A stretch of DNA of 62,425 bases from an uncultured Chitinophagaceae bacterium (GTDB taxonomy: Bacteria > Bacteroidota > Bacteroidia > Chitinophagales > Chitinophagaceae), in contig CAIVCF010000207.1 in the NCBI GenBank assembly GCA_903904335.1, positions 1 to 62,425 of the forward strand, in the 5' to 3' direction. Shown here one piece after another: positions 1 to 62,425 of this stretch; the first letter of the stretch is position 1, and each line of letters begins with the position of its first letter. The position numbers and the translations under genes are program-made. The notes beneath the pieces were generated by a model that had not been told where the DNA came from, made no database searches, and saw only the letters and a program-made list of their open reading frames with translations.

Positions 1-1
1 A

Positions 2-184
2 ACCGTACCGGATGAACCGAATACATTCCTGGCTACAGAAAAGGTATATGGTGATTTTATTTTTGAAGTGGACTTTAAAGTGGATATACATATGAATTCG
101 GGTGTACAGTTCAGAAGCGAGATCAGGGATGCCAATGATCAAAATACAGATCTATTAATTGAATTGTATTGCGTCATAAAATGA
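2..184 (+). pseudogene. truncated DUF1080 (3-keto-disaccharide hydrolase-like) fragment
   Basis: An open frame enters from the left edge and ends at TGA 182-184. It reads through [20 protein letters not shown] and [12 protein letters not shown], which I recognise as the start of the concanavalin-like DUF1080 fold (usual pattern: NTFL.TEK.YGDF.l..dfKvd...NSGvQ.RS). After the conserved QFRS the frame departs from the family and stops about ten residues later, whereas complete domains continue for roughly 120 more residues. I read it as the 5' part of a gene broken by a frameshift, deletion or element integration. The left side lies outside the window, so the true start is unknown. No neighbour in the window belongs to the same pathway. 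Confidence 0.6.
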
Positions 185-331
185 TCTGCAAGCGTGAATA
201 GATTGGCTGTTGCTTGGTAAAAATGTGAAGGAGAATTTATCTGTTTGTCTCGTCCTAAATAAACCTTACAATCCGGAATGAGGTGGTCAACGCAATCGGA
301 TTTTGCAATAAGCCATGATTTTCAATAAATC

Positions 332-352
332 TGTACCCCATTGTGTACCCCA
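332..352. repeat. paired TGTACCCCA direct repeats (att-arm-like)
   Basis: TGTACCCCA occurs at 332-340 and again at 344-352, a 12-nt period. They lie just 3' of the tRNA-like RNA (minus strand) and its hairpin. From memory, paired GTACCCC motifs occur near integrase attachment regions beside tRNA genes in Bacteroidota. That link is recollection, and no integrase is visible in the window. Confidence 0.45.
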
Positions 353-362
353 AACATAAAAA

Positions 363-395
363 ATGCGTTATAAATCATTGATTTACAACGCATTA
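363..395. repeat. 16-bp imperfect inverted repeat (hairpin)
   Basis: The arms AATGCGTTATAAATCA and TGATTTACAACGCATT are complementary over 16 positions with one mismatch and almost no loop. The element sits between the tRNA-like RNA's 3' end and the paired TGTACCCCA motifs. It may terminate the minus-strand RNA (T-rich tracts flank it) or be part of a recombination site. Confidence 0.6.
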
Positions 396-408
396 TACAT
401 TAAAAAAG

Positions 409-570
409 CTGTAGGGGTAGGAGTCGAACCTACACGAGGAAGTTAGCTGCAACACAAAGTCCGGTGGTCAACCCCGGTCTTTCTTGCGAAAGGCTCTATG
501 TTACGTTTATCCTGGATTCCTCACCCCCGAGACGAGAGGGCATGTCTGCCAAAAGTTTCATCACCCCACA
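409..570 (-). ncRNA. structured RNA with tRNA-like ends, about 160 nt
   Basis: Read on the minus strand, the 5' end TGTGGGG (570-564) pairs with the 3' end CCCTACA (416-410), giving a 7-bp acceptor-like stem with one G-U. Directly inside the 3' strand is a canonical T-arm: GTAGG, loop TTCGACT, CCTAC (433-417). After the 5' strand come TG and a type II D-arm-like segment (ATG, loop with TTGGCAGA, CAT). Next is CCCTC, a 7-nt loop TCGTCTC, then GGGGG, like an anticodon arm but with C at position 33. Between this arm and the T-arm lie about 90 nt, far longer than any normal variable arm. They are closed by GAGGAA/TTCCTC and hold a CTTTC-GCAA-GAAAG hairpin. No CCA is encoded, and a T6 tract follows. 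It is not a normal tRNA, and it matches neither the tmRNA nor the RNase P sequences I know. Identity is unknown. Confidence 0.55.
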
Positions 571-629
571 GTATAAAGAACTATTCATTCTTGTTGATAG
601 ACCAAAATTAGGGTAATGGCAGTATTTAT

Positions 630-705
630 GAATAATTTTTAAATAAAATTTTCAAAATATAGATATTATTCAAATAAAATGTATTAATATTGAATAATTA
701 TTAAA
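630..705. promoter_or_regulatory. probable Lrp/AsnC autoregulatory site (three half-sites)
   Basis: Upstream of the Lrp-family gene the motif GAATAATTTTTAAA (630-643) recurs as GAATAATTATTAAA (692-705). An inverted copy, ATTATTCAA (665-673), forms a 9-bp inverted repeat with TTGAATAAT (691-699). Multiple AT-rich half-sites are how Lrp-family proteins usually bind. The last copy ends 12 bp before the start codon, which suits autorepression. This is inferred from pattern and position only. Confidence 0.45.
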
Positions 706-717
706 AACAGATAAAAA

Positions 718-1191
718 ATGGCGTCCAAATTAAATCTTGACAAACTTGATTTCCAGATCATCCAGGAGATGATGGAAAATGCTGAGATTTCTTATGCTGA
801 TCTCGGCAAAAAATTATTTGTTTCCGGCGGAACAATTCATGTACGTATAAAAAAACTCGAAGAGCAAAAAGTAGTTAAAGGTAGGAAATTAGCCGTTGAT
901 TTAAAATCTTTAGGCTATGATGTTATTGCGTTTATAGGAATTTATTTGGAAAAAAGTTCTTTATATGATTCCGTAGCCAAAGAATTAAAGAAGATACCTG
1001 AAATTGTGCGCTTGAATTATACAACCGGCAATTACAGCATGTTTGCTGAAATTGTTTGCAAAGACATTCAGCAATTGAGACATGTGCTGCATGATAAATT
1101 ACAAAACATCAAAGGGATTGAAAGAACTGAAACTTTTATTTCTTTGGATGAAAGCTATAGTCGTAATGTTGTGGTAACAGACGGGATCTGA
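718..1191 (+). CDS. Lrp/AsnC family transcriptional regulator
   Basis: The 157-residue protein has the full two-domain layout. An N-terminal winged helix-turn-helix (LDKLDFQIIQEMMENAEISY, then the recognition-helix region GGTIHVRIKKLEEQKVVKG) is followed by a RAM/AsnC ligand-binding domain (roughly residues 65-150, with NYTTGNYSMFAEIV). Such proteins form octameric rings and sense amino acids or related small molecules. The length is normal. The start codon is the first ATG after an AT-rich region carrying repeated half-sites. The gene is 25 bp ahead of the Wzz-like gene and probably co-transcribed with the polysaccharide genes, so it may control surface polysaccharide as well as itself. The effector cannot be read from sequence. 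Confidence 0.93.
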   Translation: MASKLNLDKLDFQIIQEMMENAEISYADLGKKLFVSGGTIHVRIKKLEEQKVVKGRKLAVDLKSLGYDVIAFIGIYLEKSSLYDSVAKELKKIPEIVRLNYTTGNYSMFAEIVCKDIQQLRHVLHDKLQNIKGIERTETFISLDESYSRNVVVTDGI

Positions 1192-1216
1192 TATTAATTT
1201 TAATTGATTGAACAAT

Positions 1217-2086
1217 ATGAACGCATCTTCATTTAATCTAATTGATGTGATCGCTGTTTTTCAAAAGCGGTGGAAATCAATCGGCATTTTTATTATCATT
1301 TCATTGGCAGTAACAGGCATTGCGCTTTTAATTGTTCCAAAATTTTATCGTTCCACAACGGTGGTTGTTCCCGCAAGCCCTGTTTTAGCAGATAAGGCAA
1401 GATTGTTTAACACAAATATTCAAAACCTCTATTCATTTTTTGGTAATGGAGATGATGTAGAAACATTAACGGGTTTTGCAAAATCCGATACGGTTTACTA
1501 TACATTGATCGATGAGTTTAAGCTGATTGCTTATTATGAAACGAGAGGCGAGAATGAAAGTGTTAAAAGAAAAAATACGCTGAAACTTTTAAAAAAAGAT
1601 ATTGATATCACAAAAACGGAATTCAATCAGTTGAAGATAATTGTTTGGACAAAAGATAAAACACTTTCTGTAAAAATCGCCAACCGCATCATCGATATCA
1701 TTCAGCAAACTGAACAGAATATGTGGAAGCAGATGTATCAGACCAGTCTCGATAAAATCAACGAATCGATAAGAGATTTAGAAAAGCAGTATGCAAATAT
1801 TTCCGACAGTATTTCTGTTGAAAATAAATCCTTTAAAAAGGAAATGCTTGAAACTCAGCGCCAGTCTGCATTAGAGCAGATCAAACAATATCAAAAATCA
1901 GCCAATGAATTGAAGCTGGCTATTGCTGCAACGCCGCCGGCATTGTATATAGTTGAAAAAGCAATTCCATCCGCCTCGGCAGATAAACCCATAATAGTAA
2001 ATGTTTTGCTTATTGTTTTATTTGCGAGTGCCGTATTCGGAATGATTGCTGCGTTGGTGTATGAAAGAAAGCAGTCAGACCGATAA
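1217..2086 (+). CDS. Wzz-like chain-length determinant family protein
   Basis: The protein is about 289 residues, with one membrane segment near the N-terminus (about residues 22-42), a long periplasmic part predicted to be helical/coiled-coil (about 150-235, rich in E, K and Q), and a second membrane segment at the C-terminus (about 255-280). This is the Wzz/PCP topology, whose members set the length of O-antigen or exopolysaccharide chains. I placed the start at ATG 1217; an in-frame TTG at 1208 is possible but less likely. The stop overlaps the next start by one base (TAATG), so the two are probably translationally coupled. No C-terminal kinase domain is present. The exact polymer is unknown. 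Confidence 0.8.
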   Translation: MNASSFNLIDVIAVFQKRWKSIGIFIIISLAVTGIALLIVPKFYRSTTVVVPASPVLADKARLFNTNIQNLYSFFGNGDDVETLTGFAKSDTVYYTLIDEFKLIAYYETRGENESVKRKNTLKLLKKDIDITKTEFNQLKIIVWTKDKTLSVKIANRIIDIIQQTEQNMWKQMYQTSLDKINESIRDLEKQYANISDSISVENKSFKKEMLETQRQSALEQIKQYQKSANELKLAIAATPPALYIVEKAIPSASADKPIIVNVLLIVLFASAVFGMIAALVYERKQSDR

Positions 2087-3534
2087 TGTTTTTTTTAAAA
2101 CGATATGATCGTTTATTTATCACTGCTGCACTGATTTTTATCATCAGTTTGATCATTGCCCTGTTTACCCATAAATTTTTATGGCTGGTCATTCCTTTTA
2201 TCTGGATATTGTTTCCATTTGTTTTTAAATATACTGTTTCTTTCACGGAACAATTATTCTGGTTGATGATCATTGTTTTGCCCTTATCAACGGAATTGAA
2301 TGTCACCGATTCACTCGGACTCGATTTTCCTGATGAACCATTATTAATGTTACTGACTGGAATTTTTGTTGTTAAATGGATTTATACTCCGGAAATATTT
2401 CCATCTGCAATCATTAAACAACCACTCTTTTTAATTTTAATAATTTATTTAGCCTGGATATTGGTCTGCTGTTTTTTTTCTGTTGACCCTGTTTTATCAA
2501 TCAAATTTTTTCTTGCAAAAACCTGGTATATCATTCCGTTTGTTTTGCTACCTCAAATTATTTTGCGGTCGCAGGATGATTTTAAAAAATTGGCAGTTTG
2601 TTTATTATTGCCCATGCTGTTTGTGGTGATTCAGGCATTGATTCGGCATTCGTTCTATGGCTTTTCTTTTGAAGGCATCAAGCAGGTGCTTGATCCTTTT
2701 TTCAGAAACCATGTAAATTATTCTGCCATGTTGGTTTGTTTGTTGACTGTTGCGTGGAGTGTACAAAAACTTACTCCTAAAAGTAATCCATTTTCAAACT
2801 GGATCAATGCAGGAATAATTATCGGCCTGATTGGTCTAGTATTTTCTTATTCACGCGGTGCATGGACTGCATTGATACTCGGCGCGGTTGCAGGTATCAT
2901 CATTCACTATAAAAAACTGAAACTCTTTATTGCCCTCTTTATTGCCTTTTTAATGCTTTCTATTGGTTGGCTATATTTCAATGATAATTATTTAAAATTC
3001 TCACCAGATTATCAGCATACCATTTTTCATACAGATTTCAGTGAACATTTGCAGGCAACCGTAACACTCAAAGATGTTTCTAATGCAGAAAGGTTTTACC
3101 GATGGGTGGCTGCTGCCAGGATGATTTCTGAAAAACCCATGACGGGATTTGGCCCTAATAATTTTTATAATAATTATAAGCCATTTGCTGCCAATATTTT
3201 CAAAACATGGGTTAGCAATAATCCGGATCATTCCTCAGTTCATAATTATTTTCTGCTAACAGCATTGGAACAGGGAATCCCCGGATTGATTTTATTTTCG
3301 GCCCTTTTTTTCGGGATGATCATCAAAACCCAACAATTATATCATCAATTACACAATGCTTTCTACAGAACTATCGCAATGAGTGTCGGGATCATTTTGA
3401 TAATGATCACAACTGTAAATTTCTTAAGTGATTTAGTAGAAACAGACAAAATAGGGAGTTTATTCTGGCTCAGCCTCGGGGTCATTTTTTTGTTGGATGA
3501 GAAATTGAGAGAAGAAAAACAGTCGATCGCCTGA
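2086..3534 (+). CDS. O-antigen ligase / polymerase (Wzy_C) family membrane protein
   Basis: The 482-residue protein has about ten to twelve hydrophobic segments and a large periplasmic loop between about residues 300 and 385. The stretch around residues 255-270 (FSYSRGAWTALILGAVAG) matches the conserved Arg-containing motif of the Wzy_C/O-antigen ligase family. The loop includes a GFGPNNFYNNY-like segment and an HNYFLLTALEQG motif, common in Bacteroidota members. These proteins polymerise or ligate undecaprenyl-linked glycans at the outer face of the inner membrane. The start overlaps the stop of the Wzz-like gene, consistent with a shared role in polymer assembly. Ligase and polymerase cannot be told apart from sequence. 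Confidence 0.85.
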   Translation: MFFLKRYDRLFITAALIFIISLIIALFTHKFLWLVIPFIWILFPFVFKYTVSFTEQLFWLMIIVLPLSTELNVTDSLGLDFPDEPLLMLLTGIFVVKWIYTPEIFPSAIIKQPLFLILIIYLAWILVCCFFSVDPVLSIKFFLAKTWYIIPFVLLPQIILRSQDDFKKLAVCLLLPMLFVVIQALIRHSFYGFSFEGIKQVLDPFFRNHVNYSAMLVCLLTVAWSVQKLTPKSNPFSNWINAGIIIGLIGLVFSYSRGAWTALILGAVAGIIIHYKKLKLFIALFIAFLMLSIGWLYFNDNYLKFSPDYQHTIFHTDFSEHLQATVTLKDVSNAERFYRWVAAARMISEKPMTGFGPNNFYNNYKPFAANIFKTWVSNNPDHSSVHNYFLLTALEQGIPGLILFSALFFGMIIKTQQLYHQLHNAFYRTIAMSVGIILIMITTVNFLSDLVETDKIGSLFWLSLGVIFLLDEKLREEKQSIA

Positions 3535-3734
3535 AAACGGCACAATTTGAAAGTCTAACGGACTGCAACAGATAATATTTACATCCTTTTTAACCTGTTC
3601 TACCGAAATATTATCTTTTTTACCGAATAATCGTAATGCAAGGCAACATTAGCAGCATTCTTGCAATCATTAATGTATTACGCATTAAACTTTTGTAAAT
3701 ACAAAAAGTCCTAACAACAGTAAATGTTTTGTTT

Positions 3735-3836
3735 ATGAAAAATTTATTTTTCTTTCCATTTGTTTTGTTAGCAATGATTTTCCTGATCATTTATGCCTAT
3801 TGGCCCGAAAATAAAAGTGAGATAAAAAGAGTTTGA
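3735..3836 (+). CDS. small hydrophobic single-pass peptide (33 aa)
   Basis: An ATG at 3735 opens a 33-residue frame ending at TGA 3834-3836. It has a hydrophobic stretch (residues 4-21: LFFFPFVLLAMIFLIIYA) and a short charged tail ending in EIKRV. It lies alone between the O-antigen ligase gene and the convergent glycosyltransferase. The composition suits a small inner-membrane protein, but with no homologue recognised and only AT-rich upstream DNA it could also be chance. Confidence 0.3.
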   Translation: MKNLFFFPFVLLAMIFLIIYAYWPENKSEIKRV

Positions 3837-3875
3837 TCTTTACCCTATTGATTATGTAGGGTTTATGAGATAAAT

Positions 3876-5024
3876 CTATTTTACTTTTCGTCCTTTCCAA
3901 TAATAAGAGCCGAATTTCCCTAACCATCCTGCAGTTACTGTATAGGCAATATGCAGCGGCTGTAATAAAGGAAGCTGCCAGACAAGTGGCTGATTGAAAA
4001 ATCTTCCTACAGGTATCACAAACAATAATTCCACCAGAGATTTTAGCGAAAGAAAAGCCAGCCAAAATAAAAAAAGCATTGGATAAAACAATGACAGAAA
4101 AGGCATCACAAACAATGACAGATTAAAAAAATAAACCAATACAAGCACCCAGAAAATGCTTTTGTCTTTAAATTGATCTGCTTTACTTGCCCATCGTATT
4201 CTTTGATTAATAAAACTTTTCCAATCCGCCATTGGATCTGTTGTAACAATCGCAGCTTTCGAAAATAAAAACTCAATTTGGGAAGGAAATTTTTGTTTTA
4301 TCTTGTTCATCAGTAACATATCATCTCCACTTGCAATCATGTCAATTCCTTTAAAACCATTCACTTCAGCAAAAACGTCTTTGCGGTAGGCAAGATTGGC
4401 ACCATTGCACATACTATGAAAACCTGCCGAAACAGAGGCTGCAGTTATGCCCTGCAGGGTCATAAAATCTAAACATTGAAAAGTTGAAATAACGGTACCA
4501 TTGTTACAGAATGCAACCGGCGCAGCAACAAAAACAGGATCTTTTTGTTGAATGACCGCAGCAAATGATTCAATCCATTTTTCTGTCATCATGCAATCTG
4601 CATCTGTTGTAATGATCCAATTGCCGGTGGCAATTTGTATGGCCTTCTCTATTGCTTTTTTCTTGTAAGAATTAAGTGCTTTACCATCTGCATCGTCTGC
4701 AAGACGGATTAATTTCAGATTTACAAACTGTTTTTGTAATTGCTGCACAATTTCACTTGTTTGATCTGTTGAATGATCATCAACAACAATCACTTCAAAT
4801 AAATGTGCAGGATATTTTTGCCGGAAGATTGATTGCAAACAAACTGCGATTTTATCTTCTTCATTTCTTGCAGGAATGATGATGGAAAAATTAGTCAGCG
4901 GTTGAAATGAAACAGGGACCAAAAAAGGATGTAATTGCAAAAACCATTTTCTGTACAGCAAAATAATTATTGCATACGGAATGAACAGAGCAACAGTAAA
5001 CCATAAATAAATGCTTAACCACAT
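3876..5024 (-). CDS. GT2 family membrane glycosyltransferase
   Basis: The protein has 382 residues: an N-terminal membrane segment (about 5-25), a GT-A domain (about 45-280) and two or three C-terminal membrane segments (about 285-365). Visible GT2 motifs are FSIIIPARNEE at the nucleotide-binding strand, VVDDHSTDQT, the metal-binding TTDAD, the acceptor-side GDD and the processive-enzyme motif QRIRW. This architecture resembles poly-N-acetylglucosamine or hyaluronan synthase-type enzymes that polymerise or transfer sugars at the inner membrane. It is encoded opposite the Wzz/Wzy pair. The donor sugar is not evident. The alpha/beta hydrolase upstream on the same strand (18-bp gap) probably shares its transcript. 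Confidence 0.88.
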   Translation of the reverse strand: MWLSIYLWFTVALFIPYAIIILLYRKWFLQLHPFLVPVSFQPLTNFSIIIPARNEEDKIAVCLQSIFRQKYPAHLFEVIVVDDHSTDQTSEIVQQLQKQFVNLKLIRLADDADGKALNSYKKKAIEKAIQIATGNWIITTDADCMMTEKWIESFAAVIQQKDPVFVAAPVAFCNNGTVISTFQCLDFMTLQGITAASVSAGFHSMCNGANLAYRKDVFAEVNGFKGIDMIASGDDMLLMNKIKQKFPSQIEFLFSKAAIVTTDPMADWKSFINQRIRWASKADQFKDKSIFWVLVLVYFFNLSLFVMPFLSLFYPMLFLFWLAFLSLKSLVELLFVIPVGRFFNQPLVWQLPLLQPLHIAYTVTAGWLGKFGSYYWKGRKVK

Positions 5025-5042
5025 TATAGCAAAGTAAACAAT

Positions 5043-5864
5043 TTAACGGCGAATCAAAACAGCAATATCATCCGCATATTTTGTTTTTAAAAGCTGATGG
5101 CCTGTTTCCAATTCTTTAAGAGTAATAAAACTTTTCAGGTTTTTTTGGAACCTCAATCCGTATTTTGTTACAATAACGCGATCGTATTTTCCAAAAAGCA
5201 TATCCACCTTTATTTTTCTATCTGTAATTATTTTTTTCAGGAAATGCAAATTGGGATTGAATTTACGCATGGTTGTCCATCTTTTATAAAGCAGTTGCCT
5301 CGATGCATTATCGTCGAGATAAAAATGCACAAAATTAAAAATGCTTTTATTTAATAGCCTCATTTTTGAAAGCAGCTTCATTAAACCAAACACCCAGGTT
5401 GGATGATTCATTGTATAAGCAAAGAGTTTATTGCCAATAATAGTTCGTATTGAAAGATTTTGCCAGAAAGTGTGATGAAGCCCATCAGGCGCTATTAAAA
5501 TTAATTTTTCAATTCGCTCCGGAATTACCTCAAGCAATTGTAGTGCAACCCTTCCACCCATGCTGTATGCAAGTACACTGAAGTGCTTTGATGCAGAACC
5601 TGTTATTTGATCTATGATGATAATCAAATCTTCAGCAGTAAATAACAGGGGCTCTTTCCATTCAGTTCCTCCATGAAAAGGAAGATCTAAAGCAAAAACA
5701 GTGTATTCATCATTCAAAACCCCATCAAGAAAGGCGAATGTTTCCGAATCTTCTCCATAACCGTGAAGGCATAATAAAATAGAATCGCCTTCTCCAAAAC
5801 TGCGATAGCTGAATATTGAGTGTTTGTATATGATCGACTTTGTTTCCAATTCTTTGAAATCCAA
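5043..5864 (-). CDS. alpha/beta hydrolase
   Basis: The 273-residue protein has the alpha/beta-hydrolase landmarks: the oxyanion-hole motif LCLHGYGEDS near residue 33, the nucleophile elbow AYSMGG (Ser about residue 103), an acid in FGKYDRV near residue 225, and the catalytic His in ETGHQLLKT near residue 254. There is no signal peptide, so it is probably cytoplasmic. It lies 18 bp upstream of the glycosyltransferase on the same strand and is likely co-transcribed. Substrate unknown; esterase, lipase or C-C hydrolase activity is possible. Confidence 0.85.
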   Translation of the reverse strand: MDFKELETKSIIYKHSIFSYRSFGEGDSILLCLHGYGEDSETFAFLDGVLNDEYTVFALDLPFHGGTEWKEPLLFTAEDLIIIIDQITGSASKHFSVLAYSMGGRVALQLLEVIPERIEKLILIAPDGLHHTFWQNLSIRTIIGNKLFAYTMNHPTWVFGLMKLLSKMRLLNKSIFNFVHFYLDDNASRQLLYKRWTTMRKFNPNLHFLKKIITDRKIKVDMLFGKYDRVIVTKYGLRFQKNLKSFITLKELETGHQLLKTKYADDIAVLIRR

Positions 5865-5925
5865 TCTTACAAAAAATTAACGAAGGAATACTTGGTATTT
5901 TGATAAAGATACACCAATTTTGAAA

Positions 5926-5941
5926 TTAGTTGCATAACTAA
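5926..5941. promoter_or_regulatory. probable MarR operator palindrome
   Basis: TTAGTT-GCAT-AACTAA is a perfect 6-bp inverted repeat with a 4-bp centre, ending four bases before the MarR-family start codon. Its size and position fit a MarR dimer site that would block the promoter or translation start of its own gene and of the acyl-CoA dehydrogenase behind it. Confidence 0.55.
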
Positions 5942-5945
5942 CTAT

Positions 5946-6386
5946 ATGCCAAACAACCAATTTAAAAGAGGAGAACTCTACAGCGTTATCAACGGGATGG
6001 CTTCAACCGCTGTGGCAAGAAGATTGCAGAAAAACTTTCGTCAATCAGGTCTGGAGATCACCATTGAACAATGGAGTGTCTTATATCATCTATGGAAAGA
6101 AGATTGCTTAAGCCAGCAGGAATTATGCAACCGAACATTCAGAGATAAACCCAGTATCACTAGGTTGATCGATAATCTCGAGAAACAAAAATTGGTAAAA
6201 CGTACAGCTTCAAAGACAGATAGAAGGATCAATTTGGTTTGTTTAACAGATGCTGCAAAAGAAATGCAGCAAGTGACTATTGATATAGCCAACCAAACAA
6301 TGAACGAAGCATTGGTAGGAGTTATAAAGGAGGATATTGAAACTGTAAAGAAAGTGTTTCAACAGGTATTTGATAATCTCATATAA
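5946..6386 (+). CDS. MarR family transcriptional regulator
   Basis: The 146-residue protein has the MarR winged-helix layout: a dimerisation helix, then TIEQWSVLYHLWKEDCLSQQEL, the recognition helix DKPSITRLIDNLEKQKLVKR and the wing motif SKTDRRINLVCLTDAA. MarR proteins are dimeric repressors relieved by small ligands. The gene lies 25 bp ahead of an acyl-CoA dehydrogenase and a palindrome precedes its start, so it probably represses a fatty-acyl-CoA catabolic gene and responds to an acyl-CoA or fatty acid. The ligand is inferred from context only. Confidence 0.92.
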   Translation: MPNNQFKRGELYSVINGMASTAVARRLQKNFRQSGLEITIEQWSVLYHLWKEDCLSQQELCNRTFRDKPSITRLIDNLEKQKLVKRTASKTDRRINLVCLTDAAKEMQQVTIDIANQTMNEALVGVIKEDIETVKKVFQQVFDNLI

Positions 6387-6411
6387 AATTTTAACTAATA
6401 AAATTTCTGTC

Positions 6412-8205
6412 ATGTCAACCACATCACAACAAACCACTGCACTGAAAGGCGGCGAATGGTTAATTAAAGAAAGTAATCCATTCGAAACTTTTATTCCGGA
6501 AGATTTTGATGAAGAACAAAAAATGGTAATGGATATGTGTCAGCAATTTCTGGACACTGAAATATATCCTGCCTTGGAACGCATTGATAAATTAGAACCC
6601 GGATTAATGTCATCATTATTAGAAAAAGCAGGAGAGCAGGGCTTGTTATCAACATCATTTCCTGAAATATATGGTGGACTGGGTAAGGATTTTATCACAT
6701 CAACCATCGTAAATGAAGGATTAGGTGGTGGTCATTCTTTTTCTGTTGCTGTTGCAGCACATACTGGAATCGGCACATTGCCCATTTTATATTTCGGAAC
6801 AGAAGCACAGAAACAAAAATATATCCCCAAATTGGCAAGTGGTGTTTGGAAAGGTGCTTATGGTTTAACAGAACCCAATAGCGGAAGTGATGCATTGGGT
6901 GCAAAAACTAATGCAAAGCTGAGTGATGACGGAAAATATTATTTATTGAATGGACAGAAGTGTTGGATCACCAACGGCGGTTTTGCCGATGTGTATACAG
7001 TGTTTGCTAAGATCGATGGCGATAAGTTTACTGCATTTATTATCGAAAGAGGCTTTGAAGGATTTACACGGGGACCGGAAGAACATAAAATGGGAATCAA
7101 AGGTTCTTCAACTGTTCAATTATATTTTCAGGATTGTAAAGTGCCGGTTGAAAATGTTCTTGGAGAAATAGGTAAGGGACATATCATCGCATTTAATATT
7201 TTAAACATCGGTCGTTTGAAATTATGCGCTGCAACTTTAGGAGGAAGCAAAAGAGCAACTACAACTTCTGTTCAATATGCAGCAACACGCGAACAATTCA
7301 AAATGCCAATCGCAAAGTTTGGGGCTATCAAACATAAATTGGCAGAGATGGCTATCCGTATTTGGGTATGTGAAAGTGCATTGTATCGTTCTGCAAAATG
7401 GATCGATGATAAAGAAGTGGCTTTAGAGAAAGAAGGAGAAACAACCGAAAAAGCTTTATTAGGTGCTGCCGAAGAATATGCTATTGAATGTGCTATGCTG
7501 AAAGTATTTGGAAGTGAGGTGTTGGATTTTGTTGTGGATGAAGGCGTACAAGTGCATGGTGGTAACGGTTTCAGCGATGAATACATTATCAGTAAAGCCT
7601 ACAGAGATTCGCGTATCAACAGAATTTATGAAGGAACAAATGAGATCAATCGTTTATTGACTGTTGACATGGTTTTAAAACGTGCTATGAAAGGGAAATT
7701 AGATTTGATGGGACCTGCAATGGCTGTTCAAAAAGAATTAATGAGCATTCCTGATTTTGGTAATGAAGATGAAGGGGCATTTGCAAAAGAGAAAAAATAT
7801 ATTGCCAATTTTAAGAAAGCAATATTGATTGTTGCAGGTGCTGCCGTTCAGAAACTAATGATGCAATTAGATAAGGAGCAAGAAATACTCATGAATATTG
7901 CTGACATGGCCATTGAAGTATATCATGCAGAAAGTGCATTGCTTCGTGTTGTTAAATTGACAGAACAGCGTGGTGAAGCTGCAACCACTTTAGAAATAGA
8001 TATGATGCGCACTTATTTGTATGATGCTGCGGATAAGATCAACAAAGCGGGTAAAGATGCATTGAACAGTTTTGCCGATGGTGATGAATTGAGGATGATG
8101 CACATCGGTTTAAAACGGTTTACAAAAGTAGAACCGTTTAATACAAAAGATGCCCGCAGAAGAGTATGTGCCAAATTATTAGAAGAAAATAAATATTGCT
8201 TTTAA
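6412..8205 (+). CDS. acyl-CoA dehydrogenase (long, about 597 aa)
   Basis: This FAD enzyme catalyses alpha,beta-dehydrogenation of acyl-CoA in beta-oxidation and passes electrons to ETF. It shows the family motifs YGLTEPNSGSDA (FAD/substrate), CWITNGG, the middle beta-domain, and the C-terminal helical domain with the late motif VQVHGGNGFSDEYIISKAYRDSRINRIYEGTNEINR. At about 597 residues it is the long type with an extra C-terminal helical extension (about 430-597), common in Bacteroidota, not the 380-residue type. I chose ATG 6412; a TTG-started extension would overlap the MarR gene. It follows that gene directly and is probably under its control. A hairpin terminator closes the unit. Confidence 0.95.
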   Translation: MSTTSQQTTALKGGEWLIKESNPFETFIPEDFDEEQKMVMDMCQQFLDTEIYPALERIDKLEPGLMSSLLEKAGEQGLLSTSFPEIYGGLGKDFITSTIVNEGLGGGHSFSVAVAAHTGIGTLPILYFGTEAQKQKYIPKLASGVWKGAYGLTEPNSGSDALGAKTNAKLSDDGKYYLLNGQKCWITNGGFADVYTVFAKIDGDKFTAFIIERGFEGFTRGPEEHKMGIKGSSTVQLYFQDCKVPVENVLGEIGKGHIIAFNILNIGRLKLCAATLGGSKRATTTSVQYAATREQFKMPIAKFGAIKHKLAEMAIRIWVCESALYRSAKWIDDKEVALEKEGETTEKALLGAAEEYAIECAMLKVFGSEVLDFVVDEGVQVHGGNGFSDEYIISKAYRDSRINRIYEGTNEINRLLTVDMVLKRAMKGKLDLMGPAMAVQKELMSIPDFGNEDEGAFAKEKKYIANFKKAILIVAGAAVQKLMMQLDKEQEILMNIADMAIEVYHAESALLRVVKLTEQRGEAATTLEIDMMRTYLYDAADKINKAGKDALNSFADGDELRMMHIGLKRFTKVEPFNTKDARRRVCAKLLEENKYCF

Positions 8206-8219
8206 TAATATTTAGTTTA

Positions 8220-8262
8220 AAGGCCTTCAGCATGAAAATTGCTGAAGGCTTTGTTATTTTTA
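8220..8262 (+). terminator. rho-independent terminator after acyl-CoA dehydrogenase
   Basis: GCCTTCAGCA (8223-8232) pairs perfectly with TGCTGAAGGC (8240-8249) across a 7-nt loop, followed by a T-rich tract. Confidence 0.85.
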
Positions 8263-8311
8263 TATATCCGGATGGTGCAATCATAAATTGAATAACTTAG
8301 CCTCTGTATTT

Positions 8312-8665
8312 ATGAAATCTCTAAAGAACGATAATAACAGAAGAACATTCTTATTCATCAAATCAGAATACAAACTCATCAAGATTAATTTGAGTGATGT
8401 TTTATTTTTATCGGGCCTGAGAGATTACACGCAGATATATATGAAAGGAAAAGCTTCGCCGCTTACCACTTTGCAAAATTTAAAACAATTCGAGAGTAAG
8501 TTACCGGAAGATAATTTTATCCGCGTTCATCGATCTTACATTGTATCACTAAATCATATTGATTCTATCAGCAGGAATGAAATAAGTATTGCCTCACATT
8601 ATACTATTCCGGTCGGGAATGCATATAAACAGGCGTTTGATGAAATGGTAGAAAAAAACTCTTAG
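8312..8665 (+). CDS. stand-alone LytTR DNA-binding domain protein
   Basis: The protein is about 117 residues and essentially one LytTR domain: an N-terminal strand (RTFLFIKSEYKLIKINLSDVLF), the family core DYTQIYMKG...TTLQNLKQFESKLP, and the signature FIRVHRSYIVSLNHIDSI. LytTR domains normally sit behind a response-regulator receiver; here none is present, nor is a histidine kinase in the window. ATG 8312 is preferred; a TTG at 8288 would add eight residues. Its stop codon lies inside the terminator hairpin. It may regulate the convergent DUF4907/Kelch genes or the nearby DUF4270 pair, but that is inference from proximity. Confidence 0.88.
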   Translation: MKSLKNDNNRRTFLFIKSEYKLIKINLSDVLFLSGLRDYTQIYMKGKASPLTTLQNLKQFESKLPEDNFIRVHRSYIVSLNHIDSISRNEISIASHYTIPVGNAYKQAFDEMVEKNS

Positions 8666-8690
8666 CATTTGCTAAGAGTTTTTTATTTAT
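8658..8690 (+). terminator. terminator overlapping the LytTR stop codon
   Basis: ACTCTTAGCA (8658-8667) and TGCTAAGAGT (8670-8679) form a 10-bp hairpin followed by TTTTTATTTATTTT. The stop codon TAG (8663-8665) lies inside the stem. Confidence 0.85.
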
Positions 8691-9022
8691 TTTATTATTT
8701 TAAAACTATCGAGTTCTTGAAGAGTAACACTCGGAAGTTTCTTGTTCGTTATTTTTTCTAAGACAAGATTGCCAATTTTTTCTGCATCTTCTTTGGTCGC
8801 AAATCCTTTTTTGCCTTGAATTCCGGGTATTATATCCTGATGAATCAATGAAGTGTCATTTGCTGTTATATCATATCCCCAACCTATAGGAGTTTGATAC
8901 GTTTTTACCTTCAATTCAACTTTGCCTTGCTTTGCAGCATTGCTGTTCTTGCTGAATTTGGAAAAAATAAATACAAATACTGCAATAGCAAAAACAATAT
9001 AAATCCAGTATTTTTTAATCAT
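8687..9022 (-). CDS. DUF4907 family small membrane-anchored protein
   Basis: Starting from the ATG at 9022 (another in frame at 9028) the protein is about 111 residues. It has an N-terminal membrane segment (about residues 4-20, IYIVFAIAVFVFIF) and a soluble domain with GWGYDITANDTSLIHQDIIP and GKKGFATKEDAEKIGNLVLEK, which I recognise as DUF4907 (GfGYdI..n...I.Q..IPa..G..gF.s.edA). The start lies inside the last codons of the Kelch gene (8-nt overlap), so translation is probably coupled. The domain's function is unknown; the pairing suggests it works with the Kelch lipoprotein at the cell envelope. Confidence 0.75.
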   Translation of the reverse strand: MIKKYWIYIVFAIAVFVFIFSKFSKNSNAAKQGKVELKVKTYQTPIGWGYDITANDTSLIHQDIIPGIQGKKGFATKEDAEKIGNLVLEKITNKKLPSVTLQELDSFKIIK

Positions 9023-10076
9023 TTGCATTATAATCATCAGCAGGGAACCATTCGTCATAGTCATCAAAAGAAAGTGTACCACTTTTTCCTGTGCCTACAA
9101 ACCCTCTTTTCAAATTAAGAAAACTCCAGCTAACAGCTCCTTGTCTTGCAGTACGTTCATAAGAAGTTTTTCTTGCCCAAAGATCAGTGGCAAAGTCATA
9201 TTCCCATGTTTTTGCAGTAACAGATCCGTTTTGTCCGCAAACAAGATAGGCCTTCCAAACCCCGCTATTAGGCATGACCAGAGAAACGGCATGATCTCTT
9301 ACAATATCAGTATAATCATCATCATAATTATCAGCACTTGTATTGGCAATATCTCTTAATTGAGACCATCCTGTTGTAGGATTGTAACGCCAGAAATCAT
9401 GTAATTCGGTTCCATTGTTTGTTCCTGTAACAATATATGCAGAAGTATCGTTGAATGTGGTAAATGCAACAGAACCTGAACGTTTATTCCCTGGAATATT
9501 AGTGATTGGTGTCCATGTATTTGCTACAGGATCCAATTTCCAAAAATCTTTTAACCAGCTACCATTATAACCGGTTCCTACATAACCATAACTGCCGATT
9601 GTAAATGCTACGGCATCATATCTTGCACCTGTTCCCGGCCCCTGAATATCGGGTAAACTTGCTTTTTGAAGCCAACCATTTGTTGCGGGATTGTATTCCC
9701 ATGTATCTTGAAAATATTGCGGGGTTGTTTTTGGATTATAACCTGTAGCAACATAGCCTTTTATACCAATGGAAAAACCAACACCTGAATGTCTTGCCAC
9801 ACCTGGTAAATATGCTTTTTGGGTCCAGTTGTTTTTTACAGGATCAAATTGCCATAGATCCGAAAGACATGAGTCATTGCTCGAATTATATCCTGCAGCA
9901 ATATAACCGGTATCACCTATCACAAAAGACACGGCTCCGTTTCTTGGCCAACCGCCAATTTGAAAGCGTTGTACCCAATTACCACTTGTTAAAGGAGAAG
10001 TGGATGATTTCGAACAGGAAACCGTAATTAAAATAATACTTGCCGAAAGAAAAAATAGATTTTTCAAGTGCTTCAT
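9015..10076 (-). CDS. Kelch-repeat lipoprotein
   Basis: The 353-residue protein begins with a type II signal peptide (KNLFFLSASIILITVSCSKS, lipobox VSC near residue 21). It carries five to six Kelch-type blades, seen as repeated GY(I/V)(A/G)TGYN...L.D.W.(Y/F)(D/N)P..N.W....P units (for example DLWQFDPVKNNWTQKAYLPG and DFWKLDPVANTWTPI). It should be a beta-propeller anchored at the cell surface or in the periplasm. It is followed by, and overlaps, the DUF4907 gene and is divergent from the DUF4270 gene. No catalytic galactose-oxidase residues are evident, so a binding or scaffold role is more likely than an enzymatic one. Confidence 0.88.
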   Translation of the reverse strand: MKHLKNLFFLSASIILITVSCSKSSTSPLTSGNWVQRFQIGGWPRNGAVSFVIGDTGYIAAGYNSSNDSCLSDLWQFDPVKNNWTQKAYLPGVARHSGVGFSIGIKGYVATGYNPKTTPQYFQDTWEYNPATNGWLQKASLPDIQGPGTGARYDAVAFTIGSYGYVGTGYNGSWLKDFWKLDPVANTWTPITNIPGNKRSGSVAFTTFNDTSAYIVTGTNNGTELHDFWRYNPTTGWSQLRDIANTSADNYDDDYTDIVRDHAVSLVMPNSGVWKAYLVCGQNGSVTAKTWEYDFATDLWARKTSYERTARQGAVSWSFLNLKRGFVGTGKSGTLSFDDYDEWFPADDYNAND

Positions 10077-10119
10077 CTTAGAAATTTTGAATGAAATTAT
10101 TTGGCGGGCTTATCGCTAA

Positions 10120-10155
10120 ATCGTTAAAATGGATTTTCGAGAATATTTTAACGAT
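10120..10155. repeat. 11-bp perfect inverted repeat between divergent envelope genes
   Basis: ATCGTTAAAAT (10120-10130) and ATTTTAACGAT (10145-10155) are perfect inverted copies 14 bp apart, in the divergent region between the Kelch and DUF4270 genes. No T-tract follows, so a regulator site is more likely than a terminator. Confidence 0.5.
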
Positions 10156-10206
10156 AAACAACCGAACTTTGTCTGCCAATGTTTTTGGCAAGATAAAATT
10201 TTATTC

Positions 10207-10240
10207 TTTGATATACCAAAGAAAATTGAATATATATTTG
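10207..10240 (+). promoter_or_regulatory. Bacteroidota-type promoter for the DUF4270 gene
   Basis: TTTG (10207-10210) lies 22 bp upstream of TATATTTG (10233-10240), matching the phylum's -33 TTTG and -7 TAnnTTTG pattern. It implies a 5' leader of about 135 nt. In the rest of the 307-bp gap (10077-10383) I see only the inverted repeat. Confidence 0.5.
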
Positions 10241-10383
10241 TTCTTTGTATTTGCAGACAAAATAGTGTAACTGGTAGTTGTAAGCGGTTTATTTATCCAT
10301 CGTAACAATTTTCTAACAGCCACCATTTCTATTATTGCGTGTTATAAAATCAGATTCACCACATTAAAGAGTATTTTGAACGA

Positions 10384-11742
10384 ATGACTAAATTTTTTCT
10401 CACAATATTATTATTGTCTGCTTCTGTGTTTTTCATCGCTTCATGTACGAAGCCTGATATTCAATTTGGTCAAGAGCTCATCAATATAAGCAATACACAA
10501 ATTGTGATGGTGGATACTTTCTCCCCCAAATTATCTACAGTTTATATAGATTCTTTTGTTACATCCGGAAAAGGAACAGGCCTAACAGGCGGATACACTG
10601 ATCCGGTATTCGGGGCAATATCTTCACAGTCATATTTAGAATTAAATCCGCCGCCTTATAATAAAGATTATACAGGTACAGGAAGTTCTATTTATGATAA
10701 TACGATTTATGATTCTCTTTCTTTGATTTTAAAATTAGATAAAGGAAGTTATTATGGCGATACAACCAAACAAATTCAAATAAACGTTCACCGGCTATCT
10801 GAATTAATGACGCCTCCTAATAATGGATCAGTTTTTTACAACGTAAATACAACAGCAGTATTTCCGACACCACTCGGTTCAGCATCCTTCCTTATTTATC
10901 CTGCACGTACTGATACTGTAGCCATTAGATTAAGCGATGCATTAGGAACCGAACTCTATAATAAATTAAAAAATTCGAATGATGTTGATATGCAGAATTC
11001 GACTAATTTTTTGTTGTATTTCAATGGCCTTAGAGTCAGCAGCCCGGCATTAAGCAATTTAGCCATTGGTTATAAGGATAGTGTTATCATGCGTTTGCAT
11101 TACAGAAAATTCGGTATGTATGTAACTAATGAACACGTAGATTTCACCATTGGAAATGTTGCACATCAGTACAGTAATATTGCAATTGACAGAACAGGAA
11201 CACCTCTTGCCGGCATCAATTCTGTGAACAGAGAAATTCTTTCCGAACAAACAAATAATATCAGTTATATGCAGGCTATTACCGGAACGATGGTAAAAAT
11301 CACCTTTCCGAGTTTATTCGATGCCCACGGCTTACCCAATTTTGTAAAGCTGATGAGTGCTCAATTAATAATCAGACCCATGCAGAGCTCTTATCGTACA
11401 TATCCTTTACCGCCTCAATTGCGATTGTCTGTAACCACTACTGCCGCAAATGCAATCGGTAACGATATCGTATTTACCGGTGCCACTGCATCAACACAAT
11501 ATGGAAATTTAGTTATTGATTATATAACCGGAATTAATACGGCATATACGTATGACCTGACTGCTTATTTCAAATCTTTACTGTTAAGCAATACCAGTTA
11601 TTTTCCGGGAAGCCACAACGGTTTGTTATTATCTCCGCCAAGTAATTCTTTTGAAACAAAATTCAACAGGGCTATTTTCGGAAATAATGTTAATACTTTA
11701 GGCAAATTGGAATTACAAATTTATTACGGTGCCGTACAATAA
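10384..11742 (+). CDS. DUF4270 family lipoprotein
   Basis: The 452-residue protein has a lipoprotein signal (lipobox IASC near residue 21) followed by KPDIQFGQELI, and then beta-rich sequence with the spaced motifs (SFVTSGKGTGLTGGYTDPVF, YDSLSLILKLD) that I associate with DUF4270. Members are Bacteroidota-specific surface or periplasmic proteins of unknown role. The stop codon is 17 bp ahead of the next start, so it is co-transcribed with the beta-barrel protein. It is divergent from the Kelch/DUF4907 pair. Confidence 0.82.
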   Translation: MTKFFLTILLLSASVFFIASCTKPDIQFGQELINISNTQIVMVDTFSPKLSTVYIDSFVTSGKGTGLTGGYTDPVFGAISSQSYLELNPPPYNKDYTGTGSSIYDNTIYDSLSLILKLDKGSYYGDTTKQIQINVHRLSELMTPPNNGSVFYNVNTTAVFPTPLGSASFLIYPARTDTVAIRLSDALGTELYNKLKNSNDVDMQNSTNFLLYFNGLRVSSPALSNLAIGYKDSVIMRLHYRKFGMYVTNEHVDFTIGNVAHQYSNIAIDRTGTPLAGINSVNREILSEQTNNISYMQAITGTMVKITFPSLFDAHGLPNFVKLMSAQLIIRPMQSSYRTYPLPPQLRLSVTTTAANAIGNDIVFTGATASTQYGNLVIDYITGINTAYTYDLTAYFKSLLLSNTSYFPGSHNGLLLSPPSNSFETKFNRAIFGNNVNTLGKLELQIYYGAVQ

Positions 11743-11758
11743 TATATTCTTAAGAGAC

Positions 11759-13009
11759 ATGAAAAGAATTGGATTAAGTATATTGATATTTTTTGCGGCA
11801 ACATTAGCTGTTACAGCTCAGAACAATCCTTCACCCTATTCCATATTGGGAATCGGTGATATTGAAACGAGTTATTTTGACAGATCTGCAGGTATGGCTA
11901 ACACCGGGCTTAGTTCATCATCCAACAGATTTTTTTATCATGCTAACCCTGCTTCTTATTCTAATCTCGATAATCATTTCTTTACGGCCGAAATAACAGC
12001 CCGATACAAATACTCGACTTATTCAGGTAACAGTTTAACATCTACCAGCAATAATACTGCTTCCGATCTTCAGTTTAAAAAAATGGCTATTGCCATAAGA
12101 GCAAGGAAACATTGGGTTGTAAGTGCTGGTCTGCTTCCATTCAGCACATCAAACTATTCTTTTACTTCACCTAAAGCAATATTAGGAACGCCTTATTCTA
12201 CTTCTGCTTATTATCAAGGTTCGGGAGGGCTCAGCCAGGTATTTATCGGTAACAGTTTTGCTATTACAAAAAACTTATCTGTCGGCATTCATTCTGCATT
12301 TTTATTCGGACACATGCAGCAAATCGAAATAGTTAACCCGGGTCTTATCGACAGTGCTTTGACGACAGCTAAAAATATTTATTATAATAATCCATACTTC
12401 AAATTTGGTCTTCAATACAAGAAAAAAGTTGCATCAAATGTTCAATTAGGATTTGGAGCAACCGGTTCTCTACAAACAAAATTGCGCAGCAATACAGCCG
12501 TACTTGTGCAAGAGGGTACTGCATCTATAAGTATCAATGATAATTATAGCAATGATTATTACAGACTTCCTTATATGTATAGTGCAGGTCTATCAGCCAT
12601 AATAAACGATAAATATACTTTTGCAGCCGATTACAATTATCAGGGATGGAATTATTTGAATTATACGGGCGTAGGATACAGGCTTACCAACAGCAACAGA
12701 TACAGCGTTGGTTTTGAGTATTCAAAAAAATTGCGCTATAGAGACCTGTCATTTGAAAAATATTTTATGCAGGCAGGGTTGTTTTACAATAACTCTTACC
12801 TGATCCTCAGCACACAACAGATAAACGGCTATGGTGGAACAATCGGAGGCGGCTTTAATTCATTGAAAGGCCTTTCTTTAATGGGAACTTTGGAAGTAGG
12901 CCAGAAGGGCACAATAGCCAATGGACTAATCAAAGAAAATTATGTGCAATTCACCATCGGTATCAGTTACAGAGATTTTTGGTACACGAAGATTAAACGC
13001 TACGATTAA
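11759..13009 (+). CDS. outer-membrane beta-barrel protein
   Basis: The protein is about 416 residues when started at the ATG at 11759, where a classic signal peptide begins (KRIGLSILIFFAATLAVTAQ). An earlier in-frame codon would put extra residues before the signal. The mature part opens with NPSPYSILGIGDIET and a GMANTGLSSSS...NPASYS segment, then alternating amphipathic strands typical of an outer-membrane barrel, ending in an aromatic-rich strand. The opening resembles FadL/OmpP1-like or PorV-like barrels, but I cannot assign a transport substrate. It follows the DUF4270 gene in the same unit, so the two probably form an outer-membrane complex. Confidence 0.8.
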   Translation: MKRIGLSILIFFAATLAVTAQNNPSPYSILGIGDIETSYFDRSAGMANTGLSSSSNRFFYHANPASYSNLDNHFFTAEITARYKYSTYSGNSLTSTSNNTASDLQFKKMAIAIRARKHWVVSAGLLPFSTSNYSFTSPKAILGTPYSTSAYYQGSGGLSQVFIGNSFAITKNLSVGIHSAFLFGHMQQIEIVNPGLIDSALTTAKNIYYNNPYFKFGLQYKKKVASNVQLGFGATGSLQTKLRSNTAVLVQEGTASISINDNYSNDYYRLPYMYSAGLSAIINDKYTFAADYNYQGWNYLNYTGVGYRLTNSNRYSVGFEYSKKLRYRDLSFEKYFMQAGLFYNNSYLILSTQQINGYGGTIGGGFNSLKGLSLMGTLEVGQKGTIANGLIKENYVQFTIGISYRDFWYTKIKRYD

Positions 13010-13034
13010 AATAATAAGTGAAAACATATTCGTA

Positions 13035-13073
13035 TCAGGGAAGCAATTCAATTTGTTTCCCTGATTTTTTTAG
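13035..13073 (+). terminator. terminator after the DUF4270-barrel unit
   Basis: ATCAGGGAA (13035-13043) pairs with TTCCCTGAT (13058-13066) and is followed by a run of T. Confidence 0.85.
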
Positions 13074-13111
13074 ATGAATGCTATCAAAATGATTTTTATT
13101 ACTTTCATAGT

Positions 13112-14287
13112 ATGAAGATCAAATTGCTGATTGCCTGTATTGCTATTTCATCCTGCCTGATTGCTCAGAATTCCACACCAACTTATTGGTTAGGTAAATC
13201 AACAGGGAAGTTACCATCACTCGCTTATGGATTGGGAGACGACAGATTAGGCGGTGCCAAAATGGGATTTGTGGATACGAATATTGTTTTCAAGATTATC
13301 GATAGCACCAGTGCTATGTATGAAGTGCAGCTTTCTAAAAATCATACTGCATTCATTGAAAAATCTTTTATTAAAAAAGATTCAACCATAAAAGAGAAAT
13401 TATTTTATTTATCCAATTCATGGAAAGTACAGGGTGTTGACAGTATTGGTTATGATGTTCTGTCAATTAATTTAGACGAAAGACTTCCTTATAAAAGTTG
13501 GATGGAAGTAGAACCATCAAAGATCATTTTTGAAATTTATGGCGTACAAAGCAATACAAACTGGATCACGCAACTTTCCTCTGTAAAAGAAATAAAAAAT
13601 GTTTATTACAATCAGGTGGAAGATGATGTATTAAGAGTTACAATAGAATTAAAGCATGAGCAGCATTGGGGTTACAGCGTAGCGTATAATAATAAGAACT
13701 TGGTGATAAAAGTTAAAAGGCAACCGCAAATATTATTGCTGAAGAATTTAAAAATTGCGATTGATGCAGGACATGGCGGAACCAATGCCGGCGCCAGCGG
13801 CTTAAAAACAAACGCTTCAGAAAAAATAATCACTTTAAAGTTTGCAAAAGAGCTTGAAAAATTATTACGCAAACAAAAAGTAAATGTGGTAATGACAAGA
13901 AAAACAGATACTACTTTTGATAATAAGGACAGGGTATTGTTTTTACAACAAGAGAACCCTGATGTATTGATCAGCTTGCATTTGAATTCATCTGCCAATG
14001 TTTTGGTAAACGGCAGCAGCACTTATTATAAACATATAGGCTTCCGGCCTTTGACTGAAAATATTTTGAAGCGGATGCTTGAAATAAAAATGAACGAGTT
14101 TGGCAATGTGGGCAATTTTAATTTTACGTTGAATGCACCAACCGATTTTATAAACTGTTTGTTGGAGATAGGATTTTTAAGTAATGAAGCAGACGAGAAA
14201 AAAATTCTTGATCCTAAATTTCAGGCAGCAGTGGCAAGACAAATCTTAAGTGGATTGAATGATTGGTTGAAGGATGTAAAAAAATAA
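13112..14287 (+). CDS. N-acetylmuramoyl-L-alanine amidase (amidase_3)
   Basis: The 391-residue protein has a signal peptide (about 1-19, ending LIAQ) and an N-terminal beta-rich region (about 20-205). The C-terminal zinc amidase_3 domain runs from about 210. Visible catalytic features are IAIDAGHGGTNAGA (Zn His), the Glu of NASEKIITL, ISLHLNSS (second Zn His) and the late CLLEIGFLSNEAD with its catalytic Glu. These enzymes cleave the amide bond between MurNAc and the stem peptide in the periplasm during division or turnover. The N-terminal part is larger than in minimal amidases and may control localisation. It stands alone, with a terminator on each side. Confidence 0.93.
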   Translation: MKIKLLIACIAISSCLIAQNSTPTYWLGKSTGKLPSLAYGLGDDRLGGAKMGFVDTNIVFKIIDSTSAMYEVQLSKNHTAFIEKSFIKKDSTIKEKLFYLSNSWKVQGVDSIGYDVLSINLDERLPYKSWMEVEPSKIIFEIYGVQSNTNWITQLSSVKEIKNVYYNQVEDDVLRVTIELKHEQHWGYSVAYNNKNLVIKVKRQPQILLLKNLKIAIDAGHGGTNAGASGLKTNASEKIITLKFAKELEKLLRKQKVNVVMTRKTDTTFDNKDRVLFLQQENPDVLISLHLNSSANVLVNGSSTYYKHIGFRPLTENILKRMLEIKMNEFGNVGNFNFTLNAPTDFINCLLEIGFLSNEADEKKILDPKFQAAVARQILSGLNDWLKDVKK

Positions 14288-14302
14288 AATTATAGGTATA
14301 AA

Positions 14303-14340
14303 AATAAAAAAGCGACTTATTTATTAAGTCGCTTTTTTAT
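14303..14340. terminator. bidirectional terminator
   Basis: AAGCGACTTA and TAAGTCGCTT form a perfect hairpin with a 5-nt loop, flanked by A6 and T6. It serves both the amidase (+) and the S9 peptidase (-). Confidence 0.9.
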
Positions 14341-14347
14341 TTATGAA

Positions 14348-16507
14348 TTATTTCTTCAACCATCTTTCAAAAAATTCGTAAGTGCGCAGCGTTTGATCGA
14401 TGCGTTGACGATTATTTCCACTTCTTGTTAATTCATGTGTGCCACCCGGATGACGAACATACTCAACAGGCCTTCCTAAAACTTTTAAACTTTTATATAG
14501 CATCTCACCCTGAATAGTTCCTGTTCTCAAATCATTTTCACCATGAAAAATAATATAAGGCGTTGTGATATTTTGTACATAAGTGATGGGAGATTCTCTT
14601 TGTAAAATTGGTTTTACTTTTTCTTCCCATGGGTAACCGCCAAAATAATTAGGTACTAATCGCCATGCATTCCCTTCGCCAAAAAAAGTATTGAGATCGT
14701 ATACACCGCGTTGCGAACAGGCTGCTTTAAAGCGATGATCGTGACCAACAATCCAACTCACTAAATAACCGGCATAAGAACCACCGCTGACAACTAATTT
14801 ACTTGTATCGGCCCAACCTTCTGCAACTGTCTTATCCAATGCAGTTAATACATCGCTTGTGGGCCCTGTTCCCCAATCGTTGATATTGCCGCGTAAAAAA
14901 TCAACACCATAACCACCGCTGCCACGAGGATTGCAGTACACCACACCATAACCTTTTGCACAGAAGTACTGAAACTCATGCCACATGCTGCTTTCGCCCG
15001 GTCCCCACATGGCAGATGGACCGCCGTGAATGTCTAATAACAAAGGATATTTTTTTCCTGCTTCATAATTAATTGGTTTCATCACCCAATATTCAACCAC
15101 CATTCCTTTGTTATTAGTGAATGAATGTTTTTCCGGAGCTGATAATTGTTTTGCCTGCAACCAATCGTAATTAAAACTGCTGATGCGTTTTACATTTTTC
15201 ATTTGTGCATCTGCTACATATAATTCATAAGGATTTGCTGCTTCTGTTTTTGCATACACAATAGTATTTGCTTTTACATCAAAACTATTGGCGCCAAAAT
15301 CATAATCTGATAAACGTTCTACTTGTTTTGTTTGTACATTAATCTTATAAACTGGTGCACCGCCGTTACTTTGTGCATTGGTGTACAAATATTTTTCATC
15401 AGCACTCCAAATTAAATTGCCTTTGTTCCTGTCTAAATTAATGGTGATCATATCTTTTGCAGAACCACTCAATGGCATGATATTTAATGAAGGGACATCA
15501 ACAAAAGAAGTAAGTCCTGATTGAAATGCTAACCATTTCCCTGATGGCGAAAGAGATGGGTTACTGAATCTTTTTCCTGCAGCGCCTAATAATAAATGCA
15601 GATTATTTCCATCAGCATCAGCAATAAAAATTTCATTTTCCAAAGAACGATCTGGATGCTCTGTTGAATCTATATCTCCCGAAATAATTAATTGTTTTCC
15701 ATCGGGTGTAAAATCAACAGAAGCATAACGATAAAATCCATGTGTTAATTCAGCAGGAATTGCACTTTGTTTTGCGTCAACAATAAAAAAATGATTGAAG
15801 CTGATCTCGTTTGAAGTAGTTGATTCTTCCTGAAACTGAAGCTTGGTAAGCACTTTGGCTTTTTTTTCTTTTTCGTTATTTTCTAAATAAGCTCTTATTT
15901 CTTCGATGTTTCCGTCCGCATCAGCTTTTGCTGAATTTAATTTTAAATTTTCATTTTTATCAAATCCGGATTTTTCATAAGGCCATTTAGGAACTTCTTT
16001 TTTAGGATTGAGAACAGAGTCTCTTAATAAATCTTTTAGTGAAATGTTAGATGAAAAAATAATTCTCTTTCCATCGGCAGCCCATTTGGGGGTACCTGCG
16101 CCATATCTGAATTTTGTAAGCTGAATGGCTTCGCCACCATCAAATGACAGTAAAAATATTTGCGGCTTGCCATCTGCCAAACGGACAAAGGCCAATTGTT
16201 TTCCATCAGGGCTCCATGCAGCTTGTGAAGAACCTTCTTTTGTAGTGGTTAATTGTTTTGGCGATGAGGAGCCATCTGTTGTCACTTCATAAATCTGATT
16301 CACATATTTAAACTCGCCTTTATTATCTGTATCGGCTTCAATAGACGTAACAGTAAATACAGCTTTACTTCCATCATTATTTAATGTAATCCCGTTAATG
16401 GCTTTCACATTTAAAAGATCGGTCACTTTTATTTTTTCTTTTGCGGTTTGCGCAAAAAGAAAAAATACAAATAAAGTGGTTGACAGGACAAGAATAATTT
16501 TCTTCAT
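14348..16507 (-). CDS. S9 family prolyl oligopeptidase-like peptidase
   Basis: The protein is about 719 residues when started at ATG 16507, directly at a signal peptide (KKIILVLSTTLFVFFLFAQ). A WD40-like/TolB-type propeller follows (about 40-440, repeated SPDGK, SPSGK and SADEK turns), then a C-terminal alpha/beta-hydrolase domain (about 450-719). The catalytic Ser is in VSGGSYAGY, the Asp in HGENDLRTG and the His in GGTHELTRSG. S9 enzymes of this type cleave short peptides in the periplasm, often as dipeptidyl- or acylaminoacyl-peptidases. All catalytic residues are present. It is transcribed alone. Confidence 0.93.
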   Translation of the reverse strand: MKKIILVLSTTLFVFFLFAQTAKEKIKVTDLLNVKAINGITLNNDGSKAVFTVTSIEADTDNKGEFKYVNQIYEVTTDGSSSPKQLTTTKEGSSQAAWSPDGKQLAFVRLADGKPQIFLLSFDGGEAIQLTKFRYGAGTPKWAADGKRIIFSSNISLKDLLRDSVLNPKKEVPKWPYEKSGFDKNENLKLNSAKADADGNIEEIRAYLENNEKEKKAKVLTKLQFQEESTTSNEISFNHFFIVDAKQSAIPAELTHGFYRYASVDFTPDGKQLIISGDIDSTEHPDRSLENEIFIADADGNNLHLLLGAAGKRFSNPSLSPSGKWLAFQSGLTSFVDVPSLNIMPLSGSAKDMITINLDRNKGNLIWSADEKYLYTNAQSNGGAPVYKINVQTKQVERLSDYDFGANSFDVKANTIVYAKTEAANPYELYVADAQMKNVKRISSFNYDWLQAKQLSAPEKHSFTNNKGMVVEYWVMKPINYEAGKKYPLLLDIHGGPSAMWGPGESSMWHEFQYFCAKGYGVVYCNPRGSGGYGVDFLRGNINDWGTGPTSDVLTALDKTVAEGWADTSKLVVSGGSYAGYLVSWIVGHDHRFKAACSQRGVYDLNTFFGEGNAWRLVPNYFGGYPWEEKVKPILQRESPITYVQNITTPYIIFHGENDLRTGTIQGEMLYKSLKVLGRPVEYVRHPGGTHELTRSGNNRQRIDQTLRTYEFFERWLKK

Positions 16508-16622
16508 AGCAGTTAATTGAAACCTCAAAATACAAATTCCCTATTTACGAAATGAATAAAATGATGAATGAAAAATAAACTACCCAAAAGCCTTTTGTAT
16601 TTTTAATGCCTAAAACTATTTT

Positions 16623-16970
16623 ATGAGCGAATTAATAAAAGAATTCAATGATTACCGTGCTAGAATGAATGAAGTGATTTTGAGTAAAGACAATCTGGTG
16701 ATGAAACGTTTATGGAATTTAGATACGAATACGTATGAAGACGGAGCACTGGATAAAAAAACAAAAGAAATGCTGGGATTGGTTGCCAGTATGGTATTGC
16801 GTTGTGATGATTGTATCAAATATCATCTGGGAAAAAGTCATGAGTTGGGCATAACAACAGAACAGATATATGAAATTTTTGCGGTAGCCAATATTGTAGG
16901 CGGCACAATTGTGATTCCACATACCCGAAGAGCCGCAGAATATTGGGAAGAATTAATAAAAGCCCAATAA
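16623..16970 (+). CDS. carboxymuconolactone decarboxylase / AhpD-like protein
   Basis: The 115-residue all-helical protein has the CMD core, including LGLVASMVLRCDDCIKYHLGK with a CxxC pair and the following His (the AhpD-type redox motif), and the AVANIVGGTIVIPHTRRA segment. Family members with the CxxC/His motif act as alkylhydroperoxidase-like or thiol-disulfide proteins; those without it act as decarboxylases. This one keeps the redox residues. It is 59 bp upstream of the ferredoxin oxidoreductase beta subunit on the same strand, but that gene has its own promoter-like box. Confidence 0.88.
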   Translation: MSELIKEFNDYRARMNEVILSKDNLVMKRLWNLDTNTYEDGALDKKTKEMLGLVASMVLRCDDCIKYHLGKSHELGITTEQIYEIFAVANIVGGTIVIPHTRRAAEYWEELIKAQ

Positions 16971-16981
16971 TCCAATATTTC

Positions 16982-17012
16982 TTGTTAGATGATGTTTAAA
17001 CAAATAAATTTG
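16982..17012 (+). promoter_or_regulatory. promoter for the oxidoreductase beta subunit
   Basis: TTG (16982-16984) lies 20 bp upstream of TAAATTTG (17005-17012), a good match to the Bacteroidota -33/-7 pattern. The leader would be only about 12 nt. Confidence 0.5.
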
Positions 17013-17029
17013 CAGGATATATCCAAGTT

Positions 17030-18061
17030 ATGAGTGAAACATTGATTGCGCCAACCCTCACTGCCAAAGATTTTGCCACCGATCAGGAAGTTCGTTGGTG
17101 TCCCGGTTGCGGTGATTATTCCATTCTTGCACAAGTGCAGAAAGTGATGCCTACATTAGGTATCCCGAAAGAAAATGTAGTTGTTATTTCAGGTATCGGC
17201 TGCAGCAGCCGTTTTCCGTATTATATGAATACATTCGGGATGCACTCTATTCATGGACGTGCAACTGCTGTCGCCAGCGGTTTAAAAGCTGCCAGACCTG
17301 AATTAAGTGTTTGGATCGTTAGCGGTGATGGGGACAGTTTAAGCATTGGCGGTAATCATACCATTCATTTGCTGCGCAGGAATTTTGATGTAAATATGTT
17401 GGTGTTCAATAACCAGATTTATGGTTTGACAAAAGGGCAATATTCTCCTACTTCAGAAGAACATAAGGTTACCAAGACCTCACCTTACGGAAGTATCGAT
17501 CATCCTTTCAATCCATTGGCATTGGCCATGGGTGCAGATGCAACATTTGTTGCACGCAGTATGGATAGAGATCCAAAACATTTGCAGCAAACATTAATAC
17601 GTGCCAATGCACACAAGGGATCTTCATTTGTAGAGATCTATCAAAACTGTAATATTTTTAATGATGGCGCTTTTGAAATATTTACTGAGAAAGGAACAAA
17701 ACAGGAAGAAACATTATTCCTTGAAAGCGGCAAACCATTGATATTTGGTGCCACTCAAAATAAAGGGATCAAGTTGGACGGATTTACTCCTGTTGTAGTT
17801 GAATTGGGTAATGGTGTTACGGCCGATGATCTCTGGATCCATGATGATAAAGATTTTTATAAAGCACAGATTTTGGTAAGAATGTTTGATGATCCGAAAA
17901 AAGCGAATCATCTTCCAAGACCATTTGGTGTGTTCTACGAAACCGAAAGGCCTTGTTATGAAGAAGTGATGGCTTTGCAGATCGAAGAAGTGATCACAGC
18001 AAAGGGAAAAGGTAACCTCGATAAATTACTTCGGGGAAATGAAGTTTGGGAGATCATATAA
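17030..18061 (+). CDS. korB: 2-oxoacid:ferredoxin oxidoreductase, beta subunit
   Basis: The 343-residue protein is a full-length thiamine-diphosphate-binding beta subunit. It shows the cluster-type motif WCPGCGDYSI, the GIGCSSRFPYY segment, HGRATAVASGLKAARP and the ThDP-Mg motif SGDGDSLSIGGNH followed by NNQIYGLTKGQYSPTS. With the alpha subunit it converts 2-oxoglutarate (or a similar 2-oxoacid) and CoA to acyl-CoA, reducing ferredoxin. The alpha/gamma partner, usually adjacent, is not in this window; the upstream gene is an AhpD-like protein and the downstream region is non-coding. The substrate assignment to 2-oxoglutarate is by family resemblance. Confidence 0.92.
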   Translation: MSETLIAPTLTAKDFATDQEVRWCPGCGDYSILAQVQKVMPTLGIPKENVVVISGIGCSSRFPYYMNTFGMHSIHGRATAVASGLKAARPELSVWIVSGDGDSLSIGGNHTIHLLRRNFDVNMLVFNNQIYGLTKGQYSPTSEEHKVTKTSPYGSIDHPFNPLALAMGADATFVARSMDRDPKHLQQTLIRANAHKGSSFVEIYQNCNIFNDGAFEIFTEKGTKQEETLFLESGKPLIFGATQNKGIKLDGFTPVVVELGNGVTADDLWIHDDKDFYKAQILVRMFDDPKKANHLPRPFGVFYETERPCYEEVMALQIEEVITAKGKGNLDKLLRGNEVWEII

Positions 18062-18434
18062 AATCAAAATAAAATCGTTTTTAATCTGCCATTCTGAAGA
18101 ACAGAATGGCAGATTTATTTTCACTCAACCGATAATAAAAGTTGGAACATTAAAAAAATGGGTGTTTTTCCCGTTGTTTAGTAAATATACTCCTACTACA
18201 TTTACACAGTTATTTGGTTTTCTAAAGTGTTTTGTTTTTTTATTCATTTTGGGGGTTATATATGCAAACAACGGCGATTTTTTAATCGCTGTTTTTAAAA
18301 GACAATAGTAACTAAACATACTCAACGAGGGGGTTTTTGGTTTTATGTAAAAGCAAATACAAACGGCGGCCATTTGGCTGCCGTTATCATTTACAACTAA
18401 CCCATTACGCTTATTTTGTAATTTGTACCTGATT
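18062..18434. other. 373-bp intergenic region with three hairpins
   Basis: No convincing gene is present. It holds the korB terminator, a second terminator-like hairpin (GCGATT-TTTT-AATCGC, 18274-18289, followed by T5) and a third hairpin without T-tract (AACGGCGGCC/GGCTGCCGTT, 18362-18385). The second terminator with no gene before it leaves room for a short untranslated RNA between about 18150 and 18295, but I see no clear promoter for one. Confidence 0.5.
18084..18120 (+). terminator. korB terminator
   Basis: ATCTGCCATTCTG pairs with CAGAATGGCAGAT (13 bp, 5-nt loop), followed by TTATTTT. Confidence 0.88.
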
Positions 18435-19043
18435 ATGTTATTACAAGTTCATCCGGATAATCCCAATCCACGCCATATTAAAACGATCATTGAATGTTTA
18501 AAAGATGGTGGAGTGATCATTTATCCAACCGATACCATTTATGGTTTGGGCTGCGATATCTTTCACATAAAAGCGATTGAAAGGATTTCGAGGATCAAAA
18601 ATGTGGATTACCGCAAATCACAACTCAGTTTTATTTGTTATGATCTGAGTGATCTGAGCAAATACACAAAAAGTATTTCAACACCGCTGTATCGTATGCT
18701 CAAAAGCCATTTACCCGGACCTTATACTTTTATTTTACCTGCCAGTAAGGAAGTGCCAAAATTATTGCAAAGCAAAAAGAGCACCATTGGTTTGCGTGTT
18801 CCTTCCAATAATATCGCAAGAGTTATTTTACAGGAATTAGGTCATCCGATATTAAGTGCATCCATGCCGGGAGAAATGGTGGAAGAATATACTGATTCCG
18901 AATTGATCTATGAAAACTTTAAAAACCTTGTTGATATTGTTGTGGATGGCGGTATCGGCGGAATGATTCCTTCCACTGTTATTGATTGTACCAATGATGA
19001 GTATGAAGTGATACGGCAGGGAGCGGGTGAATGGTCAGAATAA
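18435..19043 (+). CDS. YciO/YrdC/Sua5 family protein
   Basis: The protein is about 202 residues from ATG 18435; an upstream TTG is less likely. It shows the YrdC-fold motifs [20 protein letters not shown], the basic [12 protein letters not shown] site, STIGLRVPS and a C-terminal [20 protein letters not shown]. The opening [11 protein letters not shown] and the overall size match the YciO branch more than TsaC or full-length Sua5. The fold binds ATP and RNA; Sua5/TsaC make threonylcarbamoyl-AMP for tRNA t6A, but YciO's own role is less certain. Its 3' end overlaps rnhB by 9 bp (convergent). Confidence 0.88.
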
Positions 19044-19637
19044 TTTTATTTCATTCGGTAAAATATTAAAACTCTTTCTGTGATACTGGCATAAACCGAA
19101 TTCTTCAATGGCTTTGCGATGTTCAGCAGTACCATATCCTTTATTTTTTTTCCAGTTGTATTGTGGAAATTCATTGTGCAGGTTCATCATCCAATCATCA
19201 CGATATGTTTTTGCAAGAATACTTGCTGCAGCAATGCTTGCATAAATAGCATCGCCTTTTACAATGCATTGATGTTTTATTTTTTTATAAGGAATGAAAC
19301 GATTACCATCCACCAGTAAAAACTGGGGTTTTATTTTTAATTGATCTATCGCCAGATGCATGGCTTTGAAAGATGATTTTAAAATATTGATCTGATCTAT
19401 TTCTGTATGCGAGACCATTCCCACACCAAAAGCAATTGCATTCTCTTCAATCACTTTTCTTAATTCATTTCGCTGTTTTTCTTTAACCTGTTTGCTGTCG
19501 TTCAATAACGGATGATAAAAATTTTCCGGTAAAATAACAGCTGCGGCAAATACGGGACCGGCATAACAACCACGGCCCGCTTCATCACAACCTGCTTCTG
19601 TTAGTTCCTGTTGAAAATATGTTTTTAGTGATGCCAT
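19035..19637 (-). CDS. rnhB: ribonuclease HII
   Basis: The 200-residue protein is a complete RNase HII. The signature [20 protein letters not shown] carries the first two acidic catalytic residues, followed by [20 protein letters not shown] with the third acid, and [21 protein letters not shown] with the fourth. It removes ribonucleotides and RNA from RNA-DNA hybrids in the cytoplasm. It is convergent with the YciO gene, the two sharing their last 9 bases. The start at 19637 leaves the usual short N-terminus. Confidence 0.95.
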
Positions 19638-19716
19638 TCGTTCAACAAATATCGTTATGCGAAAACAGATTCTTTATTCTTTCTGCAAAAAAGATAAAAC
19701 AGAATTGTTGAGCCAA

Positions 19717-19724
19717 TACCTTTG
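19717..19724 (+). promoter_or_regulatory. -7 box for heme A synthase gene
   Basis: TACCTTTG matches TAnnTTTG exactly and lies 23 bp before the start codon. No clear -33 TTTG is seen at the usual distance. Confidence 0.4.
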
Positions 19725-19747
19725 CGACGGAATAAATGTAAAGAAGT

Positions 19748-20797
19748 ATGACTGAAGAACGATCTACAAAAATAATTGCCAACTGGATCTTCATCGGCGT
19801 TGCTATGCTGATTGTTCAGGTATTGTTGGGAGGCATCACGAGACTAACAGGCTCCGGATTATCCATCACTGAATGGAAACCAATTGTAGGAACTTTGCCA
19901 CCTTTGAATGAAACACAATGGCAGCAATCATTTCAGCAGTATCAGCAAATTGCACAATACAAATACCTCAACCATCACTTTACACTCAGTGATTTTAAAT
20001 TCATTTTTTTTTGGGAATGGTTTCACCGTTTGTGGGCAAGAATGATCAGTATTGTATTTCTTATTCCGTTCATTTATTTTATTGTAAAAAAATATTTTAA
20101 GCAATGGATGATCATGCCATTGATCATTTTGTTTTTACTCGGTGGCATGCAGGGTGCTATCGGCTGGATCATGGTAAAAAGCGGATTGAATGATGAGAAC
20201 CTGTATGTAAATCATATTCGCCTTGCCATTCATTTTGTTTCGGCAATGGTATTGATCTGTTATGCGTTGATATTCGGTTTGAAATTAATTATTCCTCAAA
20301 AAGATTTTATTAAAGACGCAGGATTAAAAAAATATACAGCAGCTATTCTTGTTGTTGTTATTATACAATTATTTTATGGTGCATTCATGGCAGGAATAAA
20401 AGGCGCTGTTGCTGCGCCAACATGGCCGGATATCAACGGTATGATGGTGCCAACCCCATTCTTCAGCGGCGATCTAAGTAAAGATCTTTTTTTCAATATC
20501 ATCAATATACATTTTATACATCGCTCATTGGCATATATCATTTTTGTTTTGATTTTGATCTGGTGGCTGAAAGCAAAAAAACAAAACTCTGTTTCATTCA
20601 ACAAAGCAAAACATTGGCCAGTGGTTTTTGTATTCGTTCAAATAGTACTCGGCATTTTTGCATTATTAAACAGTCCGAATATTGTGTTGGGGCATTTCGG
20701 AACATTCGAATGGCTGGCACAACTGCATCAATTAACAGGAATGCTTTTATTGCTGTCATTGATTTCCGTTTTTTATTTATTGAGATCGAATAAGTAA
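19748..20797 (+). CDS. ctaA: heme A synthase (COX15/CtaA)
   Basis: The 349-residue membrane protein has eight hydrophobic segments in two four-helix halves, as expected for CtaA/COX15. Visible motifs include LGGITRLTGSGLSITEWKP, WEWFHRLWARM (His ligand), MVKSGL, HFVSAMVLICYALI, GAFMAGIKGAVAAPTWPDING and HQLTGMLLLL. The size and the GLSIxEWKP motif resemble the COX15 type. It oxidises the C8 methyl of heme O to make heme A for cytochrome oxidase. No cytochrome oxidase or ctaB gene is in the window, so it is detached from its usual neighbours. Confidence 0.93.
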   Translation: MTEERSTKIIANWIFIGVAMLIVQVLLGGITRLTGSGLSITEWKPIVGTLPPLNETQWQQSFQQYQQIAQYKYLNHHFTLSDFKFIFFWEWFHRLWARMISIVFLIPFIYFIVKKYFKQWMIMPLIILFLLGGMQGAIGWIMVKSGLNDENLYVNHIRLAIHFVSAMVLICYALIFGLKLIIPQKDFIKDAGLKKYTAAILVVVIIQLFYGAFMAGIKGAVAAPTWPDINGMMVPTPFFSGDLSKDLFFNIINIHFIHRSLAYIIFVLILIWWLKAKKQNSVSFNKAKHWPVVFVFVQIVLGIFALLNSPNIVLGHFGTFEWLAQLHQLTGMLLLLSLISVFYLLRSNK

Positions 20798-20820
20798 TTT
20801 TTTATTTGCCGGACTCAATT

Positions 20821-20862
20821 GCTTTCATCAACAGTTGTTGCGTCGCACACTTGTACGTTCCG
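20821..20862 (-). repeat. dispersed intergenic repeat, copy 1
   Basis: On the minus strand the 20-mer GTACAAGTGTGCGACGCAAC (20856-20837) occurs, identical to copy 5 and differing at one base from copy 2. It is followed by a TTGATGAAA tail. It lies between the convergent ctaA and lipid kinase genes. Confidence 0.75.
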
Positions 20863-20884
20863 AAATTCTATTCAGCAAGGGAAA

Positions 20885-21784
20885 TTAAGGCTGCAATAAA
20901 TTAAAAGCATCTTTTAAAACTTCGATCTTGAATTCTTCTGTTGTTTCTCTTGGTTCACCATCAATATGCAAAGGCGCATATTTTAAATTTTTGATAGTGA
21001 GAGATGATGTTTGAAAATACAGAACACTTTTCTTGCTCATATCGTCCACCAATTCACGCAATTTATTATTGCCACGAATTTGTTGTAACAACGCAAAAGG
21101 TAATTTGGCCTTACTCATTTTTTGGATAATCACAATATCGAGCAAACCATCATTCAAACTGGCTTTTGGCGCAATGGTCAAATTATTTCCGAACTGGTTA
21201 CTGTTGGCGATACTGATGGCGAAAGCATCCGTAAAAAAAGAAAAATCATTCATCGATACTTCAAACTGAAACGGATGCGCTTTAAAGAAATTGATCAAAC
21301 TTTCCTGTGTGTATGTAAATAAACCCCTTGTACTTTTTGCTGCAAAATTGTGTGCCACCTGCGCATCAAATCCCAACCCGCTTAACATGCAGGAATAATG
21401 TTCATTGATATAAAATGCATCCACCGGTTTTGTATTGCCCGAAAAAATGATTGAGAGGGCTGCCTCCGGTTTCTTTGGAATATCGGCAGCAAATGCCAAA
21501 CCGTTACCTGATCCGAAAGGAATGATACCGAATGTTACAGGTAAATGCCTTAGCGCATTAGTAACCTGATTAACAGTTCCATCACCGCCAATAATAACAA
21601 CATCAGTAAAATGTTCTGTTGTAATTTTTTCTTTTAAAAAATCGTAATCGCCATCAGGATCTGTGGCAGCTATTTCAAAATGAATTTCTCTTGCGGAAGT
21701 TTCTCTTTCGATCAATTTTTTTATTCCTTCCTTCTTCGATGTGCCGGAGATGGGATTGATCAGATAAATTATTTTTCTTTCCAT
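20885..21784 (-). CDS. diacylglycerol/lipid kinase family protein (YegS-like)
   Basis: The protein is about 299 residues from ATG 21784. It shows the DAGK catalytic features: INPISGTSKKEG at the N-terminus, the nucleotide motif VIIGGDGTVNQVTNAL (about residues 64-80) and GIIPFGSGNGLAFA. The C-terminal beta-sandwich ends in HIDGEP, with the conserved DGE. These soluble enzymes phosphorylate diacylglycerol, sphingoid bases or related lipids at the membrane. It lies 48 bp downstream of the fabH-type gene on the same strand, so a lipid-metabolism unit is plausible. Confidence 0.88.
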   Translation of the reverse strand: MERKIIYLINPISGTSKKEGIKKLIERETSAREIHFEIAATDPDGDYDFLKEKITTEHFTDVVIIGGDGTVNQVTNALRHLPVTFGIIPFGSGNGLAFAADIPKKPEAALSIIFSGNTKPVDAFYINEHYSCMLSGLGFDAQVAHNFAAKSTRGLFTYTQESLINFFKAHPFQFEVSMNDFSFFTDAFAISIANSNQFGNNLTIAPKASLNDGLLDIVIIQKMSKAKLPFALLQQIRGNNKLRELVDDMSKKSVLYFQTSSLTIKNLKYAPLHIDGEPRETTEEFKIEVLKDAFNLLQP

Positions 21785-21831
21785 CACTTAAATACTTTCA
21801 TCATCAAATATATTCTAACAAATAATTGTAA

Positions 21832-22881
21832 CTACCATTTTAACAAAGCACTTGCCCATGTGAATCCGCTGCCGAACGCAGCAAGACAAACCAGATCGCC
21901 ATCTTTTATTTTACCCAACTCCCATGCTTCACATAATGCAATGGGCACTGAAGCCGCTGTGGTGTTACCGTAATGCTGAATGTTGTTATACACCTGGTCA
22001 TCTCTTAATTTTAATTTTTGCTGAACAAATTGCGCGATTCGCAAATTTGCCTGATGCGGAATAAGAATATTCAGGTCTGATGTTTCATACCCGTTCTTAT
22101 GTAATGCTTCCATGATTACTTCCGGAAATTTTACCACAGCTTTTTTAAATACGGATGGGCCATCCATGAACGGATAATTCTGCGCTTTGTCGATCATCGC
22201 ATGACTCATGAACATATCTGAAATTTCTGCATCATCAAAGTCGGCATAATTTTTTGTTCCCCAATGATTGGCATGTGTGCCGGGATTATACATGGCCAAT
22301 ATTTCAGCACTTTCCCCATCGCTGTGCAAATGTGTACTTAAAAGTCCCTGATCATTTTTTTCCGTTGGTTGTAAAACAACAGCGCCTGCACCATCACCGA
22401 ATATCACAGAAACATTTCTTCCTCTTGTTGAAAAATCCAAACCAAATGAATGTTTTTCAGCACCGATCACTAAAATATTTTTATATGTTCCGGTTCGGAT
22501 AAATTGATCCGCCACACTTAATGCATACACAAAACCACTGCATTGATTGCGGACATCCAAAGCACCTATCTCTTTCATCTTTAATTCACGTTGCACCAAC
22601 ACACCGCAACCGGGAAAATAATAATCAGGGCAAATGGTTGCGAACACAATAAAATCTATATCCTGTGCAGTAATACCTGCTCTTTCAATTGCGATCTTGG
22701 CTGCTTCAATGCCCATGGTTGTGGTTGTCTCTTCAGTACGATGGGCATACCTTCTTTCTTTGATACCGGTTCTTTCCTGTATCCACTCATCACTGGTGTC
22801 CATGAACTTCAGCAGGTCGTGATTGGTAAAAATATTTTCAGGTACATACTTCCCTATTCCTGCAATTTTGCTGCGGGGCAT
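21832..22881 (-). CDS. fabH: beta-ketoacyl-ACP synthase III family protein
   Basis: The 349-residue protein has the KAS III fold with all three catalytic residues: Cys in DVRNQCSGFVYAL (about residue 119), His in LIPHQANLRI (about 271) and Asn in QHYGNTTAASVPIALCEA (about 302). It opens with KIAGIGKYVPENIFTN and DEWIQERTGIKERR, typical of FabH. It condenses an acyl-CoA primer with malonyl-ACP to start fatty acid synthesis. Bacteroidota carry several FabH paralogues. At about 349 residues this one is slightly long and lies apart from plsX and acpP, so it may be a paralogue with a specialised primer. The gene symbol is therefore tentative. Confidence 0.88.
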   Translation of the reverse strand: MPRSKIAGIGKYVPENIFTNHDLLKFMDTSDEWIQERTGIKERRYAHRTEETTTTMGIEAAKIAIERAGITAQDIDFIVFATICPDYYFPGCGVLVQRELKMKEIGALDVRNQCSGFVYALSVADQFIRTGTYKNILVIGAEKHSFGLDFSTRGRNVSVIFGDGAGAVVLQPTEKNDQGLLSTHLHSDGESAEILAMYNPGTHANHWGTKNYADFDDAEISDMFMSHAMIDKAQNYPFMDGPSVFKKAVVKFPEVIMEALHKNGYETSDLNILIPHQANLRIAQFVQQKLKLRDDQVYNNIQHYGNTTAASVPIALCEAWELGKIKDGDLVCLAAFGSGFTWASALLKW

Positions 22882-22958
22882 AACAATCGTTTTAAATGAA
22901 AAGTGAAGATAAGAGAATTTAATTTTGATACATGATAAACAGCTTTGGAAAAAAGTAA

Positions 22959-23957
22959 CTAATTAACAGCATGTAATTGCATGACCGATGAGAGAAAATC
23001 AGCAATTTCATGTTGCGGTGTTTTAATATCATGCGAAACAATGGGAGAGCCTAATACATGGTCACCTGCGTTTGGCACTGCAATCATCTTCTTTTTATCA
23101 TCGGCTGTTCCCAATTGTGTAAACATTTCTTTGATGGCAGAAACTTTTACAACCTTATCTTGATTTTTTTCATCACGGTAATAATATAAAACCAAGGCAG
23201 GTTGTTTTATTTTGCTGAAAGTATTTTCATTCATGGTAGTTTCTAATAATTCTTCCAATTCAACTGTTGCTTCCAACCGATATACATCGTTCCAGTATTT
23301 TTTATAAGCAGCAGATGCATTTGGAATGGTATTAAACTTAGATTGTTTTACCAATTGTGCAATCTGTAATCCCCAGTGATTATTCAGTAACCAGGCATTC
23401 GGATCATTGATGGCAATATTGGGCGATAATAAAATGATTCCTGCTACATCCGGATATTCCGCTGCTAATTGCAAGGCTTCTGTTGCACCGGTTGAAGTAC
23501 CCATCAATATTACTTTATTGCCTAATTGTTTGCCGATACTATATGCTTCTTTTGAACTTTCCCATAATTTATCTGCTGTAAAATTCACTAATACATCTGT
23601 GGTATCAATTCCATGTTCTGCCAATCTTGCTAAATATAAATTACATCCGAATTGTTTGGCAATATTGCGGTGAACAGGATTACCTTCTTCCTGCGATGCA
23701 CTGAAACCATGCAGATATACAATCGCGTATTCTGTTTTTTGTTTGAGAGAGTCATTTGCCCACACTATTCTTGCTTCATTGTCGGGTTTTAACTTATGTG
23801 CAGATTCCTTTGCTGCAACATATTGCTGCAATGCAATCGCATCGGCTGGAACATCGAGCAGGGTTTTATCATATTTCGGTGTTGAAGGATGCGGACCAAG
23901 TATATAGATCAACAATAAAATTATCGTTAAAAAAATAATATTTCTGATCCAACGCAT
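22959..23957 (-). CDS. secreted or membrane-anchored alpha/beta hydrolase
   Basis: The 332-residue protein has an N-terminal hydrophobic segment (about residues 5-22, NIIFLTIILLLIYILG) that looks like an uncleaved anchor or signal. The hydrolase domain shows AIVYLHGFSASQEEGNPVH, the nucleophile elbow LMGTSTGATEAL, YYRDEKNQ with the likely acid, and NAGDHVLGSP with the catalytic His. It resembles serine aminopeptidase S33/monoglyceride lipase-like hydrolases, but the substrate is unknown. It is upstream of fabH on the same strand with a 77-bp gap, so it may or may not share a transcript. Confidence 0.83.
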   Translation of the reverse strand: MRWIRNIIFLTIILLLIYILGPHPSTPKYDKTLLDVPADAIALQQYVAAKESAHKLKPDNEARIVWANDSLKQKTEYAIVYLHGFSASQEEGNPVHRNIAKQFGCNLYLARLAEHGIDTTDVLVNFTADKLWESSKEAYSIGKQLGNKVILMGTSTGATEALQLAAEYPDVAGIILLSPNIAINDPNAWLLNNHWGLQIAQLVKQSKFNTIPNASAAYKKYWNDVYRLEATVELEELLETTMNENTFSKIKQPALVLYYYRDEKNQDKVVKVSAIKEMFTQLGTADDKKKMIAVPNAGDHVLGSPIVSHDIKTPQHEIADFLSSVMQLHAVN

Positions 23958-24082
23958 GTGGGGAGTTTTCTTAAATATACTGAATTATTTTTTGCAGCGT
24001 AAACCTCAGATACTAAAATCTAATTAACCACGGTATTTTATCTTGCATATTGTTTATATTCGGAAAACCAAAAATTGCTGCC

Positions 24083-25189
24083 ATGTCATCCTCTCAACGT
24101 TTTCAGGCACTTGATGTATTTCGCGGAATGACCATTTGTTTTATGATAATTGTGAATACTCCGGGAAACGATATGTCTTTTTCTCCATTGCATCATGCAA
24201 AGTGGAACGGCTTTACTCCAACGGATCTGGTATTTCCATCATTCTTATTTGCAGTGGGAAATGCCCTAAGTTTTGTGATGTCAAAATGGGATACAAAAAC
24301 ACAAGCTGAAGTTCTCACAAAAATTTTTAAACGTACGGCACTAATATTTTTATTAGGTTATTTAATGTATTGGTTCCCTTTTTTCCGTTTGGATGAAACC
24401 GGTCATATTATTGCGGCACCTATCAGCAATACAAGAATTCTCGGCGTGTTACAACGTATAGCATTGTGTTATGGTATTGCAGCATTGATGATCTATTATT
24501 TAAAACCAAGACTCTCTGTTATAATAAGTGTTGTATTATTATTTGTGTATTGGATTATAATGTATGCATTTGGTGATTATACGTTGGAAGGCAATGCAGG
24601 ATTAAAATTCGATCTCTGGTTAATGGGCGAAAAACATTTGTATCATGGTGAGGGTATTGCATTTGATCCTGAAGGTTGGTTAAGTACCATGCCTGCGATT
24701 GGTAATGTGATTGGCGGTTATATTGCAGGGAAATTCATTCAACAAAAAGGAAAATCTTATGAAGGTTTGGCAAAATTATTATTAACCGGTTTTGCATTAT
24801 TCGCGATCGCTTATTTCTGGAACTTATCTTTTCCTATCAATAAAAAATTATGGACAAGCTCTTTCGTATTGCATACAGTAGGGTTGGATTGTATGATTTT
24901 AGCCGCCATCATTTATGTCATTGATTTTCTGCATAAAACAAAAGGCGTTTACTTTTTTGAAGTGGTCGGAAAAAATCCATTGACCATTTATTTATTGTCT
25001 GAATTATTGGCAACAGTTCTTTATATGATCAAGGTTGGTGATAAAAATTTATTCGAATGGATCTATGATAATATTTTCAGTTATGCAGGAGATTATTTCG
25101 GTTCACTCGCATTTTCTGTAACATATATGCTGGTTTGTTGGAGCGTTGGTTATTTTATGGACAAAAAGAAAATTTATATCAGAGTATAA
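24083..25189 (+). CDS. heparan-alpha-glucosaminide N-acetyltransferase-like (DUF5009) membrane protein
   Basis: The protein is about 368 residues when started at ATG 24083. It has about ten membrane segments and the family's N-terminal signature RFQALDVFRGMTICFMIIVN followed by WNGFTPTDLVFPSFLFAVGNA. Other conserved parts are RILGVLQRIALCYGIAAL and the large outward loop with FDPEGWLSTMPAIGNVIGGY. The family (COG4299, related to human HGSNAT) transfers acetyl groups across the membrane onto amino sugars. In bacteria it is often linked with glycan use. No glycan genes are adjacent here. A terminator follows. Confidence 0.85.
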   Translation: MSSSQRFQALDVFRGMTICFMIIVNTPGNDMSFSPLHHAKWNGFTPTDLVFPSFLFAVGNALSFVMSKWDTKTQAEVLTKIFKRTALIFLLGYLMYWFPFFRLDETGHIIAAPISNTRILGVLQRIALCYGIAALMIYYLKPRLSVIISVVLLFVYWIIMYAFGDYTLEGNAGLKFDLWLMGEKHLYHGEGIAFDPEGWLSTMPAIGNVIGGYIAGKFIQQKGKSYEGLAKLLLTGFALFAIAYFWNLSFPINKKLWTSSFVLHTVGLDCMILAAIIYVIDFLHKTKGVYFFEVVGKNPLTIYLLSELLATVLYMIKVGDKNLFEWIYDNIFSYAGDYFGSLAFSVTYMLVCWSVGYFMDKKKIYIRV

Positions 25190-25197
25190 AATGAAAT

Positions 25198-25231
25198 AAA
25201 AAAAGCTGTTTGATTTCAAATAGCTTTTTTA
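25198..25231. terminator. bidirectional terminator
   Basis: AAAAAAGCTGTTTG pairs with CAAATAGCTTTTTT with one G-U, separated by a short loop. It serves the DUF5009-type gene (+) and tryptophanase (-). Confidence 0.85.
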
Positions 25232-25239
25232 TTCAGAAA

Positions 25240-26610
25240 TTACAATTGCTCGAACCTTGCTGTAAAATGCCGCAGCAACGGTGTTTCATAAACGATTTTA
25301 TAACCTTTGATTGTTTCTCGTCTTTTAAATACTTTAATGATCACTTCAGCAACATAATCAATATGACTTTGCGTGTATACTCTTCTCGGAATGGCTAATC
25401 TTACTAATTCCATCGGTGCCGAAATTGTTTTTCCGTCAGCATCATATTTTCCGAACATCACAGTGCCGATCTCAACACCACGAACACCGCCTTCCAAAAA
25501 CAATTCACCGCATAATGCTTGCCCCGGATATTCATTTGCTGGAATGTGAGGCAAAAAAGCTTTCGCATCTAAATACACCGCATGCCCACCCGTTGGTTTA
25601 ATATAAGGTACGCCAACTGTATCTAATTTATCACCGATGTATTCAATACTTCTGATACGATACTTTAAATAATCTTCTTCCATTACTTCTTTCAAGCCAA
25701 TAGCGATCGCTTCTAAGTCACGCCCCGCAAGGCCTCCATAAGTTGGAAATCCTTCGGTGATGATTAAAAGATTTCTGCATTTCATTGCCAAAGCTTCATC
25801 ATTCATTGCAAGGAATCCACCAATGTTAGCGAATGCATCTTTCTTGGCACTCATCGTACAACCATCTGCATAAGAAAATAATTCTTGTGCAATTTCAAAA
25901 ATCGTTTTGTTCTCAAATCCTTTTTCTCTTTGTTTGATGAAATAACAATTCTCTGCAAAACGGCATGCATCAATAAAAAATGGGATGCTGTATTTTTTGC
26001 AGATCAAACTTGCGGCTTTGATGTTTGCCATACTTACGGGTTGTCCCCCGCCGGAGTTATTGGTGACAGTAATAATAACCAAGGGAATATTTTCTACCCC
26101 TTTTTCCTGAATTGTTTTTTCCAATGCAATGAGATCAATATTTCCTTTGAATGGAGAGATGAGTGAAGGTTGTTTCCCTTCTTCACATAAAAGGTCGATT
26201 CCTTCAGCGCCGGCAAATTCAATATTGGCACGGGTCGTATCAAACAAAGTATTGCTAATAAAATATTTCCCTTTGCCACCGGTAATGCTGAATAATATTT
26301 TTTCGGATGCTCTTCCCTGATGCGTTGGAATAATATATTTCATGTGTGTGATGGAGCTCACGGTTTCTTCAAAGCGAAAAAAACTATTACTGCCGGCATA
26401 ACTTTCATCACCGCGCATGATGCCCGCCCACTGTTCGCTGCTCATGGCACTGGTGCCACTGTCGGTCAGCAGATCAATGATCACATCCTTTGCTTTAATT
26501 AAAAAAGGATTGTAAAAAGCATCACGGAGAATATTAACGCGTTGATCTTTTGTAGTGAAATGAATGGGCTCGACCGATTTTATTTTAAAAGGTTCTATGA
26601 TTGTCTGCAT
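25240..26610 (-). CDS. tnaA: tryptophanase / beta-eliminating lyase
   Basis: The protein is about 456 residues from ATG 26610, the usual tryptophanase length. Family motifs are visible: the N-terminal IKSVEPI, DLLTDSGTSAMSSEQWAGIMRGDESYAGS, PTHQGRASEKILF, ITVTNNSGGGQPVSMANI, FIDACRFAENCYFI and the PLP-lysine site DGCTMSAKKDAFANIGGF. It splits tryptophan into indole, pyruvate and ammonia; tyrosine phenol-lyase is a close relative and cannot be fully excluded. No tryptophan-rich leader peptide like TnaC is present upstream. A copy of the dispersed repeat lies in the upstream region. It is transcribed alone. Confidence 0.88.
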   Translation of the reverse strand: MQTIIEPFKIKSVEPIHFTTKDQRVNILRDAFYNPFLIKAKDVIIDLLTDSGTSAMSSEQWAGIMRGDESYAGSNSFFRFEETVSSITHMKYIIPTHQGRASEKILFSITGGKGKYFISNTLFDTTRANIEFAGAEGIDLLCEEGKQPSLISPFKGNIDLIALEKTIQEKGVENIPLVIITVTNNSGGGQPVSMANIKAASLICKKYSIPFFIDACRFAENCYFIKQREKGFENKTIFEIAQELFSYADGCTMSAKKDAFANIGGFLAMNDEALAMKCRNLLIITEGFPTYGGLAGRDLEAIAIGLKEVMEEDYLKYRIRSIEYIGDKLDTVGVPYIKPTGGHAVYLDAKAFLPHIPANEYPGQALCGELFLEGGVRGVEIGTVMFGKYDADGKTISAPMELVRLAIPRRVYTQSHIDYVAEVIIKVFKRRETIKGYKIVYETPLLRHFTARFEQL

Positions 26611-26696
26611 AATCAAATTTTAATGATAGTTGAATAAATGATTGAACGAAGAAGACCGATGATTTAATAAACGATCAGTGTTGCATAAAATTGATG

Positions 26697-26746
26697 CAGC
26701 ACAAGTGTGCGACGCAACTACTGATGCCAAGAAAACCTACAGCCTG
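26697..26746 (+). repeat. dispersed intergenic repeat, copy 2
   Basis: GCACAAGTGTGCGACGCAAC (26699-26718) differs at one position from copies 1 and 5. It is followed by TACTGATGCCAAGAAAA. It lies upstream of tnaA. Confidence 0.75.
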
Positions 26747-26864
26747 AATCAAAAAAATAACTGAGCGAAATGAATCGCTAAAAAACTAGGTGGGACTTTT
26801 AATAATATTTTTCCAGAGGTTCATGAATAAATTCTTGCGGCAAAGCTATGATTTTAAAATTGTA

Positions 26865-27725
26865 TCATCCTTTTGCCCGTTTATCTGAGCCTTTGTGTTT
26901 TTTTGTACTCTTTTTTTCAGGAGGCGGACTATTATCAACTATTTCGCAAACACATCTGAAACCTAACCAACATTCAGGGAAATAATATTTTCGGTCTTTC
27001 TGAATTTTACAATCTTCGATGTATAAATTAAAATGCCCGCCTTTTGAGATCCCTTTTTCTTCAACCATTTCAGATACATTACCGATCATATTATAAAGGC
27101 CGTATTTATTGGGTTCTGAAGAAAGAACGGGAAGAACTGTTTCTCTGAGATTAACCGTTGAATCTACTCTTTCATATAAACAATTGAATGTGTTGTAAAT
27201 TTTTCCATGCGATTTGAATTCGGTTGTTTCATATCCGAAAGGAAATTTTTCAAGCTCTAATTTTCCGCCTGCTGCCATTTCCCATTCTTTTTTGGTAGGT
27301 AGGCGATACAAAATTTTTCTGTAAGGTGCTTTTGGTGTTCTTTCCAATAATTCATTCACTCTATCTGTGCGCCATTCGCAAAATGCTTTTGCCTGTTCGT
27401 AACTGATGCCAACGACAGGAAAATCATTATAATCAGGATGACGAAAATAAAAATCAATGAAAATAGAGTTATTGAATAATTGCGTTTTCCAAACGGTGGT
27501 ATCTGGCAACATTTTGATGTAGAGATCCGGGTCATTCTGCACTTTAAGAATATAATTCACAAATTCCCGCCACGCAATATTACTTACCTCGCATTTGTCA
27601 ATATAAAGACTATCGATCAATTGAACGGTTCCGGGAGGGGCTGAAAATTTATCGGCTGTAAATTTTTTCTCACTTATAAACCCAAAGAATACAGCAAAGG
27701 AGATGAACAGCAGTATTTTTTTCAT
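26865..27725 (-). CDS. formylglycine-generating enzyme (SUMF1) family protein
   Basis: The 286-residue protein has an N-terminal signal (KKILLFISFAVFFGFISE). An FGE-sulfatase-type domain follows: SLYIDKCEVSNIAWREFV, FPVVGISYEQAKAFCEWRTDRVNE, YRLPTKKEWEMAAGGKLE, NKYGLYNMIGNVSEMVEEKG and a C-terminal LGFRCVCE. It resembles the Bacteroidota GldJ/GldK group and other SUMF1-like secreted proteins. The two catalytic cysteines of true FGE are not clearly present, so a structural role is more likely than sulfatase activation. The C-terminus is lysine-rich. No other gliding genes are adjacent. Confidence 0.8.
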   Translation of the reverse strand: MKKILLFISFAVFFGFISEKKFTADKFSAPPGTVQLIDSLYIDKCEVSNIAWREFVNYILKVQNDPDLYIKMLPDTTVWKTQLFNNSIFIDFYFRHPDYNDFPVVGISYEQAKAFCEWRTDRVNELLERTPKAPYRKILYRLPTKKEWEMAAGGKLELEKFPFGYETTEFKSHGKIYNTFNCLYERVDSTVNLRETVLPVLSSEPNKYGLYNMIGNVSEMVEEKGISKGGHFNLYIEDCKIQKDRKYYFPECWLGFRCVCEIVDNSPPPEKKSTKKHKGSDKRAKG

Positions 27726-27792
27726 TTTGGCAGGTTTACAGCTAATTTACTATAATATATGTTATTTCATGATTAAACAACCAATAAAATGC

Positions 27793-27821
27793 TTGAAACC
27801 CGCTGTAAATGCGTACCTTCG
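27793..27821 (+). promoter_or_regulatory. promoter for bipA
   Basis: TTG (27793-27795), an 18-bp spacer and TACCTTCG (27814-27821), close to the TAnnTTTG pattern, precede the start codon by 17 bp. Confidence 0.4.
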
Positions 27822-27838
27822 CCGCCTCAAATTTTTAC

Positions 27839-29653
27839 ATGGAAATAAGAAACATCGCTATTATTGCTCACGTTGACCACGGTAAAACTACTTTGGTGGA
27901 CAGGATTTTACAAACTACTAAAGTGTTCAGGGATAACCAGGAAACCGGTGATCTGATCATGGACAGTAATGATCTTGAAAGAGAAAGAGGGATCACCATT
28001 TTTTCCAAGAACGCCTCTGTACAATATAATGGCGTTAAAATTAATGTGATTGATACTCCGGGTCACAGTGATTTTGGCGGTGAAGTTGAACGTGTATTGA
28101 AGATGGCAGATGGTGTTTTATTATTGGTTGATGCTTTTGAAGGACCGATGCCTCAAACAAGATTTGTATTGCAAAAAGCATTGCATTTGAATTTGCATCC
28201 GATCGTTGTTATCAATAAAGTTGATAAAGCAAACTGCCGTCCTGATGAAGTGCATGATGCAGTTTTTGAATTATTCTTTAATCTCGATGCAACAGAAGAA
28301 CAATTAAACTTCCCTACTTTTTATGGCAGCGGAAAGAATGGTTGGTTCAATGATAGCTTAGAACAAACAGAAGATATTATTCCGTTAATGAACGGCATCA
28401 TCAAATTTGTTCCGCCCCCAACAGTTAATGAAGGACCGTTGCAAATGCAAATCACTTCATTGGATTATTCTTCTTTCTTAGGAAGAATTGCGATCGGAAA
28501 AGTAACACGCGGATCAGTGAAAGAAGGTCAGACCATTGCTTTGGTTCAGGCAGATGGTTCAGTAAAGAGATCGAAAGTAAAAGAATTATATGTGTTTGAA
28601 GGAATGGGAAAACGCAAAGTAACGGAAGTATTATCCGGCGATTTGTGTGCAGTAGTTGGTTTGGAAGAATTTAATATCGGTGATACGATTTGTGATTTTG
28701 ATACACCCGAAGGATTGCCTGTTATTAGTGTAGATGAACCAACAATGAGCATGTTGTTTTCCATCAATAATTCTCCTTTTTATGGTAGAGATGGGAAGTT
28801 TGTTACATCACGTCACTTGCGTGATCGTTTGATGAAAGAAACAGAAAAGAATTTGGCATTACGAGTTGAGGATACTGATAGTGCAGATAGTTTCTTGGTA
28901 TTTGGTCGTGGTATTTTGCATTTGGGAATTTTGATTGAAACCATGCGCCGTGAAGGATATGAATTAACTGTTGGTCAGCCGCAAGTTTTAGTAAAAGAAT
29001 TATTAGGCAAGAGACATGAACCTTTTGAAACATTAGTGGTGGATGTTCCTGCTGAATTCAGTGGTAAAGTAATCGATCTTGTTACACAACGCAAAGGCGA
29101 AATGCATGTAATGGAAAGCAAAGGGGAAATGCAGCACCTTGAATTTGAAATTCCTTCAAGAGGCTTGATAGGACTGCGTTCTCAAATGTTGACCAATACT
29201 GCCGGTGAAGCTGTGATGGCTCATCGTTTTAATGAATACAAACCTTGGAAAGGACCGATTCCCGGAAGAAATAACGGCGTATTGATCGCTAAATTTCAAG
29301 GAGTAACAACAGCTTATTCGATTGATAAATTACAGGATAGAGGAAGCTTCTTTATTGATCCTGCAGAAGAAGTGTATGCAGGTCAGATTATCGCTGAACA
29401 TATAAAACCGGGAGATCTGAATGTAAATGCTGTTGAAATGAAAAAACTAACCAATCACCGTGCAAGCGGTAGTGATGACAGTGTTAGAATTACACCAAAA
29501 GTTCAGTTCACTTTGGAAGAATGTATGGAATATATTCAGCAGGATGAATGTATTGAAGTGACCCCAAAAAATATCAGGATGCGCAAAACCATTCTGGATG
29601 AAGAAGACAGAAAGAAAGCTTCGAGAAACATGAAAGCAGAAGCATTAGGATAA
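27839..29653 (+). CDS. typA: translational GTPase BipA/TypA
   Basis: From ATG 27839 the protein is about 604 residues, the normal size. It opens directly with MEIRNIAIIAHVDHGKTTLV (P-loop), then GITIFSKN (switch I), DTPGHSDFGGEVERVL (G3) and VINKVDKANCRPDEV (G4). The EF-G-like domains and the TypA-specific C-terminal domain follow (about 390-604: RGLIGLRSQMLTNTAGEAVMAHRF and ASGSDDSVRITP). BipA binds the 70S ribosome and supports assembly and growth under stress, including cold. The earlier in-frame codon at 27809 is not preferred because it falls across the promoter box. A terminator follows. Confidence 0.96.
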   Translation: MEIRNIAIIAHVDHGKTTLVDRILQTTKVFRDNQETGDLIMDSNDLERERGITIFSKNASVQYNGVKINVIDTPGHSDFGGEVERVLKMADGVLLLVDAFEGPMPQTRFVLQKALHLNLHPIVVINKVDKANCRPDEVHDAVFELFFNLDATEEQLNFPTFYGSGKNGWFNDSLEQTEDIIPLMNGIIKFVPPPTVNEGPLQMQITSLDYSSFLGRIAIGKVTRGSVKEGQTIALVQADGSVKRSKVKELYVFEGMGKRKVTEVLSGDLCAVVGLEEFNIGDTICDFDTPEGLPVISVDEPTMSMLFSINNSPFYGRDGKFVTSRHLRDRLMKETEKNLALRVEDTDSADSFLVFGRGILHLGILIETMRREGYELTVGQPQVLVKELLGKRHEPFETLVVDVPAEFSGKVIDLVTQRKGEMHVMESKGEMQHLEFEIPSRGLIGLRSQMLTNTAGEAVMAHRFNEYKPWKGPIPGRNNGVLIAKFQGVTTAYSIDKLQDRGSFFIDPAEEVYAGQIIAEHIKPGDLNVNAVEMKKLTNHRASGSDDSVRITPKVQFTLEECMEYIQQDECIEVTPKNIRMRKTILDEEDRKKASRNMKAEALG

Positions 29654-29683
29654 TTCATTTTGTATTAAATCGCGTTATTTTAG

Positions 29684-29712
29684 AAACCTCCGGACTTTTC
29701 GGAGGTTTTTTA
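29684..29712 (+). terminator. typA terminator
   Basis: AACCTCCG (29685-29692) pairs with CGGAGGTT (29700-29707), followed by T6. Confidence 0.9.
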
Positions 29713-29745
29713 TTGATATTTGCAAATCAGTTTAATTCAATCAAT

Positions 29746-30414
29746 ATGAAAAAAATATCAGTTTTCTTTTTTGCAATTATTGCAATTGGTTTATGGTCCT
29801 GTAATAAAAGCAGTTCAGGAACAACCGCTAATGTTCGGTTGGTGAACCTCTCTCCAAATTCTACCACGTTCGATCTGTATATAAATAATTCGTTGCTTAT
29901 TGGCGGCGTTGGTTACGGTGCTAACAGTAGTTATATCAAAGCTACCGGCGGCAATGTTAATGTTGCTATTGCACCAACAGGCTCTACCAAAGCAAGCATC
30001 AGTGGTGATATTACTTTAAATGCCGATTCTTATAACTCTGTTTTTTTGTTTGATTCGGTAGCAAAAGTACAAGGCACTGTGATTGTTGATGATAGAACGG
30101 CACCACCATCGGGAAAAGTAAATATTCGATTCTTTAATTTTGTAAGCGGGGGAAATACTGTTGATATTTTACGGGCAGGAACAACAAAACTTTTTTCCTC
30201 TCGCAGTTTTAACGATCAGAATACATTCACTAATTTAACAGCATATACAGCTTTTGATCCCGGCCCATTCAGTGTTTCAGCGGTTATCGCAGGAACTACA
30301 GTAGTAATAACTTCTTTACCTTCTATCGATGCCACTGCGGGAAAAAGTTATACGCTGGTATTAAAAGGATTCCCCGGCGGTACGATTTCTTTAACACCCA
30401 TCGCTGATAATTAA
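29746..30414 (+). CDS. DUF4397 domain lipoprotein
   Basis: The protein is about 222 residues from ATG 29746, which begins a lipoprotein signal (KKISVFFFAIIAIGLWSC, Cys near residue 19). The mature part begins with a serine-rich linker and has two DUF4397-like beta modules: NVRLVNLSPNSTTFDLYINN (about 28-47) and the parallel NIRFFNFVSGGNTVDILRAG (about 125-144). Each starts with a strand pattern of the type vRl.N.sp....D.y. DUF4397 proteins are extracytoplasmic and of unknown role. The gene stands alone, with terminators on both sides. Confidence 0.85.
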   Translation: MKKISVFFFAIIAIGLWSCNKSSSGTTANVRLVNLSPNSTTFDLYINNSLLIGGVGYGANSSYIKATGGNVNVAIAPTGSTKASISGDITLNADSYNSVFLFDSVAKVQGTVIVDDRTAPPSGKVNIRFFNFVSGGNTVDILRAGTTKLFSSRSFNDQNTFTNLTAYTAFDPGPFSVSAVIAGTTVVITSLPSIDATAGKSYTLVLKGFPGGTISLTPIADN

Positions 30415-30439
30415 TTACTGAAGCAAAAATTAGTGTATA

Positions 30440-30475
30440 AAAAACGGAAGACTTTTCGGCCTTCCTTTTTATTTG
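30440..30475 (+). terminator. probable terminator after DUF4397 gene
   Basis: GGAAG (30446-30450) can pair with CTTCC (30461-30465) ahead of TTTTTATTT. The stem is short, but position and T-tract fit. Confidence 0.5.
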
Positions 30476-30490
30476 CAGTACTTAATTTAA

Positions 30491-30928
30491 TTAGCTTTTG
30501 CTTACTACAACATCTTCAATAACATTTGTGTTGATGTTTACATCAAAACTTTCGCGGTAATTTGTTTTACCGGATTGAATGCTGAAAGTAACTTTACTTA
30601 CTTCTGCAGATTTAGGTAAAGCAAATGTTTTTGCGAAAGATTTTTCTTTTGAAACTGTTCTGTAAATAACTTCACCCACTTCGTCGGTTACAGTTAATAC
30701 AAAACTTTCAGCACTTGCATTGTCAAACTTAACGTTGAACAATAAATTTTCCTGGCTCAATCCTACATACTTGATTGCAGCATTGCCGGTACTTTTTTCA
30801 GTAGAAATTTTATTGTGGTTAGTATAATCAGCGTAAACTTTGTTTTGTGTTGAGAAAAATAATACTGCTGCTAAAATACTTCCTGCAAAAAATTTCCTTG
30901 CGATGTTGTTTAATGTTTGCTTTTTCAT
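30491..30928 (-). CDS. secreted protein of unknown function (145 aa)
   Basis: The 145-residue protein has a signal peptide (about 1-32, ending around NKVYA) and a single predicted all-beta, Ig/fibronectin-like domain (for example SFVLTVTDEVGEVIYRTVS and KVTFSIQSGK). The sequence GEVIYR...KSFAKTFALP resembles the beta-sandwich modules found in many Bacteroidota extracellular proteins, including those near type IX sorting domains, but it ends in VVVSKS without a recognisable sorting motif. The upstream region has two GTCACATG copies and a purine-rich AAGGAAAA just before the ATG. I cannot name a function. Confidence 0.75.
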   Translation of the reverse strand: MKKQTLNNIARKFFAGSILAAVLFFSTQNKVYADYTNHNKISTEKSTGNAAIKYVGLSQENLLFNVKFDNASAESFVLTVTDEVGEVIYRTVSKEKSFAKTFALPKSAEVSKVTFSIQSGKTNYRESFDVNINTNVIEDVVVSKS

Positions 30929-30978
30929 GATTTTCCTTTTTTAATGATTAAAAAAATAGTTGCTTCATACGCACAGGC

Positions 30979-30998
30979 GTCACATGAATTGTCACATG
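30979..30998. promoter_or_regulatory. GTCACATG direct repeat upstream of secreted-protein gene
   Basis: GTCACATG occurs at 30979-30986 and 30991-30998, 12-bp period, about 50-70 bp upstream of the secreted-protein start (minus strand). A 12-bp period of direct repeats suits a regulator binding on one face of the helix. The regulator is unknown. Confidence 0.35.
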
Positions 30999-31206
30999 TT
31001 CGTCAGTAAATTTTCATTAAATGGTCAGTTGCAAATCAATCAGGATATTATTTCATTTCGACAAGCAGTGTCGTATCAGATTGTAACGAGCGGGCCTGCT
31101 TTTGTTACCATTAATACTAAAACTTAAAAAAGGTAACCCTGCTATTTTTATAGACTGTGTATTAAGTAATTATTAACACATTCGATATCTATTCAGCAAA
31201 AGAATA

Positions 31207-32214
31207 TTAAACCTGCACAGGCTTATTTAATGTTTGCCACAAAAGATCTTTTAATTCTATTAAACCTTTATTGGTAAGTGATGAAATAAATAAGTGCGGA
31301 ATATTTGCAGGCAATTCTTTTACAATCGCCTCTTTTAATTCATCATCCAGCATATCGCTTTTACTTACTGCGATGATAAAATCTTTTTGCAGCATTTCGG
31401 GATTGTACTCTTTCAGTTCGTTCAATAAAATTTCAAATTCTTTTTTATGATCTGCACTATCAGCAGGAATTAAAAATAATAAAACAGAATTGCGTTCTAT
31501 GTGTCGTAAAAAACGATGGCCTAATCCTTTTCCTTCAGCTGCACCTTCAATGATTCCCGGAAGATCTGCAATGCAAAAACTTTTTCCATCGCGATATTCA
31601 ACCATGCCCAATTGCGGAATTAAAGTAGTGAATGCATAGTTGGCGATCTTTGGTTTTGCAGCAGTGATGACACTTAATAAAGTTGATTTACCTGCATTAG
31701 GGAAACCTACCAAACCCACGTCAGCCAATACCTTCAGCTCTAAGAACTTATAACCTTCCACACCTTCTTCACCGGGTTGCGCATGATCGGGAACCTGATT
31801 GGTGGGTGTAGCAAAATTAGAATTACCCAATCCGCCGCGACCGCCACGCATCCAGATTATTTCTTGTCCGTCTTCTAAAATTTCTGCTTCTATTTTTCCC
31901 GTTACTTCATCTTTCGCAATCGTTCCCAAGGGTACTTCAATGATGATATCTTTTCCGTCATGTCCCGTGCAATTATTTTTACTGCCTGCTTCTCCATCTT
32001 CAGCCAACACATTTTTAAAATAACGCAAATGCAGTAATGTCCATAATTGCGAGCTGCCTTTTAAAATAATATGGCCGCCACGACCTCCATCGCCGCCATC
32101 AGGGCCACCCATTGCTGTTAATTTATTACGCATAAAATGCCTTTGACCTGCTCCACCATGGCCGCTACGACAAAAAATGCGGATATAATCTATAAAGTTA
32201 TTTTTCTCTGCCAC
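31207..32214 (-). CDS. obgE: GTPase Obg/CgtA
   Basis: The 335-residue protein has the glycine-rich Obg fold ([55 protein letters not shown]) and a G domain: [14 protein letters not shown] (P-loop), [20 protein letters not shown] (G3) and AVSKSDML (G4-like). The start codon is GTG (32214-32212), chosen because it gives the usual MAEKNNF opening. The C-terminal OCT domain of longer Obg proteins is absent, as in many Bacteroidota. It acts in 50S ribosome maturation and stringent control. A dispersed repeat copy lies upstream. Confidence 0.95.
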
Positions 32215-32297
32215 TTTTAATAATTGAATGTTTGCGAAGATAAGCTAATAGATGCCATTGGTGCAATTGACGAAGCAGTCCGTCGCATAAAGCTTTG

Positions 32298-32343
32298 AAG
32301 TACAAGAGAGCGACTCAAGGAACGATGCCATGAAAATATGCAG
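32298..32343 (+). repeat. dispersed intergenic repeat, copy 3 (diverged)
   Basis: GTACAAGAGAGCGACTCAAG (32300-32319) matches the 20-mer core of copies 1 and 5 at 16 positions. It is followed by AACGATGCCATGAAAA, the same tail as copy 4. It lies between obgE and paaI. Confidence 0.6.
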
Positions 32344-32359
32344 TTGGTATTCAAAAAAA

Positions 32360-32785
32360 TTACAACAAACTCTTTTCAGTTTTATAACATGTGCCTTTGA
32401 ATAAAGCTACTAATTCGTTGTGCTGATTTTTTATTTCAATTAGATATAAACCGGTGCGATTGGTTTTATTGATCTGTTTTGCTTCGGCAAACAAAATATC
32501 ATTTTCTTTAACTGCTTTAGGATACGAAATAGAAACATCTAATGCCACTGTCATTTTTCCATCGCTGTTACATGCAAAAGCAAAAGCACTGTCGGCCAAA
32601 GAAAAGGCGATGCCACCATGAGCCGTTCCAAACCCGTTGATCATTTCTTTGCGAACGATCATCGTAAGTTTACTGTATCCATCTTTAATTTCTAAAATTT
32701 CAATGCCCAACCATTTGGAGAATTGATCGGTTTGCATCATTTTCTCCACTACTTTTTTTGCAAGGATATCTTTTTCAGTATTCAT
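32360..32785 (-). CDS. paaI: hotdog-fold thioesterase PaaI
   Basis: The protein is about 141 residues from ATG 32785. It has the single hotdog domain with the PaaI motif MINGFGTAHGGIAFSLADSAFA, in which the acidic and Asn/Gly residues sit in the active site, and a second half VALDVSISYPKAVKENDILFAEA. PaaI hydrolyses aberrant or dead-end ring-CoA thioesters in phenylacetate catabolism, releasing CoA. It is the last gene of the paaABCD-paaG block, 32 bp after the isomerase gene, which supports the PaaI call over other hotdog proteins. Confidence 0.88.
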   Translation of the reverse strand: MNTEKDILAKKVVEKMMQTDQFSKWLGIEILEIKDGYSKLTMIVRKEMINGFGTAHGGIAFSLADSAFAFACNSDGKMTVALDVSISYPKAVKENDILFAEAKQINKTNRTGLYLIEIKNQHNELVALFKGTCYKTEKSLL

Positions 32786-32817
32786 CAATAGTATTTTGAT
32801 ATTTCAAATCTATGATT

Positions 32818-33594
32818 TTATTCTCCTGTAAAATTTGATTTTCTTTTTTCCAAAAATGCATTTACACCTTCAGTAAAATCTTTTGTAGCAGCAGCTTTTT
32901 GTTGAAATTGATCTTCCAATAATAATTGTTCTTCTAAATTATTTGTTGCAGAATAATTTAAAACATGTTTGATATAACTCAAACTTTTTGTAGGTAGCTG
33001 CGCTAATGTTACAGCAATTTTTTTTGATTCATCTTCAAATGATTCATCTTCAAAAACTTTGTAGATCATCCCCATTCTTTCTGCATCTGTAGCAGCAATT
33101 TTATCACCTAACAACATCAATGCACTTGCTTTTTGCCAGCCGATCAATCTGGGTAAAGTATAGGTGCCGCCGCTATCCGGTATCAATGCGATCTTGCTGA
33201 ATGCCTGAATAAAAGATGCAGAAACACTTGCTAACACTACATCACAAGCCAGAGCAATATTTGCACCTGCGCCTGCTGCAACTCCGTTTACTGCTGCAAC
33301 AACAGGTTTTGGGATATTTCTGATTCTTGTGATGATGGGATTATAATGTTCGCTCAAAATTTTTTCCATGCCAGGTCCGGCGGGATCAATCACTTCTGCG
33401 AGATCTTGTCCTGCTGAAAAACCTTTGCCTGCACCTATGATATAAACACAACGAACTTCTTTCAGCGATGCACATTCATCCAATTTATTTTGCAGCAACA
33501 AAGCCATTTCTTTGTTGAAAGCATTGAGTTTATCCGGGCGATTCAATGTAATGAAACCGATATTATTTTTTATTTCAAATAAAATAGAAGACAT
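32818..33594 (-). CDS. paaG: enoyl-CoA hydratase/isomerase, probable PaaG
   Basis: The 258-residue crotonase-fold protein shows ITLNRPDKLNAFNKEMA, the oxyanion-hole segment GAGKGFSAGQDLAEV, AAVNGVAAGAGANIALACDVVLAS and ALIPDSGGTYTLPRLIGWQKA. The early SAGQDL and PDSGGTYTLPR segments are typical of 2-(1,2-epoxy-1,2-dihydrophenyl)acetyl-CoA isomerase PaaG, which turns the ring epoxide into the oxepin. Its location between paaD and paaI supports this over general beta-oxidation. paaF, paaH, paaJ, paaZ and paaK are not in the window. Confidence 0.85.
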   Translation of the reverse strand: MSSILFEIKNNIGFITLNRPDKLNAFNKEMALLLQNKLDECASLKEVRCVYIIGAGKGFSAGQDLAEVIDPAGPGMEKILSEHYNPIITRIRNIPKPVVAAVNGVAAGAGANIALACDVVLASVSASFIQAFSKIALIPDSGGTYTLPRLIGWQKASALMLLGDKIAATDAERMGMIYKVFEDESFEDESKKIAVTLAQLPTKSLSYIKHVLNYSATNNLEEQLLLEDQFQQKAAATKDFTEGVNAFLEKRKSNFTGE

Positions 33595-33638
33595 GATTTG
33601 ATGATTTATGAATTACAATGTACGATTTGAAAAAATAA

Positions 33639-34142
33639 TTAATGGCATTTAAAATAATCAAATGGTTCTTTGCAATCGTTACATTGGTATAATGCTTTGC
33701 ATGCAGTAGAACCAAAGTGTGAAATCAATCTGGTGCTGTAAGAATTGCATTGCGGACATTGAATGGCTTCTTCTTTTTGAAAACTATCCGGTGAGCAAAC
33801 TATTTGTTTTGAATGAGGAGGTGCAATACCGTAAGCCTTTAATTTTTGTTTTCCTTTTTCTGTCATCCAATCTGTTGTCCATGGAGGAGATAGTTGTTGT
33901 GTGATCTTTATTTTAGAAAAACCATTTTCCAATAAACCCATTCTTATGTTCATGTTGATGGCATCTGTTGCGGGACAGCCTGAATAAGTGGGCGTAAGGA
34001 AGATTTCTATTTCATCTCTTTTCGACTTCACATCTCTGATGATACCTAAATCAATAATTGATAAGACAGGCACTTCGGGATCTGTAACTGTTTCAAGTAT
34101 TTTCCAAATTTTCTCAACTGATATGTTTGTTGTCTCTACCAT
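33639..34142 (-). CDS. paaD: 1,2-phenylacetyl-CoA epoxidase, subunit PaaD
   Basis: From ATG 34142 the protein is about 167 residues. It has an N-terminal DUF59/MIP18-type domain (KILETVTDPEVPVLSIIDLG, LTPTYSGCPATDAI) and a C-terminal zinc-ribbon-like part with two CxxC pairs (ECPQC-type at about residue 122 and CNDC near 156). PaaD supports maturation of the PaaABCE monooxygenase. The start overlaps the paaC stop (ATGGTAG), indicating coupling. The longer alternative reading would extend well into paaC. Confidence 0.9.
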   Translation of the reverse strand: MVETTNISVEKIWKILETVTDPEVPVLSIIDLGIIRDVKSKRDEIEIFLTPTYSGCPATDAINMNIRMGLLENGFSKIKITQQLSPPWTTDWMTEKGKQKLKAYGIAPPHSKQIVCSPDSFQKEEAIQCPQCNSYSTRLISHFGSTACKALYQCNDCKEPFDYFKCH

Positions 34143-34873
34143 TCGCTGTTGGGGTAAGCTCTTTGTAAGAATTGCATTTCTGCCAAAATGAAACCTAAAT
34201 GTTCTGAATGATTTCCAATTTTTCCGCCTGATTGATGCCATGATGTTTCTGCGGGAACATCAATGGTTGCTTCTGCAAAAATCGATCTGATTCTTTTATT
34301 CCAGTTTTCTTTGAGGAAAATAAAATCAATGTTTGTGTTCAGTTCGTAAGAAGCGGGTTCAAATAACTCTCCGGTGAACATCCACAATTCATCAACCGCT
34401 TTTACTATTCTTTTTTTGCTTTCTTCTGTACCATCACCTAAGCGTATCACCCATTCGCTGCTCCATCTTACGTGATAAGTTACTTCTTTCAAAGCTTTGG
34501 CAGCAATGGCTTTCAATTGCTCATCATTATTATTTTGTAATTGCTGATACAAATAATATTGAAAGGTGGAAAAGAAAAATTGTTTCAAAACAGTTTGTGC
34601 CCAATCGGCATTGGGTTGTTCAACGAGTAAACAATTTTTATATTCTTTTACATCACGTAAATAAGCTAATGAATCTTCAGTGGCATTATTCCCAATTAAT
34701 GTTGCAGCGTATTGATAAAAATTTCTTGCCTGTCCGATCAAGTCCAATGCAATATTTGAAATAGCAATATCCTGTTCTAATATCGGCCCATGTCCGCACC
34801 ATTCGCTGTTGCGATGACCCATGATCAGTGCATTGTCGGCTAAGAATAATGTATAATTAATGAGTTGATCCAT
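34136..34873 (-). CDS. paaC: 1,2-phenylacetyl-CoA epoxidase, subunit PaaC
   Basis: The 245-residue ferritin-like subunit opens with INYTLFLADNALIMGHRNSEW, then GPILEQDIAISNIALDLIGQARNFY, YHVRWSSEWVIRLGDGTEES and the late HLGFILAEMQFLQRAYP. PaaC is the structural partner of the catalytic PaaA in the di-iron epoxidase. The start overlaps the paaB stop by one base (TAATG) and its own end overlaps paaD, so the four genes form a tightly coupled chain. Confidence 0.93.
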   Translation of the reverse strand: MDQLINYTLFLADNALIMGHRNSEWCGHGPILEQDIAISNIALDLIGQARNFYQYAATLIGNNATEDSLAYLRDVKEYKNCLLVEQPNADWAQTVLKQFFFSTFQYYLYQQLQNNNDEQLKAIAAKALKEVTYHVRWSSEWVIRLGDGTEESKKRIVKAVDELWMFTGELFEPASYELNTNIDFIFLKENWNKRIRSIFAEATIDVPAETSWHQSGGKIGNHSEHLGFILAEMQFLQRAYPNSEW

Positions 34874-35250
34874 TACATATGTTTTACTGCATCCGGTAAA
34901 TTGTAAAATGTTGGATGACGATAAGCTTTATCATTTGCGGGATCATACAATGCATCTGCATCATCAGGATTTGATGCATGAATGTGTTTACTCTCCACTA
35001 CCCAGATACTTATGCCTTCCATTCTTCTGGTATATACGTCTCTTGCATTTTCGATGGCCATGGTTGCATCTGCAGCATGTAAACTTCCGGCATGCTTGTG
35101 ATCAAGTCCCTGCTTACTTCTGATGAACACTTCCCACAAAGGCCATTCACCCCCAACCCCTGAAGGGGAGGAAGAAGTTTCGTTATCAGATGAAGAGTCT
35201 AATTTGCTTTCACCGTAATCGCCATAATAAAATTTTCTGATCGTTATCAT
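34873..35250 (-). CDS. paaB: 1,2-phenylacetyl-CoA epoxidase, subunit PaaB, with unusual N-terminal extension
   Basis: The 125-residue protein contains the normal PaaB core from about residue 37: EWPLWEVFIRSKQGLDHKH, AGSLHAADATMAIENARDVYTRR, EGISIWVVESKHIHA. PaaB bridges the epoxidase complex. Known PaaB proteins begin within a few residues of WPLWEVF; here about 36 extra residues precede it, rich in S, D and G. No alternative ATG, GTG or TTG exists in frame between the extension and the core. The extension's DNA contains a C-rich palindrome (CCCCTGAAGGGG) like dispersed Bacteroidota repeats. I read it as an in-frame repeat insertion. Confidence 0.85.
   Translation of the reverse strand: MITIRKFYYGDYGESKLDSSSDNETSSSPSGVGGEWPLWEVFIRSKQGLDHKHAGSLHAADATMAIENARDVYTRRMEGISIWVVESKHIHASNPDDADALYDPANDKAYRHPTFYNLPDAVKHM
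35148..35171. repeat. C-rich palindromic repeat element inside paaB
   Basis: CACCCCCAACCCC then TGAAGGGGAGG, with the palindrome CCCCTGAAGGGG at 35157-35168, lies in frame in the paaB 5' region. Similar CCCCAACCCC-nnn-GGGG modules are, as I recall, common dispersed repeats in Bacteroidota genomes. It encodes part of the residues before WPLWEVF. The base composition contrasts with the surrounding AT-rich coding DNA. Confidence 0.6.
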
Positions 35251-35273
35251 AAAAATTAATTGAATTAAAATAA

Positions 35274-36212
35274 TTATGCTGCATTTGTAGTTTGCTTCGC
35301 CAATTTCTTTTCAGCATAAGCTGTTGCAGCTTCTCTTACCCATTCGCCATCAGCCCAGGCATTTTTTCTGGCATCTAATCTTTGTTTATTGCAGGGGCCG
35401 TTGCCGCCAACCACTTGCCAAAATTCTTCCCAATTTATTTTTCCGAAATCATAATGCTTTCTTTCTTCATTCCATTTTAATTCGTCATCAGGCAAAGTCA
35501 TGTTCAAAACTTTTACTTGTTCGGCGATCATATCAATGAACTTTTGCCTTAACTCATCATTGGTAAAACGCTTGATCTTCCATTTCATGCTTTGCGCAGT
35601 ATGCGGTGATGCATCATCATTCGGTCCGAACATCATCAAACTCGGCCACCACCAACGATTGATCGCATCCTGACACATTTTTTTTTGCGCTTCTGTTCCC
35701 TGCGACAGAGTGAGCAATAATTCAAATCCCTGCCGTTGATGAAAACTTTCTTCTTTGCAAACACGCACCATGGCCCTTGCATACGGGCCGAATGATGTTC
35801 TGCATAACGGTATCTGATTTAAAATAGCGGCACCATCCACCAACCAACCGATAGCACCAATATCGGCCCATGTTAAAGTGGGATAATTAAAGATGGATGA
35901 ATATTTTGCTTTGCCGGTGTGCAGTTGATCATACATTTCATCCCTGGAAATGCCGAGTGTTTCTGCAGCGGAGTATAAATACAATCCATGCCCGGCTTCA
36001 TCCTGAACCTTTGCAATCAAAATTGCTTTTCTGCGTAATGATGGCGCACGTGTTATCCAATTTCCTTCGGGTAACATACCAACGATTTCGCTGTGTGCAT
36101 GTTGAGAGATCTGACGGATCAATGTTTGCCGATATTTCTCGGGCATCCAATCCTTCGGTTCGATCTTTATTTCATCATCAACTTTTTGTTGAAAATTTTC
36201 TTCCAGATTCAT
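35274..36212 (-). CDS. paaA: 1,2-phenylacetyl-CoA epoxidase, catalytic subunit PaaA
   Basis: The 312-residue ferritin-like protein carries the di-iron site motifs of PaaA, including [18 protein letters not shown] and [16 protein letters not shown], plus [38 protein letters not shown] and [20 protein letters not shown]. It epoxidises the ring of phenylacetyl-CoA using electrons from PaaE. It is the first gene of the paaABCD-paaG-paaI block, and a PaaR-type palindrome lies about 50 bp upstream of its start. The length is normal. Confidence 0.95.
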
Positions 36213-36233
36213 GTACTTGCAATTCGTTTGCAG

Positions 36234-36274
36234 TAAATATAAAATCTTTTTTCTTGTTTGCTAACAATTGTTAG
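36234..36274 (-). promoter_or_regulatory. probable PaaR operator and promoter upstream of paaA
   Basis: CTAACAATTGTTAG (36261-36274) is a perfect 14-bp palindrome matching the paaR site at 12 of 14 positions or better. On the minus strand TTG at 36267-36265 is followed 23 bp on by TATATTTA (36241-36234), close to the -33/-7 pattern, so the operator would cover the -33 region. Confidence 0.6.
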
Positions 36275-36330
36275 TTCGAAAAAGGAAAATAAGATTTGAT
36301 AACTTACACTTCTATTTACTTATTCTGCTT

Positions 36331-36993
36331 ATGAAAAATAAAATCTTACTGATCCTCTCGTTTTTATGTGCATCAATTATTTCGGTGACAGTTGTTGCAC
36401 AACCATTCAAGGATGAAATAAACGCGTTTAAAAAACTTGACAGTGCTGCATTTCCTGCGAAGAAGCAGATATTGTTCGAAGGAAGCTCTTCTTTCAGAAA
36501 ATGGACCAATGTGCAGGAAGCATTTCCAGGTCATAAAATAATCAATCGCGGATTTGGCGGCTCAACCTTGCCTGATGTGATCTATTATGCTGATGATATT
36601 ATTTTTCCGTATCATCCTAAGCAGATCGTTATTTATTGTGGCGAGAATGATATTGCATCTTCTGATACGATCACTGCAGACATCATGTTGAAGCGTTATC
36701 AGCAATTATTTTTTCTTATCCGTTCAAAGATGAAAAGGGTGGAGATTGATTTTGTTTCCATTAAGCCAAGCCCGAGCCGCATAAAATTCAGAGCAACTGT
36801 TGAAAGATCCAATCAACTCATCAAAGATTTTATTGCCCAACAAAAACACGCCAAATTCATCAATGTATTTGATGCGATGCTGAATGAAGATGGAACGATC
36901 AAGCAGGAAATTTTTGTACAGGACAATTTGCACATGAATGAGAAAGGCTATGCTATCTGGCAAAAAATTATAGAGCCGTATTTGAAGAAATAA
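36331..36993 (+). CDS. SGNH/GDSL-family hydrolase, secreted
   Basis: The protein is about 220 residues from ATG 36331, which begins a signal peptide (KNKILLILSFLCASIISVTV). The SGNH blocks are visible: ILFEGSSSFRKW (nucleophile Ser block I), GFGGSTLPDV (block II Gly), YCGENDIASSD (block III Asn) and QDNLHMNEKGYAIW (block V Asp-x-x-His). It probably deacylates a carbohydrate or lipid in the periplasm. It is on the opposite strand inside the paa locus and interrupts the two paa blocks. No link to phenylacetate metabolism is evident. The upstream palindrome shared with paaA could also influence it. Confidence 0.85.
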   Translation: MKNKILLILSFLCASIISVTVVAQPFKDEINAFKKLDSAAFPAKKQILFEGSSSFRKWTNVQEAFPGHKIINRGFGGSTLPDVIYYADDIIFPYHPKQIVIYCGENDIASSDTITADIMLKRYQQLFFLIRSKMKRVEIDFVSIKPSPSRIKFRATVERSNQLIKDFIAQQKHAKFINVFDAMLNEDGTIKQEIFVQDNLHMNEKGYAIWQKIIEPYLKK

Positions 36994-36998
36994 AGCTT

Positions 36999-37574
36999 TT
37001 AATTTTCTATTTCAATATCATATTTATCTAACAAACCAATAATTCCGGGCATTGAAAATTTTGCCTTTTTTATTTTATTCAATTCCGGGTTTATGGAATA
37101 ATTAAAGGAAGTTCTAAAATCTGCTTTTTCCAATATCGTATTTTCAAACTTTGTTTTTGTTAGATCACAATGATCGAAAATCGCGGCACTTAGATCTGCA
37201 TCTGTAAAATCAGCTTCGCGAATTTCTGAATTCTTGAAAACTATTTTCTTCAGCTTTTGTTTGTAGAAAGAAGAAAAATTTAAAATACAATTTTCAAAAG
37301 AAATAATGAATGGCGTTTTATTGCAATCCTCAAAATGTAATCCTAATAATTTACAACCTGTAAAAGCCACGTCATTGAAAGTGACTTTTATCAATTTTGC
37401 CATGCTGATATTACAATCTGAAAATCTACATTCAGCGAAACTGAAATTCGATAGATCCGCATTTGAAAAATCACAATTCAAAAAAATGCAATTTTCATAC
37501 ACGCCAAAAGGAAGCGTCTTTTCAATGAAATTTAATTTCTCGATTTTTTTATCTTCAAAATAGTTGCATTCCAT
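36999..37574 (-). CDS. pentapeptide-repeat protein
   Basis: The 191-residue protein consists of tandem A(D/N)LXX-type pentapeptides (about residues 20-165, for example CDFSNADLSNFSFAECRFSD and ADFTDADLSAAIFDHCDLTK) forming a quadrilateral beta-helix. The size and the short mid-protein break (about 85-95) resemble Qnr/MfpA-like DNA-mimic proteins, which shield gyrase, but many pentapeptide proteins have no such role. It starts 9 bp after the paaE stop and so appears to be the third gene of the paaR-paaE unit, an unexpected place for it. Confidence 0.85.
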   Translation of the reverse strand: MECNYFEDKKIEKLNFIEKTLPFGVYENCIFLNCDFSNADLSNFSFAECRFSDCNISMAKLIKVTFNDVAFTGCKLLGLHFEDCNKTPFIISFENCILNFSSFYKQKLKKIVFKNSEIREADFTDADLSAAIFDHCDLTKTKFENTILEKADFRTSFNYSINPELNKIKKAKFSMPGIIGLLDKYDIEIEN

Positions 37575-37583
37575 GCAGCAATA

Positions 37584-38660
37584 TTATTTAACATCATAAT
37601 CCACTACCACTCTTTCTGTTGTTGGATGTGATTGACAGGTTAAAATATAACCTGCTGCAATTTCTTCGGGTTCTAAAGAATAGTTTACATCCATCTTTAC
37701 TTTTCCTTCGATGAGTTTTGCTTTGCAGGTGCAGCAAACACCGCCTTTGCAGGAATAAGGCAAGTCGGCACCTTGTTGCAAAGCGGCATCTAAAATGCAG
37801 TTGCTGTTGAATGCCAGATCAAAATTGAAACTGATACCATCGAGTTTAATGGTGATTTTGCTTTTTGGTGAGCTGTCTTGCACTGACTGTTGACGGTTGA
37901 CGATGGACGGTTGGCTTTTCGTTGAAGCAAACAATTCAATATGAATCTTCTTCGCATCAACATGCTGTGCAATTAAAAATTCCTTTGTATTACGGATCAT
38001 TTGTTCAGGACCGCAAATAAAAAATTCATCCTTATTTTTTAATCCGATCAACTTAATTAATTCCTGCAATTTCTGGTCATCAATTCTTCCGTAATGAATG
38101 GCGGCATCTGTTTTTTCCCTGCTTAAAATATGAATGAGTTGAAAACGATTGATATATTTATTTTTCAACGCATCCAATGCTTCTTTAAAAATAATGGAGG
38201 AACGGTTTTTGTTTCCGTACACTAAAGTCACATGACTGTTCGGCTCTGCTTGTAAAATAGTTTGGATGATGGAAAATACAGGCGTGATGCCGCTCCCTGC
38301 AGCAATGGCCAAGTAACTTTTTTGATGTGTTGCATCGATCGAGGTTGAGAATTTTCCTACAGGAGGCATCACATCAATGCAATCACCAACTTGTAATACT
38401 TCATTTGCAAAAGTTGAAAAAACCCCGCCTTCGTTTTTTTTAATAGCAACCCGCCACTCGTTATGTAATGGAGATGAACATAAAGAATAAGAACGACGAA
38501 TTTCTTCACCATTGATTATTTTGCGAAGCGTGAGATATTGCCCCGCCTGGTATTGGAAAGTATGTTTTAATTCATCAGGGATATCAAATGAAACAGAAAG
38601 ACAATCGACGGTTTCTTTTCTTATCTCTTTAATGAAAAGCGAATGAAAGTGCAATGACAT
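37584..38660 (-). CDS. paaE: phenylacetyl-CoA epoxidase reductase subunit PaaE
   Basis: The 358-residue flavoprotein has an FAD-binding domain (EEIRRSYSLCSSPL), an NAD(P)-binding domain (AIAAGSGITPVFSIIQTIL, FICGPEQMIRNTKEFL) and a C-terminal plant-type 2Fe-2S domain (YSCKGGVCCTCKAKLIEGKV and LTCQSHP). It passes electrons from NADPH to the PaaABC di-iron centre. Between the NAD and ferredoxin domains (about residues 240-265) lies a linker SQPSIVNRQQSVQDSS encoded by degenerate CAACCGT heptamers, which looks like an inserted short repeat. It is separated from paaABCD by the opposite-strand SGNH gene. Confidence 0.92.
   Translation of the reverse strand: MSLHFHSLFIKEIRKETVDCLSVSFDIPDELKHTFQYQAGQYLTLRKIINGEEIRRSYSLCSSPLHNEWRVAIKKNEGGVFSTFANEVLQVGDCIDVMPPVGKFSTSIDATHQKSYLAIAAGSGITPVFSIIQTILQAEPNSHVTLVYGNKNRSSIIFKEALDALKNKYINRFQLIHILSREKTDAAIHYGRIDDQKLQELIKLIGLKNKDEFFICGPEQMIRNTKEFLIAQHVDAKKIHIELFASTKSQPSIVNRQQSVQDSSPKSKITIKLDGISFNFDLAFNSNCILDAALQQGADLPYSCKGGVCCTCKAKLIEGKVKMDVNYSLEPEEIAAGYILTCQSHPTTERVVVDYDVK
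37881..37915. repeat. degenerate CAACCGT heptamer array inside paaE
   Basis: On the minus strand the segment reads as 7-nt units CAACCGT, CCATCGT, CAACCGT, CAACAGT, about four to five copies. It is in frame and encodes QPSIVNRQQS in the linker between the NAD-binding and ferredoxin domains. The same heptamer occurs in ligA. Confidence 0.65.
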
Positions 38661-38684
38661 GTTTGCAATCGTTTAATTCAAATC

Positions 38685-39275
38685 TTATTTCTTCAATCCA
38701 CCAACCAAAATAGTGATCATATTTTCTTCTAATTCTTTGCCGTTGATCTTTTGTTTGCTGCGGTGCCAGCTCTCAATACCGCTGATGGCGTGCAACATGA
38801 TCAACACTGCTGTTGTGGAATCGATTTTCTTGATTTCTTTTTTCTTGATACCATCTTCAACAATAGCTGCAAAGCGTTTGCGATAAGCACGGCGCTGTGC
38901 CTGAAAATTCGATAAGTATGGTTCAGATAAATATTTCCACTCACGATCGCTAACATATACTTCTTCAAAATTGTGTACCATGCCGCCAATCAAAAAGCGT
39001 ACTATTTTTTCGATCTTTTGAAGGCTTGTTGTTTTTTCAGCCTCCACTTCATCCATCATTAAATTGTAACGGTTGGCAACATTGAAACATATCAAATGCA
39101 GTAATTCACTTTTGCTGCGGATATGGTTGTATAAACTGGCGGCTTCCACGCCAACTACTTCTGCCAGCTCTCTCATACTGGCAGCTTTAAATCCTTTTTC
39201 TTTAAACAGTTCCGCTGCTTTTTTAATGATCACATCTTTGCGGGTGCTGTTGTTTTCAGTTTTTATTCGTCCCAT
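38685..39275 (-). CDS. TetR family regulator, probable PaaR
   Basis: The 196-residue protein has the TetR helix-turn-helix (STRKDVIIKKAAELFKEKGF, KAASMRELAEVVGVEAASLYNHIRSKSELL) and a C-terminal ligand domain. It is 24 bp upstream of paaE. A CTAACA-AA-TGTTAG palindrome lies in the spacer of its own promoter, and the same palindrome precedes paaA. I infer it is the phenylacetyl-CoA-responsive repressor of both paa blocks, comparable to PaaR of other bacteria. The ligand is inferred from context. The predicted transcript starts only a few bases before the ATG. Confidence 0.88.
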   Translation of the reverse strand: MGRIKTENNSTRKDVIIKKAAELFKEKGFKAASMRELAEVVGVEAASLYNHIRSKSELLHLICFNVANRYNLMMDEVEAEKTTSLQKIEKIVRFLIGGMVHNFEEVYVSDREWKYLSEPYLSNFQAQRRAYRKRFAAIVEDGIKKKEIKKIDSTTAVLIMLHAISGIESWHRSKQKINGKELEENMITILVGGLKK

Positions 39276-39282
39276 GATTTTT

Positions 39283-39312
39283 CAAATTTACGCTAACAAA
39301 TGTTAGTACAAA
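39283..39312 (-). promoter_or_regulatory. paaR promoter with operator in the spacer
   Basis: On the minus strand TTTG (39312-39309), an 18-bp spacer and TAAATTTG (39290-39283) match the Bacteroidota consensus exactly. The palindrome CTAACAAATGTTAG (39293-39306) fills the spacer. A further half-site TTTGTTAGTA lies at 39321-39330. This layout implies autorepression. Confidence 0.65.
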
Positions 39313-39340
39313 AGAAGATTTTTGTTAGTATGAAAAAAAA

Positions 39341-39404
39341 TACAAAGCTCGGAACGATGAACCGAGCGTGGCAAGAGGTGATGCCATGAAAAACTTAAGC
39401 AGGC
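39341..39404 (+). repeat. dispersed intergenic repeat, copy 4 (variant)
   Basis: The segment holds CTCGGAACGATGAACCGAG (a small hairpin, GCTCGG/CCGAGC) followed by GTGATGCCATGAAAA, the tail shared with copy 3. It lies upstream of the PfkB gene. Confidence 0.5.
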
Positions 39405-39467
39405 AACATAAAGCTACTTTTTTGCTTGTAATGCTTTAGTTTCGCGACCGATACTAAAACATAAACT

Positions 39468-40391
39468 ATGTCTTTGATTGTTGTTGGTTCAATGGCATTT
39501 GATGCGATTGAAACCCCGTTTGGTAAAAGCGATAAGATCGTTGGTGGTGCAGCTACTTATATTGCATGGTGCGCTTCTAATTTTACTTCTGTTAATCAGA
39601 TATCTGTGATCGGCGGCGATTTCCCGCAAGAAGAATTAGATGCTTTAACAGCACGTGGTGTGTCATTGGATGGTGTGGAGATCAAGAAAGATGAGAAATC
39701 TTTTTTCTGGAGCGGCCGTTATCACATGGACATGAATTCACGGGATACTTTGGTTACAGAATTAAATGTGTTGGAACATTTTAAACCTGTTGTGCCGGAT
39801 AGTTATCAGGACAGTGAGTTTTTGATGCTGGGAAATTTAACACCTTCTGTTCAGTTAAGTGTGATCAATCAAATGAAAGTTCGCCCTAAATTAATTGTAA
39901 TGGATACTATGAATTTGTGGATGGACATTGCCATGGACGATCTGAAAGAACTCTTGAAAAAAGTAGATGTGTTGATGGTGAATGATAGTGAAGCCAGACA
40001 ATTAAGCGGTGATTTTTCTTTAGTGCGTGCAGCAAAAACTATTTTGAAGATGGGCCCCAAATACCTCATCATCAAAAAAGGAGAACATGGTGCATTGTTG
40101 TTTCATGATGGTAAAGTTTTCTTTGCGCCTGCATTGCCTTTGGAAGAAGTATTTGATCCAACCGGTGCAGGAGATACTTTTGCCGGCGGCTTTATCGGTC
40201 ATATTGCAAAAACAAAAGACATTTCTTTCGAGAACATGAAAACAGCTATCATCGTGGGAAGTGCGATGGCAAGTTTTTGCGTAGAAAAATTCGGGACAGA
40301 ACGTTTGAGAGAGATCACCAAAGCCGATATGGACGAACGTTTGAAAGAATTTGTTCAATTGGTGAATTTTGATATTGACCTGAGCGAATAG
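39468..40391 (+). CDS. PfkB family sugar/nucleoside kinase
   Basis: The 307-residue protein has the ribokinase fold, with an N-terminal GGAATYIAWCASNF region and the C-terminal PfkB signature EVFDPTGAGDTFAGGFIGHI containing the catalytic Asp. Other visible parts are VMVNDSEARQLSG and KYLIIKKGEHGALLF. The substrate is not clear; ribokinase, adenosine kinase and other PfkB members share these motifs. It stands alone between paaR (divergent) and the asd leader. Confidence 0.88.
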   Translation: MSLIVVGSMAFDAIETPFGKSDKIVGGAATYIAWCASNFTSVNQISVIGGDFPQEELDALTARGVSLDGVEIKKDEKSFFWSGRYHMDMNSRDTLVTELNVLEHFKPVVPDSYQDSEFLMLGNLTPSVQLSVINQMKVRPKLIVMDTMNLWMDIAMDDLKELLKKVDVLMVNDSEARQLSGDFSLVRAAKTILKMGPKYLIIKKGEHGALLFHDGKVFFAPALPLEEVFDPTGAGDTFAGGFIGHIAKTKDISFENMKTAIIVGSAMASFCVEKFGTERLREITKADMDERLKEFVQLVNFDIDLSE

Positions 40392-40399
40392 AAATAAAT

Positions 40400-40430
40400 T
40401 TTGCACCAATTCAAATTGATTCTATTTTCG
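40400..40430 (+). promoter_or_regulatory. promoter of the asd leader
   Basis: TTTG (40400-40403), a 19-bp spacer and TATTTTCG (40423-40430) give a good -33/-7 pair. The transcript would begin around 40435-40438, at or just before the leader peptide start. Confidence 0.5.
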
Positions 40431-40449
40431 CAACGCAATGAATAAGTCA

Positions 40450-40503
40450 ATGAAACATACAAAAAACATAAAGAAGATCATCTCAAACGGAGAAGACGCT
40501 TAA
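40450..40503 (+). CDS. asd leader peptide (17 aa; 21 aa if started at 40438)
   Basis: The short frame ends at TAA 40501-40503 and reads MKHTKNIKKIISNGEDA from ATG 40450; an ATG at 40438 adds four residues. It contains Thr, four Lys and three Ile (IKKII), which are products of the aspartate pathway. The end of the frame contains CGGAGAAG, which can pair with the terminator's left arm. This is what a transcription-attenuation leader needs. The preferred start is 40450 because the predicted transcript begins at about 40436. Confidence 0.6.
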   Translation: MKHTKNIKKIISNGEDA

Positions 40504-40565
40504 TGTTTTATGTATAACAACCATAACTAACTGAAGGCCTTCTCCGAAACGAGGAGGCTTTTTTG
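40488..40565 (+). promoter_or_regulatory. attenuator: antiterminator and terminator upstream of asd
   Basis: CGGAGAAG (40488-40495, inside the leader frame) is exactly complementary to CTTCTCCG (40539-40546). The latter also forms the left arm of a terminator: GCCTTCTC (40537-40544) with GAGGAGGC (40551-40558, one G-U), followed by T7. A ribosome finishing the leader would cover 40488-40495 and allow termination. A ribosome stalled earlier would free it to form the antiterminator. Confidence 0.7.
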
Positions 40566-40579
40566 TTGCTTGATGAGAT

Positions 40580-40620
40580 GGAGTACAAGTGTGCGACGCA
40601 ACTTGGCAAAATTGAAACAC
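40580..40620 (+). repeat. dispersed intergenic repeat, copy 5
   Basis: GTACAAGTGTGCGACGCAAC (40583-40602), identical to copy 1, lies between the attenuator and asd. Confidence 0.75.
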
Positions 40621-40667
40621 AAAAGTTTGAAACATAAAAATTATTTCATCATTAAAAACAAAACAAA

Positions 40668-41657
40668 ATGAAAGTGGCCGTAGTTGGAGCTACCGGTTTA
40701 GTTGGCTCAAAAATGTTACAGGTATTGGCAGAAAGAAATTTTCCGGTAACGGAATTAATTCCCGTTGCATCTGAAAGATCAGTGGGTAAGGAAGTAGAAT
40801 TTAAGGGAAAGAAATATAAGGTAGTTGGAATGAAAGATGGCATTGCAGCAAAACCGGCCGTAGCCATATTTTCAGCAGGTGGTGGTACATCGTTGGAATG
40901 GGCACCGCAATTTGCAGCAGCAGGTATTAAAGTGATCGATAATTCTTCTGCATGGAGAATGGATCCAACAAAAAAATTAGTGGTTCCTGAAGTGAATGCT
41001 GATGTATTGACGGCAGACGATTTTATTATTGCCAATCCCAATTGTTCAACTATTCAGATGGTGGTTGCATTGATGCCTTTGCATCTGAAATATAAAATTA
41101 AAAGAGTGGTGGTAAGTACTTATCAAAGTGTTACAGGAACAGGAAAGAAAGCAGTTGATCAATTATTCAATGAAAGAAAGGGGATAGAAGGAGAGATGGC
41201 GTATAAATATCAAATTGATCTGAATGTGATTCCGCAGATTGATGTCTTCTTGGACAATGGTTACACCAAAGAAGAGATTAAAATGGTGAAAGAAACATGC
41301 AAGATCATGAAAGATGATTCCATTCGTGTTACTGCAACAACCGTTCGTATTCCTGTTGTTGGCGGTCACAGCGAAAGTGTGAATGTTGAATTTGAAAATG
41401 AATTTGTCCTGAGCGAAGTGAAGGATCTGCTTAGCAAAGCACCGGGAGTTATCGTGCAGAATGATGATACTTCTCAGTTATATCCGATGCCATTATGGGC
41501 ACACGAAAAAGATGAAGTGTTTGTGGGAAGATTGCGCAGAGATGAAACTCAGGAAAAGACTTTGAACATGTGGATCGTGAGTGATAACCTTCGCAAAGGC
41601 GCTGCTACCAATGCTGTGCAGATAGCAGAATATATGTTGAGCGAAGGATTATTATAA
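40668..41657 (+). CDS. asd: aspartate-semialdehyde dehydrogenase
   Basis: The 329-residue protein opens with the NADP-binding motif KVAVVGATGLVGSKMLQVL. It carries IANPNCSTIQMVVALMPLH with the catalytic Cys and RIPVVGGHSESVNVEFE with the active-site His. It reduces aspartyl phosphate to aspartate semialdehyde, the branch point to Lys, Thr, Met and Ile. It is monocistronic, with an attenuator-like leader upstream and a strong terminator after, consistent with control by an aspartate-family amino acid. Confidence 0.96.
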   Translation: MKVAVVGATGLVGSKMLQVLAERNFPVTELIPVASERSVGKEVEFKGKKYKVVGMKDGIAAKPAVAIFSAGGGTSLEWAPQFAAAGIKVIDNSSAWRMDPTKKLVVPEVNADVLTADDFIIANPNCSTIQMVVALMPLHLKYKIKRVVVSTYQSVTGTGKKAVDQLFNERKGIEGEMAYKYQIDLNVIPQIDVFLDNGYTKEEIKMVKETCKIMKDDSIRVTATTVRIPVVGGHSESVNVEFENEFVLSEVKDLLSKAPGVIVQNDDTSQLYPMPLWAHEKDEVFVGRLRRDETQEKTLNMWIVSDNLRKGAATNAVQIAEYMLSEGLL

Positions 41658-41680
41658 TTTTTAAATTTGGGTTAGTGAAT

Positions 41681-41713
41681 AAAGGAGATGAGTACGATCA
41701 TCTCCTTTTTATT
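41681..41713 (+). terminator. asd terminator
   Basis: AAAGGAGATGA (41681-41691) pairs perfectly with TCATCTCCTTT (41698-41708), followed by TTATTT. Confidence 0.9.
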
Positions 41714-41775
41714 TGCAAAATAATTTTTATCTCAATCCGCTTCGAACAGCCAACTTTGTTGGTGATTTTAAATAA

Positions 41776-43041
41776 ATGAACATCCATACTTTTAAAGCAC
41801 TCAGCAGCCGCAATTACCGCTTATATTTTTCAGGACAATGTATATCCCTGATAGGAACATGGATGCAGAGAACTGCTGTGTACTGGCTGATATATGCAAA
41901 AACGCATTCTCCATTTATGCTGGGTGTTGCAGTATTTGCAGCACAATTCCCTTCCTTTTTATTTTCTCCTTTGGGCGGTGTTGTATCCGACAGATATAAC
42001 CGATACAGGGTAATGCTTATTACACAAACAGCTTCTTTAATTCAGGCTGTTTTATTAACGGTGTTGGTCCTATTTTTTCAATATACTGTTTGGGAAATAT
42101 TATCGCTGAGTATACTGCTCGGTATTATTAATGCTTTTGATGTTCCTGCCCGTCAATCGATGGTGAATGAGATGATAGATAATAAAGATGATCTTCCTAA
42201 TGCTATTGCACTTAATTCATCTATGGTGAATCTGGCAAGATTGATCGGTCCTGCAATTTCCGGGATTGTGTTAGAGAAACTTGGCGCAGGAACCTGTTTT
42301 CTGATCAATGCTTTTAGTTTTACGGCAGTCATTATATCACTGTTATTAATGAATCTTCCGAAATTTATTCCGCAACAGCATTCCAAAAAAATAATACATG
42401 AATTTAAAGAGGGATTGAAATATTTAAGACAAACTCCTTCTATCGGCTTCATTATTTTAATGCTGGCATGTGTGAGTTTATTGGTGCTGCCTTTCATCAC
42501 CCTGCTTCCGATCTATGCTAAAGTTATATTCAAGGGGAATGCAGCAACATTTGGGTATCTCAACAGTGCTATCGGACTTGGAGCAGTGAGCGGTGCTTTT
42601 TTCTTAGCTTCCATAAAAACAGGCACTGACTTGAAAAAAATATTATTCATTAATCTTTTGATCTTCGGCGGAGGATTGATTTTGTTTTCACACATGAACA
42701 ATCTGCCAATCGCTTTATTTTTTGCGATGATAGCGGGTTTCGGAATGATGTCGCAAACAACGGTGAGCAACACGATCATTCAAACAAGTGTTTCTAAAGA
42801 AATGAGGGGAAGGGTTATCAGTTATTATGCAATGGCTTTTTTCGGAATGCAGCCTATCGGAGGATTATTGATCGGAACAGTTTCGCATTATGCAGGAGCA
42901 CCTTATACTATACTTGCAGAAGGTATTGCAGCGATATGCATTGCTTTTATATTTTTGCCTTTTCTTCGAAAAGATATTTTGAAAGAAAAGGATAAAATAG
43001 AATTGATAGAATTAGAAGATTCATCTGTCATCATTGAATAG
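41776..43041 (+). CDS. MFS exporter (EntS/MFS_3-like)
   Basis: The 421-residue protein has 12 predicted membrane segments. It opens with FKALSSRNYRLYFSGQCISL and GTWMQRTAVYWLIY, typical of the MFS_3/enterobactin-exporter group, then GVVSDRYNRYRVM (motif A) and AIALNSSMVNLARLIGPAISG. The predicted direction is efflux. The substrate is unknown. It is followed after 8 bp by the isochorismatase-like gene and probably shares its transcript. No siderophore synthesis genes are in the window. Confidence 0.88.
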   Translation: MNIHTFKALSSRNYRLYFSGQCISLIGTWMQRTAVYWLIYAKTHSPFMLGVAVFAAQFPSFLFSPLGGVVSDRYNRYRVMLITQTASLIQAVLLTVLVLFFQYTVWEILSLSILLGIINAFDVPARQSMVNEMIDNKDDLPNAIALNSSMVNLARLIGPAISGIVLEKLGAGTCFLINAFSFTAVIISLLLMNLPKFIPQQHSKKIIHEFKEGLKYLRQTPSIGFIILMLACVSLLVLPFITLLPIYAKVIFKGNAATFGYLNSAIGLGAVSGAFFLASIKTGTDLKKILFINLLIFGGGLILFSHMNNLPIALFFAMIAGFGMMSQTTVSNTIIQTSVSKEMRGRVISYYAMAFFGMQPIGGLLIGTVSHYAGAPYTILAEGIAAICIAFIFLPFLRKDILKEKDKIELIELEDSSVIIE

Positions 43042-43049
43042 TAAATGAA

Positions 43050-43616
43050 ATGGAAAAAAATAACAATCAGCAGACAGCACTCTTAATAATGGATGTTCAG
43101 GGCGCTACCGTAAAAATGTTAAATGACGAAACAAGCTTTCTTCATTCAGTTAACAAAGCAATCAATCATGCACGTGCCAATAATATCCCTGTTATTTATA
43201 TAGTGGTGGGATTCAGGAAAGGATATCCGGAAGTGAGCCGGAATAATAAATCTTTTACTGTATTGAAAGGCGGCACGATGAATCTTGATAATGAAGAGTC
43301 ATACAAAATTCATGAATCTATAGCACCTCAAAAAGGAGATATTATTATTACCAAAAAAAGAGTAAGTGCATTTACAGGCAGCGACCTGGAAGTGATATTA
43401 CGTTCGCTGGAGGTAAAACATATTGTATTGACTGGTATCGCAACCAGCGGTGTTGTGCTCTCCACCTTGCGTGAAGCGGCAGATAAAGATTATGTAATAA
43501 CAGTCCTTTCTGATTGTTGTGCAGACAGGGATGAAGAAGTGCATCGTGTACTAATCACTAAGATTTTTATTCGCCAGGCCGATGTGATGAATGTTGAAGA
43601 ATGGATTCATTCATAA
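43050..43616 (+). CDS. isochorismatase-family hydrolase lacking the catalytic cysteine
   Basis: The 188-residue protein has the isochorismatase-like fold: TALLIMDVQGATVK with the catalytic Asp, IITKKRVSAFTGSDLEVILR with the Lys, and GIATSGVVLSTLREAADKDY, where cysteine hydrolases of the family carry Cys. Here that position is Gly, as in true isochorismatase (EntB-type), so it is not a typical cysteine amidohydrolase. Asp and Lys are kept. Its substrate is unknown. It is 8 bp after the MFS exporter and likely co-transcribed. Confidence 0.82.
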   Translation: MEKNNNQQTALLIMDVQGATVKMLNDETSFLHSVNKAINHARANNIPVIYIVVGFRKGYPEVSRNNKSFTVLKGGTMNLDNEESYKIHESIAPQKGDIIITKKRVSAFTGSDLEVILRSLEVKHIVLTGIATSGVVLSTLREAADKDYVITVLSDCCADRDEEVHRVLITKIFIRQADVMNVEEWIHS

Positions 43617-43669
43617 ATTATATTCTTATTCAGGGTTTTAATTCGCGTTCAAATTTCTAAAATAACAGT

Positions 43670-45385
43670 ATGAAAATCCGGTTGCTTTTTTTAATTTTTT
43701 GCCTCAGTTTGTTTGCTTCAAACGTATTCAGTCAAAGCAATTCCTCTAATCAAAAATGGTGGAAGGAAGCTGTAGTATATCAGATATATCCCCGCAGTTT
43801 TAAAGACAGCGATGGTGATGGTGTGGGTGATTTGAAAGGTATCATCTCAAAATTAGATTATATCAAAAGTTTAGGAGTAGATGTTGTTTGGTTGAATCCT
43901 ATTTACAGTTCACCAAACGATGATAACGGTTACGACATCAGCGATTACCGTAACATCATGAAAGAGTTTGGAACGATGGAAGACTTTGATGCATTATTAA
44001 AAGGAATGCATGAACGCGGAATTAAATTCGTGATGGATGTGGTGGTCAATCACAGCAGCGACGAACATGAATGGTTTAAACAATCACGCAGTTCAAGAAC
44101 AAATCCATATAGAAATTATTATCATTGGTGGCCCGCAGAAAAAGGCGAACCACCATATCGTTTCAGTCAATTCGATGTTCATCGCAATGCATGGAAATAC
44201 GATTCATTGACCAATGCGTATTATCTGCATTATTTTTCTATCAAGCAACCCGATTTGAATTGGGAAAATCCGCAGGTAAGAAAAGAAGTTTTTGATATGA
44301 TGAATTTCTGGGCAAAAAAAGGTGTTGATGGTTTCAGGTTGGATGCATTTCAATTTGCTTGTAAAGACACAACATGGCCTGTTTTTCCAAAAGAAGATTA
44401 CCCAAAAGATTTTATAAAATATCATGCAATGGTTGAACCCATTCACAGTTATCTGAAAGAAATGTATGATAATGTTTTTAGTAAGTATGATGTGATGAGT
44501 GTTGCTGAAGGCGCCGGCAGGAATTTTCAAGACGCACATGATCTGGTGGATGCAGATCGTAACGAGTTGAATTTAGCGTATGCATTTGATCCGATCGATG
44601 CACGTTGGTCGAAGGATTACAGTATGCTCCAGATGAAAAAAATATTTTCTAAATGGGACAGTGTTTTTGAAAATAAAGGATGGCTAAGTATTTTTCTGGC
44701 AAATCACGATAATGCAAGATTGGTGAGCCGATTTGGTAATGATGATCCTCAATACAGAGAAGTATCTTCAAAAATGTTGACTACATTTTTATTAACCATG
44801 CGCGGCACACCTTTTTATTATAATGGAGATGAGTTGGGAATGACGAATATTCGATTCAATAAAATTGAAGACTACAAAGACATTGCTGCATTAAATGGTT
44901 ATAAATATGCGCAAAGTATTAACGGCGATACCGGTAATTATATCACTTTTTTAAAAGAAAACGGAAGAGATAACGGTCGTACGCCGTATCAATGGAATGC
45001 CAATGTTAATGCTGGTTTCAGTAATGGTAATCCCTGGTTGTCTGTAAATCGAAATTATAAAACGATTAATGTTGAAGCAGAAGAGAAAAATGCAAATTCC
45101 TGTTTGAATTATTTCAGAAAAGCAATTCAACTGCGCAAACAAAATAATGTATTGGTATATGGAAAATATGAGTTGATTGATAAAGACAATTCAAAAGTGT
45201 ATGCATATACACGTGAATTGAACGATAAAAAATTGTTGATTGTTTTAAACTTCACAAAAGAAAACACTTCATTCGCAACAACACTTGATATCAGTCATTC
45301 AAAAATATTGCTATCCAATTATTCAAATGCATCCAAAAATAAAGAACTGAAACCGTACGAAGCAGTGGTATATGAACTGCATTAG
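43670..45385 (+). CDS. secreted GH13 alpha-glucosidase (oligo-1,6-glucosidase type)
   Basis: The 571-residue protein has a signal peptide (about 1-20, ending NVFS) and a full GH13 (beta/alpha)8 barrel. Conserved regions are DVVVNHSSDEH (region I), GFRLDAFQFAC with the nucleophile Asp (region II), VMSVAEGAG with the acid Glu (region III) and FLANHDNARL with the transition-state Asp (region IV). A C-terminal beta domain follows (about 490-571). The opening VYQIYPRSFKDSDGDGVGDLKGI is typical of oligo-1,6-glucosidase and alpha-glucosidase. It should release glucose in the periplasm. The sugar porter 48 bp downstream would import the product. Confidence 0.92.
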   Translation: MKIRLLFLIFCLSLFASNVFSQSNSSNQKWWKEAVVYQIYPRSFKDSDGDGVGDLKGIISKLDYIKSLGVDVVWLNPIYSSPNDDNGYDISDYRNIMKEFGTMEDFDALLKGMHERGIKFVMDVVVNHSSDEHEWFKQSRSSRTNPYRNYYHWWPAEKGEPPYRFSQFDVHRNAWKYDSLTNAYYLHYFSIKQPDLNWENPQVRKEVFDMMNFWAKKGVDGFRLDAFQFACKDTTWPVFPKEDYPKDFIKYHAMVEPIHSYLKEMYDNVFSKYDVMSVAEGAGRNFQDAHDLVDADRNELNLAYAFDPIDARWSKDYSMLQMKKIFSKWDSVFENKGWLSIFLANHDNARLVSRFGNDDPQYREVSSKMLTTFLLTMRGTPFYYNGDELGMTNIRFNKIEDYKDIAALNGYKYAQSINGDTGNYITFLKENGRDNGRTPYQWNANVNAGFSNGNPWLSVNRNYKTINVEAEEKNANSCLNYFRKAIQLRKQNNVLVYGKYELIDKDNSKVYAYTRELNDKKLLIVLNFTKENTSFATTLDISHSKILLSNYSNASKNKELKPYEAVVYELH

Positions 45386-45433
45386 AAATAAAATCATAAA
45401 TTACTTTTCTTTTCATCACCTAACGAAAATATC

Positions 45434-46780
45434 ATGAATAAAAAACTTGCCTTGTGGTCGATCGCCGTTGGTTTGGGCGGACTTCTTTTCGGATTGGATA
45501 CCGTAGTAATTTCAGGTGCCAATCTTCCCATTAAAGAGTTGTGGCATACATCACCTTTGTTTCATGGATTTTTTATTATGTCAATGGCATTATGGGGAAC
45601 TGTTGTTGGGGCTTTATTTGGCGGTATTCCCACACAAATTTTCGGCAGAAAAAAAATGTTGATATGGATCGGTATCTTATTTACCGTTTCTTCTTTGATA
45701 ACAGGTATCGCACCGGATCCTTATACATTTTCATTCTTTCGTTTTATCGGCGGTTTGGCAATCGGTGCATCTTCTGTTGCCATACCAACTTATATTTCTG
45801 AAATATCCACTTCAAAGAACAGAGGCAAATTAGTGGGGCTTTATCAATTCAATATCGTGTTCGGGATTTTGGTTGCATTTCTTTCCAATTATTTTTTGAA
45901 AGGAATCGGCGGTGCCAATGATTGGCGATGGATGCTGGGAATTCTCGCCATTCCTTCTTTACTCTACACTTTATTGGTAATGACAGTTCCTGAAAGTCCG
46001 CGTTGGTTGATCACCAGAAAAAATGAAACTTCTAAAGCAAAAGAAATTTTATTGATGCTTGGCGAAGAAAATGTAGATGAAGAAATTGAATTGATTAAAA
46101 CCAATAATAAAGCTGTTGAGAACTCAGGATCGCAATCATTCTTTCAGATCAAATACAAAAAAATATTGTGGCTCGCATTTCTCGTTGCATTTTTTAATCA
46201 GGCTTCGGGTATTAATTTCATTTTGTATTATGCTCCTGAGATTTTAGAAAAAGCAGGATTGGCGTCTAAAGAATCTTTGTTTAATTCAATAGCCATCGGC
46301 GGCATTAATCTCATTTTTACTTTTATGGGTTTGTATTTGATAGATCGCGTTGGAAGAAAACAATTATTGATATTGGGTTCTATCGGTTATATCATCAGCC
46401 TTTCTATGGTTGCATGGTGTTTTCATACACACGCAAGTTCATTGCTGTTGATGTGTTTCCTTTTGTTTTTTATTGCATCACATGCTATCGGACAAGGTGC
46501 AGTTATCTGGGTATTCATTTCCGAAATATTCCCGAATAAAATACGAGCATTTGGTCAGGCATTCGGGAGTAGTGTGCATTGGGTGTTTGCGGCGATCATC
46601 ACTTTAATTACTCCGATTTTTTTAGATAAAAATGAAGGCATCTTCAAAGAAAATCCTTGGCCAATTTTTGCATTCTTTGCTTTTATGATGTTTCTTCAAT
46701 TGGTTTGGGTTTTAACGAGTGTACCTGAAACAAAGGGCGTTTCGTTAGAAGAACTGCAACGTGAATTGGTGAAGGATTAA
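45434..46780 (+). CDS. MFS sugar porter
   Basis: The 448-residue protein has 12 membrane segments and all sugar-porter signatures: GGLLFGLDTVVISGAN, IFGRKKM, SPRWLITR (PESPRW), DRVGRKQLL and the C-terminal PETKGVSLEE. These proteins import hexoses or pentoses, often with H+. It is downstream of the secreted glucosidase and probably takes up its product, most likely glucose. No SusCD pair is adjacent. It is convergent with the toxin gene. Confidence 0.92.
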   Translation: MNKKLALWSIAVGLGGLLFGLDTVVISGANLPIKELWHTSPLFHGFFIMSMALWGTVVGALFGGIPTQIFGRKKMLIWIGILFTVSSLITGIAPDPYTFSFFRFIGGLAIGASSVAIPTYISEISTSKNRGKLVGLYQFNIVFGILVAFLSNYFLKGIGGANDWRWMLGILAIPSLLYTLLVMTVPESPRWLITRKNETSKAKEILLMLGEENVDEEIELIKTNNKAVENSGSQSFFQIKYKKILWLAFLVAFFNQASGINFILYYAPEILEKAGLASKESLFNSIAIGGINLIFTFMGLYLIDRVGRKQLLILGSIGYIISLSMVAWCFHTHASSLLLMCFLLFFIASHAIGQGAVIWVFISEIFPNKIRAFGQAFGSSVHWVFAAIITLITPIFLDKNEGIFKENPWPIFAFFAFMMFLQLVWVLTSVPETKGVSLEELQRELVKD

Positions 46781-46787
46781 ATAAAAA

Positions 46788-47087
46788 TTATTCTTTCAAT
46801 AATTTTGCATTTACAAAATCGCAGATAATGATTTCATTTTTGAGGTTTAAATACGCTATGACATATTTCTTTTTATAATGAACACATCTGTAGCCAAGAT
46901 TTTTCCAAGGATGATAAGCACAGGCTTTATGGGTTGCTGTATCGATGGATATTGTTTCGAAAAATTCAAATACTTCATCAACAAATTTCTTTGCTGTTTC
47001 AGGCATCCCCTTACTTTCAATAAAAAATGAAATTTCTGCAACTGCTGTTGCAGCTTCCTGTAAAATATTTATTTTCCTTTTGCCCAT
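46788..47087 (-). CDS. RelE/ParE-family toxin
   Basis: The 99-residue protein has the RelE/ParE fold: an N-terminal helix pair (EAATAVAEISFFIESKGMPE, TAKKFVDEVFEFFETI) followed by a beta-sheet core ending LGYRCVHYKKKYVIAYLNLK and EIIICDFVNAKLLKE. ParE-type toxins poison gyrase and RelE-type toxins cleave mRNA on ribosomes; the sequence does not settle which. Its start lies inside the end of the antitoxin gene on the same strand (19-nt overlap), the usual TA arrangement. Confidence 0.8.
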   Translation of the reverse strand: MGKRKINILQEAATAVAEISFFIESKGMPETAKKFVDEVFEFFETISIDTATHKACAYHPWKNLGYRCVHYKKKYVIAYLNLKNEIIICDFVNAKLLKE

Positions 47088-47239
47088 GTATCAATTAGCC
47101 GATAAGCCAATTTTTTTCCGGCTTTGAGGGAGAGTTTTTTTTGTGGAATTGTTTTAGAAGCAGCGACAGCCTGTATTTTTTCAAATGCTGTTTGTTCCAC
47201 AACAACATATTTTTTTTTGTTAATGGTAATGATTTCCAT
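47069..47239 (-). CDS. putative antitoxin of a RelE/ParE pair (56 aa)
   Basis: A minus-strand ATG at 47239 opens a 56-residue frame ending at TAA 47071-47069, inside the toxin's start region. The sequence begins MEIITINKKKYVVVEQTAFE and is basic and predicted to be helical, including KTIPQKKLSLKAGKK. The short basic, Phd/YefM-like or coiled N-terminal style and the toxin overlap suggest antitoxin. A family could not be named with confidence. The competing longer frame at 47095-47355 is out of frame with this and overlaps nnr, so I reject it. Confidence 0.6.
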   Translation of the reverse strand: MEIITINKKKYVVVEQTAFEKIQAVAASKTIPQKKLSLKAGKKLAYRLIDTWAKGK

Positions 47240-47287
47240 TTTACAATCTGTTTATTCAAAAATAGTAATTTCTGTCTAAAAGCATGA

Positions 47288-47295
47288 TAACTTTG
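47288..47295 (+). promoter_or_regulatory. -7 box for nnr
   Basis: TAACTTTG matches TAnnTTTG exactly, 17 bp before the start codon. The -33 region is weak. Confidence 0.4.
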
Positions 47296-47312
47296 TGCGC
47301 AATTAATATTCA

Positions 47313-48794
47313 ATGCTTTTATTATCCGCACAGCAAATTGAGGAATGGGATGCATTCAACATGCAGCACGAACCGATTCAGTCAATAGATTTGATGGAAA
47401 GGGCTGCAGAACGTTGTGTGGATTGGATATCCGCCAATAATTTTTCTGATAAAAAAATAAAAATATTTTGCGGTAAAGGAAATAATGGTGGTGATGGATT
47501 AGCCATTGCCAGATTATTGCTTCGTAAGAATTATGATGTTCAGGTTTATATTTTAGAATTCGGGGCAAAGGGAACTGATGATTTTCAGATCAATCTTCAT
47601 TTGCTGCATCAGGTCACTACAGAGATTCATTTTATTCAATCATCAGAATTTATTCCTGCTATTGATGCAAATGAAATTGTTATTGATGCATTGTATGGTT
47701 CCGGATTAAACAGGCCTCTGCAATTACTGAGTAAAGAAATTGTTGAACATATCAATATATCAAAAGCTGAAATTATCTCTATTGATGTGCCGAGCGGAAT
47801 GAGTATTGATAAAAGTTCGAAAGGCAATTCGATCATTCGTGCTAAACATACATTGACATTTCAATTATTAAAACTTTGTTTTTTGGTTGCAGAAAATGCA
47901 GACTATTTCGGAGAAGTGTATGTGCTGAATATTGGTTTGCTCCCTGATTTTATACATAAAACTTTAACTCTTTTCGAAATTGTTTCTCAAAAGGCGATAG
48001 CTTCATATATCAAGTCAAGAAAGGATTTCAGCCACAAAGGAAATTACGGTCATGCTTTGTTGATTGCAGGAAGCAAAGGAAAAACCGGTGCTGCATTATT
48101 GGCTGCAAAAGCTTGTTTGTGTACCGGAGCTGGATTGGTTACCGTAAATATTCAGAAAGAAGACCAATCAACAGTTAACACTTTTTTGCCAGAGGCCATG
48201 ACTGCAGAGAGAAATATTAAAAATACATTCGATCAATTTTCCACAATCGGTATCGGCCCGGGATTGGGAACAAATAATGAGGCACAAAAATTATTACTGC
48301 AGGTCTTGCAGGAGTATAAAAAACCAATGGTCATTGATGCGGATGCATTGAACATCATTTCAGAAAATAAAAAATTATTGGAACTGATACCTGCAGGTTC
48401 TATTCTAACGCCGCATCCAAAAGAATTTGAAAGATTGGTTGGAGAATGTGAAAATGATTTTGACAGATTGAACAAAGCAATTGAATTAACAACTCAATAT
48501 CCTTTTATCGTTATTTTAAAAGGTCACTATACTTTGATTGCTGAAAACGGCAAAGGTTATTTCAACAACACAGGAAATGCAGGATTAGCAAAAGGCGGCA
48601 GCGGTGATATGTTAACAGGAATGATCAGTTCTTTACTTGCACAAAACTATCAACCGCTACACGCTGCATTGATCGGTGTTTATTTACACGGATTGGCTGC
48701 TGATCTTGCTTTGGAAAATCAATCAATTGAAAGTTTATTGGCAACCGATGTTATTGCTGCGATTGGCAAAGCGTTTAATTATTTGAGAGATTGA
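47313..48794 (+). CDS. nnr: bifunctional NAD(P)H-hydrate epimerase / dehydratase
   Basis: The 493-residue protein fuses two repair enzymes. The N-terminal YjeF_N epimerase domain (about 1-210) shows IKIFCGKGNNGGDGLAIARL and VIDALYGSGLNRPL. The C-terminal ADP/ATP-dependent dehydratase domain (about 225-493) shows SHKGNYGHALLIAGSKGKTGAA, MVIDADALNII, LTPHPKEFERL and NTGNAGLAKGGSGDMLTGMI. It repairs hydrated NADH and NADPH in the cytoplasm. The length matches bifunctional Nnr. It abuts the DUF2461 gene end (convergent, 1-bp gap). Confidence 0.95.
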   Translation: MLLLSAQQIEEWDAFNMQHEPIQSIDLMERAAERCVDWISANNFSDKKIKIFCGKGNNGGDGLAIARLLLRKNYDVQVYILEFGAKGTDDFQINLHLLHQVTTEIHFIQSSEFIPAIDANEIVIDALYGSGLNRPLQLLSKEIVEHINISKAEIISIDVPSGMSIDKSSKGNSIIRAKHTLTFQLLKLCFLVAENADYFGEVYVLNIGLLPDFIHKTLTLFEIVSQKAIASYIKSRKDFSHKGNYGHALLIAGSKGKTGAALLAAKACLCTGAGLVTVNIQKEDQSTVNTFLPEAMTAERNIKNTFDQFSTIGIGPGLGTNNEAQKLLLQVLQEYKKPMVIDADALNIISENKKLLELIPAGSILTPHPKEFERLVGECENDFDRLNKAIELTTQYPFIVILKGHYTLIAENGKGYFNNTGNAGLAKGGSGDMLTGMISSLLAQNYQPLHAALIGVYLHGLAADLALENQSIESLLATDVIAAIGKAFNYLRD

Positions 48795-49463
48795 TCATCC
48801 TTCAATTCCCCTGTTCAAAAATTCAATGAAAGGTTGTAAAGCTTCAAATGCTGCAACAATTTTCTTGTTTAAATTTTTATCTGTAAGATCGGCATCAGTT
48901 AATGACGCTGTTGCTAACCAGCTTTTTAATTTGATATATTGAATGGCAGGATTATCTTTTTCGTAACCCTTTGGTTCGCGGGTCAAAGATGTTTCATCAG
49001 ATATTTCCAAACCTTTATACTGCGCCACAAATTTTTTATTCTTGATGATCTTCGAGAATTCATCAAAACAATAATCGATCTCCTGTCTTACTTTTTTCAC
49101 CACATCAACATCGGGCATCCATAGTCCACCCCCAACAAAAGCACGGCCGGGTTCACAATGAAAATAATATCCCGCAACAATTGCTTTCTTGCCGCCTTTG
49201 CTAAAACTCGCACCCAGATTGGTTTTGTACGGACTCTTGTCTTTACTGAAACGCACATCACGATTGATTCTAAACATACAATCCTTTGCTGTTAACGTTG
49301 CAATGGTTTCATCTTTCTTTCCGAATTGCTGAATTACATTATTTACCAATTGAGCAAAATCTTCTTTTGCTGCTTCATACAGTTTTCTGTTTTTATCAAA
49401 CCATTCTTTGCTGTTATTCTTCTTTAAATCTTTTAAGAATTTAATTGTTGTTGCTTGTAACAT
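48795..49463 (-). CDS. DUF2461 family protein
   Basis: The 222-residue protein shows the family core FLKDLKKNNSKEWFDKNRKLYE, MFRINRDVRFSKDKSPYKTN, GASFSKGGKKAIVAGYYFHCEPGRAFVGGGLWMP and TREPKGYEKDNPAIQYIKLKSW. The family (TIGR02453) is widespread but of unknown function. It starts 7 bp after the ligA stop on the same strand and probably shares its transcript. Confidence 0.9.
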   Translation of the reverse strand: MLQATTIKFLKDLKKNNSKEWFDKNRKLYEAAKEDFAQLVNNVIQQFGKKDETIATLTAKDCMFRINRDVRFSKDKSPYKTNLGASFSKGGKKAIVAGYYFHCEPGRAFVGGGLWMPDVDVVKKVRQEIDYCFDEFSKIIKNKKFVAQYKGLEISDETSLTREPKGYEKDNPAIQYIKLKSWLATASLTDADLTDKNLNKKIVAAFEALQPFIEFLNRGIEG

Positions 49464-49470
49464 AATTTTT

Positions 49471-51636
<2,166 letters not shown>

Positions 51637-51669
51637 TTAATACCATCACCGACTTTCAAAATTTTTATT

Positions 51670-51690
51670 ATTGTGTAAAATATACACAAT
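51670..51690. promoter_or_regulatory. palindromic site upstream of the NUDIX regulator
   Basis: ATTGTGTA (51670-51677), AAATA and TACACAAT (51683-51690) form a 21-bp perfect palindrome between ligA and the divergent NUDIX-type regulator, 75 bp before the regulator's start. Size and position suit an NrtR-family dimer site. Confidence 0.6.
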
Positions 51691-51764
51691 TAAATAAAAG
51701 CTGTACCTTAACATTACGATTAAGTCTTTTGTTTTTACGAAAGGATATTATTTAATTTGCTGCC

Positions 51765-52511
51765 ATGACGAAAAAAGTTACGAATAGCGTATTTGCAACG
51801 CATGCTCCGCACCTTATCAAAGACGCTGTAAAACTGATTGCTTCTTACCCTAAAATGCCCATTACAGTTGATTGTGTGATCTTCGGTTTTGAAGAAAGCG
51901 AGTTGAAAGTATTATTGATCAGAAGTGATCTGGAAATGTATAAAGGCTTTTGGTCTTTATTAGGCGATAATGTAAAAGACAATGAAGAGTTAGATACTGC
52001 CGCGTATCGGATTTTAAAAGAAAGAACAGGGATGAATGATGTGTATCTTGACCAGGTGCGAGCTTTCAGTCATCCAAAACGGCATCCCGGCGGCAGAGTA
52101 ATTACATTAGCGTATTGTTCGTTATTAAATATTCAGCATCATGAATTAAAGATCTATGCAAACGAATTGCATTGGCATAGTTTTTCTTCTATTAAAGAAA
52201 TGGCATTTGATCATAAAGAAATTTTAGATACTTGTCACACTTGGTTACAAAAAAGAATACAGGAACATCCTTTGGGATTTAATTTGTTGCCCGATAAATT
52301 TTCTTTGCGCGAATTACAAAATTTATATGAAGCCATATTGGGTGTTAGTTTAGACAGAAGAAATTTCCGTAAAAAATTCGCATCAATGGATCTGCTGATC
52401 GATGTAGGAGAGATGGAAGAAGATGTGCCGCATCGTCCCGGTAAATTATACAAATTCAATTTTGATAAATACGAGAAGAACAAAAGGAAATGGATCGGCA
52501 TCGATTTTTAA
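51765..52511 (+). CDS. NrtR-type NUDIX-winged-helix transcriptional regulator
   Basis: The 248-residue protein has an N-terminal NUDIX-like domain (about 30-150, VDCVIFGFEESELKVLLIRS, GDNVKDNEELDTAAYRILKE) and a C-terminal winged helix (about 165-248, LPDKFSLRELQNLYEAILGV, LDRRNFRKKFASMDLL, RPGKLYKFN). The NUDIX box lacks the REx2EE residues needed for hydrolysis, which fits a ligand-sensing regulator. Bacteroidota relatives control sugar (arabinose, xylose) or NAD genes. It lies convergent with the LacI regulator (4-bp overlap). The effector and targets are unknown; the palindrome upstream is a likely autoregulatory site. Confidence 0.88.
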   Translation: MTKKVTNSVFATHAPHLIKDAVKLIASYPKMPITVDCVIFGFEESELKVLLIRSDLEMYKGFWSLLGDNVKDNEELDTAAYRILKERTGMNDVYLDQVRAFSHPKRHPGGRVITLAYCSLLNIQHHELKIYANELHWHSFSSIKEMAFDHKEILDTCHTWLQKRIQEHPLGFNLLPDKFSLRELQNLYEAILGVSLDRRNFRKKFASMDLLIDVGEMEEDVPHRPGKLYKFNFDKYEKNKRKWIGIDF

Positions 52512-53500
52512 ATGCTGCCGCCTTCAACCAAAAGAGATTCCTGAATTAATTCCGATGTTGTAGTATCTCCTGCAAGGCAGGAAAGCATCCTGCCGAAAGC
52601 AAGTTTACCTAATTTATAGCCGTTTGTTTCAATATAAGTAATCTCTGGAAAGAAAAGTTTAGGAAAGAAACCATTGCTGATAGCAATCACAGCAATATCG
52701 TTCGGCACTTTTAAATGCATTTCCTGCAAGGTTTTCATAACTCCGGTCAGCGTTTCATCGCTCATGCAAAAAACAGTATCGGGTTTGTTCTTTGATCGGC
52801 AATATTTGTAACAGACATTCCTTGCCTCTTCGGCTGAAGATACATGCTCAATAATGAGTTTTGTGTCATCATTTTTATTCTTAAATTCAGACTTAAATGC
52901 AGCTTCTCTTTTTTGGGTGATGGAATGATCCTTGTCACCGAAAATGGCCAACACATTTTTCTTTTTTTTCTGAATGATTTTCTTTGCTGCAATGATAGCG
53001 GCATCTGCATCAGCAAAACATACTTTATTGCATAAAAGGTTGGAAGGAACCTTATCAAAAAAAACAACAGAAGTATTAAATTCACTGAAGCGGATAAAGT
53101 GTTCTATGTCTTTTGTTTTTGGAGAAATGCAAATGAATAACCCCATTACTCTGTTTTGACGGCATAATTTAAAATTATCCATTTCAATCTGAGGGTCATC
53201 ACCGGATTGTAAGATCATTAATGAATATCCGTGCAGCCGACTTTCTTCTTCTACTGCCGAAATAAAACTTTCGTAGAAATAATTTGAAATATGCGGCACG
53301 ATCAATCCAAAAATTTTGCTTTTACTTGTTCTTAAATTAATAGCGTTTGCGTTTGGCTCATAATCAAGTGTTTTGGCCAAATCCATTACCCTTTGTTTTG
53401 TTTTTACAGAAATATCAGGATGATCTTTTAAAGCCCTCGATACCGTTGAAATACTTAAACCAAGAACTTGAGATATTTTTTTAAGGGTAATAGTGGTCAT
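52508..53500 (-). CDS. LacI family transcriptional regulator
   Basis: The protein is about 330 residues from ATG 53500. It has the LacI helix-turn-helix (TTITLKKISQVLGLSISTVS, RALKDHPDISVKTKQRVMDL) and the hinge region, then a periplasmic-binding-protein-like ligand domain (ANAINLRTSKSKIFGLIVPH to LVEGGS). A longer reading starting near 53605 adds unlike sequence before the helix-turn-helix and is rejected. It is divergent from the susC gene, and a palindrome GCAAACGTTTGC lies between them, so it probably represses the susCD locus until a sugar ligand binds. Confidence 0.92.
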   Translation of the reverse strand: MTTITLKKISQVLGLSISTVSRALKDHPDISVKTKQRVMDLAKTLDYEPNANAINLRTSKSKIFGLIVPHISNYFYESFISAVEEESRLHGYSLMILQSGDDPQIEMDNFKLCRQNRVMGLFICISPKTKDIEHFIRFSEFNTSVVFFDKVPSNLLCNKVCFADADAAIIAAKKIIQKKKKNVLAIFGDKDHSITQKREAAFKSEFKNKNDDTKLIIEHVSSAEEARNVCYKYCRSKNKPDTVFCMSDETLTGVMKTLQEMHLKVPNDIAVIAISNGFFPKLFFPEITYIETNGYKLGKLAFGRMLSCLAGDTTTSELIQESLLVEGGSI

Positions 53501-53875
53501 GTTCCATGAAATTGAGGATAATTTACGTGAGTTTAAGAAAACAACAAGAAAATTTAGAAACAGAATTGAACCGCAATTCTTTTTAATCTTAATAGTTTTA
53601 TTCAATACCAGTTCGATACTTATTCAGTCATCCTTCTTAGGTTACCGAAATGATAGCTTATAATCTCCGTTTTGTTTTGAAGAAGGAGGTACTTACAGTC
53701 TTATCTGTACTTTTAATCTATTACTGCGCTATTTCCAGTTTACCAATAAATAAGAGATTTTCTGCAAGATTTGTCATGTTGCAAGGTTTTGAAGGATACA
53801 AAAGAGATAGTTGAACCGGGATTAAAGGCAGATGAATGAATATATAATCCAAATATAAAGTACCTATAAACCATT

Positions 53876-53949
53876 GATAAGCTACCTTTAAACTACCTTT
53901 ATTAGGGTAGCTTATAGGTGGCTTATGGGTAGCTTAAAGGTAGCTTATC
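53876..53949. repeat. 16-bp inverted repeat enclosing 11-bp tandem repeats
   Basis: GATAAGCTACCTTTAA (53876-53891) and TTAAAGGTAGCTTATC (53934-53949) are perfect inverted copies. Between them the units GGGTAGCTTAT, AGGTGGCTTAT, GGGTAGCTTAA and AGGTAGCTTAT follow each other in direct orientation (53904 on). The whole region can fold into a long hairpin with several registers. Confidence 0.75.
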
Positions 53950-54186
53950 TAAGAAAATATATCCATTCTATCTTATCTCTGAAAATGGAGAAACCTCTAT
54001 AAGAATTGACAGTTGGGCATTAGATTATAGGTTACTATAAGCTATAATTCATCTTTTACTTGATAAATGAATAGGAAACAAATATTTAAAAATTGCCTGT
54101 AAAAGACTCCTGCTCAAGGGTGTTAGTATTAGAGGTAACCCATTTTTTAAAAAAAGAGCTAAAACTTTTCCACCGCAACCATTTTC

Positions 54187-54198
54187 GCAAACGTTTGC
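54187..54198. promoter_or_regulatory. LacI-type operator GCAAACGTTTGC
   Basis: The 12-bp palindrome GCAAACGTTTGC resembles classical LacI/CRE operators (central CG, flanked by AAAC/GTTT). It lies about 190 bp upstream of susC and is the best candidate for the divergent LacI regulator's site. A weaker AAACGTTT site lies at 54378-54385. Confidence 0.7.
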
Positions 54199-54389
54199 AG
54201 TACTAAATTGTTAAACAAATTAACGATTGATGCAGCTTTTAGGATAGATTTAATGCCATAAATCAAACTTAAATTTTTAACTGAGAAATAATATACTGTT
54301 TATCTCGTTTTTGAACTTTCGGGATGAACTACATTTTTTAGTAAAAATTTTTGTTGTTTGTTTATCATCTTAACACTAAACGTTTGTTT

Positions 54390-57374
54390 ATGAACTTAAC
54401 GACACTTGCCAAAGGTATGCTATACCTATGCTTGGCATTCCTCTCCACAACGGCATTAGCCCAAAACAAAGTAATTACCGGTAAAGTTACAGATGCAAAG
54501 GATGGATCGGCCGTTCAAAGTGCGTCGGTGCTTGTTAAAGGTGCCAAATTGGGCACTCAAACTGCACAGGACGGAACTTTTAAATTGTCAGTTCCTTCAG
54601 ATGCAACTACAATTGTTATTTCTTCCTTAGGATTCGGTACCCAAACGGTAAGTATCCAGGGAAAAACTTCTGTAGAGGTAGGTTTAAAAGCAACAAGCGA
54701 TCAATTAGGCGATGTTGTTGTAATCGGTTACGGTACAGCACGTAAAAAAGATGTAACCGGTGCGGTTGCTTCTGTCCAGGCAAAAGATTTTAATCAGGGC
54801 ATCGCTGCGGCTCCTGACCAATTACTTCAAAATAAGGTAGCGGGCGTGGAAATCACACAAACCAATGGTCAGCCCGGTGCTGCAACTACCGTTAAGATCA
54901 GAGGTAACAACTCTATCCGTGCAGTAAACAATCCTTTATATGTTGTTGATGGTGTTCCTTTAGATGGAAGATCTGCAAGACCGAATCCGGGAAACCCTGC
55001 ATACGGTGGTGCTACTCCTGATGGAAACCCTTTAACTTATATTAACCCTAACGATATTGCGAGCATTGATGTATTGAAAGATGCGTCTTCAGCTGCTATC
55101 TACGGTTCTCGCGGTGCAAATGGTGTAATTGTGATCACTACAAAAACCGGCTCTTCTGGTCCTGCTAAATTGGAATTTGGTACAAGCTGGGGTGTGAATG
55201 CAGGTTATATGAAAAAATTTGATGTATTAAACGCCGGCGATTTCAGAAGTGCTTTGGCTAAATATAAAGTGACCGGTCAAGATAATGGCGCCAGTGTTGA
55301 TGCATTTAAAGAATTGGAAAATTCAAAAATGTCTCAGAACTACAACCTTGCTTTCAGCGGTGGTAATGAAAATGGAAAATTCCGTGCTTCATTCATGGGA
55401 TCTTCTACAAACGGAATCATTAAAAATTCAAGCTTAGATAAGTATGTGGCTAATATGAGCGGTACATACAAATTCTTAGATAAGAGATTGACCTTAGGTT
55501 TTAATGTAACTACAGGTCACACTACTGAAAGTTTAGTACCTGTTTCAAACACACCGGGTTCTGTTGGTAACTTGATCAGTTCTATTTTACAATGGAATCC
55601 TACCACTAAAATGACAGATGCGAGCGGTAACTATGTTTATCCTGCAAACGGTTCTGGTAATCCTTTGGCTATGTTGGCTTCCGTTTCTGATATAGCATCT
55701 GTGAATAGTGTATTAGGAAGCATGTCTGCTTCATACAAAATTTTGGATAACTTGGAATACAAATTCCTCTATGCAGTTAATAATAGTGTTGGTAGCAGAT
55801 TGACCAATGACTATGGTTTTGTTCAGGGTGTTTCGGGTTTATCCGGTTTGGGATACGGTGCTATTTCAAATGCACGTTTAAGTTCTCAAACATTTACACA
55901 TACTTTAAATTACAAAGCTAACCTTACTAATAAATTGCATTTAGATGCGATCGCAGGCTTTGAGTACTGGAAATCTGATTATTCTAATAATTCATTCTCT
56001 GCTTCAGGATTTAATACCAACCTGACTCAGGCTACATTTATCGGAATTCCTTATACTAATATGCTGCAAGATGGTAATACTCAAAACGTACCTTCTACTT
56101 ATGTTGATCCAACAGTAGAATTACAATCTTATTTCGGCAGAGCAGTATTGAACTATTCTGACAAATATATTTTGACTGCTACCATCAGAGCTGATGGTTC
56201 AAGTAAATTCGGTGCTAACAATAAATATGGTTACTTTCCTTCAGTGGGTGCTAAATGGGCCATCATCAATGAAGATTTCATGAAGAACAGTAAGGTCTTC
56301 TCTAATTTGGATTTAAGAGCTTCATGGGGTATCACCGGTAACCAGGAATTTCCTGCCGGTGCTTCTCAGGAACAATTTTATTTCAACTCATTTAACAATG
56401 CACAGCAAAGTAATGTTGCTAACCCTAATTTGAAATGGGAACAAACCAATTCATACAATATCGGTTTGGACTTCTCTACAAAGAGCGGTAAATTCTGGGG
56501 TAGTGTAGATTACTATAGCAAGAACACAACAAATATACTTTTCCAAAGCACAGCCATACAACCGGCTCCTGCTTCTATCTACTTCATCAACCTTCCTGCT
56601 AACTTAATGAACAGCGGTGTTGAATTAAGTTTGGGAATGAATTTGGTGGATCATAAAGATTTCACATGGGATTTGAATTTGAACTATTCTTACAATAAGA
56701 ATAATTTGAAGAACTTCACTCAAAACGGACAAAATATCCTGATCCAAACAGGTCAGATCAATGGTCAGGGTGTATCAGGTACCTTGGCTCAGGCAATCAC
56801 CAACAACCAACCTGTTGATGTGTATTATCTGAAAAAATTCGGTGGATTTGACGCTACAGGCGCTCAGATAATCGGAGCAAATCCGGGTTTTGCAGGCGAT
56901 CCTAACCCACACAATAACTACGGTATCAGCACTACTTTAAAATACAAGAAGATGAGTTTAGTTATTAACGGTGGTGGTGCAGGCGGATATTTAATATATA
57001 ATAACACAGCAACCAGCGTAACCAATATTGCCGGTATCGCAAACGGAAGAAATATTGATAAGAATGCTTACAACTCTGCAGAAAATCCTGCAACAAGTGC
57101 TGTGGGTGCTTCTACAAGATTCTTAGAAAGCGGCAACTTCTTTAAAATAAGAAACGTTTCTTTCTCATATCATTTCGGCAATGCAGGAAAATATGTGAAG
57201 AACCTGAATGCTTTTGTAACTGCTAACAATTTATTGGTGATCACTAAGTTCTCAGGATTTGATCCGGAAGTAAATATTGATAAGAGCAATAACAATTATC
57301 CTTCAAGATCAATTGAGTACATTCCTTATCCAACCGGCAGAACAGTTTCATTCGGTCTAAACTTTTCTTTATAA
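54390..57374 (+). CDS. SusC/RagA family TonB-linked outer-membrane protein
   Basis: The protein is about 994 residues from ATG 54390; earlier in-frame codons put extra sequence before the signal. A signal peptide (about 1-30, ending TALA) is followed by a carboxypeptidase-D-regulatory-like domain (KVITGKVTDAKDGSAVQSAS), a TonB-box region, a plug (PDQLLQNKVAGVEITQTNGQ, VKIRGNNSIRAVNNPLYVVDG, DVLKDASSAAIYGSRGANGV) and a 22-strand barrel ending SFGLNFSL. With SusD it imports oligosaccharides. The locus is preceded by LacI operators, so carbon-source repression is likely. The substrate is unknown. Confidence 0.95.
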   Translation: MNLTTLAKGMLYLCLAFLSTTALAQNKVITGKVTDAKDGSAVQSASVLVKGAKLGTQTAQDGTFKLSVPSDATTIVISSLGFGTQTVSIQGKTSVEVGLKATSDQLGDVVVIGYGTARKKDVTGAVASVQAKDFNQGIAAAPDQLLQNKVAGVEITQTNGQPGAATTVKIRGNNSIRAVNNPLYVVDGVPLDGRSARPNPGNPAYGGATPDGNPLTYINPNDIASIDVLKDASSAAIYGSRGANGVIVITTKTGSSGPAKLEFGTSWGVNAGYMKKFDVLNAGDFRSALAKYKVTGQDNGASVDAFKELENSKMSQNYNLAFSGGNENGKFRASFMGSSTNGIIKNSSLDKYVANMSGTYKFLDKRLTLGFNVTTGHTTESLVPVSNTPGSVGNLISSILQWNPTTKMTDASGNYVYPANGSGNPLAMLASVSDIASVNSVLGSMSASYKILDNLEYKFLYAVNNSVGSRLTNDYGFVQGVSGLSGLGYGAISNARLSSQTFTHTLNYKANLTNKLHLDAIAGFEYWKSDYSNNSFSASGFNTNLTQATFIGIPYTNMLQDGNTQNVPSTYVDPTVELQSYFGRAVLNYSDKYILTATIRADGSSKFGANNKYGYFPSVGAKWAIINEDFMKNSKVFSNLDLRASWGITGNQEFPAGASQEQFYFNSFNNAQQSNVANPNLKWEQTNSYNIGLDFSTKSGKFWGSVDYYSKNTTNILFQSTAIQPAPASIYFINLPANLMNSGVELSLGMNLVDHKDFTWDLNLNYSYNKNNLKNFTQNGQNILIQTGQINGQGVSGTLAQAITNNQPVDVYYLKKFGGFDATGAQIIGANPGFAGDPNPHNNYGISTTLKYKKMSLVINGGGAGGYLIYNNTATSVTNIAGIANGRNIDKNAYNSAENPATSAVGASTRFLESGNFFKIRNVSFSYHFGNAGKYVKNLNAFVTANNLLVITKFSGFDPEVNIDKSNNNYPSRSIEYIPYPTGRTVSFGLNFSL

Positions 57375-57395
57375 TTCAATATAAAATTTAAACGT

Positions 57396-59096
57396 ATGAT
57401 AAAGTATAAAAATCTTAAACTATACGCTCTTCTTCTGGTTACGGCTGTGAGCTGTACAAAATTAGATGAGCATTTAAACAGCACTTTGACCAACAGTCAA
57501 ACAGCGAATGCCTTAGGTAGTGCTGGTGTAGGCTTATTGTTAAGTGGAGCCTACTTAGATTTAGGTGGCCCTTTTACAGGTCAGGATCAAGTATTCTCTT
57601 TGGAAGAGAACTCTTCAGATGAATCTTTAGTGCCTACAAGAGGCGGTGACTGGGATGATAACGGTGTATGGCGTGTTATTCATAACCATACCTGGAATGC
57701 AGACCACGGTCAGGTTTTGACAGTGTTTAACAACTTAAATAAGCTCAACTTCGATGCAACCAATGTGTTAGGATTTAGTCCTTCAGCACAACAGGCAGCT
57801 GAAGCAAGGTTCTTAAGAGCATTTTCTTTGTATTATCTGTTAGATATTTACGGCCAGTTCCCTGTTAGGAATCCGGGAGACAATTTATTGAATGCGCCAA
57901 CTGTAATGACAGGCGCAGCAGCAGCACAATTCCTCATCACTGAATTAACAGCCGCTATTCCGGCTATGGCTGCTACTGGTCCTTCATCTCAGGCAACACA
58001 GGCTGCCGGTAAAGCACTATTGATGAAAGTATATTTGAACAAAGGGGCATGGGCTAACAGAGCAGCTCCAACCTTCTCTGATGCTGATATGCAACAAGTA
58101 ATAACACTCGGTAACAGTATCATCAATAGCGGCAATTACAGCTATGGAACTGATTATTTCAGCGCTTTTGGAGTAAATAATATTTCATCTAAAGAAGATA
58201 TCTTAATTTATCCAAATGCTTCAGGTGTACCTGCTAATAATAGCGGACCTCAGGCTCTTTGGTTAATGACTGAACATTATAATCAGGAAACAGATTACAA
58301 TCCTAATGCAGGATGGAATGGTTTCTCTACTATCAGTGATTTCTATAACAGTTTCAGTACAGCAACCAAAAGTACAACAGCTACAAACGCAGCTAACAGA
58401 GTAGCTGGTTTCTTTACAGGTGTAGGTGCAACTAATAACCCTGATACTGCAATTGATACAAGATTAGGCGGAAGATTTTATCCCGGTGTTACCAATATAT
58501 CCGGACAAAGAGTTGGTTTCCAGGTTGGTCAACAATACAATGAAAAAGGTGTTGCAGAATTAGACAGAAAAGGAAATCCATTGGCTTTCGATCCGGCTAT
58601 TGCTTCTACCATGCAGGAAACTGGTCCTAACTTGGAACTTACAGGTATCCGTGTAGTAAAATATCCTCCTGATTTTTCAAATGGTACAAAATATTATGAA
58701 GGACCTGCCGGTAACGGTATTGTGCTCATGCGTTATTCTGATGTAGTATTGATGGTTGCAGAAGCTTATCTGCGCCAGGCTACTCCAAACGCCGGACAAG
58801 CTTTATCTTTAGTAAACGCTTTAAGAACTGCAAGAGGTGCCACTGCATTACCTTCTATTAAATTAGTGGGTTCAGGTACAGTGCAACAAACATTGTACGA
58901 TCCAAATGCATTATTAACTGAAAGAGGAAGAGAATTATATTGGGAAAGAGGTAGAAGAACAGATTTAATACGTTTTGGAGTGTTTGGTCAGCTTTGGCAA
59001 TACAAACCAACCGACGATCCTAAATATTTATTATTCCCGATTCCTAATCAGGCATTGGCAGCTAACCCTAATTTAACTCAAAATCCTGGTTATTAA
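57396..59096 (+). CDS. SusD/RagB family nutrient-binding lipoprotein
   Basis: The 566-residue protein has a lipoprotein signal (LLLVTAVSCTKLDEHLNS, Cys near residue 20) and the RagB/SusD helical scaffold: AEARFLRAFSLYYLLDIYGQ at about 130-150, NAGQALSLVNALRTARGATAL and the C-terminal ELYWERGRRTDLIRFGVFG. The start is 22 bp after the susC stop. It forms the lid of the SusC transporter and binds the glycan at the cell surface. A strong terminator follows. Confidence 0.95.
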   Translation: MIKYKNLKLYALLLVTAVSCTKLDEHLNSTLTNSQTANALGSAGVGLLLSGAYLDLGGPFTGQDQVFSLEENSSDESLVPTRGGDWDDNGVWRVIHNHTWNADHGQVLTVFNNLNKLNFDATNVLGFSPSAQQAAEARFLRAFSLYYLLDIYGQFPVRNPGDNLLNAPTVMTGAAAAQFLITELTAAIPAMAATGPSSQATQAAGKALLMKVYLNKGAWANRAAPTFSDADMQQVITLGNSIINSGNYSYGTDYFSAFGVNNISSKEDILIYPNASGVPANNSGPQALWLMTEHYNQETDYNPNAGWNGFSTISDFYNSFSTATKSTTATNAANRVAGFFTGVGATNNPDTAIDTRLGGRFYPGVTNISGQRVGFQVGQQYNEKGVAELDRKGNPLAFDPAIASTMQETGPNLELTGIRVVKYPPDFSNGTKYYEGPAGNGIVLMRYSDVVLMVAEAYLRQATPNAGQALSLVNALRTARGATALPSIKLVGSGTVQQTLYDPNALLTERGRELYWERGRRTDLIRFGVFGQLWQYKPTDDPKYLLFPIPNQALAANPNLTQNPGY

Positions 59097-59132
59097 TTTT
59101 AGCGCAATCTGTTATTTTATATTCTAATTTTG

Positions 59133-59170
59133 AAGCAAGGTCAATATAATTATTGACCTTGCTTTTTTCT
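59133..59170 (+). terminator. terminator between susD and the VCBS lipoprotein gene
   Basis: AAGCAAGGTCAAT (59133-59145) and ATTGACCTTGCTT (59152-59164) form a 13-bp perfect stem followed by TTTTCTT. It should lower expression of the gene behind it relative to susCD. Confidence 0.9.
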
Positions 59171-59192
59171 TATAATACCTAAACGTTTTTTG

Positions 59193-62100
59193 ATGCGCTT
59201 GTTTAACAGATATATTTTTTTATCCGCATTTGTTTTTTTCTTTTCCTGTAAATCAAAACAGGAAAAGACATTGTTTGAGTTAGTGGATAATTCAGGTATC
59301 AACTTTAATAATGAAGTGAATGATGGTAAAAAAGAAAACAGCTTTTTATTCCGGAATTTCTATAACGGTGGCGGTGTTGCAATCGGTGATATCAATAACG
59401 ACGGATTGCCGGATGTGTTTCTTACCTCAAACATGGGCAATAATAAACTGTATCTCAATAAAGGAGATTTCAAATTTGAAGATATTTCAAAATCTGCCGG
59501 CATCATTGAAGATGATAAATGGAATACAGGTGTTGTATTTGCAGATGTGAATGGTGATGGGTGGTTGGATATTTATGTTTGCTCATCAGGGCATATGCCT
59601 ACAGGTAATAGAAAAAATAAATTATACATCAATAATCATAATAACACTTTTACTGAATCTGCTGCACAATACGGTTTGGATATTTCTGCTTACACCACAC
59701 AGGTTTCATTCTTTGATTATGATGGTGATGGGGACCTTGATTGTTTCATGATCAACAATAGCCCTATTCCTGTGAACCAATTAGAGTTTGCCAATAAAAG
59801 AGATCTGTTGGAAAGCAAATGGCCTGTTGGCGATTTTTTGAAAGGCGGTGGCGATCATTTATTCAGGAATGATAACGGCCATTTTGTTGAAGTAACACAA
59901 GCAGCAGGAATTCACGGAACATTGATCAGTTTCGGAATGGGTGTTTCTGTTGGCGATATTAACGGCGATGGATGGCCCGATGTATATGTATCTAACGATT
60001 CATACGAAAGAGATTATTTATACATCAACCAGAAGAACGGAACATTTAAAGATGAGTTAGAAGATAAAATCCAGCACACCAGTTTCTCTTCGATGGGTGC
60101 TGATATTGCGGATATCAATAATGATGGTTATCCGGATATTTTCAATACAGACATGTTACCTCTATCGGATTACCGAATAAAAACAACAGGTGCCTTTGAT
60201 GATATCGACATGTTTAACAGAAAAATAAAGGCAGGATTTTATTATCATTATGTAAAAAATTGTTTGCAGTTAAACAGTAAGTCGGGAAATTTTACTGAGA
60301 TAGGAAATTATGCAGGTGTTAGTGCGACTGACTGGAGCTGGGGTGCATTGATGTTTGATATGGATAATGACGGATGGAATGATATCTATGTTTGTAACGG
60401 TGTAAACCGCGATGTTACCGATCTTGATTTTATGAATTTCTTCGCCAATGATGTTATTCAGAAAATGGTATTGACGGGCAAAAAAGATGAAGTGGATCAG
60501 GTCTTGAAAGAAATTCCGCGAAATGCTTTAAAGAATAAAGTGTACAGAAATGATCATCAGTTAAAGTTTACAGATATTGGCGATCAATGGGGCTTTACGC
60601 AACCTTCCTTTTCAAACGGCGCAGCTTATGGTGATCTGGATAATGACGGCGATCTGGATCTTATTATCAATAATGAAAATCAACCTGCATTTGTTTATAA
60701 GAACAATGCAAGGGAATTGAATAAGAATAATTATCTCGGCGTTTTCTTAAAAGGGAAAGGCAAAAACACTTTTGCAATTGGAAGTAAAGTTCAGGTTTAT
60801 GCCAATCAGCAGATGTTCACAAGAGAAGTTATTCCGAGTCGTGGCTTTCAATCATCGGTTGATTACAAACAGATCATTGGATTAGGCACCATAAAAGATA
60901 TTGATTCAGTGGTTATCACATGGCCAAACAGAACAATCAAAAAAATCATTCATCCTAATATCAATCAGGTACTCACTATTCAGCAGGATGATGAAAAGGA
61001 AAAGATGATTGAAAAAGAAACAATCCCATCTTCAACATTATTCACTCAAATAAAATCATCTTTCGATAAACACGAAGAAAATGATGTGATCGATTTTTAT
61101 ACAGAAAGAAATATTCCGAGACTGTTGTCACGCGAAGGTCCGAAAGCGGCAGTGGGCGATGTGAATGGCGACGGACTCGAAGATGTTTTTATTGGCGGAA
61201 CACCCGGTCATATTGGTCAGCTTTATTTGCAAAATGCCGATGGTTCTTTTACCAAGAAAGAAGAAAAAGCATTTCAGCAATTTGCATCCTTCGAAGATGT
61301 AGCTGTTATCATGTTTGATTGTGATCATGATGGTGATCTGGATCTATTGGTTTGTCCGGGTGGTAATAACAATGATATTAATACAAGAGAATTGCAATTG
61401 CGCTTATTTAAAAATGATGGCAAAGGCAATTTCACCATTGATGCAAATGCATTTCCAAACACATCTATGAATATTGCCGTGGCAGCAGTGAATGATTTTA
61501 ATGGTGATGGATTTCCCGATCTGTTCATCGGCGCAAGAAATTATCCGAAAGTGTACGGAGCAGATCCCACAAGTTTTCTTTTTGTGAATGACGGCAACGG
61601 GCATTTTACAGATATCGCAGCAACAAAAAATCCTGATATTTCAAAAATAGGGATGGTCACCAATGCTGTATGGGCAGATGTGGTGGGCGATGCCGCAAAA
61701 GAATTGATCATTGTTGGTGAATGGATGACACCAAGGATATTCTCGTTTAAAAAAGATCATTTCGAAGAAGTAAAAACAAATTTGAATAATTTATTCGGAT
61801 GGTGGCAAACCATTGCTGTTGCTGATGTTAATAATGACGGCAAAGAGGATCTGATCATCGGGAATATCGGCGAAAATTTTTATTTGCAGCCTGATGAAAA
61901 AAATCCCGTGAAATTATGGTTGAATGATTTTGATCAGAATGGGATCTTAGATAAAGTGATCACATATACGATCGATGGCAAAGACAAACCCGTTGTAGTG
62001 AAACATGATCTGGAAGAACAGCTCCCATCTATCAAGAAAAATAATTTAAAGCATGTTGATTATGCCAAGCGTTCTATTCAGGAATTGTTCTCCAAAGAAT

Positions 62101-62425
62101 TGATCGAAAAAAGTGGGGTAAAAAAACTCAATTATTGTTCATCAATTGTAGCAATTAATAAGGGTAATGGAAATTTTGAAATACAAAAACTTCCGTTGAT
62201 GAGCCAGATGAGCTGTATCAATTCGTTTTATTGCACCGATATCAATCATGATGGTTTTGTGGATATTATTGACGGCGGAAACCAATTCGGATTCTTGCCG
62301 CAATACCAACGATTAGATGCCAACAGTGGTGAAGTATTAATGAATGACGGCAAAGGAAATTTTACAAGGACAGATCCATTTGAAACGGGATTGCATTTGC
62401 GCGGCGAAGTGAGGGATATTCAGAA
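59193..62425 (+). CDS. CRTAC1/VCBS-repeat lipoprotein (partial at the window end)
   Basis: From ATG 59193 the frame stays open to the window edge (about 1,077 codons). A lipoprotein signal (LSAFVFFFSCKSKQ, Cys near residue 19) is followed by many FG-GAP/VCBS-type units with Ca-binding DxNxDGxxD cores (GDINNDGLPDVF, DVNGDGWLDIYV, DYDGDGDLDCFM, DINGDGWPDVYV). An ASPIC/UnbV-type segment around residues 525-600 (GSKVQVYANQQMFTREVIPS, SVVITWPNRTIKK) is followed by more repeats. Such CRTAC1 proteins commonly follow susCD in Bacteroidota and are surface-exposed. The stop lies beyond the window. The strong terminator before it suggests a separate or weaker transcript. Confidence 0.9.
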   Translation, partial: MRLFNRYIFLSAFVFFFSCKSKQEKTLFELVDNSGINFNNEVNDGKKENSFLFRNFYNGGGVAIGDINNDGLPDVFLTSNMGNNKLYLNKGDFKFEDISKSAGIIEDDKWNTGVVFADVNGDGWLDIYVCSSGHMPTGNRKNKLYINNHNNTFTESAAQYGLDISAYTTQVSFFDYDGDGDLDCFMINNSPIPVNQLEFANKRDLLESKWPVGDFLKGGGDHLFRNDNGHFVEVTQAAGIHGTLISFGMGVSVGDINGDGWPDVYVSNDSYERDYLYINQKNGTFKDELEDKIQHTSFSSMGADIADINNDGYPDIFNTDMLPLSDYRIKTTGAFDDIDMFNRKIKAGFYYHYVKNCLQLNSKSGNFTEIGNYAGVSATDWSWGALMFDMDNDGWNDIYVCNGVNRDVTDLDFMNFFANDVIQKMVLTGKKDEVDQVLKEIPRNALKNKVYRNDHQLKFTDIGDQWGFTQPSFSNGAAYGDLDNDGDLDLIINNENQPAFVYKNNARELNKNNYLGVFLKGKGKNTFAIGSKVQVYANQQMFTREVIPSRGFQSSVDYKQIIGLGTIKDIDSVVITWPNRTIKKIIHPNINQVLTIQQDDEKEKMIEKETIPSSTLFTQIKSSFDKHEENDVIDFYTERNIPRLLSREGPKAAVGDVNGDGLEDVFIGGTPGHIGQLYLQNADGSFTKKEEKAFQQFASFEDVAVIMFDCDHDGDLDLLVCPGGNNNDINTRELQLRLFKNDGKGNFTIDANAFPNTSMNIAVAAVNDFNGDGFPDLFIGARNYPKVYGADPTSFLFVNDGNGHFTDIAATKNPDISKIGMVTNAVWADVVGDAAKELIIVGEWMTPRIFSFKKDHFEEVKTNLNNLFGWWQTIAVADVNNDGKEDLIIGNIGENFYLQPDEKNPVKLWLNDFDQNGILDKVITYTIDGKDKPVVVKHDLEEQLPSIKKNNLKHVDYAKRSIQELFSKELIEKSGVKKLNYCSSIVAINKGNGNFEIQKLPLMSQMSCINSFYCTDINHDGFVDIIDGGNQFGFLPQYQRLDANSGEVLMNDGKGNFTRTDPFETGLHLRGEVRDIQ

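Follow-up and report, generated by a model that had tools for sequence, protein, structure and literature searches.

The asd gene of an uncultured Chitinophagaceae bacterium, which encodes aspartate-semialdehyde dehydrogenase, is preceded by a leader element that is very likely a ribosome-mediated transcription attenuator, with lysine as its main signal and threonine and isoleucine as secondary ones. An earlier note on this DNA, made from the letters alone, had read the region as ribosome-mediated attenuation controlling asd, and the analysis described here supports that reading. The parts of the element, their conservation among relatives, the alternative pairing of its arms and the bias of its codons were established by reading the sequence and comparing it between genomes. 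The features of the window, i.e., the whole 62,425-nt stretch of DNA that was analysed, are as follows.

40400-40430, + strand: Bacteroidota-type promoter, read directly from the sequence, with TTTG at 40400-40403, a 19-nt spacer and TATTTTCG at 40423-40430.
40438-40503, + strand: leader open reading frame MNKSMKHTKNIKKIISNGEDA of 21 codons, with Lys, Thr and Ile control codons, from ORF reading.
40457-40473, + strand: region 1, which overlaps the control codons and forms the outer 5′ arm of the 1:2 hairpin, from the minimum-free-energy structure and arm-swap tests.
40478-40484, + strand: inner 5′ arm of the 1:2 hairpin (TCTC and neighbours), pairing with region 2, from folding.
40488-40495, + strand: region 2, CGGAGAAG, located close to where the leader frame ends; as the antiterminator arm it forms 8 bp with CTTCTCCG of the terminator.
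40499-40515, + strand: outer 3′ arm of the 1:2 hairpin, from folding and arm-swap tests.
40533-40564, + strand: intrinsic terminator, consisting of a stem-loop at 40533-40562 (regions 3 and 4) and a T6 run at 40559-40564, from the sequence, with a counterpart in 61 of 85 asd loci.
40668-41657, + strand: asd, intact, 329 amino acids, the controlled gene, identified by TIGR01296 and NF011456.
41681-41708, + strand: terminator-like hairpin directly 3′ of asd, from a terminator scan.

The asd product scores 420.8 bits against NCBIfam TIGR01296 (asd_B) and 435.4 bits against NF011456, both above cut-off. With a hairpin directly behind it, asd is probably transcribed alone, as a single-gene transcription unit. 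The gene upstream of the leader encodes a pfkB-family kinase (PF00294).

Attenuators of the class represented by thr, his and trp of Escherichia coli consist of a leader open reading frame, three helices (1:2, 2:3 and 3:4), a stop codon at region 2 and a terminator before the gene. All of these parts are present before asd, as the earlier note had proposed, although it missed the long 1:2 hairpin. There is a short leader frame with codons for end products of the pathway, a protector 1:2 hairpin that overlaps the control codons (found by folding and by arm swaps), an antiterminator helix that excludes the terminator, and an intrinsic terminator that is evident from the sequence between the leader and asd. 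The leader has 21 residues, or 17 if translation begins at a second in-frame ATG at 40450, which agrees with the 17-21 residues with Thr, Lys and Ile codons noted before. The complementarity proposed between the leader end and the left arm of the terminator is likewise present, in the 8 bp listed above. The terminator had been called perfect and followed by T7; the stem GCCTTCTC/GAGGAGGC contains one G-U pair, and the run is of six T residues. Its distance from asd is 103 nt, close to the 100 nt first given. A good promoter does lead into the leader, as had been claimed, but it is of the Bacteroidota consensus type, as given in passages of PMC7366714, and a sigma-70 scan found no promoter at 40400-40430. 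The start of its -7 box lies 15 nt before the leader ATG.

The 135-nt leader RNA folds at z = -4.88, and none of 200 dinucleotide shuffles folds as well. The fold consists of the terminator and of the long 1:2 hairpin, which spans the leader codons and the surroundings of the stop codon; in this minimum-free-energy structure the inner hairpin (arms 40478-40484 and 40490-40496) takes up region 2. Together with the conservation of the element in relatives, the fold indicates more than chance. Between the 1:2 hairpin and the terminator, a CATAAC sequence lies within 40516-40532, and ATATAC or CATAC recurs there in other loci, e.g., L018 and L014. With region 1 covered, this segment might base-pair with GTATG in the 3′ arm of the 1:2 hairpin, and it could serve as an extra switch element.

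The start site, translation of the leader, ribosome stalling and the response in the cell are the parts of the mechanism that we infer. If the -7 box is centred at position -7, as in the promoters described in passages of PMC7366714, RNA polymerase would start some 4 nt upstream of the ATG of the leader, which a ribosome would translate right behind it. Only about 3.7% of Bacteroides 5′-UTRs are shorter than 10 nt according to the same source (PMC7366714), so that a 5′-UTR of about 4 nt would be unusual. When charged tRNA-Lys (or tRNA-Thr or tRNA-Ile) is scarce, the ribosome would stall on the core codons in region 1 and block the 1:2 hairpin, which would leave region 2 (GGAGAAG) to pair with region 3 (CTTCTCC); this pairing would block the terminator, and asd would be transcribed. 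When the amino acids are plentiful, the ribosome would reach the stop codon and cover region 2, regions 3 and 4 would pair and transcription would end. If the leader is not translated, the 1:2 hairpin would take up region 2 and termination would again be favoured.

Conservation was assessed at 85 asd loci, 80 of them named loci and five from the genus, with the window's own locus among the five (loci L003 and L006 are the same contig, taken to be of the Chitinophagaceae). The leader frame, its Lys, Thr and Ile codons and the terminator recur in the expected arrangement upstream of asd at 61 of these loci, which bears out the conservation that the earlier note had named as a check. Cultured relatives with the element include Sediminibacterium ginsengisoli (L018) and Niabella ginsengisoli (L052). 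The 24 loci where no element was called are L013, L029, L033, L035, L040, L041, L044, L050, L066-L068, L071-L080 and L083-L085, and 16 of them are from Mucilaginibacter or Chitinophaga. At L029 and L050 the contig ends close to asd, and at L084 there are only 236 nt upstream. L013 has a gap of 84 nt between a pfkB-like gene and asd, in which a terminator is present and no leader was found; this terminator, 70-47 nt before asd and directly after the pfkB-like gene, resembles that of the element itself. Among the 61 elements, 56 have a -7 box of the form TAnnTT[TC]G 12-18 nt before an ATG, with 15-16 nt in 39 of the 56.

A covariance model, termed R1, was built from 56 of the 61 elements, with the structure assigned by hand from locus L061. 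RNAalifold on a MAFFT alignment was discarded as the source of the structure; it recovered just five terminator pairs, because the arms were shifted between alignment rows. R1 matches 61 of the 70 loci given to it, including the truncated L029. In a family sample of 244 genomes it finds matches in 176 at E ≤ 0.01, the weaker of which include other kinds of leader, and in 150 at E ≤ 3e-6. When the matches at 53 loci were classified, all 38 with E < 3e-6 were found to precede asd (36) or dapA (2). Across the phylum, 15 of 395 sampled genomes have a match at E ≤ 0.001, and 12 of these are within the Chitinophagaceae; the three matches outside the family were rejected as asd leaders, being leaders of the Cys or Cys/Met type. 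The same predicted leader design recurs in most sampled Chitinophagaceae genomes.

Pairing of the arms was assessed by swaps, in which the energy of each arm with its own partner is compared with that obtained with partners from other loci. Over 59 distinct elements, own arms are more stable than swapped arms in all three helices: -11.85 versus -9.74 kcal/mol for 1:2, -13.93 versus -12.01 kcal/mol for 2:3 and -18.46 versus -14.69 kcal/mol for 3:4. For each helix, none of 5000 permutations reaches the observed mean, and none of 10,000 does so with 34 representatives, one per asd cluster under 90% identity. Swaps between nearest relatives point in the same direction but are mixed, with own arms better, worse and equal in 33, 16 and 7 for 1:2, in 24, 13 and 14 of 51 for 2:3 and in 46, 6 and 4 for 3:4. 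The inner hairpin gives 0 of 10,000 permutations over the 59 elements and a weaker result, 59 of 10,000, with the 34 representatives.

Column by column, in a model-fitted alignment that leans towards structure, 15 of the 21 pairs of 1:2 and 3:4 show change on both sides (11.4 in shuffles, 9 of 500 of which reach 15), and their covariation score is 0.279 versus 0.197 in shuffles (0 of 500). The 2:3 helix is weak by this measure, with 0.185 versus 0.159 (3 of 500 shuffles), and sliding by -1 gives 0.210; shifts of register probably explain the weakness. Covariation in both hairpins had been the other check named in the earlier note, and it is present for the helices in the arm-swap tests but weak by column for the antiterminator. 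Individual loci show joint changes. At L025 the terminator stem has GGCCCC and region 2 has GGGGCT, both changed together, and L064, L065 and L069 have CCTTTCC with GGAAAGG where most elements have CCTTCC with GGAAGG.

The geometry of the 2:3 helix also fits that of an attenuator. Of 60 distinct elements, 59 have a helix of 6 bp or more; the sole exception is L082, which was called as an element and has 5 bp. In the 60 elements, the end of the helix lies between -10 and +11 nt from the final base of the stop codon, a placement that would let a ribosome at the stop cover region 2. Constrained folding of 59 elements, which assumes a ribosome footprint of 28 nt and an A site on a core Lys codon, gives a mean probability of the 2:3 helix of 1.00 when the ribosome occupies the best Lys codon and of 0.93 averaged over Lys codons. 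With the ribosome at the stop the probability is 0.00, a value dictated by where the stop codon lies; it is this position relative to region 2 that is the finding. At equilibrium without a ribosome and before region 4 is made, 2:3 wins in 47 of 59 elements (mean probability 0.78); termination without translation would therefore require the 1:2 hairpin to fold earlier. At the stage when region 3 is still missing, more than half of region 2 is paired in 55 of 59 elements, versus 57% with shuffled flanks.

The codons of 59 distinct leaders were compared with composition-matched shuffles. There are 258 Lys codons versus 158 in shuffles (z = 13), 126 Thr codons versus 91 (z = 4.3) and 95 Ile codons versus 77 (z = 2.3), counts that are biased upward as the choice of frame was scored for these three amino acids; His, which was not rewarded, has 68 codons versus 32 (z = 6.9), and its codon CAT sits within a paired arm. 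Lys is found in all 59 leaders, with at least two codons in each, Thr in 57 (absent in two) and Ile in 47 (absent in 12). Both Lys codons are in use, with 153 AAA and 105 AAG. The aligned core, K-H-T-K-x-T/I-K-K, lies within the called leader and in its frame in 59 of 61 elements. Of the 39 replacements counted at core positions 1, 3, 4, 7 and 8, 36 introduce one of the products of the pathway through asd (Lys, Thr, Ile or Met), versus 13 of 48 at control positions 2 and 5 (Fisher p = 3e-10, which is too small as the rows are related); Thr, Ile and Met codons are also among the one-step neighbours of Lys codons. With representatives, before the frame filter, the corresponding counts are 16 of 19 and 4 of 21. 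Sensing of Lys, Ile or Thr had been suggested from the window leader, and the codon evidence agrees and would rank the signals with Lys first, Thr second and Ile third.

An attenuator of the same kind might instead sense Thr and Ile, as in the E. coli thr operon, or the aspartate-family amino acids equally, with the Lys codons a product of A-rich sequence. Such an attenuator is rather unlikely, yet it is the strongest of the alternatives. It gains from the core, where 49 of 61 elements have Thr or Ile at codon 6 and 50 of 61 have Thr at codon 3, and from the pathway itself, in which asd contributes equally to the synthesis of Lys, Thr, Met and Ile. The excess of Lys over shuffles matched in composition argues against it, as does the presence in every leader of Lys alone among the three amino acids. 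A further argument comes from dapA, a gene of the lysine/diaminopimelate branch. The same leader is found before dapA in the window's genome (R1 E = 7.5e-7; the gene was confirmed by TIGR00674), and its peptide, MNSIKKYACKKNIFQREDA, has four Lys and no Thr. Altogether nine dapA leaders from nine genomes, the window's and eight others, comprise eight distinct peptides with four to six Lys each. As dapA belongs to the lysine branch and its leaders are Lys-rich, the strongest candidate for the main signal of the predicted attenuator is Lys. A search of 79 family genomes gave 30 dapA loci, four of which have a called leader, and a further five dapA leaders came via R1 matches; dapA is an occasional member of the leader-controlled set.

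According to a second alternative, which is highly improbable, the hairpin before asd would serve only to end transcription of the pfkB-like gene upstream, and asd would have its own promoter further down. A pfkB-like gene is indeed found upstream on the same strand at 26 of the 61 loci with an element, the window included (at L052 and L082 it is more than 1300 nt from asd), and a weak sigma-70-like match at 40612-40641 might be a promoter of asd itself. However, a conserved promoter, the leader and the 2:3 pairing sit between the upstream gene and the terminator. In addition, no pfkB-like gene is found in the fetched DNA at 35 of the 61 loci, the nearest upstream open reading frame is on the opposite strand at 11 of the 61, and no element was called at L033, L035, L040 and L044, where the gap between the pfkB-like gene and asd is 1-26 nt. 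Least probable of all is a metabolite-binding riboswitch or protein-binding leader for which translation would be irrelevant: the leader RNA is structured, but 59 of the 61 aligned elements preserve its reading frame, and the stop codons, whatever their frame relative to region 2, always lie near that region. In addition, no Rfam family reaches its gathering score in the window, and a search of 117 family genomes gave no lysine riboswitch match.

A search of Rfam over the window found no family at gathering score, including RF01732, RF00168 and RF01692; a permissive search gave Phe_leader (RF01859) at 22.7 of 55 bits and Thr_leader (RF00506) at 15.8 of 55, scores so far below gathering that a shared RNA family is not indicated. 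The lysine riboswitch (L box, RF00168) provides RNA control of lysine-pathway genes in other bacteria. Under the stricter filters of Infernal it was matched in four of 14 control genomes and in none of the 117 family genomes.

Other leaders were found alongside. In the window's genome, a His leader, MKQTTHIHHHHLPIG, and a terminator precede hisG (TIGR00070) at L117, 1501-1640 (G000:C123:20547-20686); L182, L183 and L184 have similar His leaders, and the next gene resembles hisG. Before the bifunctional thrA of the same genome (L137, upstream of 1495), a Thr-rich frame, MKKQQKIPFFLNISTSVFMAVITVTTTTFTL, ending in AVITVTTTTFTL, was read by eye, and no strong terminator was seen by eye behind it. 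Inspection by eye of 420 nt before the other two aspartokinase genes of this genome that pass the cut-off revealed no Lys-rich leader. At L177 (match 1501-1635, - strand) the leader MKNTFTFTCCCCSTRR and a terminator lie about 200 nt before a peroxiredoxin gene (NF009668). Leaders with Cys/Met codons are found at L178 (1501-1651; MKNQKTNITCMCMMKTALSGEG), about 500 nt before a gene for phosphoadenylyl-sulfate reductase (NF002537), and at L179 (1501-1632; MSKKAIQVKTCKGRCI), which also has a SAM riboswitch at 505-613. At L180 (1501-1649) the leader MMKINTEYKRNKRSYLLG and a terminator are followed, at a distance of 36 nt, by a gene for a class I/II aminotransferase (PF00155).

With the thr, his and trp attenuators of E. 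coli the asd element shares control codons, alternative helices, the position of the stop codon and the terminator. It differs from them in that it would control asd and dapA, that its main codon is Lys and that its transcript, from a Bacteroidota promoter, is probably near-leaderless. The Bacteroid-trp RNA motif (RF01692), linked to trp genes as its name indicates, had no match to the window at gathering score. An attenuator-like sequence before asd of Streptococcus mutans was reportedly described by Cardineau and Curtiss in 1987, to judge by the title. In passages of PMC2864571, Bacteroid-trp is listed as a probable cis-regulatory RNA in Bacteroidetes, and the asd RNA motif (RF01732) is from Lactobacillales, with its cis-regulatory role left open. 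The latter is named for asd, like the window gene, but is from another phylum and has no match in the window.

In Sinorhizobium meliloti, according to passages of PMC10117765, the small open reading frame SEP5 lies in the 5′-UTR of a gene called aspartate dehydrogenase, contains six Thr and three Lys codons in one cluster and is proposed as a possible leader peptide. SEP5 differs from the asd leader in being dominated by Thr and conserved in Sinorhizobium alone. Structured 5′ regions before amino-acid operons of Flavobacterium psychrophilum, of the same phylum, are presented in parts of PMC9723704 as clues for leader-peptide attenuation; the conserved elements named there include pheA and hisG, and the term asd has no match in the main text of that paper. 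Leader-peptide attenuation in the phylum is also mentioned in a passage of PMC7366714. In the relevant passage of a 2010 survey, leader peptides were known from Proteobacteria and Actinobacteria only, before its own Firmicutes case (PMC2965389). A literature search at the level of titles and the starts of abstracts, which is weak evidence of absence, yielded neither a lysine leader peptide nor one described for asd in this phylum, and it gave no starvation test of the asd leader. The mechanism is of a classical, long-known type; a description of it for asd or dapA was not found in the literature searched.

In the Chitinophagaceae, leader-peptide attenuation has, on balance, probably taken over the control of lysine. 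A single design, K-H-T-K-x-T/I-K-K, placed before asd and in some genomes before dapA, would respond mainly to lysine and also to other aspartate-family amino acids; it would be translated from a nearly leaderless transcript, too short upstream of the ATG to hold a Shine-Dalgarno site. In well-studied bacteria lysine is sensed by a riboswitch or by proteins. The asd element would extend leader-peptide attenuation to lysine, with dapA joining the same control in some genomes, and if this is true it would be, as far as the literature search shows, the first codon-based lysine attenuator with family-wide evidence. The R1 model finds the element genome by genome, and the element would provide a family-wide, testable case of leader-peptide attenuation in the Bacteroidota, whose transcription and translation signals differ from those of E. 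coli.
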